Positions 1 through 64,000 of a stretch of 64,000 nt of DNA are shown here, in pieces. The stretch's first letter is position 1, and every line of letters begins with the position of its first letter. A program made the translations under genes and the position numbers. Under the pieces are notes generated by a model. The model had not been told where the DNA came from and did no database searches. It worked only from the letters and a program-made list of their open reading frames with translations. Source of the stretch: Candidatus Methylacidithermus pantelleriae (GTDB lineage: Bacteria; Verrucomicrobiota; Verrucomicrobiia; Methylacidiphilales; Methylacidiphilaceae); the NCBI RefSeq assembly GCF_905250085.1, contig NZ_CAJNOB010000067.1:1-64000 (forward strand), given 5' to 3'.

Positions 1-1362
1 GAAAAATCGCTTCGCTCAGGCAAAGGTGGCGCCAGGTGATTGAGGAGGGTAAGGAGGGGGTCTGGGAGAGCGGAAAGGGGCAATCGCAAGCTCAAGCAAA
101 AGAAGCCAGAATCGAACGTTTTGCACGGAAACAAAAGTGGCGGCTCGCCATCCTGCGGACCAAGCTTGACATGCTCCTAACGGATCAGAAGTCCCCGGGG
201 GTGCGTCTGTCTCGGTTCAAGCGGGCTCTCTCGGGTAAAGAGTTTTTCTTCAAAAAAACGGATACGCTACTCATGCGGACGGGAAGAAAGATCGGCCGGG
301 GGAGCGCAAGAGGCAGTTCCCTGTGCTCGGATGAAAGGACAAGACTCTGGGTAACCATTCCTGCCAATCTACGGTATCCGCGGCCGGGAGCCTATCGGCT
401 TGCGGTTGCGGGTGCCGGGGACATGGGTAGCCCGAGACACTACCTCGTTCTTAAAAAGCGTGCGCTTGCGCCTGGGGCCAGCAGGTGATCTTTTCGGCGC
501 TCGGCACAAGCCGAAGGGTGACCGCGCCAACGAAGAGCGAGACACTTGTCCGGAAGCGGGAAGGATTTGCGGTTGAGCTACCGCTTCGTGCCGGACGGGA
601 ATGGGTGGCGGGCGTTTGGAGTGTCGAGCCGCCGAGCCGTTTCCCTCGTGACGCGCCGTCTTGCCGGAACGGTCGGGATCGACACAAACAAGGATCATCT
701 CCCCTTGGCCGCAACGGACGGCTTCGGTAATCTCGGGAGAATCGGCGGCATCCGATTGAATCTCCATGGCCAGAGCAAGGAAGAGGGCAAAAGCATTTTG
801 GTTATTGCGTGCAAAAAGCTCGCCCGAGCCTTACACCGAAATGGGGCAAGGCGCTTGTGATGGAACGATAGGAGCTTCGCAAGCGAAAATTCGCGTTGGA
901 GTCAATGGATCCCGCTGGGGCCCCGTTGCTTTGTTTCCTTCGCCTCCGCTAGGGCGATCGCGATTTGCTCAAGGCGGCTTTTTCCTGCCGGAGTCGAACT
1001 GATCGAAGTCGCACTCGAACTACGCGTCTCTCATGGGCGCGATCAAGTACAGGCGTCGTCACGGCACGTGTTTTTAGGATGGGGTAGCCCCATGCCCTCG
1101 CCCGGAGAGGCTTTGAGTCTTTGCGAACACCTGTGAGTGCGGGAGGCGGTAGTACCCACTTGCAACGGCGGTCATGTCACCTTCGGCCTAGCTGCGAGGC
1201 TTCGGACGAGGGATGCATGGTCGATTCCATGGCGGGGTTTCGGAAGAGACGCAAAGGGGCCGCATGGGGCGCACGTCCGGTCGGGGGGCAAGGAACGCTG
1301 TTCGGCCGGCGTAGCGGACGATCCTCCTTGGTAGGGAAATGGTTCTCTATGGTTTTGGGAAC
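1..1362 (+). mobile_element. Decayed IS607-type element, copy A (left part outside window)
   Basis: Remnant of an IS607-type insertion sequence whose upstream part lies beyond the left edge. It aligns with three other remnants here (17268-19265 minus, 40985-43083 plus, 50281-51285 plus). The last about 70 bases, ending in a GGTTTTGGGAAC-like motif near 1351-1362, recur in all four copies and probably mark the right end. IS607 elements lack terminal inverted repeats, so the exact boundary is inferred from where similarity stops. Confidence 0.75.
3..1345 (+). pseudogene. tnpB: TnpB-family (IS605/IS607 OrfB-like) protein, disrupted, copy A
   Basis: Broken RNA-guided-nuclease-family (TnpB-related) gene. 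Frame 3 opens at the window edge with KIASLRQRW, matching the KIASIGQRR start of the 18.4 kb copy. A stop at 486-488 interrupts it. The RuvC-I block VGIDTNKDHL followed by DGFGN is near 680-730. A VMER-like second acidic site near 850-870 is followed at once by a stop. Frame changes lead to the family's C-terminal pattern NGGHVTFGLAAR near 1160-1200 and a basic tail. Several stops and frameshifts make it non-functional. The family call rests on recognised motif order; no search was run. Confidence 0.8.
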
Positions 1363-1404
1363 GTTTACCAAAGGGAAACTCTTGGATAGCCTTTGAAAGC
1401 GGGT

Positions 1405-2076
1405 TTAAACCCCTCGTACATTAGGTCCCCAGATGAATTTATGAAGCTGGATTTGGAGGCGGACAGGAAGTCCCTTCTCTAGGATCCAAGCTGCAAGTTG
1501 GGCTGGTTCCAATACCCCGAAGACTGGAGAAAAAAGGATGGCACCGACTCGCTGGGTCCAGCTCCCTTGGAGCTGGGATTGAGCCCATTCGAAATCTTCC
1601 CGGGTCCCAATGACGAACTTGACTTCGTCCCTAGCGGTAAGGTGTTCGAGGTTGGCGAAACGGTTCCGGTGGCATTCCCCGCTGGAGGGGCATTTCAGGT
1701 CCATGATCCGGTGCACTCTGGGGTCTACGCAAGCAATGTCCAGAGCGCCGCTTGTCTCAAGAAGCACCGTATACTCCAGGTCACAGAGGCGTCGAAGTAA
1801 CAAAAGGACCGGGTGCTGCAGGAGAGGTTCACCACCCGTGACCTCGACAAGCTGGCAAGGATAGCTGCGGATTTGGTTGAGGATTTCTTCGATTCCCATC
1901 CGTACGCCTTCGGAAAAGGCATAGGTGGTATCGCAATACGTACAACGAAGATTGCAGCCCGCAAGTCGGATAAAGATACAAGGCTTGCCGGCGAACGTGC
2001 TTTCGCCCTGAATGCTATAAAAAATTTCGTTGACCCAAAGGGTGGTCGTGGAGCTCTGGAGCATCGTGCCATTCAT
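1405..2076 (-). CDS. queE: 7-carboxy-7-deazaguanine synthase QueE (radical SAM)
   Basis: Radical SAM enzyme converting 6-carboxy-tetrahydropterin to 7-carboxy-7-deazaguanine in queuosine/7-deazaguanine synthesis. From the chosen ATG it has 223 residues, the usual family length. It begins near FYSIQGES, the substrate-binding start of QueE proteins, and carries the cluster motif CNLRCTYC (Cys41, Cys45, Cys48; the QueE-type CX3CX2C), then VTGGEPLLQ. The frame stays open upstream to 2268, but that extension has no family match. No strong ribosome binding site was seen, so an ATG four codons downstream (2064) is also possible. No other queuosine genes are adjacent. Confidence 0.88.
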   Translation of the reverse strand: MNGTMLQSSTTTLWVNEIFYSIQGESTFAGKPCIFIRLAGCNLRCTYCDTTYAFSEGVRMGIEEILNQIRSYPCQLVEVTGGEPLLQHPVLLLLRRLCDLEYTVLLETSGALDIACVDPRVHRIMDLKCPSSGECHRNRFANLEHLTARDEVKFVIGTREDFEWAQSQLQGSWTQRVGAILFSPVFGVLEPAQLAAWILEKGLPVRLQIQLHKFIWGPNVRGV

Positions 2077-2370
2077 CGGCAAGTTTTTTCTAAGCAAAGA
2101 TAAACGAGAAGGACCGAAGGCGAAGCGCCCTTTTAGGAAAAAATAGGCCACTGGGGTTGAGGGGCCTTCAAGCAGGGGGCCTAAAAGGCGTTGATCCCGG
2201 GGGATACCCACGCTTCCCATGGAGGCCGATGGACAAGACGCAAGTTTCCTCGCTGCCCGGCTTAGCATCCCATCTTGGTCTGGAAGGCTGGGCTGGGGGA
2301 CCGTGTTTTTCCTCGTGGCTTTTTATTTGGAGGTGCAGACAAATCCTCCGGGCAATCTCTCCAGGCAAGA

Positions 2371-3234
2371 TCAAAGGCTGGGGGGAGGCCACAGGGGGAC
2401 AGACGGCAAGACCTGAAAGGTTTTGACCCATCCCTCCTCGCCGAAAACTTCGTGCCATTTCCCAATGAGCGACTCTTTTTGCTCGGGATCGGACAGGAGG
2501 GCAAAAAGCGAGCTTCCGCTTCCTGACATAAGGGCTCCTTCTACCTCGGGTTGGTTCTCCAACCACGTTTTGGCGGCCGGCAACCAAAGGAATTTCCGAA
2601 ATACGGGCTTTTCGAGGTCATTGCGCAGCTGTCCAAAAAAGAAAACGGGCCCGGGCTTTCCCATGGCTGGATCACGATCATAGGCCGAGTATGCCCAGGC
2701 GGTAGGGACACGAAATCCCGGATAAAAAAGGACTCCAAAGAGGGGCTCTTCCCAAGGGATGGGAGTTACTTGCTCGCCCCGACCGAGGCAAAGTGCGGGA
2801 GCTCGGAAAAGAAAGAAAGGGATATCGCTTCCCAATTGAGCCGCCAGAGGGACCAGTTCTTCCACAGACGGAGGGTTGCCTGTCAGAGTCCGCAAGGCGA
2901 GAAGAGTTGCTGCAGCGTCGCTCGATCCGCCTCCAAGACCGGCGCCAATGGGGATTTCTTTGTGGAGAAACACGCGGACTCCGTGCCCTTGACCAAACTC
3001 TTTGAGCCAAAGAGCGGCGGCTTGCACGACAAGGTTTTCCTTCCCTGCTGGCACGTTGGGTTGATTGCAGGCAAAAGAAACGCCGCCATCCCTGGTGAGC
3101 TCAACCGACAAGCGGTCCCCCAGGGAGATGGGCACCATGAGGGAGCGAAGCTCATGAAAACCGTCGGGCCGGCGGCCTAAAATGTGAAGGAAGAGATTGA
3201 TTTTCGCGGGTGCAAAGACTTGAGTATGGGACAT
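2371..3234 (-). CDS. ispE: 4-diphosphocytidyl-2-C-methyl-D-erythritol kinase IspE
   Basis: GHMP kinase of the MEP isoprenoid pathway; it phosphorylates 4-diphosphocytidyl-2-C-methylerythritol at the 2-hydroxyl. The N-terminus has the family signature APAKINLFL. The glycine-rich ATP loop GAGLGGGSSDAA is at about residues 97-108, and the C-terminal GHMP motif MSGSGSSLFA is present. At 287 residues it is full length. Its ATG lies inside the same CATG tetranucleotide as the divergent pyrF start, so the two coding regions overlap by two bases. Isoprenoid output would feed the hopanoid genes near 45 kb, but the loci are unlinked. Confidence 0.93.
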   Translation of the reverse strand: MSHTQVFAPAKINLFLHILGRRPDGFHELRSLMVPISLGDRLSVELTRDGGVSFACNQPNVPAGKENLVVQAAALWLKEFGQGHGVRVFLHKEIPIGAGLGGGSSDAAATLLALRTLTGNPPSVEELVPLAAQLGSDIPFFLFRAPALCLGRGEQVTPIPWEEPLFGVLFYPGFRVPTAWAYSAYDRDPAMGKPGPVFFFGQLRNDLEKPVFRKFLWLPAAKTWLENQPEVEGALMSGSGSSLFALLSDPEQKESLIGKWHEVFGEEGWVKTFQVLPSVPLWPPPSL

Positions 3235-3982
3235 GGGGTTTCCCTCCTTGGGAACCGATCGCGTTATCGTAGCGCTCGATCTTTCCGACAGAGAGCGGGT
3301 GCTAAAGCTTGTAGAGCTTCTTTCCCCCTACGTGAGGTTCTTCAAGGTTGGTAGTCAACTCTTCACCCGTTACGGCCCTTCCATTATCCACGAGTTACGG
3401 GCATTGGGGATAGAAATTTTTCTTGATCTGAAGTTTCACGATATCCCTCGGACGGTCTATGAGGCCGTGGCGGCGGCATCGGAGCTGGGCATTCGCTGGG
3501 TGTCGCTTCATGCCGCTGGTGGAAGGGAGATGATCCGGGCCGGAGTTCAAGCAGTGGAGGGGAGTTTCACCCAGGTGCTTGCGGTAACCGTCTTGACGAG
3601 CCTGGGCCAAAAGGAGTGGGAGGAGCTTGGCTGGGCGGGAACGGTGGAAAACCGCGTGATGGCTTGGGCGCGACTGGCCAGCGAGGCAGGCGTCCACGGG
3701 ATCATCTGCTCCCCTTGGGAACTTGAAGGCGTCCGAGCGGTCGTGGGGAAAGACTTGTGGATGGTTTGCCCGGGTATTCGCGATTTGGGCTGGGAGAAAG
3801 GAGATCAGAAACGATTCTGTTCAGCTCGGGAAGCTTTCGAACGGGGAGCGACTCATATTGTTATAGGACGTCCGATCCTTGAGGCCGACAACCCCGCGAG
3901 GGTGGTGGAGGAACTAACCGCCCATGTCTTGTTTCCAGCAAGTGGTAGCGGGGCGGAGGCTAGATTGGAGAGGGGGTGTTAA
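3233..3982 (+). CDS. pyrF: Orotidine 5'-phosphate decarboxylase PyrF
   Basis: Last step of UMP synthesis: decarboxylates OMP. The 249-residue protein shows VALDLSDRE near the start, the catalytic-site signature DLKFHDIPRTV at about residues 62-72, and the phosphate-binding IVIGRPI near the C-terminus. Start choice is limited: the ATG at 3233 shares CATG with the ispE start and has no room for a Shine-Dalgarno upstream that is not ispE coding sequence, so the message may be leaderless or start elsewhere. Its stop overlaps the GTG of the ARC gene, so it sits at the head of the proteasome locus. The other pyr genes lie at 55.6-59.1 kb. Confidence 0.93.
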   Translation: MGFPSLGTDRVIVALDLSDRERVLKLVELLSPYVRFFKVGSQLFTRYGPSIIHELRALGIEIFLDLKFHDIPRTVYEAVAAASELGIRWVSLHAAGGREMIRAGVQAVEGSFTQVLAVTVLTSLGQKEWEELGWAGTVENRVMAWARLASEAGVHGIICSPWELEGVRAVVGKDLWMVCPGIRDLGWEKGDQKRFCSAREAFERGATHIVIGRPILEADNPARVVEELTAHVLFPASGSGAEARLERGC

Positions 3983-5721
3983 ACTTTGCTGTGGGCATTG
4001 CGGATGGCGCGCGAATTGCTATGTTGAAGCTCATGGCGAGGAAACCCAAGTTTTTCGGGCTCTCGGACTCTTCCATGACCTTTGAAAATCTCGACTCGCT
4101 TTCGGCTCTTCAGATTGTGGATCTAGTTGCTCAATCGGTCTCGATGGATAGCAGCTGCCGCGAGGCTTTCTATTACCTTCGGAGGCGGGTGGCGGAGCTG
4201 GAGGAGACCAATGAGCAGGCTCAAGAGGCAATTCAGAAGCTCAATGAAGCGGTCGATAAGCTTTCTTCGCCGGCCAACCGGTTAGGCACGCTCCTAGCTC
4301 TTCCGAAGAAAGACACAGCGCTGGTTGTCCAGGGAGGGGCGGAGTACTACTGCCCGGTCGATCCCAGGCTTGCGCAGGAGACACTGCTGATAGGGACGCG
4401 GGTTCTTTTGAATGAGGCTTACGCTGTGGTGGGAGATTTGGGATTCGATGGTTCAGGGCCGGTCGTTAAGATTCTTGATATCCTTCCTGAGAATCGCCTG
4501 CGGGTCGGGCAAGAAGGCGGATTGGGGAGTTCGGTCGTCATTCGTTCTTCTGCCCTTGCCAAAGAGAGGCTCAAGCCCGGGCTGGAAGTTCGGCTCGATC
4601 CGGCAGCTCGAGTGGCTCTGGAGGTGGTCAACGCGCCCAAGGCTCAACACCACTTGCTAGAGACGGTTCCGGAACTTCCTTGGGAGAAAATTGGAGGCCA
4701 GGCCGAGGCAGTCCAAGCGGTGCGGGACGCAGTCGAACTTCCTTTCCTTTACGCCGATCTCTTTCGCAAGTACCGTCACAGTGTTCCTAAGGGATTCCTT
4801 CTCCATGGTCCTCCGGGATGTGGAAAGACCCTGCTCGGCAAAGCGACGGCCTATAATCTCACGCGCAAGCTCAAGGAAATGACAGGGGAAGAGCGCAAGG
4901 AATTTTTCATGCATGTTAAGGGCCCGGAGATTCTCAACATGTGGGTGGGCGAGTCGGAGCGCCAGGTTCGAGAGCTTTTTGCGCAGGCCAGGGAGATGGC
5001 CAAAGAGGGTTATCTTCCGTTTATCTTCATTGACGAAGCCGAGTCCATCTTGGGAACGCGTCGCGCGGGCCGCTATGCGAGCATTCTCAATACGCTGGTT
5101 CCGATGTTCTGTGCTGAGATGGACGGTATTGAGTCGATGCGAGAAGTGGTCATCATTTTGGCCTCGAACCGGGCTGATTTGATAGACCCTGCGATCCTTC
5201 GGCCGGGACGGATCGATCGGAAAATCAAAGTAAACCGGCCTGACCGGGAAGGGTGCAAGGAAATTTATCGGATTTATATCACGGAGGATCTTCCTTTTGC
5301 TCCGGAGCTAGAACAACAATTTGGCGGTAGCAAACGAGAGCTTATCGAGCATATCATCGAACAGGTGGTGGCCGAGCAGTTCTCTCATCGAGAGAGTAAC
5401 AAGTTTTTGGAGGTCACTCTTCGGAGTGGGCGGCGTGAGTATCTTTTCCGTGGGGATCTGGTCAGTGGCGCCATTATTGCATCCATTGTAGAGCGTGCTA
5501 AGGAATTGGCGATCAAACGCACGATCCAGGAGCCTTCCGCGGTGGGCCTTCGGTTGGAGGACTTTCTGACGGCGCTGGATCTGGAGTACCAGGAAAACGA
5601 CATTTTCCCGCCGACGGACATCACGGAGGACTGGCTCAAGCTGGTCGACTACGATCCTGAAAATGTGGTTAAGATCTCCCCGGTGCGCCTTCGGACTTCG
5701 CAGGCTGCTCGCGTGGTGTAG
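3976..5721 (+). CDS. arc: Proteasome-associated AAA+ ATPase (ARC/Mpa)
   Basis: Hexameric unfoldase that captures pupylated proteins and threads them into the 20S core. The order matches the family: N-terminal coiled coil (about residues 60-97) that binds Pup, tandem OB region (about 105-215), then AAA+ module with Walker A GPPGCGKT (278-285), Walker B FIFIDE (349-354), sensor ASNR and arginine fingers in LRPGRIDR. Start is GTG 3976, with GGAG five bases upstream and an overlap with the pyrF stop; ATG 4021 is the alternative. The 581-residue product ends in QAARVV and lacks the C-terminal GQYL motif that actinobacterial Mpa/ARC uses to dock on the core. Confidence 0.95.
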   Translation: MLNFAVGIADGARIAMLKLMARKPKFFGLSDSSMTFENLDSLSALQIVDLVAQSVSMDSSCREAFYYLRRRVAELEETNEQAQEAIQKLNEAVDKLSSPANRLGTLLALPKKDTALVVQGGAEYYCPVDPRLAQETLLIGTRVLLNEAYAVVGDLGFDGSGPVVKILDILPENRLRVGQEGGLGSSVVIRSSALAKERLKPGLEVRLDPAARVALEVVNAPKAQHHLLETVPELPWEKIGGQAEAVQAVRDAVELPFLYADLFRKYRHSVPKGFLLHGPPGCGKTLLGKATAYNLTRKLKEMTGEERKEFFMHVKGPEILNMWVGESERQVRELFAQAREMAKEGYLPFIFIDEAESILGTRRAGRYASILNTLVPMFCAEMDGIESMREVVIILASNRADLIDPAILRPGRIDRKIKVNRPDREGCKEIYRIYITEDLPFAPELEQQFGGSKRELIEHIIEQVVAEQFSHRESNKFLEVTLRSGRREYLFRGDLVSGAIIASIVERAKELAIKRTIQEPSAVGLRLEDFLTALDLEYQENDIFPPTDITEDWLKLVDYDPENVVKISPVRLRTSQAARVV

Positions 5722-5782
5722 GGGCCCTTTTATCAAAACCGGGTCCCGCAGTGCGGGAGAGGAACAAAGGGAGGGGGTGAGT

Positions 5783-7330
5783 ATGGACAAGGATCGGCAC
5801 GCTTGGTCCATATATTTTGGCTTGGAGACCGAAGTAGGGATCGCAGTGAGAGAAAAGCCGGATGCCGATGTTGTAGAGGAGTCTATTCACCTGGTTCGAG
5901 CGGCGGCACAATTGGGCAGTCCCAATCTTTGGGATTACACCCGCGAGGATCCCCATCAGGACGTCCGGGGATTTCGAGTAAAGGAGTTACGGCAGGACGC
6001 CGACGAGGCGAATTTCTTTTCCCAAGACCGTCAACGGCCGTACAGTTTTGAGGAGATCAAAAGCGACTTTGTTCTGCGCAATGGAGCTCGGTTTTATAAT
6101 GATCATACCCATCCGGAGTATTCGACCCCCGAATGCTCGACCCTAGCGGAGCTGGTGGCGCAGGACAAGGCGGGGGAAAGGATTTTGGAAGAATGTTCGC
6201 GGGCAGCTAGCCGGAGGCGGAGTCACACCGTACGGTTATACAAAAACAACACGGATTTTGCCGGTCACAGTTATGGCTGCCATGAGAACTATTTGATCCC
6301 CCGTTCCATCCCCTGGGAGCGGTTGGTGGAAGGGATGTTGCCGTTTCTTGTGACGCGGCAGATCTTTGCTGGGGCAGGGAAACTTGGCTGGGAGCGGGAG
6401 GATCATGGGACCATTACTGGTGGGTACCAGATTTCCCAGCGAGCGGATTTCTTTACGGAGCTTGTGGGCATCGATACGATGAACCGGCGCCCTCTGATTA
6501 ACACCCGAGATGAGCCGCATGCAAACCCCAAGATGTTTCGCCGGTTCCACGTGATTCTGGGAGACGCCAATCTTTCCGAGTTTTCCACCTGGCTGAAAGT
6601 GGGGACGACGGCCTTGGTGTTGGAGGCACTTCAGTTCGATCGGGCTCCGAAGCACCTTGCCTTGGCGGACCCCTTGAGGGCGAACCGGATGATTTCTCGT
6701 GATCCATCCTTGCGTTGGGAGGTAGATCTGGCCAATGGAGGAAAGATCACGGCACCCGAGTTACAGTACGAGTATGCGTGCTGGGTGGAGCGAACGCTTG
6801 ACTTGGACAATCCCGAAAAGAGAGAAGTGTGCCGGGCGTGGAAGGAGATCGCTCTTACCTTGGCCAACGATCCAATGATTTTAAAGGATCGGCTGGATTG
6901 GGTGGCCAAGAAATGGCTTTTGGAAACCTTCCGGCAGGAACAGAAATTGGATTGGAATGATCCGTGGTTGCAGAGTTTGGATTTGGAGTATCACCTTTTG
7001 GATCGGGAGGAGGGATTGTACTTTATGCTGGAAGCTGCGGGTCATATCCGGCGGCTGTGCCGAGAAGAAGACGTGTATCGTGCCATCCAACAGCCGCCAA
7101 GCCATTCTCGGGCTTTTGTCCGTGGCAAATGCATCCAAAAGTTTTCCCATCATTTGATTAATGTGCAGTGGGATTATGTTACGTTCCGTCACAGGGGGGA
7201 GATGTATCGGATGGATCTGGCCTCAGCTTTTCCAGGAGCCGATCTTGAACGCTACTGTGAAGTCATTCAGCGAGCTCAAGATTTGGGAGAGGTCGTCAGA
7301 GAATTAGGGCTTCAACCGATGAGTGGTTGA
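5783..7330 (+). CDS. dop: Deamidase/depupylase of Pup, Dop
   Basis: Converts the C-terminal Gln of Pup to Glu and also removes Pup from substrates. It belongs to the carboxylate-amine/glutamine-synthetase-like fold shared with PafA. Metal/ATP-binding glutamates lie in GLETEVG (residues 13-19); the key aspartate is Asp107 in YNDHTHPEYSTPE, the Dop form (PafA has DMGHVEY). The extra loop that separates Dop from PafA is present at about residues 43-87. ATG 5783 was chosen because GGGAGGGGG lies just upstream; the open frame before it overlaps the ARC end and has no family match. Length 515 residues. pup follows 25 bases later. Confidence 0.95.
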   Translation: MDKDRHAWSIYFGLETEVGIAVREKPDADVVEESIHLVRAAAQLGSPNLWDYTREDPHQDVRGFRVKELRQDADEANFFSQDRQRPYSFEEIKSDFVLRNGARFYNDHTHPEYSTPECSTLAELVAQDKAGERILEECSRAASRRRSHTVRLYKNNTDFAGHSYGCHENYLIPRSIPWERLVEGMLPFLVTRQIFAGAGKLGWEREDHGTITGGYQISQRADFFTELVGIDTMNRRPLINTRDEPHANPKMFRRFHVILGDANLSEFSTWLKVGTTALVLEALQFDRAPKHLALADPLRANRMISRDPSLRWEVDLANGGKITAPELQYEYACWVERTLDLDNPEKREVCRAWKEIALTLANDPMILKDRLDWVAKKWLLETFRQEQKLDWNDPWLQSLDLEYHLLDREEGLYFMLEAAGHIRRLCREEDVYRAIQQPPSHSRAFVRGKCIQKFSHHLINVQWDYVTFRHRGEMYRMDLASAFPGADLERYCEVIQRAQDLGEVVRELGLQPMSG

Positions 7331-7355
7331 TTCACAACGCTAAGGGGGTAACCTT

Positions 7356-7541
7356 ATGTTCATGCCAGAGCAGACGCAAAAGACAAGACCGGTGGTTCCC
7401 ATGCCCGGACCTGGCGGGGGAGGCGGAAGCGGGCCCCAAGCTCCTCGCGTGGAGCGGCCCAACACGGAAGAGTTGCTCAAACGAATGCGACGGGTGGATC
7501 CCGACCAGGCCCGTCGTTACCGGCAGCGCACCGGGCAATGA
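7356..7541 (+). CDS. pup: Prokaryotic ubiquitin-like protein Pup (Gln-terminated, basic)
   Basis: Small protein tag, 61 residues, ligated through its C-terminal Glu to substrate lysines. The N-terminus has PEQTQK, like the EQTKR start of mycobacterial Pup. A proline/glycine-rich stretch with five consecutive glycines follows, then a predicted helix (NTEELLKRMRRVDPD) and the end YRQRTGQ. Because it ends in Gly-Gln it needs Dop before conjugation. It is unusually basic: about 12 Lys/Arg against 6 Asp/Glu, whereas known Pups are acidic. AAGGGGG at 7342-7348 supports the ATG; the second ATG (7362) is possible. Its stop overlaps the prcB ATG (ATGA). Confidence 0.93.
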   Translation: MFMPEQTQKTRPVVPMPGPGGGGGSGPQAPRVERPNTEELLKRMRRVDPDQARRYRQRTGQ

Positions 7542-8368
7542 AAGCACCGGAATCGCCCGCGGTTGCGGGGGTTTCCGTACTTTCCCCGGATGGGGATTTT
7601 GTGGATTTGTTACGGAAAAAGGGCGTTTCGCTCTTTTCGACCCCTCCGGAATCCGGCTTGCGACACGATCCCTCCTTCACGAGTGGGGCCACAACCGTGG
7701 TGGCTTTTTATTATCGCGAAGGGGCTCTCATTGCTGGGGATCGCCGGGCAACCGCCGGAAACCTCGTCATTTACGACCGGGCGGAAAAGGTTTTGGAAAT
7801 TGATCGCTACGCGGTTCTTGCCATCGCGGGAACACCGGCTACGGCGTATGAAATGGCGCGCGTGCTCCAGCATTCCGTAGAGTTCTATCGCCGTAGCCAG
7901 CTTCAGCCTTTGAGTTTGGAGGCCAAGGTTAGGATGTTGGGCAAACTCCTCAAGGACAACTTGGGGTGGGCGCTTCAAGGGGTTGGAATGGTGGTCCCGA
8001 TTTTGGTGGCCGTGGATGCTCTTCACAAGGGACACCCGCAGATTTTCTTCTACGATGCTCTCGGAGCCCAGTTTCAGGCGGTGGATTTTGCCACCAGCGG
8101 ATCTGGGTCTCTGGCCGTTCGGAGTGTGCTTCATTATATCAATCGCTGGAGTGGTTATCCTACCCACCAGCGGGGAGAGAAGGAGGCCATCGCATTGGCC
8201 CTTCAGCTTTTGGAGGTGGCTGCACAGTCGGACACGGCCACCGGAGGCGTGGACCGTCGGTCAGGGGTCTATCCTCAGATTAAGCTGGTTCGGGAAGGGG
8301 GGGTGCAAAGCATCCCGGAAGAAAGGGTGCGCGAAGCCTATCGGGAAATGGCGTTGGAAATGGGATAA
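7538..8368 (+). CDS. prcB: 20S proteasome beta subunit PrcB (with propeptide)
   Basis: Catalytic N-terminal-threonine protease subunit of the bacterial 20S core. A propeptide of about 51 residues precedes TTVVAFYYREGALIAGDRRAT. The proposed nucleophile is Thr52, with Asp68 and Lys84 at the family's Asp17 and Lys33 positions when counted from Thr1, which fits the maturation site. The residue before Thr is Ala (SGA|TT) instead of the usual Gly. The C-terminal part has the family's SATGG-like segment as TATGGVDRRSGVYP. It is translationally coupled to pup through ATGA. 276 residues including propeptide. Confidence 0.94.
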   Translation: MKAPESPAVAGVSVLSPDGDFVDLLRKKGVSLFSTPPESGLRHDPSFTSGATTVVAFYYREGALIAGDRRATAGNLVIYDRAEKVLEIDRYAVLAIAGTPATAYEMARVLQHSVEFYRRSQLQPLSLEAKVRMLGKLLKDNLGWALQGVGMVVPILVAVDALHKGHPQIFFYDALGAQFQAVDFATSGSGSLAVRSVLHYINRWSGYPTHQRGEKEAIALALQLLEVAAQSDTATGGVDRRSGVYPQIKLVREGGVQSIPEERVREAYREMALEMG

Positions 8369-8554
8369 AAAACCGGGCCTTGCCCCTTTCCCCTAGCGCG
8401 TGATTTCCTTGAGCCTTGCTCGCCTTGCGGGAGGCCGGGCTCGGTGCGTGCTTGGCACGTTCTCCAAGAGACTTGAGGATAACAAAACTTTTGTTTTTTT
8501 AAGAACCCTTGTAAGAAAGCATCAGCAGGGGATCCTGGATGCCGAAGAGCAACG

Positions 8555-9325
8555 ATGATTGAAGAACCCTATCGATGGTTGGAGGCCATCGCTAACCGGC
8601 GGGAGTACATCGAAGACCAGCTTCGACCCGCGTCTCCCGTCGTCGCCATCTGCGGGGAGCCGGGCATTTTGCTTCTGACCAAACGAGCGACTACTCCGAA
8701 ACTCTTTGAAGTCTATGACCAGCTGGCCCTTGGTTGTTTAGGTCACCCAGCGGATATGGAGAGGGTTCGGCAGGCAGCTATCGAAACAGCCCATTGGGAG
8801 GGATTCACGCGCTCGCGGGAGGATGTGACCGCCCGGCGGATTGTGAGTTTTAGTCTAGCCCCTGCGTTGAAAAATTCCTTTGAACAGATTTTTTCGGCTC
8901 CTCTTTTGTTTCGAGGGATTCTTGTGGAGTTGACCGAGCGACCCGGTGCCGACACGGCCTGGACGATGGACTATGATGGCAGTTTTGTGTGCTGGCAGGG
9001 GGAGAATTTCTTTTCGGGAGTTTTGATTGCTGGGCGAAAAGAGGTGGTAGAACGTTGGGAGACCGAGAAAGAAAAAAGTCTAGCTTCTCCCCTTCCGGGT
9101 TGGAAGGATCTCTGGGAGCGTGCGTGGCGACTGGAGGCCTGGGCTTGTCAAGCAGCTACGGAGAGGGAAGAGGCCTGGCAGAGCTGGCAACTGGGTGAGG
9201 GAAGAAGGCTCGAAGAAGTGATCTCTCCTGGGGATTACGAGCTACTTCTTTTGACGCGGAGCGAGCTTTCCCGAGCGAGTTCTGTCTGCAAGCCCGGCGC
9301 CGAGGAGTTTTTAGCCCTATTATAA
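8555..9325 (+). CDS. prcA: 20S proteasome alpha subunit PrcA
   Basis: Non-catalytic ring subunit that gates the core and receives the ATPase. The N-terminus has the bacterial alpha signature AIANRREYIEDQL, then SPVVAI, LLLTKRATTPKLFEVYDQLALGCLGHPAD and an HWEGFTRSREDVTARR segment typical of PrcA. No Thr1 active site is present, as expected. Length 256 residues. It lies 186 bases after prcB, more than in most clusters, and the gap holds no gene; an internal promoter is possible but none was convincing. pafA follows 21 bases later. Confidence 0.93.
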   Translation: MIEEPYRWLEAIANRREYIEDQLRPASPVVAICGEPGILLLTKRATTPKLFEVYDQLALGCLGHPADMERVRQAAIETAHWEGFTRSREDVTARRIVSFSLAPALKNSFEQIFSAPLLFRGILVELTERPGADTAWTMDYDGSFVCWQGENFFSGVLIAGRKEVVERWETEKEKSLASPLPGWKDLWERAWRLEAWACQAATEREEAWQSWQLGEGRRLEEVISPGDYELLLLTRSELSRASSVCKPGAEEFLALL

Positions 9326-9346
9326 TCGTATAGAGAAGAGGGGAAG

Positions 9347-10741
9347 ATGAAACGGATCGTGGGTCTTGAGACGGAGTATGGATGTCTTTGTTCCCGACCG
9401 GGGGAGACCCGGCCCATTCCTGAAAGAGTCCGAGACTACCTCTTTTACAAGCTTAAGGTCGGACTCATTGATCTTCACGATCGCGATTATGACGAGCCGG
9501 CCGGCAACGGGGGTTTTCTTTTCAACGGGGGTCGCCTGTACCTGGATATGGGTCATGTCGAGTACTGCACGGCAGAATGCCTCAATTTAGCGGATGTGGT
9601 CTCCTTGGATGAGGCAGGGGAAGAGCTTTTGCAGCAGGCGCTCCAAGAGCTAGGGCTTTCTTCAGAAGCCTGTTTTATCAAAAATAACGTGGACCATTAC
9701 ACAGGAGCCACTTTTGGATGTCATGAGAACTATCTGGTTTCCCGGGATGGACCGTTTAACCAGAGAAATCTGGGGGGGCTATTAAGTTTTCTTGCCCTTC
9801 GGGGAATTATGGTAGGCGCCGGGCGAGTGGGGGGCCTTTCGCATACCGGTCGCAAGGTAGCTCGAGGATCCAAGGATGGGGTTGCCTTCCAGATTATGCA
9901 GCGTGCGGATTATATCCAGACCGAGGTTTATGAATGGGTTCAGTTCAACCGGGCTTTGATTAACGCCCGGGACGAGCCCCTAGGAGATCCCACGCGCTTT
10001 CGGCGGCTTCATCTCCTGTTGGGGGACTCCAATATCCTTCCCTTTTCCAACGCCCTGAAAGTGGGGGCAACCTCGCTTTTACTGGATCTGGTGGAAGCGG
10101 ATCTCATTCCCAAGGGGTTAGCTTTGGCAGATCCTGTTCGAACGATGCGGCAGATTTCTTACGACCCGGATGGGTCGTGGATGGTAGAAATGGCCGACGG
10201 CAAGAGGTGGAGCGCACTGGATGTTTTAACAGAGCTGTACGAGCTTGCGGCTTCGGACAAGCTTGACAAGGACGAGGATGGGCAATGGACCTGCCAAGCG
10301 TGGCAAGAGGTTCTGACGGCGTTCCAGGAGAATCGAAGAGAAAAGCTTGTCGGTAAGGTAGACTGGATTACGAAACGGTACCTTCTCGAGGCTTTTCGCG
10401 AAGCTGAGGGCCTGGAATGGGATGATCCGTGGTTAGAAAGTATTGATCTAGAATATCACAAAATTGATCCGGCGCGCAATTTAGCCCGAGCTTTGCCTCA
10501 TACGCGCGTGGAAGATTTGCATTTACCTGGTTTTCGCAAGCGCGATTCGCGCCGTGAGCCCCCGGCTAACACTAGGGCGTCAGTTCGTAGCCAGCTCATG
10601 AGGACGATCGCGCAATCCGGCCGTGACTACATTATCGATTGGGATTACGTGCAGTTTGGAAAACTGCGCTATTTTACGCTAGATGACCCCTTTGACAGCC
10701 GGGTTCCAGAGGTGGAGCTCAAGCGGGTTTGGGTACCCTGA
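9347..10741 (+). CDS. pafA: Pup-protein ligase PafA
   Basis: ATP-dependent ligase that joins the deamidated Pup C-terminal Glu to substrate lysines. Signature residues: GLETEYG (6-12) with metal-binding glutamates, and the catalytic Asp67 in LYLDMGHVEYCTAEC. Further conserved blocks are FGCHENYL, QRADYIQTEVYEWVQFNRALINARDEP and DWVDWITKRYLLE-like (KVDWITKRYLLEAF). It lacks the Dop-specific loop, so Dop and PafA can be told apart. AGAGGGGAAG precedes the ATG. 464 residues, normal length. It closes the locus in the same order as in actinobacteria. Confidence 0.95.
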   Translation: MKRIVGLETEYGCLCSRPGETRPIPERVRDYLFYKLKVGLIDLHDRDYDEPAGNGGFLFNGGRLYLDMGHVEYCTAECLNLADVVSLDEAGEELLQQALQELGLSSEACFIKNNVDHYTGATFGCHENYLVSRDGPFNQRNLGGLLSFLALRGIMVGAGRVGGLSHTGRKVARGSKDGVAFQIMQRADYIQTEVYEWVQFNRALINARDEPLGDPTRFRRLHLLLGDSNILPFSNALKVGATSLLLDLVEADLIPKGLALADPVRTMRQISYDPDGSWMVEMADGKRWSALDVLTELYELAASDKLDKDEDGQWTCQAWQEVLTAFQENRREKLVGKVDWITKRYLLEAFREAEGLEWDDPWLESIDLEYHKIDPARNLARALPHTRVEDLHLPGFRKRDSRREPPANTRASVRSQLMRTIAQSGRDYIIDWDYVQFGKLRYFTLDDPFDSRVPEVELKRVWVP

Positions 10742-10855
10742 CCTTGGAACGGAGATTCGTAGTGTGCTTGGGTCCTAAGGCCAGTCCGCTTCGTTTGGCT
10801 GGCTCGGGGTTGACCGGTGGGACGGCAGGCAGGAGAATGTACCAGAGAGGCAGCC

Positions 10856-12196
10856 ATGCTTGAAGTACTTCAGGAGAAACTTGCCAGCGCTTTTAAGCGA
10901 CTCCGCGGTTACGGGCTTTTAACCGAGTCCAATATTGCCGATGCGGTGCGTGAGGTTCGGATGGCTCTCCTGGCGGCCGATGTGCATTATGCCGTTGCCA
11001 AAGAATTGTGCGAATCGATCCGGGCGCGAGCCCTGGGACAAGAGGTCTACCGGAGTGTTCGTCCCGGTGATCAATTTATCAAAATCTTCTATGAGGAATT
11101 GACTGGGTTCCTCCGTGCTGGTGAAAAGGTTCTCCCTACGCGGAGGCCGTTGCGGATCCTTTTGTGCGGGTTAAACGGTTCGGGGAAAACCACCACGGCG
11201 GTAAAGCTTGGCGTTTTTTTCCGGAAGAAGCATCGGGATCGCACGGGTCTTGTGGCAGGGGATTTCAGCCGTCCGGCTGCAAGGGAACAATTGAAAATGC
11301 TTGCGGATGCGGCCGGCTTGCCGGTGTACGCGTCGGGAGAGGCGAAGGATGCGGTTGAAATGGCACAGAGAGCTCTCCAGCAGGGAGGGCAGGACGGAAT
11401 GGACGTATTGATTTTGGATTCGGCGGGTCGACCGGATGTGGATCCCAGTCTTATGGATGAACTGTCCCGGGTTTGCCGGGTATGGGAGCCACAGGAGGTC
11501 TGGCTGGTTGTGGATGCGGCGTTGGGGCAAAGCTCCGTGAAGGTAGCCCAGCGTTTTGCCGAAGCTGTCCCCCTTTCGGGCGTGATTCTTACCAAATGTG
11601 ACGGGGATGCCAAGGGGGGCGCACTTCTTTCGATTCATCATGTTTGCAAGCTCCCGATTTGTTTCCTTGGCGTGGGGGAGAAAATAGGGGATTTGGAGCC
11701 TTTTTTGGCAGCCCGGTATGTGGAGCGGCTTTTGGGGATGGGGGACGTGGTTGCTTTGGTAGAACGGGCCAAGGAAGAGTGGGATGTGGAACGAGGTCAG
11801 AAGCTTGCCGAGCGACTGAAGAAAGGAAGATTCGATTTGCAGGATTGGTTAGACCAGTGGCGGCTGATTCGCCGGATGGGACCGTTAGAAAATTGGCTCG
11901 GCAACTTCACAGGTATGGGTACGATGGGTTCCCTTTCTTTCGACGAGCGGGAGCTCCGAAGGATGGAAGCGATGGTGCTTTCGATGACTCCTGAGGAAAG
12001 GCGGCATCCAGAAATTTTAAATGCCCGAAGGCGGCAACGAATTGCCAGGGGTAGCGGGACAACGGTGACGGAATTAAACGAATTTCTACGGAGATTTGAG
12101 TCGCTACGAAAGACGTTGCTTGAGTTTTCTCGCAACCCGAAAAAGGCTCAGTCGGTTCTGAACCGGATCGGAGGGCGGTTTTTCCCAGGAAGGTGA
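10856..12196 (+). CDS. ffh: Signal recognition particle protein Ffh
   Basis: SRP54-type GTPase that binds signal sequences and SRP RNA and targets proteins to the membrane. N domain at 1-90, then the G domain with GLNGSGKTTTAVKLG, GDFSRPAAREQL, DSAGRPDVD (usually DTAGR) and TKCDGDAKGG. The C-terminal M domain has SMTPEERRHPEILNARRRQRIARGSGT. ATG 10856 was chosen over the longer open frame because family similarity starts at MLEVLQEKLASAF and GAGAGG lies upstream. 446 residues. It heads a translation/export block with rpsP, trmD and rplS. Confidence 0.94.
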   Translation: MLEVLQEKLASAFKRLRGYGLLTESNIADAVREVRMALLAADVHYAVAKELCESIRARALGQEVYRSVRPGDQFIKIFYEELTGFLRAGEKVLPTRRPLRILLCGLNGSGKTTTAVKLGVFFRKKHRDRTGLVAGDFSRPAAREQLKMLADAAGLPVYASGEAKDAVEMAQRALQQGGQDGMDVLILDSAGRPDVDPSLMDELSRVCRVWEPQEVWLVVDAALGQSSVKVAQRFAEAVPLSGVILTKCDGDAKGGALLSIHHVCKLPICFLGVGEKIGDLEPFLAARYVERLLGMGDVVALVERAKEEWDVERGQKLAERLKKGRFDLQDWLDQWRLIRRMGPLENWLGNFTGMGTMGSLSFDERELRRMEAMVLSMTPEERRHPEILNARRRQRIARGSGTTVTELNEFLRRFESLRKTLLEFSRNPKKAQSVLNRIGGRFFPGR

Positions 12197-12226
12197 GCCT
12201 TGGAAACAAAGGGAGGAGGTGGAAAA

Positions 12227-12505
12227 ATGGCCGTTTCCATTCGTTTGCGACGGGAAGGGAAAAAGAAACAACCCTTTTTCCGAATTGTTGTAGCGGACAA
12301 GCGAACCCCTCGGGACGGGCGCTATCTGGAACAGCTAGGGTATTATAATCCCATGGCCCGCCCGGAAAAGCTTAAGCTGGAGCTTTCCAAAGTGGAAGAA
12401 TGGATTCGGAAGGGAGCTCAGCCTACGGAGGCTGTGCAGGCTCTCATACGGAAGGCAAGGAGAGAAACGAGGGACCAGTCCCAGTCAGCGACGGCTGGAT
12501 TGTAG
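12227..12505 (+). CDS. rpsP: 30S ribosomal protein bS16
   Basis: Small-subunit protein bS16. MAVSIRLRREGKKKQPFFRIVVAD is the normal opening; RDGRYLEQLGYYNP and the PTEAVQ segment follow. 92 residues. GGGAGGAGG at 12211-12219 sets the ATG at 12227. The usual bacterial order is rpsP-rimM-trmD-rplS; here rimM is missing between rpsP and trmD. Confidence 0.95.
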   Translation: MAVSIRLRREGKKKQPFFRIVVADKRTPRDGRYLEQLGYYNPMARPEKLKLELSKVEEWIRKGAQPTEAVQALIRKARRETRDQSQSATAGL

Positions 12506-12625
12506 GAAACGTTTTTCCACACGGAAGAGCGCCCGGAACGCCATGAGGCAGGGTGGGGAAGGGAATGGTGCGCTTGTCAGGGGTTCGAATCTTGCCATAG
12601 CCCCTAAGAAGAACACGTTTAGGGA

Positions 12626-13339
12626 GTGCGGATTGACGTTATCACTCTTTTCCCGGAGGTTTTGGAAGCTTTTCTTGGGTCGAGCATTCTAGCGCGGGCA
12701 CGCGCGAAGGGGATCCTTACTGTGCACCTCCATAATCTACGTTCTTTTGCGCACGACAAACATGCGACCGTGGACGATCGCCCGTACGGTGGAGGGCCCG
12801 GGATGGTACTTCGTCCTGAGCCATTGTTTGAAGCCATTGAAACGGTGAAAGGGTTAGACGTGCCGGGAAGGGTGATTCTTATGTCTGCCAGTGGAAGGCT
12901 TTTTACCCAGAGTATTGCCCGTTCCCTTTCCTCGCATGACAGGCTCATTTTTGTGTGCGGGCACTATGAAGGGGTGGATCAGAGAGTCGTTGATCATGCT
13001 GTCGACGAAGAACTGTCGATCGGGGACTACATTCTCACCAATGGGGCTCTGGCAGCTGTGGTCGTCATTGATGCGGTTGCCCGGCTTTTACCTGGTGTTT
13101 TAGGAAATGAATTTTCTCCCCAGGATGAATCGTTCGAGCACGGACTTCTTGAGGCTCCCCAGTACACGCGGCCTCAAGAGTTTCGGGGTTGGAGGGTGCC
13201 AGACGTTCTCCTTTCGGGTAATCATGCCCAAATTGCCCAATGGCGGAGAAAAATGGCCGAAGAAAAGACCCGGCGGGTACGCCCAGATCTCTGGGCGAAA
13301 TGTCTGGGAAAAGGAGGGTCCAATGAGCGAACTGATTGA
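12626..13339 (+). CDS. trmD: tRNA (guanine37-N1)-methyltransferase TrmD
   Basis: SAM-dependent methylation of G37 in tRNAs, which prevents frameshifting. It has the SPOUT-knot motifs: [11 protein letters not shown], the [12 protein letters not shown] loop, [11 protein letters not shown], the [14 protein letters not shown] knot, and the C-terminal [14 protein letters not shown]. 237 residues. GTG 12626 is the only plausible start, since an in-frame TAG at 12620-12622 lies two codons upstream; the AGGG there is too close to act as a normal Shine-Dalgarno. The 3' end overlaps rplS by 17 bases. Confidence 0.94.
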
Positions 13340-13664
13340 GAAAGTGCAATCGCAAGTTATGACGATCGATCGTGAGACACCCGAATTTGGGGTCGGAGAT
13401 CTCGTTCGTGTTCATGTCAAGGTTCGGGAGGGAGAAAAGGAAAGAATCCAGGTCTTTGCTGGGATCGTGATTGCCAAGAAAGGGCGAGGGTTACAAGCCA
13501 CATTTACCGTCCGGCGCATAAGCTACGGGGAAGGGATTGAGAGGGTCTTCCCCTTGTACTCGCCCTTTATTGCCCAAATCGAAGTAGAACGAAAGGGAGA
13601 GCCAAAAAGGGCCAAGCTGTATTACTTGCGAAAGCGAAAGGGCAAGGAAGCTATGACGGTGTAA
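13323..13664 (+). CDS. rplS: 50S ribosomal protein bL19
   Basis: Large-subunit protein bL19 at the subunit interface. It shows [58 protein letters not shown] and the RRAKLYYLR-type end ([14 protein letters not shown]). 113 residues. AAGGAGG at 13311-13317 is five bases before the ATG, inside the end of trmD, so the two genes are probably co-translated. Confidence 0.95.
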
Positions 13665-14183
13665 GGGGTAGAGGTTTCTGGCTCCAGTCTCCCTGGCGTG
13701 CTTTTGCTTGTGCCAGCGGTTGTCTTGTTCGTTTCTGAGGCTCTGAGGGAAGGACGAAGGCTTTTGAGCCCGTTTCCCCAAAAGAATGGATCTTCCCCTT
13801 TGAGATGGGTATGCCTAGGGACGTTCGGTCCGGCTGATCGAGCACCGCACGTTTGGCAAAGGACCCAGGGTGCGGGTTAGATTGGCCTCCGATGAGGAAT
13901 CGTCCCCCCTTCCTAAGGCAGGATTGTGTGTTGGTACAAGGGAAGTCTACGAGCAGGAACGGTTGGGGAGCTTCTTTTTTGGTAGGCAGACCTGGTGGGG
14001 ACTGTGGTCTTTGTCCATTAGCGCGCAAAGCGACCGGGGAGGGAACGAAGAGCCAAGCCCTTTTTCTTTGCTGTGCGCAACGCTGGTTTGGCAGTTGATT
14101 CCCTGGGTTTTTGGCCGTATGAGAAGGCGCGCAAAAAAGCCCGGACCGTCACTTGGGCACCTAAGGGGCCCGTAGGGATTGCC
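13665..14183 (+). other. Gap of about 520 bases between rplS and rnhB
   Basis: No gene supported. Signal peptidase lepB is often found at this position; I looked for its motifs in all frames and saw none. Several short open frames exist but lack a ribosome binding site or any recognisable pattern. The RNase P and SRP RNA core motifs that I know are absent. Confidence 0.4.
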
Positions 14184-14792
14184 ATGAAGGCGAACCTTGT
14201 ATTTGAGAAGAGGCTCATTCAACTGGGGTACCGGTGGGTTGCGGGGGTGGACGAAGCGGGCCGAGGACCCTGGGCAGGTCCGGTGGTCGCCGCCGCTGTG
14301 ATGTTGCCTCTCGGATTTACCCATCCGGATCTTGATGATTCCAAAAGAGTTGCTCCGCAGAAACGGTTGGTAGTCGCAGAAATCCTCCGCACTTCCCCTT
14401 CTGTCTACCACGGTCTTGGGCTAGCCACGGTCGCCGAAATTGATTGCATGGGGATTGTCAAGGCTACCCTGATCGCAATGGAACGAGCTGTCAGAGCTCT
14501 TCCGGTTCGGCCGGACTTTCTTTTAGTGGATGGTTCGTCTGTTCCATGCTTGGGCCTACCTGCGCTCGCTCTAGTGAAAGGGGATGCCCGGTCAGCCTCT
14601 ATTGCTGCTGCGTCGATTTTAGCCAAGGTTCGGCGAGATATCATTATGGAGGTGTTTGACAAGGAGTATCCGCAGTACGGATTTGCTCGCCACAAAGGAT
14701 ATGGGACGTTGGAGCACCGGAAAGCTTTAGAAATATGGGGGCCCTGTTCGATTCACCGGCGAAGCTTTCTTCCCGTGGTCGGACTGAGCTGA
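14184..14792 (+). CDS. rnhB: Ribonuclease HII
   Basis: Cleaves RNA in RNA-DNA hybrids, including single misincorporated ribonucleotides. Catalytic motif GVDEAGRGPWAGPVVAAAV lies near residue 20. Further acidic sites are in DSKRV and LLVDG, and the KGDARSASIAAASILAKVRRD and YGFARHKGYGT blocks are typical of type 2 enzymes. ATG 14184 gives 202 residues and begins at the family's normal N-terminus; the upstream extension of the frame is unmatched. Confidence 0.93.
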   Translation: MKANLVFEKRLIQLGYRWVAGVDEAGRGPWAGPVVAAAVMLPLGFTHPDLDDSKRVAPQKRLVVAEILRTSPSVYHGLGLATVAEIDCMGIVKATLIAMERAVRALPVRPDFLLVDGSSVPCLGLPALALVKGDARSASIAAASILAKVRRDIIMEVFDKEYPQYGFARHKGYGTLEHRKALEIWGPCSIHRRSFLPVVGLS

Positions 14793-15231
14793 CAAAAGAG
14801 GATGGTATGGGCAAGGTGTCGGGGAATGGGATGAAGCAATGTTCTAGGTTACTGGAAGGCTTTTGGCTATCCATTCCTAATGTTACAAGCTTCAAACGTT
14901 GGACCGGGAGCGGGGTTTGACCTAGCTGCCAAAAACCGTGGGCCCATCCCGTGATAGAAGGAAGAGCTTCGAGCTTTCGGCCAGATACTTGGAAATGGTT
15001 CTGGGTGTGTATCGAGAGTATATAAAAGGATTAAAATATTTCCATGAAGTAAGCAACTATTTACAAAAGTTACGTGTTGCGGGCAGAGGGAGTAGTTCTG
15101 GAAGTGCGCGGGTGTTGCAACGGCTGTTGCACGCATTTGCCTTAGGACCATCCGAAAGTTGGGCAAGTTCTTATAGTTTTGCAGCGTACCTAGGTGGTTC
15201 TGTCGTAAAAATCGGCTACAAATAACCCTTT
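14793..15231 (+). other. AT-richer gap with a possible small ORF (14938-15225)
   Basis: About 440 bases with lower GC than the neighbours. One open frame, 14938-15225 plus, encodes 95 residues; the stretch from the ATG at 14995 (MVLGVYREYIKGLKYFHEV) looks more protein-like than its surroundings. I do not recognise it, and no clear ribosome binding site supports it. It could be a small lineage-specific gene or the remains of a transferred one. Confidence 0.25.
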
Positions 15232-15855
15232 TTACCGAGACGAACCGGCTCCGGTGTCATTTGAGGGTTGACGCTTTGAGTCCGTGGAAAGATGGAGAGG
15301 ACGATGAAGCGGGTCCCGGACGGTGGGTTGGTCTCCCTCTGCCCAAGGGAAATCGACTTCTTCCAAAAGGGCCGCCTGCTTGTGCGTCTCTACAAAATGA
15401 TGGATCGCAAAATAGACAGCGACAGTTGCGGGTAAGCCAAGGACAAAAGAGCCAACAATGAGAGGTATGCCCAGCGTGGAAAGAAGCTCTCCGTGAAGCG
15501 CGTCCGAGAAGCGAACTTCGCGCAAGTGTTGAAGAATGGAGGGAGGGGCATCGGTGCGTCCCAGGACCCAGTTTCCCACGATGTACTCGATTTTGAACAG
15601 GGCAGGGAGTAGCGGCAACACGATGTCATGGAGGTTTAGGCCGATAAGGGCAGCAATCTTATTACCGCGTAGAACCCACGCAATGGCGATGGCCAGTACC
15701 GTTTTAAAACCAAAGAAAGGTGTAAATCCCAGGAAGAATCCCACGCAAAATCCAAGCGCAATGCGGTGAGGTGCCTCTGGCAACGAAACAAGGCGTTGGC
15801 AGCGGCGTCGGATCCAACCGATGCAAAGTTCCCAGGATTTTCCCAGATTGGTCAT
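15232..15855 (-). CDS. DUF2062 family membrane protein
   Basis: Small integral membrane protein, 207 residues. The ALGFCVGFFLGFTPFFGFKTVLAIAIAWVLRGNKIAALIG block is the hallmark of DUF2062 (family function unknown; in some proteins it is fused to glycosyltransferases). At least three hydrophobic segments are visible, at about residues 30-52, 60-85 and 125-150. The C-terminal tail is polar. It follows obg on the same strand after about 130 bases and may be co-transcribed. Confidence 0.82.
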   Translation of the reverse strand: MTNLGKSWELCIGWIRRRCQRLVSLPEAPHRIALGFCVGFFLGFTPFFGFKTVLAIAIAWVLRGNKIAALIGLNLHDIVLPLLPALFKIEYIVGNWVLGRTDAPPSILQHLREVRFSDALHGELLSTLGIPLIVGSFVLGLPATVAVYFAIHHFVETHKQAALLEEVDFPWAEGDQPTVRDPLHRPLHLSTDSKRQPSNDTGAGSSR

Positions 15856-15988
15856 GGTTGAGCGTCAACCTACTGACCTTCTTTTGCGGGCAAAGCGCAA
15901 GACAAAAAGCCGGTTACTGCTAGAAGCAAAAGATTTTCGCTCCTCCTTGAACTCTCCTAAAAAAAGGATTGGCTCGGCGGCCTCTCCC

Positions 15989-17149
<1,161 letters not shown>

Positions 17150-17279
17150 TTAGCCTTTGCAAGATTCCGCCACCTTCAGGATCTCTCATGGAACCGGCAC
17201 CCTCTTAGAGAACAAGCTCTAGACCTAAGTCAAGCCGGGGCCCTTTCTCACCGCGGACAGTGCAAGAACCGTTCCTAAA

Positions 17280-18545
17280 ACCCTACACAACCATTCCTCA
17301 ACCAGGGAAGATCGCCCGGGATACCGACCGAAACAGGGCTGCCCGACGATTTGCGTCCCGGGGTTTTATTGGCAAAGCCCAGGTAGCGCTCAGTCCCGGG
17401 TTTTCGGGGACAGCGGCGTGGGTGGCACCCGATTGTCTCCCGACCGGGCGTACGCTCCATGCGCCGCTTTGCGTCTGTTCCGAATCCCCGCCAGAGAAAC
17501 GACCATACATGCTGGGTCCGATTGCTTACGGCTAGGGCAAAAGTGAGATCACCGCCATGGGCAGTAGGATGACTGCCTCTCCGAGGGATGGCTGTTCGGG
17601 GAAACCAATCCTCGCCGGGCGAGGGCACTAGGCCGCGCGCTAGTGAGAACGCGTGCTAGGACGAGCCACTCGGTTGACCGCGCCGATCACAGACGTGTAG
17701 GCCCGGGTCGACTTGGATCACTTCAACTCCGGGAGGGAAAAAGGCGTCTGAGCAAGGAAACGGGTTGCGGCGAGACGCTCGGCAACCATCCGCTAGCCCT
17801 TGCGCTTCCGGACCAAGCAGTAGCCCAAGCCAGATCTCTCCGACTTCCGGACGAGTTTCTTCCTCTTGGTTCGTGCGATTGTCTTCCGGCTGGGGGCGAG
17901 CGCCTAAACGAGCGCCTCCTCGCCGCAGGCGCAAGCACGCGCTTGTAAGAAGGAGGTATTGGTTCGTGTTCCCCCATCCCTCCCGCAGCCACAGCCGTAA
18001 AACCGATAGGCTCCCGTCCGTGGATACCATGGCTTGGTAGGAGTGGTTCCCGGCGGTTTTGTCCTGCGACCCGACCACAGAGAACAGGCTCCTGCGCTCC
18101 CCTTGCGCCAATCCTTCTGCCCGTCCGCTTGAGTAGCGTATCCCTCCTTCCAAGGAAAATTTTTTTGGGAAGAGGCGGTGCGAACCGAGATAGAGACCCA
18201 CCTACTCGGTACTTTTCTTCGGCTACAAGCGCGCCAAGCTTCGTCCGCAGGGTGGCTAGCCGCCGCTTTGTTTCCGGGCAAAACGTTTGATTCCGGTTTC
18301 TTTCCCTTGAGCTTGCGATTGACCCTTTCCGCTCTTTCCGGATCCCTTCCTTAGCCTCCTGAGTCACCTGGCACCGCCTTTGCCCGATCGAAGCGATCTT
18401 CCCTTCAAGCCCGGAGCCGGAGGGCATCGAACTCTGGGGCGGTCACGCTAAGCTGCGGAAGGAAGAATGACTTAAGCTTCTTGGGTCAAACACGAGCCTG
18501 TATCTAGGAGAAAAACTCCACTCTACTCCCCGTGGAGCACCGCAT
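17280..18545 (-). pseudogene. tnpB: TnpB-family protein, disrupted, copy B
   Basis: Broken TnpB-related gene. It begins at LSVTAPEFDALRL (compare LTSREFHTLRV in the 41.6 kb copy), then GKIASIGQRR and a long basic coiled region. The recognisable VVGSQDKTAGNHSYQAMVSTDGSL segment, well known in this OrfB-like subfamily, lies near 18020-18090. Frameshifts break the RuvC part; PGVEVIQVDPGLH near 17700-17735 and the C-terminal tail follow. Identification comes from motif order plus alignment to the other remnants. Confidence 0.8.
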
Positions 18546-18599
18546 CGCCGTCCAGACACGAAACCTCTTCCGTGTGGGCGTCAAATATGGCTAAGATCT

Positions 18600-19186
18600 G
18601 CAAAGGGGGGAGCCCAGTCATGAATGGCTGCGAGTGCCTTCTTGGCGCGGTTCTGCGCGGATTTTTTTCGCGAAAACCGGGCACACAATGCAACGGTCTC
18701 CGTAAAACAGGCCGCCCAGGGTATCGCCGTTTCCTCCCATTGGGATTTACCACTAGGATGGATCGACTCTAGCCTTCCAATGCTGCTACCGGTACTCGAA
18801 ACCGCAAACGCATGAGCGGGTCGTCGCGTTACTCGACCAGGATGACGCCGGCCTTCGGGAGTTGAAACCTCCCCAACCGGCGCTCTCCCATGGCCATTCA
18901 TCGCAAACCCGGACCTCCTTGACGGCCGAAACGATCCGTAACGGTTTGCTTGAGAGTCAACTGGAAGGATCGAAGCCAATTGTCTCCTCTCAATCCGCTT
19001 TTGCCTCGGCGCTTCCGCACCCGCGCCTCCAGGGCCGCGCCATCGGGTGATGCCCACCTCGGCATGCACCATTACCGTACCGGTCGGCAACCATTTTTCG
19101 GAAGCGGGCAAACACCCCTCCTTCCACATCCGCTAACCCGTCTTGTGGCCAACGTCCTGCGGCTTAGCCCATGCAGTCACCTTCAT
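18600..19186 (-). pseudogene. tnpA: IS607-type serine resolvase TnpA, disrupted, copy B
   Basis: Remnant of the IS607 serine recombinase. From the ATG at 19186: MKVTAWAKPQDV, a stop in GHKTG*RMW, then WKEGCLPASEKWLPTGTVMV, the MerR-like DNA-binding head. The copy at 50352 reads GYKTAWRMWREGRLP at the same place. Further on are FAMNGHGR (family pattern SxLNGHR) and the C-terminal ETVALCARFSRKKSAQNRAKKALAAI (patterns ALCARLYGKRAAxNRAKRAL). It is not translatable as one protein. Confidence 0.78.
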
Positions 19187-19265
19187 GCCGATGCCATAGA
19201 GAGCCTTATGTGTGGATCTCTTTTGGCTGTTGGCAACCATTGCGCCACGGATCCTCATCGATTTT

Positions 19266-19586
19266 GATGAGAACGCGTGGTTTGCTTATTCCAAGAGATC
19301 CGTGGTTCGCAGAGAAACGCGCCGAAAGATTCTTGCGACAACCGGTTTTCTCACCAGGCGCTCTCACAGAGCGGCCCCGGCTCGCGGGGGCCCGTCCGTG
19401 ACGGTCCGCAAACGCGGGCGAAAAAAGAATGAAAAGAAATAGACCTTGTTTCGGAGTTAGAGTTTTACGGGCATCTAGCGCTAGCCACCCATGGTGTGAG
19501 CTTAACCAGCGGCAGAGGGCCTTTCCCTGCTGAAAGAAAAATCCTTGGCTTGTCTTAGTATGCACCGGGAGACTGCGGAAGTTCCT
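19266..19586. other. Gap between IS607 copy B and rpmA
   Basis: About 320 bases downstream of rpmA and outside the similarity block of the IS607 remnant. No gene, RNA or repeat could be supported on either strand. It may be the remains of the original rpmA-obg spacer plus debris. Confidence 0.3.
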
Positions 19587-19838
19587 CTAGGCTGCTTTTG
19601 GGAGAACGTTTACCCTCCTTCCGTCGCGGTCAAAATGAACGATCCCGTCGACAAGCGCAAAAAGAGTGTAATCCCGTCCGATCCCGACGTTTTTCCCCGC
19701 ATGAAAACGGGTTCCTCGTTGTCGCACCAAAATGGAACCAGCCCGTACGAACTGGCCACCGAAACGTTTCACACCCAGTCGTTTGCTTTGACTATCTCGG
19801 CCGTTGCGCGTGCTGCCTTGCCCTTTTTTGTGCGCCAT
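19587..19838 (-). CDS. rpmA: 50S ribosomal protein bL27
   Basis: Large-subunit protein near the peptidyl-transferase centre. [29 protein letters not shown] followed by [16 protein letters not shown] and [12 protein letters not shown] are diagnostic. 83 residues. There is no N-terminal cleavable extension of the firmicute type. It lies 23 bases after rplU. Confidence 0.95.
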
Positions 19839-19861
19839 CCTTTTGTTCCCTCCTTCCGTCG

Positions 19862-20185
19862 CTAGAGCACACCATTCTCGATGGCTACAATCCGTAGGCG
19901 GGTATGGGGTTGCCGGTGTCCTACCGTCCGGTGGTAGCCCTCTCGCCTCCGGTACTTGAAAGCGATAACTTTTGGCCCTTTGACGTGCTCAAGGATTTCT
20001 GCTTTCACCCGAGCTCCTTGGACCCAGGGCTTTCCTACATGAAGACTGGATCCTTCGCCCAGAAGCAGAACTTTGTCGAGAATGACCTCGCTACCCGGTT
20101 CGCCCTTCAAGCGTTCCCATTGGACGATCTGCCCCTCCTCGACGCGGTACTGCTTCCCGGCGTGTGCTACAATCGCAAATGCCAT
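19862..20185 (-). CDS. rplU: 50S ribosomal protein bL21
   Basis: Large-subunit protein bL21. [21 protein letters not shown], the [61 protein letters not shown] blocks and length of 107 residues fit the family. The frame is open to 20224, but the extra 13 residues are not part of the family; ATG 20185 is preferred. First gene of the rplU-rpmA pair. Confidence 0.94.
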
Positions 20186-20224
20186 AACCCGTTTAATCTT
20201 AATGGAAAGTTTCCCTTCTGACAA

Positions 20225-21569
20225 GGGAGGGGAAGAAGGTCCACTTCCGATCCCGTTCCGAGAGTAAGTTTTTCATTGTAATTTGCCGTGTATGGGCTTT
20301 TCTCCCAAAAAAAGCCGCGACAAGCCGCCGATCCCGTGTGTCGCTCGATAGTGCGATGGGGCCCGACAACGTTTGCTATGCTCTTTGAGGGAAGGGAGCG
20401 TCGTCCTTAATCCTCCTACGCTCCATCCACACGAAAAGATCCTGGTAATCCTGGCAGAAAAGGCTTTGGTGGACCCCCGCTTCCGTCCTTTGTATGTATG
20501 GCGATAGGTGCAACCGGGGCATTACCCCCCAAGGCGATCGCGTGTTGCAAGTCGACTTTCTGGCGAGTGCCTTGGTGTTACGGTCCTCCCGTATCTCGCG
20601 CGAGAACCCCTTGGGGGGAAGCTTGGCTCTGGACTTGGTCTAAAAACGTCGCAACATCGACGGGCGGGTCTCCCGGCGCGAAAGCTGCTCCTTGTGGATC
20701 GTTGTTGGGGTTTTTCTTAGTACAAGCGCATAAGGGAAGGGATCGCTCGTACACAACCGACGAGAGTCCAGCTTTGTGCTGTAAGAATGGCCGCTTAATC
20801 TTTTTCCCTAAGTCTAACCTGGCTTTACTTCCCGGACAGCTCGGGCTACAGGGGGCTTGGGGAAAAGGTCTCTTTGGAAAAGCAAAGAGAGAAACGCGTT
20901 GGGGACAACCCTCCCATAGCTCTTCTCGGGAGCTTTTTGCCTTGGAAAAGGAGCCCGGTCGGCGAAACAAAAGGAAGGGTCCTATTTTTAGCATCAGGAC
21001 AGCCGATACCATTTCCGGCCCAAACGATCCTCTCCGCGGTCTGGATCGACCGGAAGGAATGCAATTTGTTAAGGATACCGAAGTCGAACAGGGGATAATA
21101 TGGGTGATTCGTGCGAAAGACTTCCTGTCCGCCCAGAGTTTTCTCTGGGTGTAAGCGGTGCTGGGTGGTGATGGACCGGGGTCTCCCCAACGCCGATTCC
21201 ACCCCTCCGGGAGTAGGGGCAGGTGGACTTCACGGAGCCTACCAGAGGTGTTCCAGGAAAAATCGCCCTTACAGATCCGATCGAGACGCGGAACGAGGAG
21301 AGACGTCCAGTTCACGACCATGTGGTCGAGGAAATAGGAAGTAGCTGAGAGGACTGAGACACTGGTCTCTGAGTGGCCTAACGGCTGAGGATCGGATTGT
21401 TCCCGAGCCAGGCAAACGGGAACAAGTGTGAGCTTGACACTATTCGTGTGTCCTGTAGGGTTGACCCACCAAACGTGAGCGGTTGCCTTTTTTCTTTTGG
21501 CTCATGTTCTAATAGGTTCTTTGGGTTTAGGCGGGGTAACTCTTTTTCGCATGGCTTGGAGGCAGCTGC
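20225..21569. other. 1.3 kb stretch without a supportable gene
   Basis: Lies between rplU (minus) and a methyltransferase gene (plus). Open frames here (the longest, 20498-21154 plus, 218 residues) have atypical composition and no recognisable domain. I compared it with the four IS607 remnants and saw no convincing similarity. A 7-bp inverted repeat GGCTTTT/AAAAGCC lies near 20295-20323, upstream of rplU. Probably decayed sequence plus the rplU promoter region. Confidence 0.35.
21434..21461 (+). promoter_or_regulatory. Possible sigma70-type promoter for the methyltransferase gene
   Basis: TTGACA at 21434-21439, a 16-base spacer, then TAGGGT at 21456-21461, about 110 bases before the 21570 start codon. 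The -35 is perfect but the -10 is weak, so this is a suggestion only. Confidence 0.3.
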
Positions 21570-22577
21570 ATGGTTGAGCGGAGCGCGGTAGAGGCTTGCT
21601 ACCGGTCCATTTTAGGCCGAGAACCTGAAAACGAGAGGGTCGTCCTAGATTGGCAGAATGGCGCAAATTCTCTGGAAGAGCTAATTGCGGCATTTCTCAA
21701 ATCAGAGGAATACATGTTTCGGTCGGCCGCTTCTAGTATGGAACGTATTATGGAACGAGGCTATTGGAATGCGCCTTCACGTATCGATGTGGATGTCGTT
21801 CCAGAGAAACTGAAGGCTTTGTTTGAGCGTCACCGGTTTCAGTGGGAGTCTCTTGGAAAAAATGAGCCTTTCTGGTCCGTTTGGACTCATGAGCGGTTCA
21901 AGAGGGCGAATCTTGACAGCAAGGGAGTTGAAGAATTTTATGCTAGCGGCAAGGCGGAAGTGGATCTCATTGATCTTTTTGCACAACGAAATGGTACACC
22001 TGTGCCGCGAGGACTGTGCCTCGAGCTGGGCTGTGGTGTGGGTCGCGTTACCATCCATCTTGCTCGGCGTTTTGATTACGTTCTTGCGATTGATGTTTCA
22101 AAAACCCATTTGGAGCGCTGCCAGGAACAGCTGGCGCATCTTGGAATGAAAAATGTGGAGTGCAAACTATTTCGGTCATTCGATGACCTTTGTCATTTCC
22201 CGCCGATAGACTTTTTTTATTCGGTAACTTGCTTACAACACAATTGCCCTCCGGTACAACGGTGTGTCCTTGATTCCATTTTGAGTAAGATTACGCCAGG
22301 TGGAAGCTTCTTTTTCCAAACTCAAACCCATCGGCCCGGGTATCGATTTGACGCCGATGAATACTTGTCTAGCCCCATCGGCACTATGGATATGCATTGT
22401 CTTCCGATGCACGAGATTTTCCAACTTATCGAAAAACACCGTTTGTCTCTTCGTGAGGTCCTAATGGATGGGAGGACCCGCCTTTATGGGTCTCACACCT
22501 TTTTTGGTTTCAATCCCGCGACTCCCTCCTGTGCCGTTCCCTACGTCGCGGCGACCGTCGAGAATAGCAGCCGCTAA
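21570..22577 (+). CDS. SAM-dependent methyltransferase with N-terminal DUF4214-like segment
   Basis: 335 residues. Residues 5-50 (ACYRSILGREPENERVV and ELIAAFLKSEEY) resemble the DUF4214 repeat found in surface and glycan-linked proteins. Residues 145-300 form a class I methyltransferase with motif I CLELGCGVGRVT (150-161), the acidic end of strand two in VLAIDVS, and a TPGGSFFFQTQ strand-five region. Substrate unknown; the pairing suggests polysaccharide or cell-surface modification. GC is lower than in flanking housekeeping genes, and the stop overlaps the convergent gene by four bases. A transferred gene is possible. Confidence 0.78.
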   Translation: MVERSAVEACYRSILGREPENERVVLDWQNGANSLEELIAAFLKSEEYMFRSAASSMERIMERGYWNAPSRIDVDVVPEKLKALFERHRFQWESLGKNEPFWSVWTHERFKRANLDSKGVEEFYASGKAEVDLIDLFAQRNGTPVPRGLCLELGCGVGRVTIHLARRFDYVLAIDVSKTHLERCQEQLAHLGMKNVECKLFRSFDDLCHFPPIDFFYSVTCLQHNCPPVQRCVLDSILSKITPGGSFFFQTQTHRPGYRFDADEYLSSPIGTMDMHCLPMHEIFQLIEKHRLSLREVLMDGRTRLYGSHTFFGFNPATPSCAVPYVAATVENSSR

Positions 22578-23731
22578 GGGGACATCTCTTGGATCTTCTG
22601 AATGACGCCCTGGTAAATGCGAACAAAATATTCCACTTCCTCTTCTGTATTATCTTTCCCTAGGGTGACCATCAGGTTACTGCGAACTACTTCGCTGGGT
22701 AGCCCCAGAATGGCTAGCGTTTGATTTTTTCGCTCCGAAGAGATGAGACACGCCGGACCGGTGGCGACGGCAACGCCCCGGAGATCGCAAAGCAAGGCCT
22801 GCGCCTCGCCTTCCGCTCCCGGTACACTCCAATGAAGTTGATAAGGGATCCGATCGGGGCCTGGAGGGGGCCCGTGCCAGAGGATGGTAGGGATTATCTC
22901 ATTAAGCCGGCTCCAAAGAAGGGCTTGGAGCTTTGCCACGTGATCCATGCGAAGGGAAAGTTCCTCCGAGGCTCGCTGGCAAGCAACGCCTGCGCCTACG
23001 ATTCCCGGAAGGTTTTCTGTTCCGGGGCGGAGACCCTTTTCTTGTATCCCTCCGTAGAGAAGGGGAGCAAGGGGAGCATCCCTTCTTCGATACAAAATCC
23101 CCACCCCTTTCGGGCCATAAAAGCGGTACGGAGTCGCCGAAAGGAAACTCACCCCCAAAGTTTCGACGTCGATCGGGAGCCATCCCACTGCATGGGAACC
23201 ATCCAAAAAGAGGGGAACGCCAACCCTTTGACACACTTGAGCTAGCTCGCGCACTTTCTGGATAGTGCCCAGCTCATAATGGCCCCAGTGAAGCGCCACC
23301 AGTGCGGTGTCTTCTTGCAGGGCCTCTTCCAGTCTACTGGGGTGAATAAACCCTTGCCGATCTACATCGAGCCAGCTTATGCGCCATCCATTGGCTTCCA
23401 GCCATTGGATCGGACGCAGGAGCGAAGGGTGTTCCACTCGGGAGCTTATAACGTGGCCCGGCCTGTTTTTTTTCCAGGCTCGAGTCACTCCCTGGATGAC
23501 TAGATTGGCAGCCTCTGTTCCACCCGAACAGAAAAGGATTTCTCCGGGATCTTTGGCGTGCAGGAGCCTTGCGACCTGTTCTCGAGCTTGTTCCAGAGCC
23601 TGACGAGCTCGCACGCCGTAACGATGGAGACTGGCCGTACCCCCAGGGCTGCTCAAAAAAGAAAGCATCGCTTCCCGGACCTCCGGTAAGACCGGCGTGC
23701 CAGACTGGTGATCAAAATAGATGTAACCCAT
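22574..23731 (-). CDS. NifS/IscS-type cysteine desulfurase homologue lacking the PLP lysine
   Basis: Fold-type I aminotransferase class V protein of 385 residues, closest in pattern to NifS/IscS. Retained: YFDHQSGTPV start, GGTEAANLVI (70-79), catalytic-type His101 in VEHPSLL, Asp177, GLRPGTEN (233-240) and the mobile-loop Cys328 in ATGPAC. Changed: the Schiff-base lysine of SGHKxYGPKG is Arg203 (TPYRFYGPKG, codon CGC); the PLP-contacting Gln of DxxQ is His180 (DGSH); the NNE motif is HYE. It therefore looks like a pseudoenzyme or one with altered chemistry. No iscU or sufU lies nearby. Confidence 0.8.
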   Translation of the reverse strand: MGYIYFDHQSGTPVLPEVREAMLSFLSSPGGTASLHRYGVRARQALEQAREQVARLLHAKDPGEILFCSGGTEAANLVIQGVTRAWKKNRPGHVISSRVEHPSLLRPIQWLEANGWRISWLDVDRQGFIHPSRLEEALQEDTALVALHWGHYELGTIQKVRELAQVCQRVGVPLFLDGSHAVGWLPIDVETLGVSFLSATPYRFYGPKGVGILYRRRDAPLAPLLYGGIQEKGLRPGTENLPGIVGAGVACQRASEELSLRMDHVAKLQALLWSRLNEIIPTILWHGPPPGPDRIPYQLHWSVPGAEGEAQALLCDLRGVAVATGPACLISSERKNQTLAILGLPSEVVRSNLMVTLGKDNTEEEVEYFVRIYQGVIQKIQEMSP

Positions 23732-23796
23732 TGAGACCGGCGGCTGGCTTTTGGACGCTTAGAGGAAGAGGGTAACCGGGAGGCTCTTTTCCTTTG

Positions 23797-24552
23797 TTAA
23801 CGTGAGCGGCGAGTTTGCTCGGTTTGGGTCCGGGAGTAAATTGTGCCAAACCATTGGTCGACCAAGCACAATCCAAAAAAAACCCCATAGGGAATCGAAT
23901 AGTACAACGAAAAGGTAACTGAATTGAGTCCCAAAAGGAACGTGGAAGCCAAAAGATAGTCTTGCCACCCTTTTTTCCAGATCTTCCAGTTTTCCTGGAA
24001 ACCGGTCGCACACCTCCAAGCCGGGGTCCCGTCCAGATAGCGGCAACAAGCGACCCCACAAAAAGGGATCCCAAAAAGCGTTCCGGGTGCAACGAATAGG
24101 CCGAGCACCGAAACCGGAAGACCTAATAGACCGACCAGCACCCCAAAACCTATGCCCGTCCACAGGAGCAAGGGAAGGATCAGGGTGGGCACGGCGATCG
24201 TCAATTTGGCAGCCCCTTCTTTGGCGTAGGCAACCCACCGAGCGGGGTTCCAGGAAGGAAGTCCTTCTGGTTTGCCATCCTTGGCCCGTCGCAAAACCTC
24301 AAAGGTGTACCCGAGAGCCAGCCAGAACGTAAGAGCGTTAACCAAAAGGACGGCCCATAGAAAGCCAGTTACTTCGCCTCCCTTTGCTGCCTGAGGAGCA
24401 AGCCCAAGCAGCACCGGGTTAATCAGGAGTGTGCCTCCAAGGAAAATCTTTCCAATCCAGTAGCGGTCCTTGAGGAGAACACCAAAAGCGGCTTTGATGT
24501 CTTCAAAAAGTTCTTCTCCGGTCCAGGTCACAGGTCTCGGTGCCCCGCTCAT
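23797..24552 (-). CDS. Polytopic membrane protein of unknown function
   Basis: 251 residues with about five to six hydrophobic segments (roughly 38-55, 64-85, 118-140, 140-165, 200-225, 225-240). Segment pattern and loop composition resemble DUF4013-type membrane proteins, but I cannot confirm this. A short soluble N-terminus (TGEELFEDIKAAFGVLLKD) precedes the first helix. It lies between the desulfurase-like gene and acs, all on the minus strand with gaps of about 60 bases, so the three may form one transcript. Confidence 0.65.
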   Translation of the reverse strand: MSGAPRPVTWTGEELFEDIKAAFGVLLKDRYWIGKIFLGGTLLINPVLLGLAPQAAKGGEVTGFLWAVLLVNALTFWLALGYTFEVLRRAKDGKPEGLPSWNPARWVAYAKEGAAKLTIAVPTLILPLLLWTGIGFGVLVGLLGLPVSVLGLFVAPGTLFGIPFCGVACCRYLDGTPAWRCATGFQENWKIWKKGWQDYLLASTFLLGLNSVTFSLYYSIPYGVFFGLCLVDQWFGTIYSRTQTEQTRRSR

Positions 24553-24610
24553 AACCCTTGGACGAAGATGAGCAGTCCCCAGCGTACCGTTCTCCAGGAT
24601 TGCTCTTTCT

Positions 24611-26641
24611 TCAGTCTTCCCAGCTTTCCGGTTCTGCTTCCCCGATTATCGGTTCCGATCTCGCCGCAGCAAGCTTTTGAAGAACCGTTTGGTCTTCCAG
24701 GGTGCTGAGATCGCCACGCACTTCCGATCGGTTTGCGACACTTTTTAGCAACCGCCGCATGATTTTCCCGCTGCGGGTCTTCGGAAGGGCTTCCGTAAAA
24801 TGGATCTCTTCGGGTTTTGCGATCGGCCCAATTTGCCGAGCTACATGAGCTCGCAATTCTTCCATTAAAGCCTGTGTGGGTGACGCTTTTTCTTTGAGGA
24901 TAACAAACGCTACTAGGGCTTGCCCCTTGAGAGGATCGGGTCGCCCAACGACAGCTGCTTCGGCTACGGCCGGGTGGCTGACCAGAGCGCTTTCTACCTC
25001 GGCTGTTCCAAGCCGATGTCCGGAGACGTTGAGCACGTCATCCATGCGTCCAACGATCCAGAAATAACCGTCCTGGTCCCGGTAGGCTGCGTCTCCGGTA
25101 AAGTAACAACCCGGAACCGGGGTCCAGTAGATCTGGCGATAGGCATCCGGGTCTTGATAGAGGGTCCGCAACATAGAAGGCCAAGGCCTTCGAAGGACGA
25201 GCCGCCCTTTGTTTCCTGGGGGTAGTTCGTTCCCTTCGGGATCGACGACGGCGGCATCGACGCCAAAGAAAGGAAGCGTAGCTGACCCGGGTTTTAAGGG
25301 AGTGACCCCAGGAAGAGGAGCAATCATGATTGCCCCTGTCTCTGTTTGCCACCAGGTGTCGACAACCGGACAGCGACCCCCTCCGACTTTTTCAAAATAC
25401 CACATCCATACCTCGGGGTTGATGGGTTCCCCCACGCTCCCCAAGAGCCGGAGGCTGGAGAGGTCTGACTTGGAGAGCCATTCTTCACCCCATCGGAGGA
25501 AGGCACGAATGGCCGTAGGGGCCGTATAAAAGATGCTAATCCTGTGTCGCTCGATCATCTCCCAGAACCGGCTGGGGGATGGATGATCGGGAGCACCTTC
25601 GTAGACAAAAACCGTTCCTCCGCAGGCCAGGGGTCCATAGACCACGTAGCTATGCCCCGTGATCCAACCGACATCGGCTGTGCACCAGTAAAGGTCTTCA
25701 TCCCGCAGGTCGAAGATATACTCTGTGGTCACCATCGCTCCCAAGAGGTAACCGGCGGTGGTGTGGAGAACACCCTTGGGTTTGCCCGTACTCCCACTGG
25801 TATAAAGGATAAACAGAGGATCTTCACTCCCCATTCTTTCTGCCGTATGAAAGCTGCGCACCTTCTCTAGTTCTTGATCCAGCCAGTAATCCCGGCCTTC
25901 TACCCAGGGAATCGGGCAATGGGTCCTACGGACCACAAGAACAGTCTGGACGCAGGAAAGCTCGGCCAGCGCGGCGTCCAGGTTTTCCTTTAGAGGTATA
26001 ATCGCCCCCCGCCGGTAACCCCCGTCGGCGGTCACCACCAGCCTAGCCTGGGAGTCAAGGATTCTTTCTTGGAGAGCGCCCGGTCCAAATCCCCCAAAAA
26101 CAACGCTGTGAACCGCTCCGATCCGAGCGCAGGCCAGCATCGTGATGAGGGCCTCGGGAATCATGGGAAGATAGATGACTACCCGATCCCCGCGGCGTAC
26201 ACCGTGCCGAAGAAGAACGTTGGCCAGCCGACACACCTCACGGTGGAGCTCTTGGTAGGTGAGAACACGTATCTGGCCCTGGGGTTCCCCTTCCCAAACG
26301 ATTGCGGCTTTGTACCGCCTTGGACCTTCCAGATGGCGATCGACGCAGTTAACACAGGCATTGAGTTCTCCTCCGACAAACCATCGAGCAAATGGCGGTT
26401 CCCACTGAGAGACCGTGCGCCATTTCCGATACCAGGAAATTTTCCGTGCCTGTTCTGCCCAGAAAACCTCAGGCTTTTGCAAAGACTCCCGGTAGAGTCT
26501 TCGGTATTGGGTCAGCGAAGAAATCCGCGGCTTGCGCGTTCCGCGCCACCGAGGGGAAGGAATGTTTCTTATCTTCGTCAGCCCAGCGGTGATTCCCCTT
26601 ACCTCATCCGGACTTTTTTCGTCGCTGTTCCTCACTGACAC
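24611..26641 (-). CDS. acs: Acetyl-CoA synthetase (AMP-forming)
   Basis: Activates acetate to acetyl-CoA through acetyl-AMP. ANL-superfamily protein of 676 residues with [15 protein letters not shown] (P-loop-like A3), [37 protein letters not shown] (A5), [36 protein letters not shown] (A7-A8) and the acylation-site lysine in [14 protein letters not shown] 26641 has AAGGA just upstream. An N-terminal extension of about 40 residues precedes the family start. Divergent from the PAP2 gene across 198 bases. Confidence 0.94.
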
Positions 26642-26839
26642 ATATCCTTTGACTTCGTTTGAACTTTCCAGCCGTAGCCAGTCTTTAGCACTGTTTACGG
26701 AGCCTAGAAGATTTTTACTACTTTTTTTGTTGAGGCAACTTTCTCCTGTCGGAGGCTCGCGCGTTTGCGTACGGTCGCAAAGACTTCCTTTTTTTGCCAG
26801 ATTCGATCAAAAGGTTGAAGAAACGCTCCCGGAAAGTGC

Positions 26840-27628
26840 ATGATGCGTGACACTGGTTCTCCCCAGTCGGCATGCCCCCTCGGAGGGGGTACATGGATCT
26901 GGAAAAGACTTTTTCCTTCCGTCCAGCAAACCGCGTTTTGGTTGGTTGGATGGATGGGGATTGAGTTTGTAGTCGTGGTTGTAGCTCTCTCCATGGATCC
27001 GGTATGGGAGAGGGCGCTTCTGGCGCAATCGAAAAACCCGTTATGGCGCGAAGTTGCGGAACGAATCAGCTACTGGGGAGATTTTTTTCCCGGAGTTTTT
27101 CTTGTGGTCTTGGTTCTTTGGATCGGGGCCTTTGTTGGCCACAGAAAGCACTGGCGCGAGCGAGCCTACGCCATTCTCGTAGCGGCCACGCTCGCGGGGC
27201 TTTCGGCGGATCTTCTCCGAATCGTATTAGGTCGGCCGAGGCCCGATGCCACAGTGAAAGCTTGCCTGCAGGAGCTAGGAACTCTTCCCAGGCCCTGGCT
27301 CGTTCTTCCCACTCCTTCTCCTCCCGGTCGACTCACCGACGGTTTGTACGGCTGGCAGGGAAAGGATCTTTTCCATAGCTTGCCGTCGGGTCATGCGGCC
27401 AGTGCTAGCGCAACCGCGACCGTTCTTTCCATCGAATGGCCGAGCTTACTACCTTTTTGGATGTGTGGCGCGGCGAGCGTGCTCTGGTCTCGAGCAGTTT
27501 TGGGCAGACATCGCTTTTCCGATCTTGTGGCCGGCATGGTTTTAGGGCTTGCTTTTGGCTTGCGGGTGGCTCCGAGAACTTCCAGGGGAACTCTCGTTAA
27601 AGGGCACCGGAGCCGGAGGGAGGAGTAG
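26840..27628 (+). CDS. PAP2-family membrane phosphatase
   Basis: Integral membrane phosphatase of the PAP2/undecaprenyl-pyrophosphate phosphatase type, 262 residues. The three-part phosphatase signature is complete: RIVLGRPRPD, PSGHAAS and SRAVLGRHRFSD. Hydrophobic helices surround these motifs at about residues 32-52, 85-103, 112-130, 190-205 and 225-245. Substrate could be a lipid phosphate or undecaprenyl-PP; not resolvable from sequence. Its 3' end overlaps the convergent gene by 32 bases. Confidence 0.85.
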   Translation: MMRDTGSPQSACPLGGGTWIWKRLFPSVQQTAFWLVGWMGIEFVVVVVALSMDPVWERALLAQSKNPLWREVAERISYWGDFFPGVFLVVLVLWIGAFVGHRKHWRERAYAILVAATLAGLSADLLRIVLGRPRPDATVKACLQELGTLPRPWLVLPTPSPPGRLTDGLYGWQGKDLFHSLPSGHAASASATATVLSIEWPSLLPFWMCGAASVLWSRAVLGRHRFSDLVAGMVLGLAFGLRVAPRTSRGTLVKGHRSRREE

Positions 27629-28514
27629 CGGGTTGTTTCTCTGGCTCCATCTGTACAGGAACGATCGAATCAAGAATGGCTCGGAAGGCGGTTATGCTTT
27701 GCCGATAGGATTTGGGGTTCCGGGAGCTCATGACAAGCGAGGCCACTCCGCATCCTAGCCCAACGTAGGCAGCACGTTCGGAAACGGGATATCGGCTTGT
27801 GGGGGGATATTCATAGAGGAGATACATCAGGCCTTGGACGGTTTTTCCCTTTTCGAGTCGTTTGGGCTTAAGAGCCGGATTGTGCTTGAGGAGTTCCTTT
27901 ACGGCTCGCTGGGCGAAGGTTTCCGCGTCCCTGTGCTCCGGCCCGGAAAGCTGGGCGTAGATCACTGTTTCGGCCTGTGCCCAGCTGGAATTCTCAGGGT
28001 AGAAGACGCAGGAAAGTCCTTGGCTTTGTCCCGACTCGTTGTCGAGTACCCAGTGAGGAGGAGCCTTGATGAAAAAGGCACAGTTAGGGCCATACACAAT
28101 CCCGGCACCCTGGAGGTCTCCTGGTGTCTGGCTTTGCTTCTGGGTCGATTGCGAGGAGGGCGGAGGCTCTTGGCTTCGAGCTGAGATAAGGCAAAGGCTT
28201 CCTAGGACTAGCAGCCACCCAAACGTTGGACAAAATCCCTTGCGCGGAGTCCGGTAGCTGGGCTTCAGAGCTCTGGCACAGCTGGTTTTCCCGAGGAAAT
28301 GGGTGAAAGAGCAAATGAAATCTTTCCCGCGAGCTAAGGAGAAAAAAACGCTGGGAGCAGGCGAGGGAGGGGAAAAAGGTTCCAAGAATCTTCCCTGTAT
28401 CACGCCTCCTCCCAAGAGGCAATGCCAAGAAGAAAACTTTTTAGCTGCGTAGTCTTGGTCCGATGTGACTTGCGTTTGAATTAGGCTAAGGGCCTTTGGA
28501 CTCCAAAAACGCAC
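27597..28514 (-). CDS. Probable exported protein, function unknown
   Basis: The open frame runs from GTG 28514 (305 residues), but the true start is unclear. The first about 95 residues are low-quality sequence, followed by a signal-peptide-like block (basic KGF, then GWLLVLGSLCLISARS) ending near an ARSQ cleavage site. No ATG, GTG or TTG lies just before this block in frame. The mature part has GPNCAFFIKAPPHWVLD, ETVIYAQLSG and a repeated-Ser/Pro linker. I do not recognise a family. A non-canonical start or a frame error upstream is possible. Confidence 0.5.
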   Translation of the reverse strand: MRFWSPKALSLIQTQVTSDQDYAAKKFSSWHCLLGGGVIQGRFLEPFSPPSPAPSVFFSLARGKDFICSFTHFLGKTSCARALKPSYRTPRKGFCPTFGWLLVLGSLCLISARSQEPPPSSQSTQKQSQTPGDLQGAGIVYGPNCAFFIKAPPHWVLDNESGQSQGLSCVFYPENSSWAQAETVIYAQLSGPEHRDAETFAQRAVKELLKHNPALKPKRLEKGKTVQGLMYLLYEYPPTSRYPVSERAAYVGLGCGVASLVMSSRNPKSYRQSITAFRAILDSIVPVQMEPEKQPATPPSGSGAL

Positions 28515-28792
28515 AGCAAGCCAAAGAAAAGAGAATCTGTGCGGTGCGAGCCTCGGTGGGGGATAGCCCAGTGTGCACGAGGGACCGAGCGCGCCAAAGG
28601 AACCATCGTGGGCCAGTGGTTTTTTCCGAAGCGAGAGATCTCCCTGTTGGGGGGCCCGTCAAAAGGTCGGGGAAAAGCAGGGAACCTGAGGAGGTAAAAA
28701 TCGCTTTGGAAGGGAAAAGAGAGCTTTTTAGCGTGGAGGCGCGCGTGGAAAGCGGGCGCCAAAGGCGCGGGGCCCAAACGCACGTTTTTTGC

Positions 28793-29425
28793 TTAAGCCG
28801 GAGAGGAGCGAGCCACTACGCCGTGACAGAATAGCTCGACGAAGGTTTTAACCACTTCGGAAAGGTCCATGGCGGGCTGTGCGGAGCCGCATTCAAACAT
28901 CCCAAAAATACGTTTTCCTAGATAATAGTGAACAAGCATTCCAAAAAAAGCTCGGGCAGCCAACAACGGAGGAACCCTTCGGAGTCGTCCCTCCTTTTGC
29001 TTCTGAAGGATGTAATCGGCTGTCAGACGGTGCAAGTGATGGGTAAAGGCTTCATAAAACATCCCGGCCAGCTGGTGTCCTTCTAGCGCGCTAAAATAGA
29101 GAAGACGAACAAACTGAGGGTCTTCTTCCATTGCCCGGAGGACTTCTTCCCCGAGAGCTTGGAAGAAAGCCTCCGGCTCGGCCGGGGGCTGGGCAAAAAA
29201 TGGCTTTCCCGGGGTGAGCGGGCATTCTTGGATCTTTTTTTGAATGATCGCCGCGTACAGGGTCTCTTTGTTGGGAAAGTAGCGAAAGATCAGCGCTTCG
29301 TTGACCCCGGCCTGCTGTGCAATTTTCCGGGTAGTTGTTCCGCGGAAACCGTGGGCCGAAAAAAGCTCGACAGCAGCCTGTAGGATTCGATCCGCTGTGT
29401 TCTGTGCTTTAGCTGCTTGACGCAT
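28793..29425 (-). CDS. TetR/AcrR-family transcriptional regulator
   Basis: 210-residue repressor. The N-terminal helix-turn-helix is typical: RILQAAVELFSAHGFRGTTTRKIAQQAGVNEALIFRYFPNKETLYAAII (residues 13-61). The C-terminal helical domain would bind an effector. It is divergent from emrA-emrB with a 16-bp perfect palindrome in between, so it very likely represses that efflux pair and itself. The inducer is unknown. Confidence 0.9.
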   Translation of the reverse strand: MRQAAKAQNTADRILQAAVELFSAHGFRGTTTRKIAQQAGVNEALIFRYFPNKETLYAAIIQKKIQECPLTPGKPFFAQPPAEPEAFFQALGEEVLRAMEEDPQFVRLLYFSALEGHQLAGMFYEAFTHHLHRLTADYILQKQKEGRLRRVPPLLAARAFFGMLVHYYLGKRIFGMFECGSAQPAMDLSEVVKTFVELFCHGVVARSSPA

Positions 29426-29432
29426 TGACTGA

Positions 29433-29466
29433 TTGACTTCTTATTAAGGAAAGTAAGTACTTACTT
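29433..29466 (+). promoter_or_regulatory. Operator palindrome and likely promoter between tetR and emrA genes
   Basis: A perfect 16-bp palindrome, AAGTAAGTACTTACTT, spans 29451-29466, between the divergent start codons. TTGACT at 29433-29438 could be a -35 for the efflux genes, with the -10 falling inside the palindrome. A repressor bound there would block transcription of both genes. Palindrome: seen directly; role: inferred from gene arrangement. Confidence 0.6.
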
Positions 29467-29479
29467 GGACCGGGCGTCA

Positions 29480-30586
29480 ATGAATTTCTTTAGGCCAGAA
29501 CGCGCTACGGGGGTGTCCCAGGCGGATCCTGCAGCGAGGGATGAGTTAGCCTCTGGGCCCAACCAGCAAAGAAGTGACGTTTCCCCGAGTCCTAGAGCGG
29601 ACGAGGACGGTCCGCCTACACTCGGCTCCACTGAGCCTCGCTGGAGATCTGCGCCCAAACTCGGAGGCCCCTTGGGACTGGGAGTGGTTCTGGTTGTTTT
29701 CGGAGGGATAACGGGCGTTCTTTTGGCCTTCTGGTGGACGCGCGTTTCCTCCTATGAAACCACGGATGACGCGTTCCTTGAGGGGCACATCATCCGTGTG
29801 GCGCCGCGAGTGGCGGGACATGTGCGCAAGTGTTACGTGGACGATAATCAAGAAGTCCAAAAAGGGCAGCTTTTGGTCGAGATTGACCCAGACATGTATC
29901 GAGTAGGGTTAAAGGCAGCCGAGGCCCAGGGCGAGGAGGCCTACTGGGAATGGCGTCGTATGGAAGCCATGCGAAAAAGCCTTTCGGTCTCGGAATTCGA
30001 TCTGCAAAAGGCAAAAGCCAAGGCCCTTTCGCTAGAGGCGCTGGCCGAATCAGCACGCCTGCAGCTGGCCTACACGCAGATTGTGGCTCCTGTGGATGGG
30101 CGGGTAACCAAAAAGACGGTGGAAGAAGGAAACTATGTCCGAGTGGGAGACACGCTTTTTTCTCTTGTGCCCAAAAACGTATGGGTAGTCGCCAATTTTA
30201 AAGAATCCCAGCTAACCTGGATGCGGCCCGGCCAACCTGCAGAAATTCGTGTGGACGCCTATCCTCAGAGGCGCTGGAAAGGTCACGTGGATAGTATCCA
30301 GCGGGGAAGTGGCGCCCGTTTTAGCCTTCTGCCACCGGAAAACGCCACTGGGAATTACGTGAAGGTGGTGCAGCGGGTTCCCGTAAAAATTGTCTTCGAT
30401 GAGCCGATTCATGGACCGTACGAACTAGGCCCCGGAATGTCGGTCGTCCCCACGGTCAAGGTCAAGGATCCCGTTCTTTCCGCTGGCGATGTCCTGGTGG
30501 CTGCCACTGTCGGATCGTTTAGCGGAGCCCTTGTGGCCGGATTTGCGTGGCATCACAGGAAAAAAAGGGAACTTCTACGGGCCTGA
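29480..30586 (+). CDS. emrA: EmrA/HlyD-type membrane fusion protein
   Basis: Periplasmic adaptor of an MFS efflux pump, about 368 residues. A polar, low-complexity N-terminus precedes one transmembrane helix (about residues 63-88), then ETTDDAFLEGHIIRVAPRVAGHVRKCYVDDNQEVQKGQLLVEIDP, a short alpha hairpin, and the lipoyl return LAYTQIVAPVDGRVTKKTVEEGNYVRVGDTLF. The hairpin is short, so it may work without a long tunnel. ATG 29480 was chosen; a TTG at 29465 overlaps the operator. An extra hydrophobic segment occurs at the C-terminus (VAATVGSFSGALVAGFAW). Confidence 0.87.
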   Translation: MNFFRPERATGVSQADPAARDELASGPNQQRSDVSPSPRADEDGPPTLGSTEPRWRSAPKLGGPLGLGVVLVVFGGITGVLLAFWWTRVSSYETTDDAFLEGHIIRVAPRVAGHVRKCYVDDNQEVQKGQLLVEIDPDMYRVGLKAAEAQGEEAYWEWRRMEAMRKSLSVSEFDLQKAKAKALSLEALAESARLQLAYTQIVAPVDGRVTKKTVEEGNYVRVGDTLFSLVPKNVWVVANFKESQLTWMRPGQPAEIRVDAYPQRRWKGHVDSIQRGSGARFSLLPPENATGNYVKVVQRVPVKIVFDEPIHGPYELGPGMSVVPTVKVKDPVLSAGDVLVAATVGSFSGALVAGFAWHHRKKRELLRA

Positions 30587-30653
30587 CGAAGGAAAGCGGG
30601 AAAGCGGAACCGGGTGGTTGTCCGGTCCACAAGCACCGAGAGGATAAACTCCT

Positions 30654-32243
30654 ATGTCCGCAAGTTCCTTTGACTTGCGAGCCCAGTCCTGGCGCCCTAG
30701 GCACAATCCTTGGGCCATTGCGCTCGCCGCCATGCTGGCCACTTTCATGGAAGTTCTGGACACGTCGGTGGCCAACGTGGCTTTACCCCATATTGCCGGG
30801 AGTCTCTCGGCGGGTACGAGCGAATCTACCTGGGTATTGACCAGTTATCTTGTTTCCAACGCGATCGTTCTTCCGGCAAGCGGGTGGTTTTCGCTCATTT
30901 TTGGTCGAAAACGTTTCTTTCTTTCCTGCATCGCTCTTTTCACCCTAAGCTCCGCGGTCTGTGGAGCCGCCCAGAACCTTCCCCAGTTGATTTTTGCCCG
31001 GGTGATCCAGGGATTGGGGGGAGGAGCCCTGCAACCGGTTTCCCAAGCCATCCTCTTGGAAAGTTTCCCTCCGGAGAAGCGGGGGATGGCCATGGGGGTG
31101 TTTGCTATGGGGGTTGTCGTGGCGCCGATCGTGGGTCCCATTCTAGGAGGGTGGCTGACCGACACTTATTCGTGGCGCTGGATTTTTTATGTCAACCTTC
31201 CCGTGGGTATCGCTGCCGTCGTTTTATGCCAATGGTTGCTGGAAGACCCGCCCTACCTGCGGCAGGAAGCGGAGAAGGGTCGCCAAGTAGATTGGATTGG
31301 ATTTTCTTTGATGGCAGTGGGTTTGGGAGCTCTCCAAATCGTACTGGACAAAGGTCAGGAAGAAAACTGGTTTGATAGTGCTTGGATCACCCGGCTCAGC
31401 TGGCTTTCAGCCGTCACGCTTGTTTGTTTCGTTGTGCGAGAACTTTTGACCCCGGACCCGATTGTCCAGCTTTCCGTCCTCCGGGATCGGAATTTTGCGC
31501 TTGGCACGCTTCTGGTTTTCCTTCTGGGCGCGGTCCTTTACGGGTCGACAGCGGCTGTGCCCCTTTTTTTGCAATCCTTGCTCGGATATACGGCCTTTTT
31601 GAGCGGCTGGGCGTTAAGCCCACGAGGGGTGGGTGCCTTCCTTGCAAGCGTAGGAGTCGGGAAAGCGCTTTCCCGGTGGTCTGGGCGGCCCATCATGGCT
31701 GGGGCGTTTCTTCTTCTGGCCGGATCGCTTTTGGCTTTGAGCGAGGCAACTCTTCAAACCAGCATGGAAAACATCCAGTGGCCGGTCTTTGTCAACGGGC
31801 TTGCGATTAGTGGTATTTTTGTGCCCTTGACGACACTGGCCAGTACCACACTGCCTCGGGAGCGGATCAACCAGAGTACCGGGCTTTTCAATCTTGCGCG
31901 TAATATTGGAGGGAGCTTTGGGATTGCTTTGATGACTACCTTTCACGACCGTTGGGCACAGGTGCACCAGGCCTACCTTATAAGCCACCTGACTCCAGAA
32001 AACCCCTTCTACCGAGCGCAAGTGGAGCTTTTCCAGACCCTCGTTCGCCCACAGGCTCCCGCTAGCGGGCCGGAGGCAACCGCTTTGCAGCTGCTCTACA
32101 CGACCGTGCTGGCCCAGGCGGAACTGTGGTCATTTGTCGATATTTTTCGAGCGATGACGGGCCTTTCTCTGTTTTGTCTTCCCCTTTGCTTTCTTTTTCG
32201 GGAGTCAAAACGCGAACGCTCAGCTAGGGGGACGTTGCACTAA
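30654..32243 (+). CDS. emrB: DHA2-family MFS drug exporter (EmrB type)
   Basis: 529-residue 14-helix major-facilitator exporter. Signature motifs: LDTSVANVALPHIAGSL (motif D1), SGWFSLIFGRKRFFL (motif A), ARVIQGLGGGALQPVSQAIL (motif B), and GPILGGWLTDTYSWRWIFYVNLPVG (motif C and following). Forms a pump with the upstream EmrA-like adaptor 67 bases away. GAGGATAAACTCCT precedes the ATG. Substrate unknown; probably toxic organic compounds. Confidence 0.92.
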   Translation: MSASSFDLRAQSWRPRHNPWAIALAAMLATFMEVLDTSVANVALPHIAGSLSAGTSESTWVLTSYLVSNAIVLPASGWFSLIFGRKRFFLSCIALFTLSSAVCGAAQNLPQLIFARVIQGLGGGALQPVSQAILLESFPPEKRGMAMGVFAMGVVVAPIVGPILGGWLTDTYSWRWIFYVNLPVGIAAVVLCQWLLEDPPYLRQEAEKGRQVDWIGFSLMAVGLGALQIVLDKGQEENWFDSAWITRLSWLSAVTLVCFVVRELLTPDPIVQLSVLRDRNFALGTLLVFLLGAVLYGSTAAVPLFLQSLLGYTAFLSGWALSPRGVGAFLASVGVGKALSRWSGRPIMAGAFLLLAGSLLALSEATLQTSMENIQWPVFVNGLAISGIFVPLTTLASTTLPRERINQSTGLFNLARNIGGSFGIALMTTFHDRWAQVHQAYLISHLTPENPFYRAQVELFQTLVRPQAPASGPEATALQLLYTTVLAQAELWSFVDIFRAMTGLSLFCLPLCFLFRESKRERSARGTLH

Positions 32244-32759
32244 CTGCTTGCTTGGCCTGGGGGGTGAGCGGGCGGCAACGGAAGGAAAAATAACCCTTGG
32301 TTACAGGGAGTGCTTCGAGTGTTCTTGGACGGTCTTGCCGTTATTCTTTTCAAGACCTCTTTAGTCCTCATCGGGCAGGTTTCCGGAGCGCTTGCTCCCG
32401 CATCCCGCGAGGTTTTGCAAAAAAAATCTCTCGGCAACGAAAGGAATAAGAGGGCTTTTTTGTGTTCCATGAGAAAAAGCCCGATCGGGTTTTTGGGTTG
32501 GGTCAAAGGGAGTGGCTTTCCCAATTCGAAGATTGTTGGCGAGCTTTTGGAAGAAGCCTAGGTGCGGCAGTTTTTCCGCATTCAGAGCAATTTTTTTGTG
32601 TTTCCTTTTTCCTTTGGTTTCTCAAGAAGGGTGGCCAATAGCATGTTTCAGCCGAGTCGATTCGGACACTTTCCCATCGAAAAACTTTCGAGTTTAGGAA
32701 CAGAGCCCAAAAGAGGTACGCACAACCACGCCCCTTGCGACGCTAGGAGGTGAGGTTTT
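32244..32759. other. Gap of about 515 bases after emrB
   Basis: No gene supported. A 83-residue open frame at 32310-32561 plus lacks a good ribosome binding site and family features. The stretch contains a 9-bp inverted repeat described separately. Confidence 0.35.
32452..32499. terminator. Inverted repeat, possible terminator
   Basis: GGGCTTTTT at 32452-32460 pairs perfectly with AAAAAGCCC at 32474-32482 across a 13-base loop. The second arm runs into CCCGATCGGG followed by five T residues. This could terminate emrB transcription, although it lies about 210 bases past the stop codon. Confidence 0.4.
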
Positions 32760-33377
32760 TTGGACGGGTTAGAGCAAAAAGACCTTCTTTTTCCCGACCT
32801 CCTCGAGTCCTATCCTAGGCGGCTGGCGTTTTGGGGAGTCGGTCCTTCCGGCCCTGGCTATTCCAATTTTTGGATTCGTGTTTGGTTCGAAGGAACCCTT
32901 GGCTGCACGACAGGACCTCGACCGCGATGGTGGCTTCTCCGGCTGGCTCGAAGGATTCCTCCAGGCGGGATTCTTGAGGAACTGGTCGGATACAGCCGCG
33001 GAGTGGTTACAGCGGTCCGGTTGGCAAGGATATTGGAGTCTCGAAGAGTTACGATAAGAGAATTTTTGGCCTTGGACCCGATCGTATTCCATGGGCGTTG
33101 CCTTTGTGTTCCCGAGAACGTTATCCGGGCGACTTGTTACTACCAGAGGAACGGGGCTCGGACATTGGGTCTTTGGGGCCGTCTTGGACGAGGGGTTCCT
33201 TTAGCAAGACGAGGCGGTGGGGGAAACGAGCTAGTGAATGTTTTGCTAACGACGGATTGTAACGGGCGAAGGATTTTGCATGAGGATGTTCCTAGCTACG
33301 TTTGGCACCATCTTCGTGAACAGGGGTTTCCGAAAGAAGCCTCCACAGGGTTCTTGGAGATCGAGAAGGAAAGGTAA
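32760..33377 (+). CDS. Hypothetical protein, 205 residues
   Basis: TTG start at 32760 preceded by a strong GGAGGTGAGG, which supports translation. The protein is mostly soluble, rich in Arg/Leu/Gly. The order VTIREFLALD, VFHGRCLCVPENVI and GARTLGLWGRLG loosely resembles chorismate pyruvate-lyase (UbiC-like) proteins, where REVLL..VFARSVIP..PLGELLF occurs; this is weak and not a call. It is followed after about 150 bases by an aldehyde dehydrogenase gene. Confidence 0.55.
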   Translation: MDGLEQKDLLFPDLLESYPRRLAFWGVGPSGPGYSNFWIRVWFEGTLGCTTGPRPRWWLLRLARRIPPGGILEELVGYSRGVVTAVRLARILESRRVTIREFLALDPIVFHGRCLCVPENVIRATCYYQRNGARTLGLWGRLGRGVPLARRGGGGNELVNVLLTTDCNGRRILHEDVPSYVWHHLREQGFPKEASTGFLEIEKER

Positions 33378-33529
33378 CGCCTCAGTGCTACTTGCGTAGC
33401 CTGGAAAAGGGGGAGGGAGTACGGCCAACCCTTCTCTTTTAGGAAAGAAGCTCTGCGGGGCCCCAAAAAGCCCGGCCAATTCCTGAGCCCGCGTTTGCCT
33501 GGTAGGAGGTTTTACGTGATAGTAGGATA

Positions 33530-34966
33530 GTGCCGCAGTTACGAGCTTCCCCTTTGCTTCTTATTGGTAATCGCTGGGTGGATGGTACGGGGAGCTATCC
33601 ATTGCGGGACCCTTACTGGGGCAAAGTGATCGCCGAGGTTCCCCTCGCCGACCTCTCCCTATGCAAGGAAGCGATCCGACTGGCTCATGAGGCGTTTGCG
33701 ACCACCAGCCGGGAAGCTCCGTGTGACCGAGCCGAGCGATTGGTTCGAATCGCCTCCCTAATCGAAAGCCGTAAGGATGACTTCGTTGAAACGATTGTGA
33801 TGGAGGTTGGCAAGCCCAGGCGGCTAGCGACGGTGGAAGTGGAAAGGGCTATTGTCACGTTCCGAGCAGCTGCTGAGGAGGCTCGACGGGAACTGGGAGA
33901 GCTTTTGTCTCTTCAGGGCTTTCCTACCGGCAAGGGTTACTTCGGGTGGGTGAAACGGTTCCCGATCGGGGTCGTTTTCGCCATTACTCCTTTCAATTTT
34001 CCTCTCAACACGGTAGCGCATAAAGTTGCTCCTTGTTTGGCCACCGGTAACCCGATGGTCCTCAAACCTTCTCCCAAGGCGCCTCTTACGGCCATTCTTT
34101 TGTCAGAACTCCTTTTGGAAGCCGGTATTGTCCCGGGACAATACAACTTGATTGTTTGTGGGAATGAGGAAGTGGCAGAGCTGGTTGTGGACGATCGAGT
34201 CCGGAAGGTTTCTTTTACGGGGAGCGCTGAGGTGGGTTGGAAGCTTAAGGCCCTTTGCCCTGAGAAAAGGGTAACCCTGGAACTTGGAGGCAATGCGGCT
34301 GTCATCGTAGATGAACGCAGTGATTGGTTGAAAGCAATTGGTCCCATTGCTATGGGAGCCTTTGCCTACGCGGGTCAATCGTGCATTAGTGTCCAGCGCG
34401 TGCTTGTTCATCGCTCGATCTATGAGGCTTTCCGCGACGCGCTGGTGAGCTTTACGCAGAAGGAGATTCACATAGGTGATCCGAACCGTCCCGAAGTTGT
34501 GGTGGGGCCGCTCATCGACGCTTCGGCCGCAGAGCGAATCGCTCGGTGGCTGGCCAAGGCCCAGGAAAAGGGAGCCAGGATTGTATGCGGGGGACGCTTC
34601 CAAGGTCCGTGCTTGGAGCCGACGATTGTCGAGACGCAAGAGGAGGAGCTAGAAATCGTGTGCGAAGAGGTTTTTGCTCCTCTTTTGGTCTTGTCGCACT
34701 TTGATTCTTTCGACGAGGCCTTGCAGAGGGTAAACCGGTCCCGGTATGGGTTACAGGCAGGGGTTTTCACCCGGGATCTTTATCGGGCTATGCAAGCTTT
34801 TGAGACCCTGGAGGTGGGTGCGGTGCTGATCAATCAGATTCCGACGTTTCGGATTGAAACGATGCCCTACGGGGGAGTGAAACGGAGTGGTTTTGGGCGC
34901 GAGGGGATCCGGTATGCGATGGAAGGCATGACCGAACCACGCGTTTGCCTTTGGAATTGTAACTAG
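33530..34966 (+). CDS. NAD(P)-dependent aldehyde dehydrogenase
   Basis: 478-residue ALDH-superfamily enzyme oxidising an aldehyde to an acid. Cofactor region ITPFNFPLN and KPSPKAPLTA; FTGSAEVGWKL; general-base Glu in TLELGGNA; nucleophile Cys285 in YAGQSCISVQR; EEVFAPLL near the end. The GQSCISVQR form is found in lactaldehyde/glyceraldehyde-3-phosphate (non-phosphorylating) type members, but the substrate cannot be fixed from sequence. GTG start. Confidence 0.88.
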   Translation: MPQLRASPLLLIGNRWVDGTGSYPLRDPYWGKVIAEVPLADLSLCKEAIRLAHEAFATTSREAPCDRAERLVRIASLIESRKDDFVETIVMEVGKPRRLATVEVERAIVTFRAAAEEARRELGELLSLQGFPTGKGYFGWVKRFPIGVVFAITPFNFPLNTVAHKVAPCLATGNPMVLKPSPKAPLTAILLSELLLEAGIVPGQYNLIVCGNEEVAELVVDDRVRKVSFTGSAEVGWKLKALCPEKRVTLELGGNAAVIVDERSDWLKAIGPIAMGAFAYAGQSCISVQRVLVHRSIYEAFRDALVSFTQKEIHIGDPNRPEVVVGPLIDASAAERIARWLAKAQEKGARIVCGGRFQGPCLEPTIVETQEEELEIVCEEVFAPLLVLSHFDSFDEALQRVNRSRYGLQAGVFTRDLYRAMQAFETLEVGAVLINQIPTFRIETMPYGGVKRSGFGREGIRYAMEGMTEPRVCLWNCN

Positions 34967-35032
34967 GGGCTCAAACGGGTACGGGAGGTTGGGAAAGCGA
35001 CTCGGATTGGTGTTTCGGCCGAGCAATAGGGT

Positions 35033-35761
35033 ATGCAATCGAACATTCGGGAGCTTTTGGAAAGCCTGCTCCGCCTGCAGGAGAAAGATGTGAGGGTGCT
35101 CAAACTGGAGGAGGAACTTTTGCGTATTCCGAAGGAAAAATCCGTCCATGAGCAAAAATACGAAAAAGTCCGGCTCGAGTGGGAAGCCCGCAAAAAGGAA
35201 CTGCAAGAGCTAGAGGTTCAACGGAAGCGCTTGGAACTGGAAGCACAAGCGTTACGCGATCGGATTGCCAAGTACAAACTGCAACAAATGCAGACACGGA
35301 AAAACGATCAGTACCAAGCGCTGGGTCATGAAATTGAGTTGGCGTCCCAGGAGGTTGCCCGGATCGAGGACCAGGAACTTTCGCTTATGGAGCAAGCCGA
35401 GATCTTAAAGGGACGCTTGCAAGAGCTAGAATCGCAGGTAAGGGCAGAAAAGCTCCAGTTCGAAGAGAATGTTGCGGCTTTGGAGGCAAGGAAGCGACGA
35501 TTGGAAGAGGAATTGGAGAAGACCCGGCGGCAAGTGAAGGAGGCGGAAGAAAAGCTAGACACCGAACTCCTCAGAAAGTACCGGCGGATCTGGCAAGCTC
35601 GAAAACCCCTGGCGCTAGCTCCTGTGACCCAGGACTCATGCGGGGGCTGCCACATGAAGATTCCGCGTCAAACGGTCTTGGACGTACGATCAGAAAAAAA
35701 ATGGGTCGAGTGCGAAAATTGTGGTCGTTTTCTCTACTGGGCGGGGGAAACAGGGGTCTAG
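35033..35761 (+). CDS. C4-type zinc-ribbon coiled-coil protein
   Basis: 242 residues: a long antiparallel coiled coil (about 5-190, very rich in Glu/Lys/Leu/Gln) followed by a C-terminal zinc ribbon with DSCGGCHMKIP and VECENCGRFLYW. This architecture (DUF164/zf-RING_7) is widespread and linked in the literature to nucleic-acid or ribosome-related roles; exact function unsettled. Its stop overlaps the convergent smpB stop by four bases. Confidence 0.85.
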   Translation: MQSNIRELLESLLRLQEKDVRVLKLEEELLRIPKEKSVHEQKYEKVRLEWEARKKELQELEVQRKRLELEAQALRDRIAKYKLQQMQTRKNDQYQALGHEIELASQEVARIEDQELSLMEQAEILKGRLQELESQVRAEKLQFEENVAALEARKRRLEEELEKTRRQVKEAEEKLDTELLRKYRRIWQARKPLALAPVTQDSCGGCHMKIPRQTVLDVRSEKKWVECENCGRFLYWAGETGV

Positions 35762-36210
35762 TTTCGCCTCCTTCGTAAAGCTCGGGCGATTTCCTTTTGC
35801 GCTTCCCGTTCCTTGAGTGCTTCCCGCTTGTCTCCTTTGGATTTACCCTCTGCGAGTCCCAAAAGAACTTTGATCTTTCGGTTTTTCCAGTAGAGCTTAA
35901 GCGGGATAAGCGTCCGGCCTCGGATCGAAAGTTTCCCTTCCAACCGGCGGATCTCCGCTTTGTGGAGAAGAAGTTTTCTTTTGGCCTTTGGATCAAAGGA
36001 GGGATCGGGCTGGTTTTGGTAGGGCTGGATATCCATATGGTAAAGCCAGGCTTCCCCGTCTTCCACCCGGGCGAAGGAACCGGCCACATTTCCTCGTCCG
36101 AGTCGAAGGGACTTGACTTCGGGACCGCGAAGCTGGATGCCCGCCTCTAGCGTTTCGACCACGTGGTAGTCGTGATAGGCCCGTCGGTTGACTAAAATGT
36201 CTTCTCCCAT
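35758..36210 (-). CDS. smpB: SsrA-binding protein SmpB
   Basis: Partner of tmRNA in trans-translation. 150 residues with NRRAYHDYHVVETLEAGIQLRGPEVKSLRLGRGNVAGSFARV, the YQNQPDPSFDPKAKRKLLLHKAEI segment and LIPLKLYWKNRKIKVLLGLAEGKSKGDKREALKEREAQKEIAR. The C-terminal basic tail that enters the decoding centre is present. The tmRNA gene lies about 1.6 kb downstream on the other strand. Confidence 0.95.
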   Translation of the reverse strand: MGEDILVNRRAYHDYHVVETLEAGIQLRGPEVKSLRLGRGNVAGSFARVEDGEAWLYHMDIQPYQNQPDPSFDPKAKRKLLLHKAEIRRLEGKLSIRGRTLIPLKLYWKNRKIKVLLGLAEGKSKGDKREALKEREAQKEIARALRRRRN

Positions 36211-36564
36211 CGTTCGTTCTGTCTCAATCGAAAAGAAAAACGAATTCTGGAACTTGGGCAGGGAACCTCGTTTCTTTGGGTTTTCTTTCTTTTACCGATG
36301 GAAAACCCATCTTGAAGCGGCCAAGGCTCACTCCCAGGAGCATTCGGTTGTTCCAAGCGTGCTCCCGGAGGTTGTAAGCCGTCTTCTAAGCGTGGGGAAA
36401 AGGTAGGTTTTTCCGTAGGTCCGTAAAGGAAAGCCGTTTCCTTGTTTCTATGGGCCGATCGGCTCGTTGAGAGCTCCGAGGGCTTGCGGAAAGCCCAGAG
36501 GTTACTCCCAAGAAAGCTCCGTTTGTTGGATGCCGTGACCTCGAATGCGTCGGACACCAGACGG
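36211..36564. other. Gap between smpB and rpoZ
   Basis: About 350 bases upstream of smpB and downstream of rpoZ (both minus). No gene or RNA recognised; it probably holds the smpB promoter. Confidence 0.35.
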
Positions 36565-36792
36565 TTAAGCGGAACTTGGGGGAGGGGGGACTTCCTCAAT
36601 GAGCTCGTAGGAAAGTTTGCCCTCACCGATCTCTTTGAGCGCAATTTCAAGAAATCCCCAGTCTGCGGGCGCTTCCACCAGCGGGCGCGCTCCTCGCGCA
36701 AGCAATCGCACTCTTCGGGATACGACGTTGACTAGGATTTCCGGGGTCGGAATTTTTTCCAGAGCTTGTTTCAAAAGGGCCGGGTCTTTCAT
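36565..36792 (-). CDS. rpoZ: RNA polymerase omega subunit
   Basis: Short omega subunit, 75 residues, aiding RNA polymerase assembly. MKDPALLKQALEKIPTPEILVNVVSRRVRLLARGARPLVEAPADWGFLEIALKEIGEGKLSYELI (in blocks) fits the verrucomicrobial form of omega, which has P-x-x-x-L-V/I-N-x-V-S-R/K-R-V and an EIGEGKLxYE end. ATG 36792 preferred over the upstream 36822. Confidence 0.85.
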   Translation of the reverse strand: MKDPALLKQALEKIPTPEILVNVVSRRVRLLARGARPLVEAPADWGFLEIALKEIGEGKLSYELIEEVPPPPSSA

Positions 36793-36870
36793 GTGAGCTT
36801 GCCGCGCTTTTACCCTATACAAAGTTTGACGGTGTGCCAGGGCTTTTTTCTTGTTTTCAGCACGTCTCGG

Positions 36871-37563
36871 TTACGGTTTTTGGTACCAGTCGATCCGCGC
36901 GGGCGGAAGGTTGCGCCAGACAGTCGCTCCTTTCCCTTTGTGGAAAGCCTCGAAAGGCCCTCTGGCCCAGGGACGCAAGTCGTAAGTAAACTGGATCACT
37001 TTCCCACCCGGCGGTAAAACCAGTTCAATCTCCCGTTCCAGCCTCGATCGTGTAAGGGGGGACAGCGAGCGAAAGGGAAGCGAGGAGACCACGTGGGAAA
37101 TCAACGGGCAGACCTGTCCGAAAGTAGCCCGTAATATCCCCCTCAACTCTTGGGCGTCTCCATGAATGATGAGCAGACGCGGAAATTGTTCCGTGAGGAG
37201 ATGGACGAGCCGCAGGGATTGTTCGACCACAATGAGCCGTTGCGGAGGAATGCCTTGTCGGAGAAGGGCACGGGTAACGGATCCCGTTCCCGCCCCCAGC
37301 TCCAAAACCCATGACCCGGAAGGGCGCTTGACACAACGAGCCATGGCCTCGGCCAGATAGAGGGAGCTTGGCACAAGCGCACCCACGCTCCGTGGATGGA
37401 GAAGACTTTCTTTGGCAAAAACGAGAGTTTTTTGGAGGTTTTTTACGACAGAAACCGTCCACGGGCGAGAGGTCTGGCTGGCTTTGGGGAGGCATACGAC
37501 TCCCAGATCCCGGGCGGCCGAATCTTTATGCTCCGCATCGCTAGGCAACTCTGGGAAAAGCAT
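36871..37563 (-). CDS. PmtA-like (phospholipid N-)methyltransferase
   Basis: 230-residue class I methyltransferase. HPRSVGALVPSSLYLAEAM, the SAM motif VLELGAGTGSVTRALL, IVVEQS, HGDAQELR and VVSSLPFRSL..QFTYDLRP match the order in bacterial phospholipid N-methyltransferases and the KsgA-related group. The role could be phosphatidylethanolamine methylation, but a different acceptor cannot be excluded. Only 78 bases separate it from rpoZ. Confidence 0.72.
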   Translation of the reverse strand: MLFPELPSDAEHKDSAARDLGVVCLPKASQTSRPWTVSVVKNLQKTLVFAKESLLHPRSVGALVPSSLYLAEAMARCVKRPSGSWVLELGAGTGSVTRALLRQGIPPQRLIVVEQSLRLVHLLTEQFPRLLIIHGDAQELRGILRATFGQVCPLISHVVSSLPFRSLSPLTRSRLEREIELVLPPGGKVIQFTYDLRPWARGPFEAFHKGKGATVWRNLPPARIDWYQKP

Positions 37564-37784
37564 AGCGTCTTACAAAACTGATAAGTTTTTGGATTGATAC
37601 GGGGGCTTCCTAAAACCTTGCGGTCCGGTCAGAACGTCATTTCGTTGTCCTCGCTGGTGCCGCCGCAAAAATCCGACCACAAGTTATTCATGGGGATTAA
37701 GTTAGGGAAGCTAGCCAGGATGAAGGCCCTGAGGCAACTCTTTTTTGCCCAAAAAGCTTCTCCCTAGATAGATCCGAAGCTTTT

Positions 37785-37813
37785 TTGACAGGGATTGGCC
37801 ACGGCCGTATCAT
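37785..37813 (+). promoter_or_regulatory. Sigma70-type promoter of ssrA
   Basis: TTGACA (37785-37790), a spacer of exactly 17 bases, and TATCAT (37808-37813). The predicted start is about 10 bases before the mature tmRNA 5' end at 37832, consistent with processing by RNase P. Confidence 0.8.
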
Positions 37814-37831
37814 GAATTGGGTGCATATACT

Positions 37832-38205
37832 GGGGGCGCAAACGGGATTCGATTCCCGAAAGCCGCTTCCTGTGGCAAGCCGAGGTTGCAGGCTGGCCTC
37901 GTTAAAAAGCCTGCGAACAACTAAGTGCCAACGAAGAATTGGCTCTGGCAGCCTAAAGGATCGCTGCCACGCCGTCTGGTTGTGGCCCGTTCCGGCCGGG
38001 TCGCCAGCGGCGCAGGTTTGTTGCCGGACACCAGGGGAAGAGGCCGCTCCTACCCCTGGTAGAACTCACGGGCGGCTCGAAGAGGGCCAATGGGCTTGTG
38101 GCTTCCTGCCCGGCCGTCTTCGAATCGGTTCCAAGAAGTCACTAAGCTTGTAGAAGCAGGAAAGGGGTCATCGGGAAGACGAGGGTTCGACTCCCTCCGC
38201 CTCCA
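37832..38205 (+). ncRNA. ssrA: Transfer-messenger RNA (tmRNA)
   Basis: One-piece tmRNA, about 374 nt. The 5' end GGGGGCGCAAACGGGATTCGA pairs through GGGGGCG (37832-37838) with CGCCTCC (38198-38204); A38205 is the discriminator and CCA is not encoded. The T arm GGGTTCGACTCCC is at 38183-38195. The tag frame resumes at GCC 37927 after CTAAGT and reads ANEELALAA, then TAA at 37954-37956. The LAA end is the usual ClpXP degron. SmpB is encoded nearby. The 3' 38 bases overlap the antisense end of purM. Confidence 0.95.
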
Positions 38206-39253
38206 TGGTGTTATGATGATCTTCCGGAGATTTTTTGGGAACCAGATGAACCACCCGGCGACGGCTTCGAATGACCCGGCCAATGAGGAAAACTCGGCCC
38301 AAGGTTTGCCGGCATCTTTCCCACTGGTTCTCCGGTAGGACGGCCACAAGCCCAATTCCCATGTTAAAGACTGTGTAGGCTTCATTCCAGGAAAGATTCC
38401 CTTGCTGGAGAAGCCAAGAAAAAATTCGAGGCACTGGCCAGCTCTGGAGCCACAGTTCTATTCCCATTCCTTCCGGAAGAATCCGAAGGAGATTTTCCGG
38501 TAGCCCTCCGCCGGTAATGTGTGCCAGTCCACGTACCTGAAAGCGACGGAGGATTTGGATTTCTGGAAGGTAGCAACGGTGAACCGCAAGAAGAATCTCT
38601 CCAAGGGGACGCCGAAAACCTGGTGGTTTTTCTGTGAGGGGAAAGCCTGTTTTTTCTAGGATTTTACGGACGAGCGTATACCCATTGGTATGAAGTCCAT
38701 GGGAAGGTAGGCCCACCAGGATATTGCCCGGCTGGATCTTGCTTCCGTCAATCCGCTGCGATTCTTCGACAACCCCGACAATAGTTCCCACAAGTTCGAA
38801 GTGCCCGGGTTGAAACGTGTCCGACAGCTGGGCGGTTTCGCCGCCGAGGAGCGTGCAATTCCACCGACGGCAGGCGGTAAGAATCCCTCCGAGAAGCTCT
38901 TGGAACATGCGTGGTTCCAGGCGAGCTACCCCGAGGTAGTCCAGAAAAAACAGGGGTTTAGCGCCGACCACAGCAATGTCGTTAATACAATGATGGACAA
39001 GGTCTTGTCCCACTCCCCGGTACTTTTGGAGGGCCGTCGCGAGAGCCAGTTTCGTTCCCACCCCATCGGTGCTTGCCACAAGAACCGGTTTTCGGTAGCC
39101 GGGGAAGCGCGCGCGAAACAGTCCGGCAAAACCACCAAGCTCCCCCAAGCACCGGGGGTCTTTCGGTTGCCGACGGCTCCGTACGAAAAGCTGGCTTTTG
39201 AGTTGCCGTGCCAGGCCTAACGACACACCGGCTTCCTCGTAACGAGAAGACAC
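38168..39253 (-). CDS. purM: Phosphoribosylformylglycinamidine cyclo-ligase PurM
   Basis: AIR synthetase of purine synthesis, ATP-dependent closure of the imidazole ring. 361 residues from GTG 39253, which begins SSRYEEAGVSL (family start YxxAGVD). Blocks: VASTDGVGTKLALA, DLVHHCINDIAVVGAKPLFFLDYLG, LLGGETAQLSDTF, GLPSHGLHTNGYTLVRKI and HITGGGLPENLLR. A weak ribosome binding site leaves the start somewhat open. The last dozen residues (MEAEGVEPSSSR) are encoded by the strand opposite the tmRNA T arm, so the C-terminal tail is not a normal part of the family. Follows purF by 50 bases. Confidence 0.9.
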   Translation of the reverse strand: MSSRYEEAGVSLGLARQLKSQLFVRSRRQPKDPRCLGELGGFAGLFRARFPGYRKPVLVASTDGVGTKLALATALQKYRGVGQDLVHHCINDIAVVGAKPLFFLDYLGVARLEPRMFQELLGGILTACRRWNCTLLGGETAQLSDTFQPGHFELVGTIVGVVEESQRIDGSKIQPGNILVGLPSHGLHTNGYTLVRKILEKTGFPLTEKPPGFRRPLGEILLAVHRCYLPEIQILRRFQVRGLAHITGGGLPENLLRILPEGMGIELWLQSWPVPRIFSWLLQQGNLSWNEAYTVFNMGIGLVAVLPENQWERCRQTLGRVFLIGRVIRSRRRVVHLVPKKSPEDHHNTMEAEGVEPSSSR

Positions 39254-39303
39254 CTCGGGAACCGGGCACGAAAGAGAGGAAAAGGCTTGAGGCTTCGGAT
39301 CCC

Positions 39304-40791
39304 TTAGAGAAGACACGGTTGCTCCATTGGCTCGTCGTCCACCAGAAGGGGGGTTACACTCCCGGGTCGTCGCTCCAAGACGAATTTGTCCATCGGGTGA
39401 TGAGGAGGCAAGGGATAGCAGCCTGTGAAACAGGCCGTGCAAAACCGGTTGGCAGGAAGGCCACAGGCTCGAATCATGCCTTCCACGCTCAAATATCCAA
39501 GAGAATCGACACCAAGGTAGGTTTGGATTTGAGCAAGGTCCATTTGGTTAGCCAGCAGGCAGGATGGATCCGGGAAATCAATTCCGTAATAACACGCATA
39601 GCGATGGGGAGGACAGCTAATCCTCAAGTGTACTTCACGCGCTCCCGCTTCTCTGAGCGTCATAATGCGTCCTCGTGCGGTCGTTCCGCGGACCACGGAA
39701 TCGTCTACTACTACGACCCGTTTATCTCGAATAGCCTCATCGATGAGGTTGAGTTTTATCCGGACGCTAAAGTCTCGAATTAACTGGGTCGGTTGAAGAA
39801 AGGTCCTTCCAATATAATGGTTGCGGACAAAGGCTGGATAAAAGGGGATTTTACTCTCCTGGGCATATCCCAGAGCAGCATAAATTCCTGAATCAGGCAC
39901 CGGGATCACAAGATCGGCTTCCACCGGATGTTCCCGGGCCAATTCGATGCCCATTTGCACGCGAACCTGGCTTACGTTTTTTCCCAAAAGATTGGAGTCG
40001 GGGCGAGCAAAGTAGACAAACTCAAAAACGCAGAAGGCTTCTGGCAAGCTGGCAGAATAAGGAAAAAGGGACTTTTGCCCTTCCTCGGTAACGATCAAAA
40101 CTTCTCCTGGCGCAAGATCTCGTACCCAGCGGGCGTGGATAAGGTCGAAAGCACAGGTTTCGCTCGAAATGACCACGGCATCCTCAAGAGTCCCCAGAGA
40201 AAGAGGCCGAAAACCGAAAGGATCCCGTGCGGCAACCAGCGCGTTTTCAGTGAGCAACACCAAAGAAAATGCTCCTCGAATCCGCCGGAGCGCTCGCAAA
40301 AGCCCCTGGTGTTCCCCGGGCTCAGCGGGCTGAGCCAAAAGGTGGAGAATGATCTCGCTATCGGTTGTCGTTTGGAAAATGGAGCCTTTGGCTTCTAGCT
40401 CGTCCCGCAGTTGGCCCGCGTTGACCAGGTTTCCGTTATGCGCGATGGCCAGTTGTCCCCGCGCGCAAGAGACCACGATCGGCTGGGCGTTTTTCAGCAG
40501 GCTCGAACCCGTGGTCGAGTAACGAACATGACCAATGGCACGGGAGCCTTGGAGAGATCGTAGCGTCAGGCTATCAAACACTTGCGAGACAAGACCCATT
40601 CCCTTGTGCACCCGGAAGGGCTTTCCAGGACCCTCGGAGGCGGCAATCCCGGCGCTTTCCTGGCCACGATGTTGCAGAGCGTAAAGTCCGTAGTAAGTAA
40701 GTTCGCTGGCCCGGGGGTGACCGAACACACCAAAGATACCGCACTCGTGCTTCGGGTACGGAAACCCGGGCTTTGTGACCCGCTTGTGCAG
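39304..40791 (-). CDS. purF: Amidophosphoribosyltransferase PurF
   Basis: First committed step of purine synthesis. Class II glutamine amidotransferase with catalytic Cys1 after a short propeptide (KHE|CGIFGVFGH), then HVRYSTTGSS, HNGNLVN, and the PRTase loop VVVDDSVVRGTTARGRIM. The C-terminal cysteines HRYACYYGIDFP and ACFTGCY suit an Fe-S type PurF. Start is odd: no ATG/GTG/TTG lies at the right place, but AAGGAGG is five bases before CTG 40791, which would give a 15-residue propeptide and 495 residues in total. The frame is open to 40962. Confidence 0.88.
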   Translation of the reverse strand: MHKRVTKPGFPYPKHECGIFGVFGHPRASELTYYGLYALQHRGQESAGIAASEGPGKPFRVHKGMGLVSQVFDSLTLRSLQGSRAIGHVRYSTTGSSLLKNAQPIVVSCARGQLAIAHNGNLVNAGQLRDELEAKGSIFQTTTDSEIILHLLAQPAEPGEHQGLLRALRRIRGAFSLVLLTENALVAARDPFGFRPLSLGTLEDAVVISSETCAFDLIHARWVRDLAPGEVLIVTEEGQKSLFPYSASLPEAFCVFEFVYFARPDSNLLGKNVSQVRVQMGIELAREHPVEADLVIPVPDSGIYAALGYAQESKIPFYPAFVRNHYIGRTFLQPTQLIRDFSVRIKLNLIDEAIRDKRVVVVDDSVVRGTTARGRIMTLREAGAREVHLRISCPPHRYACYYGIDFPDPSCLLANQMDLAQIQTYLGVDSLGYLSVEGMIRACGLPANRFCTACFTGCYPLPPHHPMDKFVLERRPGSVTPLLVDDEPMEQPCLL

Positions 40792-40984
40792 AAATACCTC
40801 CTTCCTGGCCAAAGCTATCTCCCAACTTCTACTATGCCATTGCTGTTCGATCGGGAATACTTTTTCTTTTGGGGCTCGTCTTTTGGGTCTAAGGCTTCGG
40901 GTGTCGAAAACCGTGTGCCTGGAGGATAGGAAAAGAAGAAAAAAATCGGTTAGCAAAACCATGGGCTTGTCAAGAGCCTAGTGC

Positions 40985-41450
40985 CCAGCGTGCATGCGGA
41001 CGCAGAGCAGCTTGGTGGCGGTGTCGCTTTCTACGCGCGGATGGGCAAGCGCCCATTAAAGAGCGGCTACAGAGACCATTGGCTTGGGTTTTCTTGAGTT
41101 GGCTCTCGAGCAAACCGTTGCAAATCGTCAAGGCCATCAATGAGGCCCGGCTCTGCCATGAATGGCCATCGCAGAGGGCTCGTTAGGCAGGTCTCTCATC
41201 CAAAGGATGGCGTCATCCTGGTCGAGTAGTGCGACCGGCTCATGCGTTTGGGCTTGGAGTACCGGTAAGCGGCATTGGCCGGCGAGAGTCGATCGATCTT
41301 GGTGGTGGATTCCAAAGAGAGGACCAACGATATGGTCTGCGATCTGGGTGGGGAGATCGATTCATTGTGTGCCCCGATTTTCCGAAAGAGATCCCAGTAG
41401 AAGGGTGCCAAGAAGGCGCTCGCAGCGATCGCATGAGCAAGCTTGCCGAG
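40985..41450 (+). pseudogene. tnpA: IS607-type serine resolvase TnpA, disrupted, copy C
   Basis: Catalytic domain remnant: VAFYARMGKR (family YARVS; the serine position reads Gly), then SAMNGHRR, the DGVILVE*CDRLMRLGLEY segment with an in-frame stop, RSILVVDSKERTNDMVCDLGGEIDSLCAPIFRKRS and GAKKALAAIA. Each block matches IS607 resolvases (VEHRDRxARFG, VVVD, DMxExLTSxCARLYGxR). Confidence 0.8.
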
Positions 41451-41489
41451 GTTTCACTTACCAGTCGCACTGGGGGGCTGGCGGTCGAC

Positions 41490-43070
41490 CAGAAGCCGTT
41501 GCTCAAGAGCTCGGTGGTGCTCCGCCGGACGGATGGAGCGGAGTTTTTCCTGGCATATGCGGGCTTGGGGTTCACTCAAAGAAGCTTAAGCGATTCTTTT
41601 TTCCCGCGGTTTGGCTTGACCTCCCGAGAGTTCCATACCCTCCGGGTCCTAGGTCAAAGAAAAGATCGCTTCCATCGGCCGAAGGCGGCCCTATCTCATG
41701 GAGGAAACTAAGGAGCCGGATCCGGAAGAGCGGAGATGGTGATCTCCAAGCTCCGAAAGAAAAACTCGCAGGCGCACGTTGTGCGGGAGAAAAAGCGGCG
41801 GCTAGCCATCCCGCGCGCAGGAACGTCCATGCGCTCCAGGGCGAAGAAGAGGCCTGAGCGGGTGCGTCTCTGGTTCGGCTTGGCGTGCCTTTTCGCGTAA
41901 AGAGTTTTTTTCAAAGAAAAAGGGATAGGTTAGCCATGGAGACGGGAAGAGGGATTGGTAGGAGGATCGGAGGAGCCCATTTTTGTGCTAGGCTCGAAGG
42001 ACGACACCCCCGGTAACCAGTTCTATCAAGCCGCGGTATCTCCGGACGGTAGCCGATCGGCTTGCGGTTGCAGTTGCCGGACGGAGAGGGGGGATCCCGA
42101 GCCAATACCTGGTTCGTAAGGGCGTGCGCTTTGCGTCTACGGCCAGGAGGCGATCCTTCAGGCTCTCTCCGCCAGCGGGAGGGCGAGGGCGCCAAACCAA
42201 GAGGGGAAAGTCGTTTGTAGGCGGGAGGGATCTCGCGCTTAAGCTAGGGCTTGGCGCGGGAGTCGAAGGGGTCGCGGGTGTTTACCAAGCGTCGAGGCGC
42301 GGACCTCTCTCCCTGCTGAAACGCCGCCTTGCCGGAGGGGTCGGCATCGACACCAACGACGATCATCGCGCCTTGGGCAAATTGGACCATTTCGGTAACC
42401 TCGTGAGAATTTGCGGGTTCCGATTGGATCTTGATGGCAAGAGGGCAAAGAGATCGCCCGGGTCTATGCTGAATCAGGCAAGCCGCTTGTGATCGAGTGA
42501 TTCAATCTTCGCAAGAAACGAAGGCTGGGCTTGAGTCGGTGGAAGCTGTTGGGACCCGCTCGCTTTTTTCCTTCGCCTAGTGCCAAGGCGATCGCGATGG
42601 TGAAGTCGGGCCTTTTTTGTTGGAGTGGAGGGGATCGAGCTCGACCCGGCCTAGACACTTGTGATCGGTGGGCTCAACTGGGCGCATCGTCATGGCGCGA
42701 GTTTTCACTAGAGCGCGGCCTGGTGTTCCGGCCGGGAGAGGGTTGGGGCTCTCCGAACACCCATGCGTGCCAAAGCCAATCGTTCCTACGCCTAGTGGCG
42801 GTCATCTGAGCTTCGCTCCACCTGCAAGCCGTTGGACGAAGCGTGTAGGGTCGTTTCTATGGCGGGGGTTCGCAAAAGATTCAAAGCGGCGCATGGAGCG
42901 CATGCTCGGTCGGGAGACAATCGACGGCCTCCCGCGCTTCTCTCGGCGAAAACGCAAGGACTAGGCGCTGCCTGGGCTTTCCCCGTGAAACCCCGGCATG
43001 CAAAGTCCTCGGCATGCTCTTCGGCCGGTGTCCTGGACGATCTTGCCTGGTAGGGCAATGGTTCTCTATG
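41490..43070 (+). pseudogene. tnpB: TnpB-family protein, disrupted, copy C
   Basis: Starts with DGAEFFLAYAGLGFTQRSLSD and LTSREFHTLRV, the TnpB-like N-terminal region, then a basic segment. RuvC-I block GGVGIDTNDDHRALGKLDHFGN is near 42337-42400. A C-terminal part with GGHLSFAPPASR and the tail shared with copy A ends at about 43070. Several frameshifts and stops. It is the copy in which the N-terminus is clearest. Confidence 0.8.
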
Positions 43071-43151
43071 GTTTTAGCAATGGTGATTCCTCATGGGAGG
43101 CAACCCGTGGCGGTGTCTGGCCTTGAGGCCAAAAGGGAAGGCAGAAATGGG

Positions 43152-43640
43152 GTGAAAACTCAGAAAAAAGTTCTCCAAGGAATATTGCGGTGCAAAAGGG
43201 TGGGTGTTCGGGGAATTGTTTTTGCCCTGATCTTTTGGCTCCCCAGTGTTTGGGTCAACAAAGCTTGGGCGTATTCCCTGCGGAATGAAGGGTTTCTTTT
43301 GGAACGAAACCTTCCCGTGGGGAAGCGACTGACGCAGTTGGGGAAGGAGGTCTGGATCGGAGGGGGACCCAAGCGCCCCTACGTTCTTTTGGCCCATCTC
43401 TGGGAGATCCAGGGAGTCGGGTGTGACCGCGAGGAAAGTTTTGAAAAAGCGCTTCGGCGTGCGGTAAAGGAAAGCCGCGAGCTTGGAGGCGACGGAATCA
43501 TAGTTTGGGAAGAAACACCCGGACTCGTCGAGGCGACGTTTTCCTGGGTTCCCGAGCGAATCATGGTTGCCTATGCGTTTCGGTACCGCACGGACTCCTA
43601 TGGCTTCTGCCGAGCGGCCGGCCAGCATGGACAGCACTAG
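43152..43640 (+). CDS. Exported protein of unknown function
   Basis: 162 residues from GTG 43152, with AAGGGAAGG upstream. The N-terminus is a good signal peptide: basic KTQKK..CKRVGVRG, hydrophobic IVFALIFWLPSVWV, then cleavage near KAWA|YS. The mature part has PYVLLAHLWEIQG, CDREESFEKALRRAVKESRELGGDGIIVWEE, suggesting a compact periplasmic domain; no family recognised. The open frame extends back into the IS607 remnant but that part is not protein-like. Overlaps the peptidase start by 14 bases. Confidence 0.65.
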   Translation: MKTQKKVLQGILRCKRVGVRGIVFALIFWLPSVWVNKAWAYSLRNEGFLLERNLPVGKRLTQLGKEVWIGGGPKRPYVLLAHLWEIQGVGCDREESFEKALRRAVKESRELGGDGIIVWEETPGLVEATFSWVPERIMVAYAFRYRTDSYGFCRAAGQHGQH

Positions 43641-44718
43641 AGACGGGGGAGAGCCTTTTCCTCCTGGTCTTCGGGAGGTAGTTTCCGTTTTTCTGGCTCT
43701 TCCCACAGCTCCCCTGTGGGAAGGAGCGATCAAGCGGGCGACCTTTGAGCTTTTAGAGGGCGTGTCGGCCCTTCAGATCCGTGACGACGGGTTTGGTAAT
43801 CTTTGGATTGTTTATGGGGGTACGGGCTTAGGAGCTGCGCAGCGACACCGGGTTGTGCTCGTTGCCCATATGGATCATCCGGGGTTACAGGCCGCTGGAG
43901 GAAAAGAACCTCTAGCCTACGTCCTGGGAGGTGTCTCCCGGGAGCTTCTCCTGGGGAGTCCGGTCCTTTGGTACGATAAGCACTACCAGCCGGTCGGGCA
44001 AGGAAGGATTGTGGGTATTGTGGGAGACTCGTCTCGAGGTGTGTGCGTCGAGCTGGATCGGATCCCCAAAGGAGGTGTCTTGGGGATGTGGGATTTGGGA
44101 AGGCCCCGCTGGGGATCGCAGCGTTTCTCCGCTACGGCCTGCGACGACCTGGTCGGAGTCGCCACGCTTCTTTGGCTGGCCAAAGAGGTGGCGCAGAAAC
44201 GCGCCAATGTCGGCCTAACGGTGATCCTAACCCGTGCTGAAGAGATCGGGCTGCGTGGTGCGCGTTGGATCGCCAACGGCCGGTTCCCGAAGGATGAAAA
44301 GGTTCCCATTGTTTCGCTGGAGGCAAGCCAAGCTCGCGGATGGGCACAGTTGGGGGAAGGCTTTGTTGTTCGGGTCGGGGATCGCAGGACCATTTTCGAA
44401 CCCCAGGTAACCGATTGGATTCTTGCTTGCTGCGAGCGGGCAAAGCAAGTGCTTCCTTGGTTGCGGTACCAGCGGCGCCTTTTGGGAGGCGGAACGTGCG
44501 AGGCAACCGCATTTGCCGAAAAAGGGTACCTGGCGGGAGGGCTTGCTCTGCCGCTAGAGCATTACCACAATGAGAGTACCAAGGGAAAGCTTGCTCGGGA
44601 GAGCGTTTCTTTATCGGATTGGACGAGCCTAGCGCATTTTCTTACCTGGTGGACTTTCGAGGGGAGCCATCTTTCATGGGAGCGGTGGACACAAAGGAAG
44701 CGTGTTGAGGGGCAGTGA
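43627..44718 (+). CDS. M42-like metallo-aminopeptidase/glutamyl peptidase homologue
   Basis: Co-catalytic metallopeptidase, about 363 residues. Ligand pattern: VAHMDHPG (His), ACDDLVGVATLLW (bridging Asp), TRAEEIGLRGA (catalytic Glu and ligand Glu), SLEASQA (the fourth ligand is Glu where M42 usually has Asp), and LEHYHNESTKG (final His). Family M42 peptidases form large tetrahedral aminopeptidase complexes; whether this one does is unknown. The start could be ATG 43600 instead of 43627. Confidence 0.78.
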   Translation: MDSTRDGGEPFPPGLREVVSVFLALPTAPLWEGAIKRATFELLEGVSALQIRDDGFGNLWIVYGGTGLGAAQRHRVVLVAHMDHPGLQAAGGKEPLAYVLGGVSRELLLGSPVLWYDKHYQPVGQGRIVGIVGDSSRGVCVELDRIPKGGVLGMWDLGRPRWGSQRFSATACDDLVGVATLLWLAKEVAQKRANVGLTVILTRAEEIGLRGARWIANGRFPKDEKVPIVSLEASQARGWAQLGEGFVVRVGDRRTIFEPQVTDWILACCERAKQVLPWLRYQRRLLGGGTCEATAFAEKGYLAGGLALPLEHYHNESTKGKLARESVSLSDWTSLAHFLTWWTFEGSHLSWERWTQRKRVEGQ

Positions 44719-44763
44719 GATCTCATTGACGAGCAATCCTAAACTCGGTACATAGCCGTGGTC

Positions 44764-46839
44764 ATGGAGGAGCGAGTAGAAAAGAAAGTCACGGCATTAG
44801 AAGAAAGAAAAGTTCTCCCCTTTAGCCTGATTGAGACGGCGAGGGACTTAGAAGGTGAGGCAGAAAGAGCCGTTGGCAAGGCGAGGGAATTTCTTCTTTC
44901 CCTTCAGCGGGAAGATGGACACTGGGTGTTTGAGCTTTTGGTTGACTCGACGGTGGTGAGCGACTACCTGGCGTTTCACCACTGGTGGGGGAAGATCGAC
45001 TTTGAGAAGCAGGCTCGCTTCGTCAAACACATCCTTGATCGGCAGCTTCCCGACGGGGGCTGGTCTATCTATCCCGAGGGGCCGAGTGAGCTTAACGCCA
45101 CCGTAAAGGCTTACTTTGCCTTGAAGTTGGGGGGACTCAGTTCGGATGAACCCGAAATGGCACGGGCTCGTTCGACGATTCTCCGGTTGGGAGGCTTGCC
45201 GGCCTGTCTCACCTATACCAAGCTCGGTCTAGCTCTTTTGGGAGTCTATCCGTGGGAACACCTGCCCTCGATCCCCGTTGAGATTATCCTTTTTCCCCCT
45301 TGGTTTCCTTTTAGTATTTACGATCTTTCGTCCTGGACTCGTGGGATGGTCGTTCCGCTTTCCGTTCTTCACCACTTTAAACCCACGCGCTTCCTTCCTC
45401 AGGATAAACAGCTTCAGGAACTGTTTCCTTATGGAACCAACGATAAGACGGTCCTTCCCTTTTCCTTTGCCTGGGGAAAACGAGTGGTTTCGAAGCGAAA
45501 CATCTTCCTTGCCGTTGACCGCGTTCTCAAAGTGACGGAACAAATCCCTTGGAAGCCCCTTCGGGCAAAGGCACTCGCTAAAGCGGAAGCTTGGATCTTG
45601 GAACGAGTCGGGGAGGGGTCCGATGGTCTCGGAGCGATTTTCCCGGCAATGCTTTACGCTTTGGCTGCCTTGCGGTGTCTTGGGTATCCTGACGAGCATC
45701 CAGTTGTCAAGAAAGCCTGGCGCGACCTTGAGGCCCTTGAAGTTTGGGACGAAAAGAACGCGGATTTCCGGGTTCAACCCTGTGTTTCTCCTGTTTGGGA
45801 TACAGCCATTACCATGATTGCTCTTTCAGAGTCAGGACTTCCCCCGGACCATCCGAGTCTCCGGCGGGCGGCAGAGTGGCTTCTTTCCCGCGAGGTTCGG
45901 TTCCGGGGGGATTGGAGGTTTAAGAATCCTTTTCCGGAAGGGAGCGGATGGGCGTTCGAGTACAACAACATCTATTATCCAGACGTGGACGATACGGCGA
46001 TGGTCCTTCTGGCCTTGCTCCGGTCAGAAAGTAGCGATCCGCAAGCCCACCTCAAGGCAGTGGAACGTGCGTTTCGATGGGTCGAAAGTTTCCAGTGTTC
46101 AGACGGAGGATGGGCCGCCTTCGATAAGGATGTTAACAAAAAGTGGCTCGAAAATGTGCCTTTCGCCGACCACAACGCGATCTTAGATCCCCCCTGCTGC
46201 GACATCACGGCGCGGGTTTTGGAACTCTGTGGAAGGCTTGGTGTCAAGCGGACGTTGCCCATGGTGCAGCGGGCGATTCGCTTTTTGCGGCGTCATCAGA
46301 CCGAAGATGGTTCGTGGTACGGCCGGTGGGGAGTCAATTACATTTACGGAACCTGGCAGGTCTTGCGCGGGCTAGAAGCATTGGGGATGGACATGAATCA
46401 ACCGTGGATTCTGCGGGGAAGAGATTGGTTAGAGTCCTGCCAGAATGAGGATGGGGGATGGGGAGAGACTTGCGCTTCGTACACTCAACCGGAACTCAAA
46501 GGGAGAGGCCCGAGCACGGCTTCGCAGACTGCTTGGGCTCTTATGGGGATTATGGCCTGTGGAGATCTGGAGCGACCGAGTGTTGAGCGCGGGATTGCCT
46601 ATCTTTGTTCGCTCCAGAACGACGACGGTTCCTGGACGGAGGATTTTATCACAGGCACGGGGTTTCCTGGGGTTTTCTACCTCAAATACGATAGTTACCG
46701 GAACGTCTGGCCATTACTTGCTTTGTCGGAATATTTGCGCCGCAAGAGAGGTCAAAAGCAAATTGCCGCGAGCTGGGCACGATCGCTTTTGACGCTGGCA
46801 GAATGGCGGTCCAAACGGCAGGAAGGCTCCACCCCATGA
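44764..46839 (+). CDS. shc: Squalene-hopene cyclase
   Basis: Membrane-associated cyclase converting squalene to hopene. About 691 residues with repeated QW motifs (QREDGHW, QLPDGGWS, QCSDGGWAAF, QTEDGSWYGRWGVNYIYGTW, QNEDGGWGE, QNDDGSW) and the protonating DVDDTA motif at about residues 409-414. An upstream GTG (44758) is an alternative start. TTGACG at 44726-44731 lies 17 bases before TACATA, a weak promoter candidate. The stop overlaps the next gene (ATGA), so the two are coupled. Confidence 0.95.
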   Translation: MEERVEKKVTALEERKVLPFSLIETARDLEGEAERAVGKAREFLLSLQREDGHWVFELLVDSTVVSDYLAFHHWWGKIDFEKQARFVKHILDRQLPDGGWSIYPEGPSELNATVKAYFALKLGGLSSDEPEMARARSTILRLGGLPACLTYTKLGLALLGVYPWEHLPSIPVEIILFPPWFPFSIYDLSSWTRGMVVPLSVLHHFKPTRFLPQDKQLQELFPYGTNDKTVLPFSFAWGKRVVSKRNIFLAVDRVLKVTEQIPWKPLRAKALAKAEAWILERVGEGSDGLGAIFPAMLYALAALRCLGYPDEHPVVKKAWRDLEALEVWDEKNADFRVQPCVSPVWDTAITMIALSESGLPPDHPSLRRAAEWLLSREVRFRGDWRFKNPFPEGSGWAFEYNNIYYPDVDDTAMVLLALLRSESSDPQAHLKAVERAFRWVESFQCSDGGWAAFDKDVNKKWLENVPFADHNAILDPPCCDITARVLELCGRLGVKRTLPMVQRAIRFLRRHQTEDGSWYGRWGVNYIYGTWQVLRGLEALGMDMNQPWILRGRDWLESCQNEDGGWGETCASYTQPELKGRGPSTASQTAWALMGIMACGDLERPSVERGIAYLCSLQNDDGSWTEDFITGTGFPGVFYLKYDSYRNVWPLLALSEYLRRKRGQKQIAASWARSLLTLAEWRSKRQEGSTP

Positions 46840-47582
46840 TCGGGGTTTTGTTCCCTCTGGAGCATGAGGCAGGAGAGTTTCTGCGGAAGGTCAAGGCCTT
46901 GCCCAACCGTCATTCGCGTTTGATCCTGTGGCAGGTTCCCTCTTCGGCCTTTCCGGTTCCGCTTTGGGTAGGTATCCTTGGGATGGGAAAGCAGTGCCAG
47001 GCTAGCGCGCGCGATTTTTTTGCGTCTTTCCATCCCAGTACCACAATCCTGGCCGGATATGCAGGGGCACTGGTTCGCGGGCTTAACGTCGGTGAACTTT
47101 ACGCCGTAGAAAATTTCTCCACTTTCCTTCCTCCCGATCCCGTCTTGAAGGCCTGCGGAATCAAGTTAGCCCGAGGAACCATGGCCGATGACATTATAGC
47201 CACCCCACAGGCACGGGAAGCTTTAGCCCACTCCAGCGGGGCCGAGGTGGTCGATATGGAAAGCCAGTTGGTTTGGGAGGAAGCCCAGCAGGCCGGGTGC
47301 AAGCTTTGCGTCCTGCGGGTAGTCAGTGATCCTTTTGAGCGGGTGCTTCCAGTCAAAGCCCTTTACAAGGCGTTTGGAAAAAGGGGTGCTAGCGAGCTAG
47401 AACGTGCAATAACTCTTGCAGCTCATTTTGGTCGTAATCCCTCAGAATTTTTGCCTTTTCTTGGTTTTGTGCGGGATCTGATGCGGGCAAGGCGAGCTCT
47501 TACCAGAGGGTTAATGGCACTGATAGGAAGCTTGGCTCCGGCGCTAGCTTGCCAGGTAGCGGCAAACGAGACATCTTCCTAG
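46836..47582 (+). CDS. hpnG: Hopanoid-associated phosphorylase HpnG-like
   Basis: Nucleoside-phosphorylase-superfamily protein, 248 residues. In hopanoid producers HpnG removes adenine from adenosylhopane to give ribosylhopane. MIGVLFPLEHEAGEF, GMGKQCQASARDFF, TILAGYAGALVRGLNVGEL, EVVDMESQLVWEEA and LRVVSDP are the superfamily blocks (the MES and SD residues handle ribose and base). Coupled to shc by ATGA, which supports the hopanoid role; no other hpn gene follows. The C-terminus is longer than in plain MTA/SAH nucleosidases. Confidence 0.85.
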   Translation: MIGVLFPLEHEAGEFLRKVKALPNRHSRLILWQVPSSAFPVPLWVGILGMGKQCQASARDFFASFHPSTTILAGYAGALVRGLNVGELYAVENFSTFLPPDPVLKACGIKLARGTMADDIIATPQAREALAHSSGAEVVDMESQLVWEEAQQAGCKLCVLRVVSDPFERVLPVKALYKAFGKRGASELERAITLAAHFGRNPSEFLPFLGFVRDLMRARRALTRGLMALIGSLAPALACQVAANETSS

Positions 47583-47767
47583 CGCGAAGGAAAAAAGAAA
47601 ACCGCAACATCGTTCCGGCAGAAAGGCTTTGAGCGAAGGGGCCAATGCCGTTGCAAGGTGGGCCAAAAACGGTTCCTTTGAGGGCGATCCCTTCCCAAAC
47701 CCAAGCCTTGGGGGTCAAAGACTCACCATGTACAATTGACTTGGAAGAAAAAACCGCAAAGCCAGCT

Positions 47768-50254
<2,487 letters not shown>

Positions 50255-50280
50255 CCAACCATTTTGTCCTTGCGACGCGA

Positions 50281-51285
50281 GATGAGCAACCGGTGCAGGG
50301 GTTGCCAATAGCTATAGAGCGACATAAGGCTATTCATGGCAGCACATCCCCATGAAGTTGCGTGCGTGCGCTAAGTAGCAGGGCTACAAGACGGCTTGGA
50401 GGATGTGGCGGGAGGGGCGTTTGCCTGCTCCCCCAGAATAGTTGGCGGCCGGAACGGTAATCGTGCATACGGAGCTGGAGCGGCCTTTGGACGTGGCCCT
50501 CAAGGCGCGCGGGTGGGCAAGCGCCGGGTTCAAACCGACCGCTTGGGCAAAGTCGTAAGAATCGGGAGGATCCGATTCCATCTCCATGGCAAGAAAAAGA
50601 AAGAGGCCAAAGGGATTTTTCCTATTGCATGCAAAGGGATGGCGTGGGGCCTGTGCCGAATCGAAGAAAGCCGCCTGTGATCGAACGATAGGATCTTTGT
50701 AAGCAAAAGTTCGAGCTAGAGTCGGTAGATCTTGTTGGGGTTTGCTTGCCCTCTTCCTTGGCCTACGCCCAGGCGATCGCGATTGCTCAAAGTGGGCTTT
50801 TTGCTGCCGCAGGCCAGGTTCATCGAAGTCGACCCGACCTAGAGGTCTGTGATCGGTGCGGTCAACCACGTGGCTCGTCATGGCACAAGTTGTCACAATC
50901 GCGCGGCGTCGTGCCCTGGCTCGGAGAGGATTTGAGTCTTTCCGAACGGCCGTCGGTGTGGTGCGGGAGACGGTAGCGCCCACCTGACACAGAGGTGATG
51001 TCACTTTCGGGCTACCCGCAAGCAATCGGACCACGGGTGTGTGGTCGTGTCTGTGGTGAGAGTTTGGGAGAGAGTCAAAGCTGGGGAAAAGCAGCGCATG
51101 TCTCGTCTGGGGCTCATGGGCTTTCTCCGACGCCTCCGTCCCCGAAAACGCGAAACGGAGCGCTACCTAGTCTTTGCCCGTGGAATCCCAGCATGCGAAT
51201 GGTCGGCAGCACTGTTCCGCCGACGTCCCGGACGATCTTCCCTGGTAGGGGAATGGTTGTCGAGGGTTTGCGGAACAATACGAGC
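50281..51285 (+). mobile_element. Decayed IS607-type element, copy D, internally deleted
   Basis: About 1.0 kb remnant with both outer ends: the left end aligns to that of the 19.2 kb copy (GATGAG..GGTTGCC, ACATAAGGCT) and the right end has the GGTTTGCGGAAC variant of the shared end. Its centre lost about 1 kb relative to copies B and C. Confidence 0.72.
50352..51270 (+). pseudogene. tnpA head joined to tnpB C-terminal half, disrupted, copy D
   Basis: ATG 50352 opens MKLRACAK*QGYKTAWRMWREGRLPAPPE*LAAGTVIVHTEL, the resolvase DNA-binding head with two stops. Around 50525-50530 the sequence passes straight into the tnpB segment QTDRLGKVVRIGRIRF (compare the DGFGN..RIGGIRL of copy A). Tail blocks GDVTFGLPASNR and the shared right end follow. 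The join shows a deletion that removed the resolvase catalytic domain and the front half of tnpB. Confidence 0.75.
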
Positions 51286-51462
51286 CGAAGATAGCATTCA
51301 GCCCAACTGAGAACGCTAGGCTTTTGGCAGATGCAAGTTCACTCGATTGGCTTCTTAACCTTTTCTGAGCCCTTATGAATCTATCTTGCGACAACCGCCG
51401 CCCCCCAGAATCGTCGAGATTTGTGGCGTGAAACACGGCAGGTTGCTGGATGAGACTGGTTT

Positions 51463-52623
51463 TTAGACTTCTTCTTTCATCGTGCGCCAATCAATGCCCA
51501 TAGAGGTGCACCAATTCTTGTAGGCGCTGGGTAAGATTTCTGAGGGTTTGATTTCACTTCGGCCACCCCAAAAGATATTGGTGTACTCAACGGGGATGCC
51601 CAGGTTGTGAAGATGGCGATCGATCGCCTCCTTATGAGCCAGTAATTTTCGCTTATCCTTCCCATGTGCCACGGCCATGAGATTTACGTTCTCAAACTCC
51701 TTTCCTGCCTCTCGCCAATATGCGTGCGTAAGAATGCGAAATCGGCCGATTTCGCAGCCAGCCTTTTCCTCCCAGCCCGGTGGTAAAGCCCAGTGAAAAA
51801 GAGCATTAAAAAGGGTTACCCGGTACCCATCTTTGAGAGGCTTCACATGCTCAAGAAAAGTAGAAAAGCGCCCCAGCACTCCTTTTTGCGATAAACCTTC
51901 CGCTATCTCAAAAAACCGCGATAGACTCATACCCGCTTGTGTCGCCCGCTGGGCCCAGGGATCCGGGCGGATTTCTTCAGGAGAAAATTCCCGCTTGAGT
52001 TCAGCCAGGACCTTCCATTCTTCCTCGTTAAGCCATACCTGCCGGATGGGTTGCAGCTGCGCAGGCTCAGGTGCCATTTCCCCAATTTCCAGTTCCTGGC
52101 GCCGTACATGACCTACTCCGAGGACAAAGATGGCGCGGGCCGGCATGAGACGAAACGAGACTGCTCCGATCTTTTGTTGCAGCCATTGGCAATGTTTGGA
52201 AAGCGAAAACCCTTGGGGAACTTTCAGCGTGGTCCACAGGCGAAAACGGGAGCCTGGCGTGTCACGATCCGTCGAACGAATTACTACATGTCCGCTGAAA
52301 GGATCTTTCTGAAAAAGGAAATCGAAGGCCGCATCCAATCGCTCCTGGGGAACATTCCAGGCGACGAGCGCTCCGGGGGCGAGCAGGTTGGAATAGAGGG
52401 TTTGGCGAACCCGGCGGATCGTTCCGGCGCGCAACATGGCAGCAATACGGCGACGCACAAGCTCCGGGTCCAGACAACAACGCGCGGCGATTTCTACGAA
52501 GGGATCGCGGTAAAACCCAGACAACTGGTCTTCCGATACTCGAAGAATCTGGGCATTGATGGGGTCGGTAACCGAAATGGGCGGGGACGTTTCGCCACGT
52601 TCATCGAGAAGTGCTTTTTCCAT
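51463..52623 (-). CDS. Siroheme-decarboxylase-like protein, fused AhbA/AhbB (NirDL) type
   Basis: 386 residues from ATG 52623, with AAGGA upstream. It contains two Lrp/AsnC-like halves. Half one (20-190): winged-helix DPFVEIAARCCLDPELVRRRIAAMLRAGTIRRVRQTLYSN, then a ferredoxin-like fold. Half two (200-386): EEEWKVLAELKREF..., and a C-terminal VNLMAVAHGKDKRKLLAHKEAI segment that resembles the AhbB/NirL core (patterns NLFxMIHGR). Such proteins decarboxylate siroheme in heme d1 or alternative heme synthesis. It may alternatively be an AsnC-type regulator. Adjacent genes are leucine-synthesis genes. Confidence 0.7.
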   Translation of the reverse strand: MEKALLDERGETSPPISVTDPINAQILRVSEDQLSGFYRDPFVEIAARCCLDPELVRRRIAAMLRAGTIRRVRQTLYSNLLAPGALVAWNVPQERLDAAFDFLFQKDPFSGHVVIRSTDRDTPGSRFRLWTTLKVPQGFSLSKHCQWLQQKIGAVSFRLMPARAIFVLGVGHVRRQELEIGEMAPEPAQLQPIRQVWLNEEEWKVLAELKREFSPEEIRPDPWAQRATQAGMSLSRFFEIAEGLSQKGVLGRFSTFLEHVKPLKDGYRVTLFNALFHWALPPGWEEKAGCEIGRFRILTHAYWREAGKEFENVNLMAVAHGKDKRKLLAHKEAIDRHLHNLGIPVEYTNIFWGGRSEIKPSEILPSAYKNWCTSMGIDWRTMKEEV

Positions 52624-52723
52624 ATTTTCCTTACCATATCCTAAAGCAGCATACTTGCGTAGCAGGGACTTTGGGGGCTCTTGGGTTCCCGAGAGGTCGT
52701 GGGAGGCAAGGTTGCGTTTCCTT

Positions 52724-53818
52724 TTAGTTCGGTGGTTCGATTCGCTCAGCGACGGCGACAGCCATCTCTTGGGTGCCCACCACGTGGGCTCCTGGGGTCG
52801 CAATATCCGCAGTTCGGTAACCGTCGGCCAGTGTTTTTTGCACGGCCTTTTCGATGGCTCGAGCAGCTTCTTCCTCGCCAAGGCTATACCGGAAAAGAAG
52901 CGCCCCAGAGAGAATTTGCCCAAGAGGATTGGCAATTCCCTTGCCAGCTATGTCGGGAGCGCTTCCTCCGGCCGGCTCGTAAAGCCCGAAGCGAGTAGAT
53001 CCGAGCGAAGCACTAGGCAAAAGTCCCAGCGAACCAGCAAGTCCGGCCAGTTCATCACTTAGGATATCGCCAAAGAGGTTTTCGCACAAAAGCACATCAA
53101 ACCTTCGAGGATCCCGTACCAGTTGAAGGGCCGCATTATCCACATACAAAAATTCAAGGGAAACTTCCGGAAACTCCTGAGCTACCCTGTTGAGCACCTT
53201 CCTCCAAAGAAGGCTAGATTGAAGAACGTTGGCCTTATCGACGACGGTAAGCTTTCTCTTGCGAGCCTGCGCAATTTTCATGGCCAACCGGCTAATGCGC
53301 TCAATTTCCTCGGTTTCATACACAAGGGTGTCGACGGCTCGCTCGGTTCCATGGCCCGTTGGGTAAATTCCCTTAGGCTCTCCAAAGTAAAGCCCACCCG
53401 TAAGTTCCCGAACGACGAGGATATCTGTTCCTTTTCCTAAACGTTCCTCTTTAAGAGGGGATACTGGGCCAAGCTCCGGATAAAACGTTACAGGCCGGAG
53501 GTTTGCATAAAGCCCAAAGAATTTGCGTAAGGGAAGAAGGCTTGCGCGCTCGGGTTGTGCTTCCGGCGGCAAACTTTCCCATTTGGGCCCACCAACAGCA
53601 CCTAGGAAAATCGCATGGCTCTGCTGGCAGATTTCCAAGGTCGTCTCCGGGAGCGCTTTCCCGCAGGCATCAATCGCCGCTCCTCCGACCAGAGCCGGGA
53701 GCCAGCTAAGTTCAAACTGGTACTCTCTGGCTGCGGCTTGAAGCACGTGGACCGCCGCTTCCATGACTTCAGGTCCGATGCCATCTCCTGGTAAAAGGGC
53801 AATCCGGTACGAACGCAT
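52724..53818 (-). CDS. leuB: 3-isopropylmalate dehydrogenase
   Basis: NAD-dependent decarboxylating dehydrogenase of leucine synthesis. 364 residues with LLPGDGIGPEVM, the substrate-binding SPLRPLR-like LLPLRKFFGLYANLRP, RELTGGLYFGEPKG, VDKANVL, YVDNAALQLVRDPRRFDVLLCENLFGDILSDE and GSAPDIAGKGIANPLGQILSGALL. Adjacent leuD supports the pathway. ATG 53818. Confidence 0.95.
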   Translation of the reverse strand: MRSYRIALLPGDGIGPEVMEAAVHVLQAAAREYQFELSWLPALVGGAAIDACGKALPETTLEICQQSHAIFLGAVGGPKWESLPPEAQPERASLLPLRKFFGLYANLRPVTFYPELGPVSPLKEERLGKGTDILVVRELTGGLYFGEPKGIYPTGHGTERAVDTLVYETEEIERISRLAMKIAQARKRKLTVVDKANVLQSSLLWRKVLNRVAQEFPEVSLEFLYVDNAALQLVRDPRRFDVLLCENLFGDILSDELAGLAGSLGLLPSASLGSTRFGLYEPAGGSAPDIAGKGIANPLGQILSGALLFRYSLGEEEAARAIEKAVQKTLADGYRTADIATPGAHVVGTQEMAVAVAERIEPPN

Positions 53819-53844
53819 GGTGAAAAAGGGACAGTAAACCCGTT

Positions 53845-54399
53845 TTACGTCTGTTGTCTTTCGGGAATCAGGCCGTTTTTTCGGGCATAGGCAAAAATCC
53901 CACCGGCTTCAATCACGGGCGCTAAATCCCCTAAAGGCCGTAAGGGATAGGTATGGTCCCCACAGCGAAGGATGCCTGTATCGAGATTGACCTCGACCCA
54001 TTGCCCGGTACGAAGGATATCACAAAGACGTTGGCACGACTCACAAGGGTAAAGAGCCCCTGTCGCAATGCAGTTTCGAAAAAAAATCCGCGCGTAACCC
54101 GCGGCTACGACCACCTTGCAACCGGCTGCTCCCAAAGCGATAGGAGCATGTTCTCGGGAGGAACCGCATCCAAAGTTTTTCCCAGCAATGAGGATAGGAA
54201 ACTGCGTCTTGGTTTTCCCTGGTTCGACGAAGCGGACCGGATACTCTCTTTCGGGTAAACCACTAAGCGCAAAGCTTCCCAGTTTCTCATACTCTTCCGG
54301 AATGGTGGGAACGAGCATGAGATGGGCAGCAGGGATGATTTGGTCTGTGTCAATGTTATCCTTTACAACATAAGCAGGCCCTTGGAAGATCCGTTCCAT
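53845..54399 (-). CDS. leuD: 3-isopropylmalate dehydratase small subunit LeuD
   Basis: Swivel-domain subunit of isopropylmalate isomerase, 184 residues. Blocks: AYVVKDNIDTDQIIPA, ILIAGKNFGCGSSREHAPIALGAAGCKVVVAAGYARIFFRNCIATGALYP. The large subunit (leuC) is not in this window. ATG 54399 chosen; ATG 54408 is an alternative. Its start codon shares CATG with the divergent M20 peptidase gene. Confidence 0.9.
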   Translation of the reverse strand: MERIFQGPAYVVKDNIDTDQIIPAAHLMLVPTIPEEYEKLGSFALSGLPEREYPVRFVEPGKTKTQFPILIAGKNFGCGSSREHAPIALGAAGCKVVVAAGYARIFFRNCIATGALYPCESCQRLCDILRTGQWVEVNLDTGILRCGDHTYPLRPLGDLAPVIEAGGIFAYARKNGLIPERQQT

Positions 54400-55609
54400 G
54401 CCCCCCATTAGTACGCGTTCTGGAACCAATAGCAAGAAGGAGAGACGTTTCAGGGCAACCGGAAGGGTTCTTTCCCCCTCAGAAATCTTGCAACGCCTAA
54501 TTGCCATTCCCAGCGTGAACCCGGACTGTGACCCTGGGGAGCAAGCGGCAGGAGAAGGGAAACTTGCGTCCTACTTAGCTGAATTTCTGAAGCGATTGGG
54601 GGCTAAAGTCAGTTTGCAAGAGGTTCTCCCGGGAAGACCTAACGTGATTGCTGTCTGGGAGGCAGCCTCGGATGCTCCGCATCTGGTTTTTGCGCCGCAT
54701 ACGGACACCGTTGGAGTAAAGGGAATGACCATAGATCCCTTCCGTCCCGTTCGAAAGAACGGGCGGATTTACGGGAGGGGAGCTGCGGACACCAAAGGTC
54801 CGATGGCGGCAGTGCTTTGGGCTCTTCAGATGTGGTCAAATCAAAAGGGAAAGATCCGGGATCGTCTCCGAGTGAGTTTTGTGGGACTGATGGGGGAAGA
54901 AGCCGGTAACGAAGGGGCGATCGCGCTCGTGCAAGGGGGATTTCAAGCACGGCTGGTGGTTGTGTGTGAACCAACCGATCTTCAAGTTGTCTATGCCCAC
55001 AAAGGGGCTCTTTGGTTTAAGCTCCGAGCCATCGGGAAAGCTTGCCATGGGTCAACGCCGGAACGCGGGGTCAATGCCATCGAACATATGGCCTTTCTTT
55101 TACCCCAGTTTAAGAAGGACCTCCTTCAAGCCCTTTCGCAGCGGGCCTCTCCTTTAGGAGCTGCCACCCTTAACTTTGGGATCATCCAGGGGGGAAGGGC
55201 TATTAACATTGTTCCCGACTGCTGCGAGGTCAGTTGTGATCTCCGGTTTCCTGCCTCCTGGAAAGCGCAAGAAATTTGGCAACTCGTTCGACGCTACATT
55301 AACCAAAGCTCCTTTCGTGCGAAAGCCGAGTTAATCCGAAAAGCCCCGGGTTTGGCGACGCGAGCCGACGACTTATGGATTAGAATGCTAGCCAAAGCTG
55401 GCCGAGGTTTGACTACGGCTCCGTGGTTCTGTGATGCAGCGATCTTTGGGGAAAAAAAAATTCCCTCCGTAGCCTTTGGGCCGGGTTCCATCGCGCAAGC
55501 TCATACGGCAGAGGAATTCATTTTGGAGCGGCAGCTCCAGTCGGGTGCCAGAGCCTACTGGTCATTTTTGCAATCAGTTGCCCAGTTATCCGGCCAGGAT
55601 GTGGAGTAA
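54398..55609 (+). CDS. M20-family metallopeptidase (ArgE/DapE/ACY1 type)
   Basis: Zinc amidohydrolase, 403 residues. Ligand motifs: FAPHTDTVG (His), GAADTKGPMAAVLWAL (bridging Asp), GEEAGNEGA (catalytic Glu pair), VVVCEPTDLQVVYAHKG (Asp/His region), and the late AQAHTAEEF (His). It could act as acetylornithine deacetylase, succinyl-diaminopimelate desuccinylase or acylase; context (first gene of a pyr run) does not decide. The stop is followed within 25 bases by pyrB. Confidence 0.83.
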   Translation: MPPISTRSGTNSKKERRFRATGRVLSPSEILQRLIAIPSVNPDCDPGEQAAGEGKLASYLAEFLKRLGAKVSLQEVLPGRPNVIAVWEAASDAPHLVFAPHTDTVGVKGMTIDPFRPVRKNGRIYGRGAADTKGPMAAVLWALQMWSNQKGKIRDRLRVSFVGLMGEEAGNEGAIALVQGGFQARLVVVCEPTDLQVVYAHKGALWFKLRAIGKACHGSTPERGVNAIEHMAFLLPQFKKDLLQALSQRASPLGAATLNFGIIQGGRAINIVPDCCEVSCDLRFPASWKAQEIWQLVRRYINQSSFRAKAELIRKAPGLATRADDLWIRMLAKAGRGLTTAPWFCDAAIFGEKKIPSVAFGPGSIAQAHTAEEFILERQLQSGARAYWSFLQSVAQLSGQDVE

Positions 55610-55631
55610 AAAATCCCGATTGGGCTCGAAG

Positions 55632-56573
55632 ATGAAAAGCTCGGTCCCATTCCGGTGGCAACGGAAGGATCTGGTGGGGTTGCGGGATTTGGAACGCTGG
55701 GAGTTGGATCTCATCCTCGATCGGGCCTTCCAGGTCCGGAAACGGCCGAAAGACCCCCACGAGCTTCCACTTGCCGGAAAGACGGTCGTGCTTTTTTTCG
55801 TAGAACCCAGCACGCGAACCCGGATTTCCTTTGAGATTGCAGCCAGACGATTGGGAGCCAACGTGTTGGCCTTGGAAGGGGGGACGTCTTCCCTTCAAAA
55901 AGGGGAGACTCTTTTGGACACCGTACGAAATCTCCAAGCTTTCGATGCGGATATCGTGGTTCTTCGGCATTGGGCTGCGGGAACACCCACCGTTTTGGCC
56001 CGCCGTTTGCAGCTGGCTGTTGTCAATGCAGGGGACGGAGCGCACGAACATCCCACGCAGGCGCTGGCCGATCTTTTTACGATCCGAGACCGACTTGGCC
56101 AAATCGAAGGGGTCCGAGTTACCATTGTCGGGGATATCCTTTATAGCCGGGTGGCCCGGTCCAATCTCTGGGGATTACTCAAGTACGACGCAAAGGTAAC
56201 GCTTGTAGGACCCCGGACGCTTCTGCCCCGGTCCTTTGGGGATCTTCCGATACGATTGACCCACTCGTTAGAGGAAGGAGTAGAGGGGGCACAGGTCATT
56301 CTTCTTTTGCGCATCCAACATGAGCGACATAACCAGATGCACTTCCCTTCCCTTGCTGAGTATGTGCGACTCTACCAGTTGCGGCCGTGCCATCTCAAGA
56401 AAGCCCATCCCGAGCTTCTCATCATGCACCCAGGTCCGGTTCATCGTAACGTCGAGCTTTCTGACGAGCTTTTCCACTCATCCCATTCGGTCATTTTGGA
56501 ACAGGCAGCCAACGGGATTACAGTACGGACTGCCATACTGGAAGTCCTAGCGGAGCGTTTGCCAGCCAGATGA
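55632..56573 (+). CDS. pyrB: Aspartate carbamoyltransferase catalytic subunit PyrB
   Basis: Second step of pyrimidine synthesis. 313 residues from ATG 55632, with the carbamoyl-phosphate motif FFVEPSTRTRISFEIAARRLGA, the EGGTSSLQKGETLLDT loop, HEHPTQALADLFTIRD and the C-terminal HPGPVHRNVEL. ATG 55599 (overlapping the upstream stop) is possible. The regulatory subunit PyrI is absent. Stop overlaps pyrC by ATGA. Confidence 0.93.
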   Translation: MKSSVPFRWQRKDLVGLRDLERWELDLILDRAFQVRKRPKDPHELPLAGKTVVLFFVEPSTRTRISFEIAARRLGANVLALEGGTSSLQKGETLLDTVRNLQAFDADIVVLRHWAAGTPTVLARRLQLAVVNAGDGAHEHPTQALADLFTIRDRLGQIEGVRVTIVGDILYSRVARSNLWGLLKYDAKVTLVGPRTLLPRSFGDLPIRLTHSLEEGVEGAQVILLLRIQHERHNQMHFPSLAEYVRLYQLRPCHLKKAHPELLIMHPGPVHRNVELSDELFHSSHSVILEQAANGITVRTAILEVLAERLPAR

Positions 56574-57868
56574 AGGGCCGATCCTATCTCTGCATCCGTG
56601 GGGGAGAGGTGATCGATCCGGTTCGGCAACGAAGGGAGCGAAAGGATCTTTATATCGCGCAGGGTCGCATCGTAGACCCAGCCACTCTGGAACCCGATAT
56701 CCCTTGGCGCATTGTGGAAGCGGAGGGCAAGCTTGTCTGTCCCGGATTGATTGATCTCCACGTGCACGTCCGAGAACCGGGACAAGCCTACAAGGAGACT
56801 TTGGAAAGTTGTTCGCTCTCGGCAGCCTCGGGTGGCTTTACAACCATTGTCGCTATGCCGAATACCTCTCCTCCACTGGACACTCCCCAGGCTGTGAGAT
56901 GGCTTCTCGAACAGAGCCAGAAACGTTCCGCGGTTCGGATCCTTCCGACCGGGTGCCTCACGCGGGGACGCCAGGGGAAGGAACTAGCACCGATGGCGGC
57001 ATTACGGGAAGCTGGAGTTGTTGCCTTTACCGACGATGGGGATTGCGTTCAAAACGCAGAGCTCATGCGAAGAGCTCTCGAATACGCGGCTATGCTTGGG
57101 GTTCCGGTACTGGATCATTGCCAGGAAAAAACGCTGACCGAAGGTGCTGTGATGAACGAGGGGTATTGGAGCTCAGTTCTAGGGCTCAAAGGATGGCCAT
57201 CGGTCGCAGAAGAGCTAATGGTGGCACGGGATATTTTGCTTGCGGAACACTGCCAGGCCAGGGTCCACTGCCAACACCTGTCCAGCCGGAACTCGGTTCG
57301 ATTGATCCGGGAAGCGAGGTTGCGCGGTGTTCCCGTTACGGCAGAAGTGACACCCCATCATTTGGCACTGACCGAAGAATGCCTCAAGGAGTTCGATCCT
57401 CTCTACAAGGTTAACCCTCCCTTGCGAACCCGTTGGGATTGCCAGGCCCTTGCCGAAGCGGTTGCCGAAGGAACGATTTCAGTCCTTGCGACCGATCATG
57501 CACCCCATGCTCCTCATGAAAAGGAAGTCGAACTCGACTTGGCTCCGTTTGGTATGATTGGCTTATCCACCGCGCTGGGTGTTTACGGCCGAGTTTTTGT
57601 GGAGACCGGGCTACTGAGTTGGGAGGGTGTAGCCAACCGGTTGACCGTCGGCCCCGCTCGGGTGCTCGGACTTCCCGATCCTCTTTTGGAACCCGGCCGG
57701 GTAGCCGATCTTGTGATCGTGGATCCTGACATTCGCTGGCAGGTGGACGATCTTTCTTTCAGCGGGCTTCAGGGAAAAAGCCCCTTCTGTGGGATGGAGC
57801 TCCTAGGAAAGGTCATTCTCACTATGGTGGAGGGAAAAATCGTATGGCCGAAGCCAGAGGATTTCTAG
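56570..57868 (+). CDS. pyrC: Dihydroorotase PyrC (multifunctional-type, class I)
   Basis: Cyclic amidohydrolase of pyrimidine synthesis, 432 residues. Zinc motif DLHVHVREPG, then FTTIVAMPNTSPP, FTDDGDCVQN (metal Asp region), HCQHLSSRNSV (His ligands), EVTPHHL and the catalytic ATDHAPHAPHEKE. Its C-terminal end overlaps carA by 25 bases, which indicates translational coupling. Confidence 0.94.
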   Translation: MKGRSYLCIRGGEVIDPVRQRRERKDLYIAQGRIVDPATLEPDIPWRIVEAEGKLVCPGLIDLHVHVREPGQAYKETLESCSLSAASGGFTTIVAMPNTSPPLDTPQAVRWLLEQSQKRSAVRILPTGCLTRGRQGKELAPMAALREAGVVAFTDDGDCVQNAELMRRALEYAAMLGVPVLDHCQEKTLTEGAVMNEGYWSSVLGLKGWPSVAEELMVARDILLAEHCQARVHCQHLSSRNSVRLIREARLRGVPVTAEVTPHHLALTEECLKEFDPLYKVNPPLRTRWDCQALAEAVAEGTISVLATDHAPHAPHEKEVELDLAPFGMIGLSTALGVYGRVFVETGLLSWEGVANRLTVGPARVLGLPDPLLEPGRVADLVIVDPDIRWQVDDLSFSGLQGKSPFCGMELLGKVILTMVEGKIVWPKPEDF

Positions 57869-59055
57869 CGCTTGAAGATGGGTCGGTGTATCGGGGCCGT
57901 TTTCTTGGTGTCTCCGGCAGCGTAGTAGGGGAGGTCTGTTTCAATACCGCGATGACGGGTTATCAGGAAATCCTGACGGACCCCTCCTACCGGGGACAAA
58001 TCGTTGTGATGACCTACCCGCACATCGGCAACTATGGAATTAACCCCTGGGATGCGGAGTCAGACCGCCCCCATGTTGCAGGATTTGTGGTTCATGAACT
58101 TTGCCGATCGCCCAGTAACTGGAGGAGTCGGCAGAGTCTTGCTTCTTACCTCAAAGAACACGGAATTTTTGCTTTGGAAGGGGTGGACACGCGAGCGATC
58201 ACCAAGCGGTTGCGAGTTTGTGGTTCGCTACGGGGGGTTCTGGCAAGGGAGGAAGAACTCCCATGGCATGAGGCGGTGGATCGGGCCAGGGCGTGGGATT
58301 ATGGGCAACACGATTTCGTTCGAGAAGTGACTTGCCGGCAAGCGTATCAGTGGGATCCAGAGGGAATCCAGAGCCAAGCCTGGACCTTGAGGCGAGCCAA
58401 GGAACTCGGGCCGGAAGGGAACCCAGAGGAGGAGCGATACTTTGAGCCGGTTCCTCCATCAGAGTTTCGTGCCGTCGTGTATGATTGCGGAGTCAAACGC
58501 AATATCCTTCGGCGACTTCGTCAGGAAGGATTCGAAGTCTGGGTGGTACCCGCCGACACACCGCCCTCGCAGGCCCTTTCCTTAGGGCCCCATGTAGCCG
58601 TTTTTTCCAACGGTCCTGGGGATCCTGCAAGGCTTTCCTACTTGCATGAAATTGCCTCAGGGCTTTTGGGTAAAGTCCCCATTTTGGGGATCTGTTTAGG
58701 GCATCAAATCCTTGCTCATGCTGTGGGCGGACGCACCTTTAAGCTCAAATTCGGCCACCGGGGAGCTAACCATCCCGTCCAAACTCTGGCGACCGGCACC
58801 GTTTGGATCACCTCCCAAAATCATGGATTTGCTGTGGACCCCCAATCGCTTCCTCCGGGTTTGGTGGAGGTCACGCAGCGGAGCCTTTACGACGGGACGT
58901 GTGAGGCTTTGGAGTTTACGGAAGTCCCGGCCTTCTCGTTGCAGTACCATCCGGAAGCTTCTCCGGGCCCACGGGATAGTACGGGGATTTTTCGTCATGT
59001 AAGGGAATGGGTGAAATGTCCTGAGAAACGCTACTTTGGCAGGAAGGAGTGTTAG
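57844..59055 (+). CDS. carA: Carbamoyl-phosphate synthase small subunit CarA
   Basis: Glutaminase subunit that feeds ammonia to CarB. 403 residues: N-terminal EVCFNTAMTGYQEILTDPSYRGQIVVMTYPHIGNYG, then the class I amidotransferase with FSNGPGDPARL, the nucleophile Cys in LGICLGHQILAHAVGG, and HxE in LQYHPEASPGP. CarB is not in the window. The end overlaps the next gene by seven bases. Confidence 0.94.
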   Translation: MAEARGFLALEDGSVYRGRFLGVSGSVVGEVCFNTAMTGYQEILTDPSYRGQIVVMTYPHIGNYGINPWDAESDRPHVAGFVVHELCRSPSNWRSRQSLASYLKEHGIFALEGVDTRAITKRLRVCGSLRGVLAREEELPWHEAVDRARAWDYGQHDFVREVTCRQAYQWDPEGIQSQAWTLRRAKELGPEGNPEEERYFEPVPPSEFRAVVYDCGVKRNILRRLRQEGFEVWVVPADTPPSQALSLGPHVAVFSNGPGDPARLSYLHEIASGLLGKVPILGICLGHQILAHAVGGRTFKLKFGHRGANHPVQTLATGTVWITSQNHGFAVDPQSLPPGLVEVTQRSLYDGTCEALEFTEVPAFSLQYHPEASPGPRDSTGIFRHVREWVKCPEKRYFGRKEC

Positions 59056-60182
59056 GCCCGGTGAACAATTCTCAGAGGACGGAGTTTAGAGCCCATCCGG
59101 ACGGGAAAGGATGGGAAGCGTGTGAGCTAGGGAAAGAACTGGTCCCGGAGCAGATGGAATCACTTGCGCGTTGGCTGTACGATCCTGAGGTCCCCGAGGA
59201 GGCGAAGATGTCCTTTCTATCTCGTTGGGCTTGCCGGGGGGAGACCCCAAAAGAAATGGCTGCGCTGGCCCGGGAACTTTTGCGAGACTCCCTTCCTCTT
59301 CCTATTCGCGGATTTTGGGAAGGGCGCCCCATTGTGGATACTTGTGGTACGGGAGGAGGAGGCCTCTGCCTTTTCAATGTCTCGACGGCTGCGATGTTTG
59401 TATGTGCGGCAGCCGGGCTTGTGGTTGTCAAGCATGGCAACCGAGCAGTGACCAAACGGTGTGGAAGTGCTGATGTTTTAGAGGCTCTTGGACTTCCCGT
59501 GGAGCTTGAACCGGACGAGCTTGTCCGTTCCTTGCAGGAGATCGGAATGGGGTTTGTATATGCTCCAAAGTATCATCCTGTGCTGGCTCGGCTTTCTGGG
59601 CTACGGCGCCGCATGGGATTAGTAGGACAAAGAAGTGTCTTTCATATGCTAGGTCCTCTTTTGAATCCCGCCCGCCCGGCCGTTCAGCTGGTCGGGGTAT
59701 TTGCGCCCGAACATGTGACTAAGATGGTGGGAGCTCTTCGGGAACTGGGGTGCCAGCAGGCCGTCGCTGTCTATGGAATTGACCAGGAAGGAGTGGGACT
59801 GGGAGAAATGGGGACCAACGGTGAGGGTGTCCTTGCGGGTCTTCCATGGGAGAAGGTTGCTTTGGCCATCAAAAGCTGGGCCCAACGACGAGCTTACCAT
59901 GGATCGGCAAAGGAGGTGCTGGTTTCTCATCCCGAGCAAAGTGCTCGAATGATCGAAGAGATTTTTTGCGCTCGGCAAAAGGGGTTTGCGCGGGGGTTGG
60001 TTGTTGTCAACTCTGCCTTGGTGCTTCTCGCTGCCCGGCAGTGCCAGAGTTTTGAGGAAGGAGCCGAGCAAGTGGAAGAGATCTTGGACCGGGGGCTTGC
60101 TCGAAAAAAGCTCGAGGATGCGCGCCGTTTTTACGCTTCCGTGCGTCGTTCCGCTAAGAACTCACTCGAGTTGTCCACATAG
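59049..60182 (+). CDS. TrpD-like (anthranilate phosphoribosyltransferase family) protein
   Basis: 377 residues, nucleoside phosphorylase class II/TrpD fold, GTG start. It keeps DTCGTGG (98-103), NVST, KHGNRA (128-133), GSADVLEALGLP, the APKYHPVLARL segment and LGPLLNPA. Departures: GTGGD reads GTGGG (104), the Ser-Ser of the phosphate loop reads TK (KHGNRAVTKRCGSAD), and the Mg-binding Asp-Glu reads Gly252-Glu253. No other trp gene is in the window; it sits at the end of the pyr run. It may be true TrpD with an unusual site, a TrpD2-type protein, or another phosphoribosyltransferase. Confidence 0.78.
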   Translation: MLGPVNNSQRTEFRAHPDGKGWEACELGKELVPEQMESLARWLYDPEVPEEAKMSFLSRWACRGETPKEMAALARELLRDSLPLPIRGFWEGRPIVDTCGTGGGGLCLFNVSTAAMFVCAAAGLVVVKHGNRAVTKRCGSADVLEALGLPVELEPDELVRSLQEIGMGFVYAPKYHPVLARLSGLRRRMGLVGQRSVFHMLGPLLNPARPAVQLVGVFAPEHVTKMVGALRELGCQQAVAVYGIDQEGVGLGEMGTNGEGVLAGLPWEKVALAIKSWAQRRAYHGSAKEVLVSHPEQSARMIEEIFCARQKGFARGLVVVNSALVLLAARQCQSFEEGAEQVEEILDRGLARKKLEDARRFYASVRRSAKNSLELST

Positions 60183-60195
60183 AGAGGACCCGCGT

Positions 60196-63100
60196 GTGAC
60201 ACAGCGCAGGACGGGTTGGGAAAACTTTCATTTTCTGATTCGGGAATGGTTCCAACGGGAAATCGGGGAGCCTACCCTTGTGCAGAGACGCGCCTGGGAA
60301 GCTATCGAAAAGCAAGGGCCGGTTCTCGTGGTTGCTCCCACCGGATCGGGTAAAACACTGGCCGGATGGCTTGGTTTACTGAACCGGCTGGTCCAGAGGT
60401 GGCAGGCGGGAAGGTGGGCCGAGGGGCCTTCGGTTCTCTATATCTCTCCCCTTCGGGCGTTAAGCTATGACCTTTGGCGGAACTTGCAAAAACCGCTCCG
60501 GGAGTGCGAGGATGCTTTTCGAAGGCAAGGGCTTTCCTTTCCCCCCGTTTCGGTTTCCGTGCGCACGGGAGATGCCACAGCCGCTGAAAGGGCTCGGCTG
60601 GTGAGAAAACCTCCCCAGATCTTGGTAACGACCCCCGAATCATTGTATCTGCTGTTGGGGGGCTCAAGAGGTCGATCCCTATTGAGTCGGGTAGAAACGG
60701 TGATCGTGGATGAGCTTCATGCTTTGGTGGGGACCAAACGGGGAGCCCATCTTTTTCTCTCCTTGGAACGACTGGCTCGGCTGCGAGGAGGTCTTTTGCA
60801 GCGTATCGGGCTTTCGGCCACGGTCCATCCTTGGGAGGAGGCAGCCCGTTGGCTCACCGGCCAGCAAGAGGGGGAAAAGGAAGTCACTGTTGTGATGCAG
60901 GAGGAGGATCGGAGGCTCGATCTTGCCATCGAGCTTCCCGAGGTCCCGTTAGGATCGGTGGCTTCGACCGAGTTTTGGGAAGCTCTGTATGACCGGATCG
61001 CAGAATTGACCAAGGAGCACGCAACAACCCTTGTCTTTGTCGCCAGTCGCCGGTTGGCCGAGCGGGTTGCTTTTCAATTGGGTCAGCGGTTGGGGGATTC
61101 CGTGGTAGGAGGTCACCACGGGAGTCTTTCTTGGGAAAGACGGCGGCAAGTGGAAGGCCTGCTTCGGGAAGGAAAACTTCGTGTGGTCGTAGCAACCTCT
61201 TCGCTGGAGCTTGGGATCGATATCGGACAGGTGGAGCTTGTGTGCCAAGTGGGTTCTCCCCGTTCCATCACAGCCCTGATCCAGCGAGTGGGGCGCAGTG
61301 GTCATCGACTGGGGAAAACACCCAAAGGTCGATTGTTCCCTCTTTCGCGAAACGAGTTATTGGAAATGGTGGCTTTGATCCGTGCGGTGCGGCTGGGTGT
61401 TCGGGAGAAGTTACCGACGATTGAAGCCCCTCTTGACGTGCTTGCTCAGCAGGTGACGGCGGAAGTCGGAGCTGGGAGTGTTTCCGAGCAGGAGCTTTGG
61501 GAGCTTGTCCGCAGAGCTTATCCCTACCGCGGGCTAACCCGAGAGCTTTGGGAAAAGATGCTCACCCTTCTTTCGGAAGGGTTTGCGTGGGAGCCGGGCC
61601 GGCGCGGAGCTTTGATCCATTGGGAACGCACGGATGGGGTTCTTCGGCCACGCAAACGGACACGATGGGTTGCTTTGGCCAATGCAGGGGTGATTCCAGA
61701 CCGGTTTGAGTACGAAGTGGTTACTGAGCCGGAAGGGGATACCGTCGGCACGGTCAACGAGGACTTCGCCATGGAGAGCATGGTGGGAGATGTGTTTCTT
61801 TTGGCTGGGCGATCGTGGCGAGTCCGGCGAGTCGAAAAGGGAAAGATTCGCGTAGAAGACGCCGGCTTTGCAGCTCCATCGATTCCGTTTTGGCTTGGGG
61901 AGGCTCAAGCCCGATCGCCAGAACTTTCGGCCAGTGTGGGAGAATTCTTGGAGTGGGCCAACGAGCAATTCGATAGAGGACCGCTATCCCACGGAGTTGC
62001 TACGATCACCGAAGAGCTTTGCAACACCTTTGGCCTTTCCGAGGAAGTAAGCCGAGCTCTTTCCGAGCACTTGGCGGCAAGCTACGCGGCTTTGGGAGAA
62101 CTGCCTACTCATCGAAAAGTTATCGTTGAACGCTTCTTTGACCAGGCAGGGGATACACAGCTTGTGTTCCACTGCGTACGGGGGATGCGGATAAACCGAG
62201 CCTGGGGATTGGTGTTAAGAAAACGCTTTTGCCGTCAATTTAACTTTGAGCTTCAGGCTGCTGCTGGGGAGGACGGTCTTCTTTTGTCTCTGACGCCTGT
62301 GCACAGCTTTCCCTTGGAGGAAGTAGTTGGCTACGTAAAAAGCGATACGGCTCGCTCCCTTTTGGTCCAGGCAATTTTAGATGCCCCGGTATTTCGGATT
62401 CGGTGGCTGTGGAATAGCACAATCGCTTTGGCCGTTCCCCGGAGAAGAAATGGAAAGAAACTGTCGGCACAGCTGGTTCGAATGCTGGCCGAAGACCTTC
62501 TCGGACGGGTTTTTCCTGATCAGCTTGCTTGCTTCGAAAACATCGTGGGAGACCGACAGATTCCGGATCATCCTTTGGTGGATCAAACGCTTCGAGATGT
62601 GCTCGAAGAGACGCTCGATTACCCTGGATTGGCTAGCTTGCTCAAAGACATTGAGTCTGGCAAGATCCGGGTGGTGACTCGGGATCTGAGGGAACCTTCC
62701 CCCATGGCCTGTGAGTTACTGACGGCTCGTCCGTATGCGTTTTTAGACAATGCGCCGTTGGAGGAGCGTCGCGCTCATGAGGTTTCCGTTCGAAGATGGT
62801 GGGCTCTAAAGGACGCTACCGAACTGGGAACGTTAGACCCGGCAGTGATCCAGAGGGTCTGTCAGGAGGCTAGGCCTTCCGTCACTTCCAGTGAGGATCT
62901 TTTGATGGCGCTGGAAAGTTTTGCCTGTTGGGAAGCCGACCCATCGTACCAGCCGTTTTTTGACTCACTAGCCCGAGAAGGAAAAGCGCTTACGGTTGCC
63001 ACTTGGAATGGGAAAACCCTCTGGGTTTCTTCCTCTCGAGCTCGTCAGTGGGCAGCGACTCTGGGCGAAAAAGCCGGTACTAGCCTGGCTCGGTTTTGGG

Positions 63101-64000
63101 ATCCACAAGAAGACCCTCAAGAAGCTCTGCAAGAGATCGTAGCGGACCGATTGGCTCTCTTAGGCCCGCGCACGTCCGCCGAAGTTGCTTCTGAACTTGG
63201 AATCGAAGTTACCCGAGTCCAAAGAGCTTTGGAAGGACTGGAAGCCCAGGGGGTGGTGTTTCGGGGAAAGTTTCGTCCTGAAGGGTCAGCAGAGCTTGAA
63301 TGGTGCGAGCGAGCTCTTTTGGCTCGTATTCACCGTTCAATGATGGAGGGGTGTCGCCAAGATGCGGCTAGCGTCGAATCGAGCACATTTTTTGAGTTTC
63401 TTCTGCGATGGCAACGGGTTCGGGAAGAGGATCGTGCGGATGGTGTTCTGGGGTTGCAGAGCGTTTTAGAAGGGTTGGAAGGATTTGCTATTCCTTTTCG
63501 GGCCTGGGAAGAAGAGGTTCTCCCGGTCCGCATGAGGAACTATGACCCTGGCTGGTTGGACGAGCTCACGTTATCGGGCAAGTTTGCGTGGCTAGCCCTT
63601 GGAGAAGAAAGGTTGGTGGGAACAACTCCGGTCGTCTTTACTTCGCTCTCCGGGGGTGAGTTTTTTCCTTTCCAAAAAGCGGTTTGTTGGTCACCGGAAA
63701 AACTAGGGCCTTACGCAAGGGAGGTGTACGCGGTTCTTCGCCGGGAAGGTCCCAGCTTTTTTGACACAATCGTACGAAAAAGCCGGCTTTTGCCCAGCCA
63801 GGTAGAAGACGGGCTTAGCGAGCTAGTTGCCCGAGGGATGGCCAGAAGCGATGGTTTCGGTAGTTTGCGGGGGCTTTTGGCAAGGAAACATCGCCGAATG
63901 ATCCGGCGGCCCCGCGGCCCTTGGCCTTTCCCCGGGCGGTGGGTGCTTTGCGAAGACAGAGAGAATGGACCGGAGAGAACAGGGGAAAAGGAGACTGAGC
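60196..64000 (+). CDS. lhr: Lhr-type superfamily 2 helicase (3' end outside window)
   Basis: Large DExH helicase, at least 1268 residues before the right edge; GTG 60196 chosen with GAGAGG upstream. Helicase motifs: VAPTGSGKTLAGW (47-59, Walker A), SPLRAL, RTGD, TTPESLYLLL, VDELHAL (DExH), GLSATV, then a second domain with TLVFVASRRLAE, VVATSSLELGIDIG and QRVGRSGHR. A long Lhr-core follows (ANAGVIPDRFEYEV, GDVFLLAGRSWRV), then a winged-helix region (EVASELGIEVTRVQRALEGLEAQGVV near 63190) and more C-terminal sequence. Lhr proteins work on DNA repair or nucleic-acid remodelling. Confidence 0.9.
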   Translation, partial: MTQRRTGWENFHFLIREWFQREIGEPTLVQRRAWEAIEKQGPVLVVAPTGSGKTLAGWLGLLNRLVQRWQAGRWAEGPSVLYISPLRALSYDLWRNLQKPLRECEDAFRRQGLSFPPVSVSVRTGDATAAERARLVRKPPQILVTTPESLYLLLGGSRGRSLLSRVETVIVDELHALVGTKRGAHLFLSLERLARLRGGLLQRIGLSATVHPWEEAARWLTGQQEGEKEVTVVMQEEDRRLDLAIELPEVPLGSVASTEFWEALYDRIAELTKEHATTLVFVASRRLAERVAFQLGQRLGDSVVGGHHGSLSWERRRQVEGLLREGKLRVVVATSSLELGIDIGQVELVCQVGSPRSITALIQRVGRSGHRLGKTPKGRLFPLSRNELLEMVALIRAVRLGVREKLPTIEAPLDVLAQQVTAEVGAGSVSEQELWELVRRAYPYRGLTRELWEKMLTLLSEGFAWEPGRRGALIHWERTDGVLRPRKRTRWVALANAGVIPDRFEYEVVTEPEGDTVGTVNEDFAMESMVGDVFLLAGRSWRVRRVEKGKIRVEDAGFAAPSIPFWLGEAQARSPELSASVGEFLEWANEQFDRGPLSHGVATITEELCNTFGLSEEVSRALSEHLAASYAALGELPTHRKVIVERFFDQAGDTQLVFHCVRGMRINRAWGLVLRKRFCRQFNFELQAAAGEDGLLLSLTPVHSFPLEEVVGYVKSDTARSLLVQAILDAPVFRIRWLWNSTIALAVPRRRNGKKLSAQLVRMLAEDLLGRVFPDQLACFENIVGDRQIPDHPLVDQTLRDVLEETLDYPGLASLLKDIESGKIRVVTRDLREPSPMACELLTARPYAFLDNAPLEERRAHEVSVRRWWALKDATELGTLDPAVIQRVCQEARPSVTSSEDLLMALESFACWEADPSYQPFFDSLAREGKALTVATWNGKTLWVSSSRARQWAATLGEKAGTSLARFWDPQEDPQEALQEIVADRLALLGPRTSAEVASELGIEVTRVQRALEGLEAQGVVFRGKFRPEGSAELEWCERALLARIHRSMMEGCRQDAASVESSTFFEFLLRWQRVREEDRADGVLGLQSVLEGLEGFAIPFRAWEEEVLPVRMRNYDPGWLDELTLSGKFAWLALGEERLVGTTPVVFTSLSGGEFFPFQKAVCWSPEKLGPYAREVYAVLRREGPSFFDTIVRKSRLLPSQVEDGLSELVARGMARSDGFGSLRGLLARKHRRMIRRPRGPWPFPGRWVLCEDRENGPERTGEKETE

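Follow-up and report, generated by a model that had tools for sequence, protein, structure and literature searches.

Lys-less IscS homologs and the protein in the window

The Schiff-base lysine of IscS, Lys206 in Escherichia coli, is normally regarded as indispensable. ColD-type enzymes, which are PMP-dependent enzymes of fold type I, have this lysine replaced by histidine; they resemble the protein described here in that the lysine of the PLP fold is replaced while the pocket remains, but belong to a different family (DegT type). In E. coli IscS, the K206A and Q183E substitutions each abolish activity, while the K206A protein retains some PLP and the R354K protein stays active (PMC9978102). 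In A. fulgidus IscS the lysine is replaced by aspartate, and PMC7585200, which attributes the facts to Marinoni 2012, Pagnier 2014 and Yamanaka 2013, describes this protein as having no desulfurase activity and as donating a cysteine ligand to the [2Fe-2S] cluster on IscU. The same paper reports that IscS1 of Methanosarcina acetivorans lacks the catalytic lysine and proposes a role for it similar to that of A. fulgidus IscS (PMC7585200). A search of open-licence papers recovered none on Lys-less IscS in the Verrucomicrobiota.

The window analyzed here is a stretch of 64,000 nucleotides from Candidatus Methylacidithermus pantelleriae, a member of the Methylacidiphilaceae. It contains a gene for an IscS/NifS homolog with arginine in place of the lysine (referred to as Arg-type), with the following features:

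22574..23731, minus strand: Arg-type (Lys-less) IscS/NifS homolog, 385 amino acids, intact, ATG at 23731 and stop at 22574
23123..23125, minus strand: codon CGC for Arg203, at the place of the Schiff-base Lys206 of E. coli IscS (DNA and alignment)
23276..23278, minus strand: codon for Tyr152, at the place of Asn155 (alignment)
23192..23194, minus strand: codon for His180, at the place of Gln183 (alignment)
23201..23203, minus strand: codon for Asp177, at the place of Asp180, conserved in 59/59 relatives (alignment)
23429..23431, minus strand: codon for His101, at the place of His104, retained here and Ser or Gln in the two sister genera (alignment)
22748..22750, minus strand: codon for Cys328, the active-site cysteine of the mobile loop, conserved in 59/59 relatives (alignment and model)
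22670..22672, minus strand: codon for Met354, at the place of the canonical Arg354, which most clade members have replaced by Ile or Leu (alignment)

The preliminary description of this locus had reported an intact frame of 385 codons, which we confirm and place on the minus strand, and a TPYRFYGPKG motif with Arg203 at the lysine position, which is borne out by the DNA. Since all three bases of CGC differ from those of the Lys codons, a single-base error is excluded as the origin of Arg203. The reported changes of NNE to HYE and of DxxQ to DGSH were also recovered, the latter in place of DAVQ. The claim that the substrate-side residues are kept holds for His101 and Cys328, but the residue taken for a third one, Arg235, is the arginine of the RxGTEN stretch, and the change of the canonical Arg354 to Met354 had been overlooked. 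Thr200 and Tyr202 align with Ser203 and His205.

The protein is a homolog of the class V aminotransferases (Aminotran_5, E 2.7e-59) and can be aligned over its whole length with IscS/NifS proteins of solved structure. Its best match in NCBIfam was TIGR03402 (NifS), with 313.3 bits as compared to a cut-off of 530.75, and it scored under the cut-off of every curated NCBIfam desulfurase family; the match to PF01041 (DegT type) was weak (23.4 bits). An AlphaFold model (28 relatives) had a mean pLDDT of 90.9 and resembled the structures of IscS from E. coli (1p3w; Z 51.3, 1.7 A over 372 residues), IscS from A. fulgidus (4eb5; Z 50.1) and NifS from H. pylori (5wt2; Z 45.6), and this confident IscS-like model agrees with the earlier suggestion that the fold is retained. 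The loop that carries the cysteine (residues 327-333) had a pLDDT below 50 and is predicted to be flexible.

With A. fulgidus IscS (4eb5, 4eb7, 4hvk), the window protein shares the IscS fold, the replaced lysine, the cysteine of the mobile loop and the replacements at the Gln183 and Arg354 places (Ala and Leu in A. fulgidus). It differs from that protein in having Arg rather than Asp at the lysine position, while A. fulgidus IscS retains Asn155 and has Asn at the place of His205. M. acetivorans IscS1 likewise lacks the lysine, as judged by its description, but is archaeal. The Group I desulfurases IscS, NifS and MisS have in common with the clade of the window protein the full-length fold, the loop with the persulfide-forming cysteine, the Asp180 equivalent and, in many members, an ISC-type operon; unlike them, the window protein is without equivalents of Lys206, Asn155, Gln183 and Arg354, the residues expected of an active desulfurase.

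Active-site residues in the verrucomicrobial clade

An alignment of 59 verrucomicrobial relatives contained Arg (48), Gly (6), Gln (4) or His (1) at the lysine position, and no Lys, which goes well beyond chance. Cys328 and Asp177 were present in all 59, and His101 (47/59), the His205 equivalent (46/59) and Ser203 (40/59) in most of them. The Asn155 place was mostly occupied by His (39/59), the Gln183 place by Ala and the Arg354 place by Ile or Leu, with Arg in four proteins from genus g2, as compared to Arg354 in 22/22 of the Lys-type proteins in the same alignment. Conservation of Arg203 among orthologs is thus seen in most of the clade but breaks down in the nearest genera, where this place is occupied by Gly (g3) or Gln (g2); these genera have also lost His101 and replaced Thr72 by Trp, with the cysteine retained. 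By its residues, the window protein is the least eroded of its family. In the part of a set of 60 related genomes that was read, the best matches had no Lys, except where only Lys-type paralogs were found.

Column conservation across the 59 aligned members revealed no substitute lysine conserved throughout the clade. The best columns were position 80, with Lys in 83% of the clade and Gln in the window protein, and position 208, with Lys in 80% of the clade and also in 73% of the canonical proteins. The statement that Lys is never present in the clade had to be rejected; one further member beyond the 59 (L223/L235, genome G350) has Lys (AAG) at the Schiff-base place. Orthologs of this kind had been regarded in the preliminary description as evidence against its reading, yet in this protein the Asn155, Gln183 and Arg354 places are occupied by His, Ala and Ile. 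Its lysine is possibly a reversion and could serve as a useful natural test. Elsewhere, a protein from genome G042 (L023, 577-1725) has His at the lysine place (SPHHFYGPKG), as in PMP-dependent enzymes, and two very divergent relatives from small genomes of family f4 (L207 and L213; branch length 1.83 changes per column) also have Arg there, with the motifs SGHRLGGPKG, AHHD and DATHG.

Judging from these residues, desulfurase activity of the window protein is very unlikely, because Lys206 and Gln183 are both changed and position 354 is Met, not Lys; the change of Arg354 alone proves little, since R354K leaves E. coli IscS active. An internal aldimine with PLP would be impossible at the usual place without Lys206, and with Gln183, Asn155 and Arg354 replaced as well, sulfur would not be released from L-cysteine. 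Annotation pipelines will nevertheless call the Lys-less proteins cysteine desulfurases. The interpretation that we favor, with moderate confidence, is that these proteins form a lineage with an IscS fold that has lost the desulfurase chemistry and has been kept for its structure and for the cysteine of the mobile loop. The window gene would then probably not be a broken gene but encode a former enzyme that has been maintained because of a single cysteine. One aspect fits a pure scaffold poorly: Ser203, His205, His101 and Asp177, and with them much of the PLP site, are retained in most other members of the clade, more than a pure scaffold would require, and the K206A protein of E. coli IscS still holds some PLP.

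An active enzyme with a different chemistry, in which PLP or PMP is bound non-covalently and Arg, or the His at the Asn155 place, acts in acid-base catalysis as in the Lys-replaced PMP-dependent enzymes of fold type I, seems unlikely to us. The conservation of Asp177, His101, the His205 equivalent, Ser203 and Arg, the regular replacements, such as that of Asn155 by His, which resemble a remodelled pocket, and the PLP still found on E. coli IscS K206A (PMC9978102) would all suit such an enzyme. The pocket is, however, eroded in the family of the window protein, which itself has Tyr202 for His; in the sister genera His101 has given way to Ser or Gln, the Arg to Gly or Gln and Thr72 to Trp, while the cysteine stays. 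Moreover, amino acids would bind poorly because Arg354 is gone in nearly all members. With Lys, Asn155, Gln183 and Arg354 all replaced, the loss of desulfurase activity is better supported than a new chemistry.

Distribution and gene context

Contigs in GTDB were scanned for the Arg motif, with locus counts that are lower bounds and many loci located on contig fragments; the matches listed were nearly all from the Verrucomicrobiota, with a few from Nitrospirae and archaea. A scan of genome contigs with the query protein alone gave no confirmed relative, because the query peptides are too divergent. The lineage is patchy and not phylum-wide, since a strict DNA pattern matched only 2/289 genomes in a sample of the phylum. 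At the class level, a protein search identified a close Arg-type member in 25/188 genomes, and ISC-type IscU was found in 20/188 genomes, all of which were among those 25 (hypergeometric 1e-22, a statistic that ignores kinship).

Among the 80 loci listed, many of which are fragmentary, IscU was located within 1 kb (<=1 kb) upstream in at least 27/80 and downstream in at least 6/80, a gene for Mrp/ApbC downstream in at least 26/80 and an Rrf2 regulator upstream in at least 22/80. In family f9 and many other Verrucomicrobiota, the gene order is Rrf2/IscR-like regulator, IscU, Arg-type IscS and often Mrp/ApbC, and many members of the clade are thus encoded with the protein that is the partner of A. 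fulgidus IscS. In archaeal contigs, the order is Arg-type IscS, TusA, Lys-type IscS and IscU, such that the pseudo and the real IscS form a pair in one operon (L070, 4785-7784; L073, 824-3925; L082, 2204-5302; L090, 4666-7648). A Pedosphaera-like group (L119, 2918-4105; L067, L088, L105, L106, L115, L139) has no IscU nearby; a small ferredoxin-like gene follows the Arg-type gene, which is often preceded by metallo-hydrolase-like and desaturase-like genes.

The idea that the Arg-type protein always accompanies IscU was rejected. IscU is not the partner everywhere, because the complete genome G019 (family f8) encodes the Arg-type protein and no NifU_N protein, and the genome from which the window is taken has no ISC-type IscU, only a SufU-like scaffold next to a SufS-type gene. 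This SufS-type homolog (SGHK) adjoins SufU on contig C44, and the genome also contains SufB/D genes, one TusA, one Mrp and two Lys-type homologs (L002 and L003), in which the catalytic residues are present except for Ser in place of Asn155 in L003. A second, canonical desulfurase, raised as a question in the preliminary description, is thus present, and the checked genomes of the family also have Lys-type paralogs. In the Methylacidiphilaceae, the neighbors of the Lys-less gene are not Fe-S genes; in the window they are:

23797..24552, minus strand: DUF4013 membrane-type protein, 251 amino acids, 65 bp upstream of the Lys-less gene
26840-27628, plus strand: PAP2 gene, on the opposite strand to the Lys-less gene

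In 12/12 Methylacidiphilaceae loci compared, the DUF4013 gene was the immediate upstream neighbor of the Lys-less gene, which makes its product a candidate functional partner, and in 10/12 a PAP2 gene was the immediate downstream neighbor.

We infer that the protein ancestrally worked alongside IscU in the assembly of iron-sulfur clusters, where Cys328 on its flexible loop would reach the scaffold site. There it may ligate the nascent [2Fe-2S] cluster, as in the IscS-IscU pair of A. fulgidus, or relay a persulfide obtained either from a desulfurase with the lysine or from a carrier of the TusA type. Such a role as a cluster ligand or in persulfide relay is the best reading for the clade, because of the invariant cysteine, the context of IscU and Mrp and the flexible loop. 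In the Methylacidiphilaceae, the protein would have persisted with its cysteine after ISC-type IscU was gone, and its partner is probably another one, such as SufU, an Mrp/ApbC protein or the neighboring DUF4013 protein. A more tentative proposal, for which we see a reasonable but less than even chance, is that some bacterial ISC-type systems form a lineage in which the only operon-borne "desulfurase" cannot release sulfur, and in which its cysteine either takes sulfur from TusA, a Lys-type IscS or sulfide, or makes it a cluster-ligand subunit. If so, sulfur mobilization and scaffold work would be split between separate proteins. The clade, with about a hundred sampled bacterial genomes in which the lysine is replaced, often in ISC-type operons and with an invariant loop cysteine, offers a case in nature where the two jobs of IscS, sulfur release and the provision of a cysteine in the scaffold site, come apart, by which the role of the cysteine becomes testable.

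In IscS dimers, residues are shared between the subunits, and the Lys-less protein could be a pseudo-subunit that regulates sulfur flow, either by pairing with a Lys-bearing desulfurase as a heterodimer or by competing with it for IscU or TusA. This seems quite improbable. The archaeal operons with Arg-type and Lys-type genes side by side, together with TusA and IscU, and the Lys-type paralogs in the family of the window genome are what it would lead us to expect, but in the Verrucomicrobiota the Lys-type genes are outside the operon, the identity of about 33-40% is low for a hybrid dimer, and Cys328 would not have to be invariant.

Phylogeny and selection

A phylogenetic tree was inferred with most active-site columns left out. 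The verrucomicrobial proteins were all placed on one side of a branch with support 100/99, and the separation of the Arg-type proteins from Verrucomicrobiota, Nitrospirae and archaea together from the Lys-type proteins had a support of 79/77 only. A. fulgidus IscS was placed with Lys-bearing archaeal IscS proteins (99/97), and the window protein does not belong to that lineage; because of this grouping, the Asp of A. fulgidus IscS arose separately from the Arg lineage. The puzzle so far known from A. fulgidus and M. acetivorans now extends to bacteria, apparently through a separate event.

The dN/dS values were 0.08-0.16 in genus g2, 0.13-0.26 in genus g3 and 0.05-0.27 in family f9, and the clade is under purifying selection. 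The possibility that the gene is decaying and heading for loss, to which the long terminal branch of the window protein (0.84) and the lower conservation of active-site residues in the Methylacidiphilaceae than elsewhere might point, is already contradicted by these values and is highly improbable. Apart from G012, an 83% complete genome for which no close match was listed, all genomes of the family that were compared have an intact frame; the cysteine is invariant, and the position downstream of the DUF4013 gene is conserved. The original view of a selected pseudoenzyme or of different chemistry, and not of a decaying gene, is supported by the absence of Lys across the clade, the dN/dS values of 0.05-0.27, the model and the separate Lys-bearing homologs. 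That the protein is an ordinary desulfurase, its lysine lost by sequencing error or replaced by another one, is hardly credible, for although L223/L235 has Lys at the site, it still has no equivalents of Asn155, Gln183 and Arg354, CGC is three bases away from the Lys codons, Lys is absent also in relatives from independent assemblies, and there is no conserved substitute.

The window also contains a tmRNA gene:

37832-38208, plus strand: tmRNA gene (145 bits)
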